Shown one piece after another: positions 1-5,353 of a stretch of 5,353 nt of DNA (its first letter is position 1; each line of letters opens with the position of its first letter). The notes below the pieces were generated by a model that saw only the letters and a list, made by a program, of their open reading frames with translations, searched no databases and was not told the origin of the DNA. This DNA is from Burkholderiales bacterium (lineage in GTDB: Bacteria; Pseudomonadota; Gammaproteobacteria; Burkholderiales; Casimicrobiaceae), in contig JAITMH010000165.1 of NCBI GenBank assembly GCA_031277445.1, forward strand, positions 1-5,353, in the 5' to 3' direction. The translations under genes and the position numbers were made by a program.

Positions 1-1408
1 CGGCTATCGCGTCGGGTTGTACATGTCGCCGCATTTGCTGTGCTACAACGAGCGGGTGCGCCTTAATGGTGTTGACGCCAGCGACGCGGCGCTGTGCGAA
101 GCGTTTGCGGCGGTGGAGACGGAGCGGATGGGAAAAGTAGCGGGCGGGATTTCGATTCAAGCGCCGTCACCTTTTTTCCTTCTTTTTCGCGGGGGAGGGT
201 GCCCTGACAAACCCACGCCCGTCTTCGACGCGCACCCCCTTTCAAAAGGGGGCAGGCGCGGCATGCCCGAAGCGTCGGAGATTCCTCTCACTTATTTTGA
301 ATTCGGAACTTTGGCGGCGTTCTGGCTGTTCGCACGTGCGCCGCTCGATGCCTGGGTGCTGGAAGTCGGTCTTGGCGGACGGCTTGATGCGGTGAATGTG
401 GTGGATGCCGATGTTGCCGTGGTGACCGCCGTCGATATTGATCACACCGAATATTTGGGTACTGACCGCGAAGCCATCGGCTACGAAAAAGCCGGAATCG
501 CCAGACGCGGGCGTCCGCTGATTTGCGGGGATGCCGACCCGCCGGAAAGCCTGCGCCGCGAAGTCGCGGCAATCGGAGCGCGGGCGCAATACCTTGGTGT
601 CGATTTCGGCGTGGAAAAAAGGGATGACGCACAATGGCGTTATTGGTGGCGGGAGAGTAAAAGCCCTCTCTTTCAAGAGGCTGCCGCAAAAGCCCCTATT
701 TCTCTCCTTCCCCCGCTTGCGGGGGAAGGCCGGGATGGGGGGAATCGTAGTCAAATCAATCTATTGTGTGCAGACTTGCCCCCTCCCCAACCCTCCCCCG
801 CAAGCGGGGGAGGGGGTTTCGCAAAGGGGGCAAGGCGCGAACGACTTTACCCGTCGCCGGTATTGGCCGGGGAGCATCAATACGGCAATGCGGCGGTAGC
901 GATTGCGGCGCTGGATTGCGTGAGCGACCGTTTGCCGCTTTCCGACGCGGTTAAGGCGCAGGGCTTGCGCGACGTGCGCCTGGCCGGGCGGCTGCAAATC
1001 GTGCGCCAGCAACCGTTCATCCTGTGCGATGTCGCGCACAATCCGCATGCCGCACGGGCGTTGGCCGCGTATCTTCGGGCGCAACCGCAGCGGTTTTCGC
1101 GGTCGGTCGCCTTGCTCGGCATGCTGGCCGACAAGGACGCGACCGGCGTGATTGCCGACGTGCGCGATGTGTTCGACGACTGGTGGGTCGCGCCGCTGCC
1201 GGGGCCGCGTGGTGGCAAGACCTCCCGCCTGATCGACGCGTTGTCAGCCAACGGAATCGCGGCGGCGCACATCCGGGTTTTCGACAGCGTGACGGCGGCG
1301 TGCGCGTATGGCGCGTCATCATTGGCCGGGACTGATAGAATGGCTGTGTTCGGTTCGTTTTTGACCGTCAGTGAAGCGTTGTCGTATTATCCTGAAAACC
1401 GCAGTTGA
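1..1408 (+). CDS. folC: Bifunctional folylpolyglutamate synthase/dihydrofolate synthase FolC, 5'-truncated by window edge, with two repeat-derived in-frame insertions
   Basis: Cytoplasmic ATP-dependent ligase that adds glutamate to dihydropteroate and to folates. The reading frame is open from base 2, so the gene enters from the left. The visible start GYRVGLYMSPHLLCYNERVR is the family segment just after the ATP-binding P-loop, so roughly 50-60 N-terminal residues are missing. A TTG at 17 is in frame but is internal sequence, not the start. Family motifs follow in order: LTYFEFGTLAAFWLFA (about 291-338), LEVGLGGRLDAVN (about 359-397), EKAGI (about 485-499), HQYGNAA (about 875-895), DVAHNPHAA (about 1028-1054), LLGMLADKD and the near C-terminal VFGSFLTVSEAL. 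About 464 residues are visible, against about 420 for a whole typical FolC; the excess lies in two low-complexity stretches near 131-277 and 652-838. The last seven codons and the stop lie in an inverted-repeat arm. The motifs suggest it is functional. Confidence 0.95.
   Translation, partial: GYRVGLYMSPHLLCYNERVRLNGVDASDAALCEAFAAVETERMGKVAGGISIQAPSPFFLLFRGGGCPDKPTPVFDAHPLSKGGRRGMPEASEIPLTYFEFGTLAAFWLFARAPLDAWVLEVGLGGRLDAVNVVDADVAVVTAVDIDHTEYLGTDREAIGYEKAGIARRGRPLICGDADPPESLRREVAAIGARAQYLGVDFGVEKRDDAQWRYWWRESKSPLFQEAAAKAPISLLPPLAGEGRDGGNRSQINLLCADLPPPQPSPASGGGGFAKGARRERLYPSPVLAGEHQYGNAAVAIAALDCVSDRLPLSDAVKAQGLRDVRLAGRLQIVRQQPFILCDVAHNPHAARALAAYLRAQPQRFSRSVALLGMLADKDATGVIADVRDVFDDWWVAPLPGPRGGKTSRLIDALSANGIAAAHIRVFDSVTAACAYGASSLAGTDRMAVFGSFLTVSEALSYYPENRS
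131..277 (+). repeat. In-frame repeat-derived insertion 1 in folC
   Basis: About 49 codons separate AFAAVETERM from EIPLTYFEFG. In family members as I know them, these two blocks are joined by only a few residues. The inserted peptide (for example APSPFFLLFRGGG and HPLSKGGRRG) resembles no FolC sequence I recognise. The DNA contains a perfect 8-bp inverted repeat, CCCCCTTT at 235-242 and AAAGGGGG at 245-252, around a 2-base loop, and a pyrimidine-rich stretch at 170-187. The edges are estimated from protein conservation and could shift by several codons. The reading frame is preserved throughout. Confidence 0.7.
235..252. repeat. Short palindrome CCCCCTTT-ca-AAAGGGGG
   Basis: Perfect 8-bp arms with a 2-base centre, inside folC insertion 1. 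Its C-run/G-run build is like the palindromes at 706-729, 791-814 and 4876-4896, but with a different centre, so it may belong to a separate subfamily. Confidence 0.75.
706..729. repeat. REP-like palindrome A in folC
   Basis: Arms CCTTCCCCCGC (706-716) and GCGGGGGAAGG (719-729) are perfect reverse complements around a TT centre. The flank 722-740 continues as a G-rich stretch that matches the reverse complement of 4865-4883 at 16 of 19 bases, with only transition differences, linking it to the spacer repeat. Confidence 0.85.
775..834. repeat. Nested REP-like palindrome B in folC
   Basis: The inner arms are CCCTCCCCCGC (791-801) and GCGGGGGAGGG (804-814) around AA. The outer arms are CTTGCCCCCT (775-784) and AGGGGGCAAG (825-834). 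All are perfect, so the 60-base unit folds into a two-step hairpin. It differs from palindrome A mainly at the centre (AA against TT) and one arm position. It lies wholly inside the folC reading frame. Confidence 0.85.
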
Positions 1409-1508
1409 CCGCTTGTAAATGTATGGAAAACCGCATGGTGTGGCTTTGAGGGCTTTTGCGCCATTCACCCATTGGGTGAGCACGTCCAACTGCGGTTTTC
1501 AGGATAAT
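1386..1508. mobile_element. 123-bp element with perfect 22-bp terminal inverted repeats (MITE-like candidate)
   Basis: Bases 1386-1407 are the exact reverse complement of 1487-1508, with core CCTGAAAACCGCAGTTG on the left and CAACTGCGGTTTTCAGG on the right. The 79-base interior has a second copy of GAAAACCGCA (1426-1435, also at 1394-1403) and a small palindrome, TCACCCA at 1465-1471 against TGGGTGA at 1473-1479. No convincing coding sequence lies inside. Size and termini fit a non-autonomous transposon derivative. No clean target-site duplication is visible (flanks GTCGT and GCCGT are similar but not identical), so mobility is inferred. The long stem could also act as an RNA hairpin at the end of folC. 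Confidence 0.65.
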
Positions 1509-1586
1509 GCCGTATCGTCGTAATCGTGTAATAAACGCGCAAACAAGGGTCATCAACATAAGTAATTTTTCATCGACAGGTTCGCA

Positions 1587-2168
1587 ATGAAAGACGACAA
1601 TCTTCAGGAAATGGCGCTCATTGATGAGATGAAGCGACGCAATCGGCGGCGTCTGGTGGGCGCTGTTGTGTTGGCAGTGTGTGCGGTGATTTTTGTGCCG
1701 ATGTTGCTCGAAAAAGAACCGGCGCCGCTGGGAGACAATGTAGAAATTTTAATCCCGCCGGTTGTCGGAACGACTTTGCCGGACACTGCGCCGCCAGTGA
1801 CGGAACCTGTTGCGCCGCCGGAAGCGGCGCCGGCAGAACCCCCGAAGGAAACACCCAAGGAAACACCGAAAGAGACACCTAAGGAAGTTCCGAAAGCGGC
1901 ACCGAAAAAATTGCCGTCAACGGTAGCCTTTGCCAAGGGAACTTATTCGGTGCAATTGGCGGCTTTTACCGACGACAAAGGCGCCAACGCCATGGTGAAC
2001 CGGATCAAGCGCGCCGGTTATCCCGCGTACAACGAGCCGACCGATACGACACGTGGCATGGCCTGGCGGGTGCGGGTCGGCCCGTACAAAACCCGCGAAG
2101 ACGCGGCGGTTGTGCGTGATCGCCTGAAGAAGGACAGCTACGACGGTATGATCGTGCCTGCCCGCTGA
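1587..2168 (+). CDS. dedD: DedD-like SPOR-domain cell-division protein
   Basis: A 193-residue bitopic inner-membrane protein. Residues 1-22 are short and cytoplasmic with a basic cluster (KRRNRRR). Residues 23-41 form one transmembrane helix, followed by a Pro/Ala/Glu/Lys-rich periplasmic linker. A C-terminal SPOR domain (about 118-192) carries the usual YSVQLAAF start and WRVRVGPYKTREDA core. SPOR domains bind denuded septal glycan strands, so a role at the division septum is likely. Residues 86-101 are a tandem tetrapeptide repeat (PKET three times, then PKEV). ATG 1587 is chosen because it gives the normal cytoplasmic tail; the ribosome site is weak (ACAGG at 1576-1580). The gene lies 178 bases after folC, a gap mostly taken up by the inverted-repeat element, and 6 bases before cvpA. 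The folC-dedD-cvpA-purF order supports the name; the SPOR assignment itself is firm. Confidence 0.9.
   Translation: MKDDNLQEMALIDEMKRRNRRRLVGAVVLAVCAVIFVPMLLEKEPAPLGDNVEILIPPVVGTTLPDTAPPVTEPVAPPEAAPAEPPKETPKETPKETPKEVPKAAPKKLPSTVAFAKGTYSVQLAAFTDDKGANAMVNRIKRAGYPAYNEPTDTTRGMAWRVRVGPYKTREDAAVVRDRLKKDSYDGMIVPAR
1842..1889 (+). repeat. Tandem 12-bp coding repeat (PKET/PKEV) in the dedD linker
   Basis: Four consecutive 12-base units (1842-1853, 1854-1865, 1866-1877, 1878-1889) encode PKET, PKET, PKET and PKEV, followed by decayed PKAA and PKK. Codons vary between units (CCG/CCC/CCT, AAG/AAA, GAA/GAG), so the repeat is not a fresh duplication. It sits in the flexible linker between the membrane helix and the SPOR domain. 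Confidence 0.9.
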
Positions 2169-2174
2169 TATCCA

Positions 2175-2693
2175 ATGTCGCAGACGCCCGAATGGTTCGT
2201 GCTGGACATCGTGATCGTGTTAACGATCGTGGTTTCGTCGGTGTTTGCGGCCTGGCACGGCATCATTCGGACGCTGTTCGGTTTGCTGGCGTGCGTTCTG
2301 GCGTTGGCGGCAGCGTTGCTGTTCACCGCGCAAATAGCGGCGATCATCCCGTTCCTGAAAAACTATCCGCTGCTATCGACGCTGGTGTCGTTCGTGCTGA
2401 TCTTCGTCGGTGTGTTGTTAGCGGTGGGGATACCGGGCGGACTCCTGCATCGTTTGTTGCGTCGCTCCGGCATGGGGTTTGTTGATCGCGGTGTGGGCTT
2501 TTTTTTCGGGGTTGTGCGCGGCGTTGTGATGGTGCTGGCAGTGTTGTGGGTGGTAGAACTTGTGCCCGGTTTCAAGGTGGCGATCGAGGAAGAGCCCTCG
2601 CATTTGCGACCGCTTTTCAGTCAAGCGATTGAAGCGATGCGTCCCTGGTTTTTGGGGATGGAGTGGCCCTCGTTGCCGGGTGAAAACATATAA
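2175..2693 (+). CDS. cvpA: CvpA family inner-membrane protein
   Basis: A 172-residue integral membrane protein, close to the usual family length of about 160-170. Four hydrophobic segments are visible at about residues 8-25, 33-50, 66-86 and 107-128. The signature region GMGFVDRGVGFFFGVVRG (about 99-116) between helices 3 and 4 is typical of CvpA. In Escherichia coli the gene is needed for colicin V production and sits upstream of purF; its molecular activity is unsettled. The start ATG follows the dedD stop by 6 bases with no good Shine-Dalgarno sequence, which suggests translational coupling to dedD. The stop is 18 bases before purF. An eight-T run (2499-2506) encodes the Phe cluster. No PurR-type operator was recognised upstream. 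Confidence 0.92.
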   Translation: MSQTPEWFVLDIVIVLTIVVSSVFAAWHGIIRTLFGLLACVLALAAALLFTAQIAAIIPFLKNYPLLSTLVSFVLIFVGVLLAVGIPGGLLHRLLRRSGMGFVDRGVGFFFGVVRGVVMVLAVLWVVELVPGFKVAIEEEPSHLRPLFSQAIEAMRPWFLGMEWPSLPGENI

Positions 2694-2697
2694 ACAA

Positions 2698-2708
2698 AAG
2701 GTGGTGAT
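2698..2708 (+). promoter_or_regulatory. Strong ribosome-binding site of purF
   Basis: AAGGTGGTGAT matches the full anti-Shine-Dalgarno complement AAGGAGGTGAT at 10 of 11 positions, with 7 bases between its GGTGG core and ATG 2712. It is much stronger than the sites before dedD, cvpA or rraA. It fixes the start so that the catalytic Cys directly follows Met. Confidence 0.85.
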
Positions 2709-2711
2709 GTT

Positions 2712-4208
2712 ATGTGCGGAATAGTGGGGGTGGTAACGTATTCGCCGGTCAATCAAACGTTGTACGATGCGTTGCTGTTATTGCAACATCGCGGTCAGGA
2801 CTCCGCCGGTATCGTCACCGAAGAAGCGTCGTATTTATACACGCACAAAGCGCCGGGGCTGGTGCAAAATGTATTTCATACGCGACACATGCGCGAATTG
2901 CGCGGCAACATGGGCATCGGCCACTGCCGTTATCCAACGGCGGGAAGTTCGTTCAGCGAACAGGAAGCGCAACCGTTTTATGTCAACGCGCCGTTCGGAA
3001 TCGCGCTGGGACATAACGGCAATCTGACCAACAGCGAAGAATTGCGGCGAACGTTGTTCAAGACCGGCATGCGTCACATTAACACGAACAGCGACAGCGA
3101 AATTTTGTTGAACGTGCTGGCGCTGGAACTTGAACGCGCCGTCCGCGACAACGAAACATTCAACGCGCAGGCAGTCTTTACCGCGATGGACGCGGTGCAC
3201 CGGCGCTGTCGCGGCGCTTACGCAGCGGTGGCGCTGGTCGCAGGGCAGGGACTGATCGCATTTCGTGACCCCTACGGTATTCGACCATTGATTGTCGGGC
3301 GGCAGGAAACGCCGGAAGGGACGGCCTGGATGGTGGCATCCGAATCGGTGGCGCTGGAAGCGTTGGGATTCAAAGTCGTCCGCGACGTGACGCCCGGTGA
3401 AACCTTGTTCATTTCGAGCGACGGACAATTTTTTTCACAGACCTTCGACGGGCCGACGCGATTGGCGCCGTGCATCTTCGAATACGTTTATCTGGCGCGT
3501 CCCGATTCGACACTCGACGGCGCACTGATTTACGACACCCGCGTTCGCATGGGCGCAAAACTCGCCGAAAAAATTCGCAGCCTTCCGGAACTGAACGACA
3601 TCGACGTGGTGATTCCGATTCCCGATTCCAGTCGGCCATCAGCGATGGAATTGGCGCGCAAGTTGAAAGTTCCTTACCGTGAAGGCTTCGTCAAAAACCG
3701 TTATATCGGGCGCACCTTCATCATGCCCGGGCAGGCGTTGCGTAAAAAGAGCGTGCGGCAAAAACTGAATCCGGTCGGCGTCGAATTTAAAAACAAAGTC
3801 GTGTTGCTGGTGGACGACTCGATTGTGCGCGGCACGACATCGAAAGAAATTGTGCAAATGGCGCGTGATGCCGGCGCCCGTAAAGTGTATTTCGCTTCGG
3901 CCAGTCCGTCGGTGCGCCATTCGAACGTTTACGGTATCGACATGCCGAGCCAGACGGAACTGGTGGCCCATCAACACAGCGACAACGAAGTCGCGGGCGT
4001 GATCGGCGCCGACGCGCTGATCTATCAGGAGATGCAGGCGCTCGAAGACGCCGTGCGCGAATCAGCGCCGGCGCTCACCGAATTTGAAACCTCATGTTTC
4101 ACCGGCCATTACGTGACCGGCGACATCGACGCGGCGTACCTGGCGAAGCGGGCGCAGGGACAGGTCGATGCGGTGAAGCAGAAAAGTTTGATAGAAGACG
4201 TCATTTGA
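2712..4208 (+). CDS. purF: Amidophosphoribosyltransferase PurF
   Basis: Catalyses the first committed step of de novo purine synthesis: PRPP plus glutamine gives 5-phosphoribosylamine. It has 498 residues, near the E. coli length of about 505. The N-terminal Ntn-type glutaminase domain starts MCGIVGVV, so removal of Met exposes the nucleophile Cys2. There is no propeptide, and I see no cysteine set suggesting the Fe-S type found in Bacillus. Further glutaminase motifs are [10 protein letters not shown] (25-34), GHCRYPTAG (70-78), GHNGNLTNS (100-108) and NTNSDSE (124-130). The C-terminal phosphoribosyltransferase domain has the PRPP loop [14 protein letters not shown] (364-377). Conserved stretches [12 protein letters not shown] and [13 protein letters not shown] are present. 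It follows cvpA by 18 bases behind a strong ribosome site and is probably the last biosynthetic gene of the dedD-cvpA-purF unit. No frameshift or missing catalytic residue is seen. Confidence 0.98.
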
Positions 4209-4242
4209 ACCGAAAACACATTAAGCAACTTTGAGATACAAG

Positions 4243-4734
4243 ATGTCACTAAAAACCACCGATCTTTGCGACCAGTTTGAAAACGTTCCCGATGTTTCGC
4301 TCCAAGTCGTTGCGCCGATGTTCAAATGCTTCGGCAAGAAACGGGCTTTCTCCGGGAAGATCGTGACGCTGAAAATTTTTGAAGACAATTCGCTGGTTCG
4401 TGAAGCGTTAAACGAAAACGGGGACGGACAGGTTCTGGTCGTCGATGGCGGCGGCTCCATGCGCTGCGCCCTGCTCGGCGATCAGTTGGGCATTCTGGCC
4501 GAGAAAAATGGCTGGCAGGGTGTTGTCGTTTATGGTTGCATCCGCGACAGCGCCGACATTGACCAACTCGACATCGGTGTGCGTGCGCTCGACACGCACC
4601 CGAAAAAAAGCGTCAAAAAAGGAATCGGCGAAAAAAATAGTGTTGTTAATTTTGGCGGCGTCACGTTTACGCCGGGGCATTGGTTGTGCGCCGACGCGGA
4701 CGGGGTTATTGTGGCTTCGTGGGCGCTGGCTTGA
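4243..4734 (+). CDS. rraA: RraA family protein, putative 4-hydroxy-4-methyl-2-oxoglutarate aldolase / RNase E regulator homologue
   Basis: A 163-residue protein of the RraA/MenG-like fold, close to E. coli RraA (161). ATG 4243 ([12 protein letters not shown]) is preferred over an in-frame TTG at 4231 because the family begins near 'K-T-T-D-L-C-D'. Recognisable blocks are [14 protein letters not shown] (36-49), [19 protein letters not shown] (64-82), [13 protein letters not shown] (90-102) and [12 protein letters not shown] (135-146). Asp80 and Arg101-Asp102 fit the D-X20-R-D signature of the class II pyruvate aldolases in this family; as I recall, E. coli RraA, the RNase E inhibitor, has lost the Asp after Arg. 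The aldolase or oxaloacetate decarboxylase activity may therefore be kept. It lies 34 bases after purF and may be cotranscribed. Family membership is firm; the actual substrate or RNase E role is not shown by sequence. Confidence 0.88.
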
Positions 4735-4736
4735 TG

Positions 4737-4820
4737 CGTAGGCTGGGATGGAGCGTAGCGTAATTCCAGCACTTTGGACTCTTGAAGCTGGGATTTCACT
4801 TCGTTTCATCCCAGCCTACG
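4737..4820. repeat. 84-bp near-palindromic dispersed-type repeat after rraA
   Basis: Arms 4737-4770 and 4787-4820 (34 bases each) are reverse complements at 28 of 34 positions around a 16-base spacer. The outer 14 bases (CGTAGGCTGGGATG / CATCCCAGCCTACG) are perfect. It starts two bases after the rraA stop. The layout GTAGG-CTGGGATGGAGCG-TAGCGTAA is like dispersed palindromic repeats I recognise from many proteobacterial genomes, though I cannot give a family name. The transcript could fold into a long hairpin that protects or ends the rraA mRNA; there is no U tract, so it is not called an intrinsic terminator. A short tandem TACGGTTC follows its right edge (4817-4832). Confidence 0.8.
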
Positions 4821-4850
4821 GTTCTACGGTTCTTCGCTCCGCGCAGAATG

Positions 4851-4947
4851 GCAGAGCAACCCATCCCCACCCCAGCCCTCCCCTTGAAGGGGAGGGAGCC
4901 TCCGCGTATCTCCCCGCCTTCGCGGGGGAATGGGTTATGCGCTCTGC
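4851..4947. repeat. REP-like compound palindrome between rraA and panD
   Basis: The outer arms GCAGAGC-AACCCAT (4851-4864) and ATGGGTT-atgc-GCTCTGC (4930-4947) pair fully except for a 4-base bulge (4937-4940). Inside are CCCTCCCCTT (4876-4885) with AAGGGGAGGG (4887-4896), and CCCCGC (4912-4917) with GCGGGG (4922-4927). The left part (4866-4883) matches folC insertion 2 (781-798) at 16 of 18 bases, so it is the same repeat family. The right outer arm covers the panD stop and last codons. With the neighbouring palindrome it fills the spacer between convergent genes; a role in ending transcription from both sides is possible but unproven. Confidence 0.8.
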
Positions 4948-5315
4948 ACCGGAATGTGATGCTCTTGTCGAACGATGCGGTTTTGTGAATCGACGTAAAC
5001 CAACGCCGGTTTGTGTTGCGCCGATTCGGTTTCATTGTAGTCGGCAAACGTGGCAATGATCAGAATATCTCCCGGCGCAACACGGCGTGCGGCAGAACCG
5101 TTCACGGAAACGATGCCGGAGGCGCGTTCGGCACGAAGCGCATAAGTGGTGAAGCGTTCGCCGTTGTTGACGTTCCAAACCTCGACTTTTTCGTATTCGC
5201 GGATATCCGCCGCCTCGAGCAAATCTTCGTCGATAGCGCAGGAACCTTCATAGTGCAACTCGGTGTGGGTTGCCGTCACACGGTGCAGCTTGGATTTCAA
5301 CATCGTTCTTTGCAT
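4935..5315 (-). CDS. panD: Aspartate 1-decarboxylase PanD (pyruvoyl-dependent)
   Basis: Makes beta-alanine from L-aspartate for pantothenate and CoA synthesis; the active form is a cytoplasmic tetramer. It has 126 residues, the same as E. coli PanD. The proenzyme self-cleaves between Gly24 and Ser25 in HYEGSCAID to make the pyruvoyl group. Residues linked to cleavage or substrate binding in E. coli are all in place: Lys9, His11, Arg54, Thr57, Tyr58 and Asn72 (SVNGSAA). The C-terminus IPVQSA matches the family ending. The start at 5315 ([12 protein letters not shown]) is favoured by family length; a second ATG at 5303 is possible. No clear Shine-Dalgarno sequence precedes either. It is convergent with rraA, and its stop lies in the arm of a palindromic repeat. 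Only 38 bases of leader are in the window, so any link to panB or panC cannot be seen. Confidence 0.97.
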
Positions 5316-5353
5316 TGCGTCGTTCGTAAAAAAGGTGTTTGGGAGGGATATTG

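What the first reader, a model, noticed from the sequence alone, without database searches (positions are those of the whole stretch)
652..838. REP-like palindromes translated inside folC
Two perfect 11-bp-arm palindromes, one nested in a further 10-bp inverted repeat, sit in frame in an enzyme gene, between conserved FolC blocks. REP-type repeats are normally intergenic; in-frame insertion recalls the Rickettsia palindromic elements that are kept inside proteins. The frame stays open and the downstream motifs (HQYGNAA, DVAHNPHAA) are intact, suggesting the host protein tolerates about 60 extra Pro/Gly-rich residues, probably in a surface loop.
Basis: partly seen in the sequence, partly recalled or inferred. 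Interest (0 to 1): 0.7.

Follow-up and report, generated by a model that had tools for sequence, protein, structure and literature searches.

The report
Palindromic repeats inside bacterial housekeeping enzymes
In an uncultured betaproteobacterium, palindromic DNA repeats that are likely mobile sit in frame inside the folate-enzyme gene folC and at least ten other genes, mostly housekeeping ones, where they are predicted to be translated into floppy extra protein loops, a habit best known from Rickettsia.

Summary
Of nine other genus genomes with a readable folC, seven lack both; G003 and G004 carry other repeats at the same sites. folC flanks are under purifying selection with or without inserts (dN/dS 0.11-0.17). 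An AlphaFold model folds the FolC core and leaves both inserts disordered. The stretch recurs: an aroE copy lies in the same frame, and the palindrome pattern (up to 2 mismatches) has 72 places in the draft genome. A second element, a 194-bp MITE seen in 8 of 11 genus genomes and 0 of 49 others of the family, sits in frame in prmC, recJ, mfd, hypF and nnrD. prmC is cleanest: 204 bp inserted, empty in 10 of 10 sister genomes. Eleven genes carry in-frame repeats between family-matched halves. It works like the Rickettsia palindromic elements. In-gene REPs outside Rickettsia are already in print (PMC3733652), so this is a new variant of a known kind. Translation is inferred; no mobilising enzyme was found.

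The parts
2..1408 (+). folC (folylpolyglutamate/dihydrofolate synthase), the only folC over the cut-off in the draft genome; 5' end missing at the contig edge
   Evidence: Foldseek top hits E. coli FolC 1w7k/1w78
149..268 (+). site-1 insert, in frame (aa about 50-89): degenerate head of the 194-bp MITE followed by another palindromic repeat (CACCCCCTTTCAAAAGGGGG)
   Evidence: Absent in 8 of the 9 other genus folC aligned; the ninth, G003, has a different repeat insert; head compared by eye with the MITE heads; model pLDDT below 50 at aa 49-88
659..822 (+). site-2 insert, in frame (the reported feature): palindrome-pair element of about 164 bp
   Evidence: 89% and 91% match to the aroE copies G000:C118:3900-4070 and C46:1-161, ends read by eye; absent from 7 of 9 other genus folC, other repeats in G003 and G004
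706..729 (.). palindrome 1, CCTTCCCCCGC-TT-GCGGGGGAAGG
791..814 (.). palindrome 2, CCCTCCCCCGC-AA-GCGGGGGAGGG
706..814 (.). outer imperfect inverted repeat joining the two palindromes (arms 706-744 and 776-814)
   Evidence: RNA fold
851..1387 (+). conserved FolC C-terminal part downstream of the insert (HQYGNAA, DVAHNPHAA)

Best explanation
Palindromic repeats of at least two kinds sit in frame at two sites of folC and in at least ten other genes of this genome, where they most likely arrived as small non-autonomous mobile elements and are predicted to be translated as disordered loops that the host enzymes tolerate. Shown here: repeated sequence, open frames, empty sites in sister species for folC and prmC, folC flanks under purifying selection, and one shared reading frame in unrelated genes. 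Inferred: that they jumped (rather than spread by recombination), that ribosomes translate them, and that the enzymes still work. Mechanism proposed: an element lands anywhere; copies that break a needed gene are lost, while copies that fall into a solvent-exposed loop, in a stop-free frame and with a length divisible by three, survive because the Pro/Gly-rich peptide does not disturb the fold. Afterwards the peptide drifts under weak constraint, and later elements pile into the same permissive loop.
For: folC: 56 extra codons at site 2 against G007; segment lengths at both sites are multiples of three in all 10 genus folC. G003 and G004 hold other repeats at site 2, G003 also at site 1. folC flank dN/dS 0.110-0.170 in all 21 pairs of seven genus genomes, 328 codons, same range with and without inserts. 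Shared inserts are looser: 0.70 over 51 codons for folC G003/G004; for an epimerase 2.35 over 53 codons (few synonymous changes, so unstable) against 0.157 over 313 flank codons. The palindrome-pair element is in aroE in the same orientation and frame. prmC: 204 extra bp, empty in 10 of 10 sister genomes, between E. coli HemK residues 157 and 165; recJ and mfd inserts fall between aligned blocks of solved structures. Family matches on both sides: FolC, AroE (two contigs), TrpE, Mpl, PrmA, PrmC, HypF, NnrD, RecJ, Mfd and, weakly (35.7 bits, one model spanning), a sugar epimerase on C48. Of 30 MITE copies found by a frame-blind DNA search, I class 10 as in-gene: 5 with family matches on both sides, 4 downstream only (epimerase, PgeF, PriA at a contig edge, Rlu type), 1 without a match (BioC-like). 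All 10 lie element-forward; 9 read one common frame throughout and the Rlu type enters it halfway (NnrD read from its peptide, the printed phase being off by an alignment gap). FolC model: both inserts below pLDDT 50, most other 10-residue blocks 85-98, some 57-76, residues 10-16 also below 50.
Against: No proteomic or expression data. The genome is a 73%-complete draft in 211 contigs. No autonomous copy: by eye, no inward-facing end pair 0.8-3 kb apart among the matches listed for 11 genomes. No clean target-site duplication at prmC. Frame-0 openness alone barely separates in-gene from other copies (10 of 10 against 14 of 20, Fisher p 0.07), other frames are often open in the core, and 2698 of 5000 shuffles of the consensus have a stop-free frame. 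The consensus has one stop-free frame of six with the end letter I chose, two with the majority letter. In G003, among 30 copies, five in-ORF copies read the common frame by eye (M3-peptidase-like, epimerase, FolC, GcvT, ABC transporter) but two (L279, L296) read another; these were not family-scanned. Three of 11 genus genomes (G005, G008, G009) show no match to the insert peptide. BioC-like (L180/L217, scanned with NCBIfam and Pfam), MidA-like (L341) and a membrane protein (L343) gave no family match and are not counted. The PrmC model was unusable (mean pLDDT 38).
Confidence: 0.87

Rival explanations
1. The inserts are removed after transcription or skipped in translation (self-splicing RNA, intein-like excision or ribosome bypass at the strong hairpins), so the mature enzymes lack them.
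For: Strong RNA hairpin over the folC insert; inserts land in core enzymes.
Against: Open frames and lengths divisible by three at folC and prmC, and a shared frame in unrelated genes, are not needed if the stretch is skipped. No Rfam match in the window at gathering threshold. At 40-70 residues the inserts are shorter than known inteins (recalled).
Confidence: 0.05
2. Assembly or binning artefact: repeats joined unrelated pieces.
For: Fragmented draft; contigs C46 and C118 break at the aroE copy and C121 starts inside the PriA copy.
Against: Both halves belong to the same gene, in order and in frame, within one contig in ten of the eleven counted genes; G003 and G004, separate genomes, show repeat inserts at the same folC sites; database proteins not from this genome carry the peptide inside GlmU, NadD and GcvT.
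Confidence: 0.03
3. The insert-bearing genes are decaying pseudogenes that happen to be still open.
For: One draft genome; relaxed change inside the inserts.
Against: folC flank dN/dS 0.11-0.17, equal to lineages without inserts; FolC motifs kept by eye; no second folC over the cut-off in the draft. Flank selection was measured for folC and one epimerase only.
Confidence: 0.03
4. The inserts are exapted: the extra loop has a function (regulation, binding, stability) kept by selection.
For: Shared sites across species: folC sites 1 and 2, an epimerase site in G000 and G003, GcvT in two proteins.
Against: Different, poorly conserved sequences at the same folC site; insert dN/dS 0.70 or higher; predicted disorder.
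Confidence: 0.08

Closest known systems
Rickettsia palindromic elements (RPE; described in PMC10969869, passages seen; original papers by Ogata and colleagues not read, PMC186582 not held)
   Same: Palindromic repeats of about 150 bp with an ORF, in frame inside many unrelated genes.
   Different: Host is a betaproteobacterium; at least two element kinds here, one with clear terminal inverted repeats. Sequence relation to RPE families was not tested.
Intragenic GTAG/CGTC REPs (PMC3733652, passages and section 15 seen)
   Same: REPs inside ORFs of several species (O. terrae, Thauera, Xanthomonas and others), often dimers, sometimes two per gene, REP-encoded stretches of 43 to 82 aa, and a shared recB site in two Xanthomonas species.
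   Different: I saw no GTAG or CGTC tag beside the two folC site-2 palindromes (by eye); here the in-gene load includes a TIR-ended MITE, with the empty prmC site seen in ten sister genomes.
MITEs in coding sequence: QMITE of Coxiella burnetii (PMC5896051, passages seen), ERIC/RU elements of enterobacteria (PMC2759123, passages seen)
   Same: Short mobile repeats, some fused in frame with host ORFs.
   Different: The QMITE passages I saw describe mostly gene-end overlaps, and in-frame middles in hypothetical proteins; here the inserts are internal to known enzymes.

Membership tests
Rickettsia palindromic element (RPE) | Found in Rickettsia | tested here: not met
   Genus holds UBA931, class Betaproteobacteria
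Rickettsia palindromic element (RPE) | Palindromic element inserted in frame into unrelated protein genes | tested here: met
   11 genes with family matches on both sides
Rickettsia palindromic element (RPE) | Sequence homology to a described RPE family | not tested
   No RPE sequences fetched
MITE | 70-300 bp with terminal inverted repeats and no transposase gene | tested here: met
   Consensus 194 bp from 14 of 24 aligned copies; ends match 18 of 20 with the end letter I chose, 17 of 20 with the majority letter
MITE | Many dispersed copies | tested here: met
   66 DNA match rows in G000 and 71 in G003, self and opposite-strand rows included; end pattern in 8 of 11 genus genomes, 0 of 49 others of the family
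MITE | Target-site duplication | tested here: inconclusive
   prmC empty-site alignment does not resolve one
MITE | Autonomous partner element with the same ends | tested here: inconclusive
   No inward end pair at 0.8-3 kb among the matches listed, up to 2 mismatches; the genomes are drafts that break at repeats
REP with RAYT transposase | Short palindromes at many places | tested here: met
   72 places with up to 2 mismatches, control 0
REP with RAYT transposase | GTAG or CGTC tag at one end | tested here: inconclusive
   None beside the two folC site-2 palindromes by eye; other repeat kinds not examined
REP with RAYT transposase | Repeats flank a Y1/RAYT gene | tested here: inconclusive
   Y1_Tnp in 9 of 11 genomes, 18 matches; none of three repeat patterns in the loci of 8 of those 18 matches

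The most novel reading that the evidence does not exclude
A betaproteobacterial genus repeats the Rickettsia story: a genus-restricted 194-bp MITE, together with other palindromic repeats, has lodged in frame in eleven or more genes of one genome and evidently in many of a second, landing again and again in the same permissive loops, so that selfish DNA is a steady source of new disordered protein segments in a small-genome lineage.
Probability: 0.72. Interest if true: 0.72.

Novelty: new variant of a known kind. Interest (0 to 1): 0.62.

Why it matters
In-frame selfish DNA is best known from Rickettsia. Here eleven related genomes offer filled and empty versions of the same genes, so insertion sites, frame selection, loss and drift can be followed gene by gene. 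It also warns that gene callers and structure pipelines will meet REP peptides (PSPPAPLPQGERGA, LSPRGRGCPEGAGEG) inside real enzymes, and it marks loops of FolC, PrmC, RecJ and Mfd that may tolerate insertions, of use to protein engineers if the enzymes prove active.

Tried and rejected
Ordinary conserved loop: rejected. Known RNA family: none at gathering threshold in the window. RAYT link: Y1 genes exist in 9 of 11 genomes, but none of three repeat patterns lies in the 9 loci looked at, which cover 8 of 18 Y1 matches; open. Autonomous MITE: not found. Selection on the element itself for an open frame: not supported, since 2698 of 5000 shuffles of the consensus have at least one stop-free frame, and frame-0 openness differs only weakly between in-gene and other copies. 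ORF length as proof of a gene: rejected, since long antisense ORFs occur; only family matches were counted. Of 13 ORFs flagged in the sample, 6 were judged spurious (4 without a Pfam hit, 2 by eye, not scanned), one (BioC-like) has no family match, and RlpA has the repeat upstream of its start. PrmC structure model: unusable. Gene-end cases (yceD shortened beside a copy, glnE ending in one) were not counted as internal. Literature searches; no listed title or abstract reports such a betaproteobacterial genus, but most subscription papers are not held.

Full report
What was checked. The window is the whole contig C98 (5353 bp) of a 1.34-Mb, 73%-complete draft genome in 211 contigs. Its genus (11 genomes held) includes UBA931, an unclassified betaproteobacterium: locus L083 (DBDN01000044.1, 25,479 bp) has the contig length and folC position of G009:C67. 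Neighbouring genes are purF, rraA and panD over their cut-offs and, weakly, a dedD/SPOR-type and a cvpA-type gene. folC runs 2-1408 and is the only locus over the family cut-off.

The observation. The palindromes 706-729 and 791-814 are perfect, with 11-bp arms; 50 shuffles of the window gave none. They pair with each other over 39 nt at 82%, and the region folds strongly as RNA.

Two inserts, not one. Of 60 genomes searched, 58 had a FolC match, and 30 loci were kept. In the alignment of those 30 (10 genus sequences counting the window, 20 from the rest of the family and order) the window's FolC has an insert at aa about 50-89 and another at about 218-277. G001 gave only a weak match and is not in the alignment. 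At DNA level the site-2 segment is 273 bp here against 105-132 bp in seven genus genomes, and 258 and 246 bp in G003 and G004, which hold other repeats; the site-1 segment is 195 bp here, 216 in G003 and 57-78 in the other eight. All lengths are multiples of three. Outside the genus, L062 has extra residues at site 1 and L081 at site 2; I did not examine whether they are repeats.

The host gene is alive by sequence. Nei-Gojobori dN/dS over 328 flank codons is 0.110-0.170 in all 21 pairs of seven genus genomes, with no shift in the three insert-bearing ones. The insert shared by G003 and G004 at site 2 has 0.70 over 51 codons; an epimerase insert shared by G000 and G003 has 2.35 over 53 codons, with very few synonymous changes, against 0.157 in 313 flank codons. 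The low synonymous difference in that insert (0.08 against 0.43 in the flanks) suggests independent arrival, conversion between copies, or hairpin constraint; I could not separate these.

Structure. AlphaFold2 with 17 sequences gave mean pLDDT 77; residues 49-88 and 222-272 (and 10-16) are below 50, while 336 of 468 are at 70 or more. Site 1 lies between helices 28-44 and 98-112, site 2 between strands 211-217 and 278-284, i.e. where a hairpin turn would be. Foldseek returns E. coli FolC structures first.

Repeats in the genome. DNA 652-846 gives 66 match rows in the own genome, self and opposite-strand rows included. The two long ones, C118:3900-4070 and C46:1-161, are the ends of two contigs whose ORFs are the two parts of aroE (positions 5-194 of one shikimate dehydrogenase model upstream, 204-274 of 279 of another downstream), in the same orientation and frame as in folC. 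The two ends differ at a few positions, so treating them as one site assembled twice is an inference. aroE has a further repeat insert upstream.

A second element. Comparing inserts led to a larger element. The copy in pgeF/yfiH (L175:717-941) gives 66 match rows in the own genome and 71 in G003. The alignment of 24 copies shows ends TAGAGCGGTTTYGGTTYAAG and their complement. The consensus, from 14 of the copies, is 194 bp; 18 of 20 end bases match and one of six frames is stop-free if A is taken at the second base, 17 of 20 and two of six with the majority G. The end pattern with up to 2 mismatches is in 8 of 11 genus genomes and in 0 of 49 other genomes of the family. A protein search with the insert peptide agrees: 8 of 11 genus genomes, none in G005, G008 and G009.

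In-gene copies. A sample of 41 contigs, 265,101 bp, flagged 13 ORFs with internal repeats; those with family support are FolC, TrpE, Mpl, PgeF and PrmA, the PgeF match lying only downstream of its insert. C46 and C118 were put in the sample because they were hits, so they must be left out of any rate. The frame-blind top 30 MITE copies add PrmC, HypF, NnrD, RecJ and Mfd with family matches on both sides, an epimerase and PriA with a match downstream only (PriA starts at the contig edge), and an Rlu-type synthase with the copy in its N-terminal linker. A second epimerase, on C48, has one weak model spanning the insert. Counted with matches on both sides: FolC, AroE, TrpE, Mpl, PrmA, PrmC, HypF, NnrD, RecJ, Mfd and the C48 epimerase, 11 genes.

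A second genome. In G003, the best 30 MITE copies include in-ORF ones that read the common frame by eye (M3-peptidase-like, the same epimerase, FolC, GcvT, an ABC transporter); two more, L279 and L296, read another frame. These ORFs were not family-scanned.

The cleanest case. prmC has 204 extra bp in G000 against the 240-bp empty form, with both element ends recognisable; all 10 sister genomes have the empty site, with 228-240 bp where G000 has 444. Against E. coli HemK the insert falls between residues 157 and 165. RecJ and Mfd inserts also fall between aligned blocks, between residues 209 and 219 of 8y30 and 369 and 406 of 6xeo.

Elsewhere. A search of 5.8 billion proteins with the pgeF insert peptide returned 11 proteins from 47 candidates. 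The rest include GlmU, a ferredoxin-NADP reductase, NadD and a second GcvT.

Compared with what is known. This works like the Rickettsia palindromic elements (PMC10969869, passages). In-gene REPs in O. terrae, Thauera, Xanthomonas and others are described in PMC3733652 (section 15), so in-frame REP decoration is not new. What differs is the host, the TIR-ended element, the load in known enzymes and the empty sites in close relatives. Translation, tolerance and transposition remain inferred.

Noticed in passing
window 1386-1508: A perfect 22-bp inverted repeat (79 nt apart) overlaps the 3' end of folC and supplies its last codons (YPENRS; several sisters end YAVS). Its 20-base core was found in no locus other than those of this contig among the 345 fetched; the whole genome was not searched for it.
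   Followed up: partly
window 4739-4935: Between rraA and panD: an inverted repeat (GTAGGCTGGGATG...CATCCCAGCCTAC) and further CCCTCCCC-type palindromes, one with 10-bp arms at 4876-4896.
   Followed up: no
window 1834-1905: DedD/SPOR-type protein has a short PKETPKETPKE tandem repeat in its linker.
   Followed up: no
L235 893-1579 and L237 94-148: yceD seems to end about 30 residues early beside a reverse MITE copy, with an rpmF-like frame behind it; glnE ends inside a reverse copy that gives its last residues and stop codon.
   Followed up: partly
L213 and L272: The same epimerase carries a MITE at the same place in G000 and G003, but the inserts differ less than synonymous sites of the flanks do, hinting at re-insertion or conversion.
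   Followed up: partly
L204/L345 (G000:C126): The best Y1 transposase match of the own genome has a TGA inside its frame.
   Followed up: no
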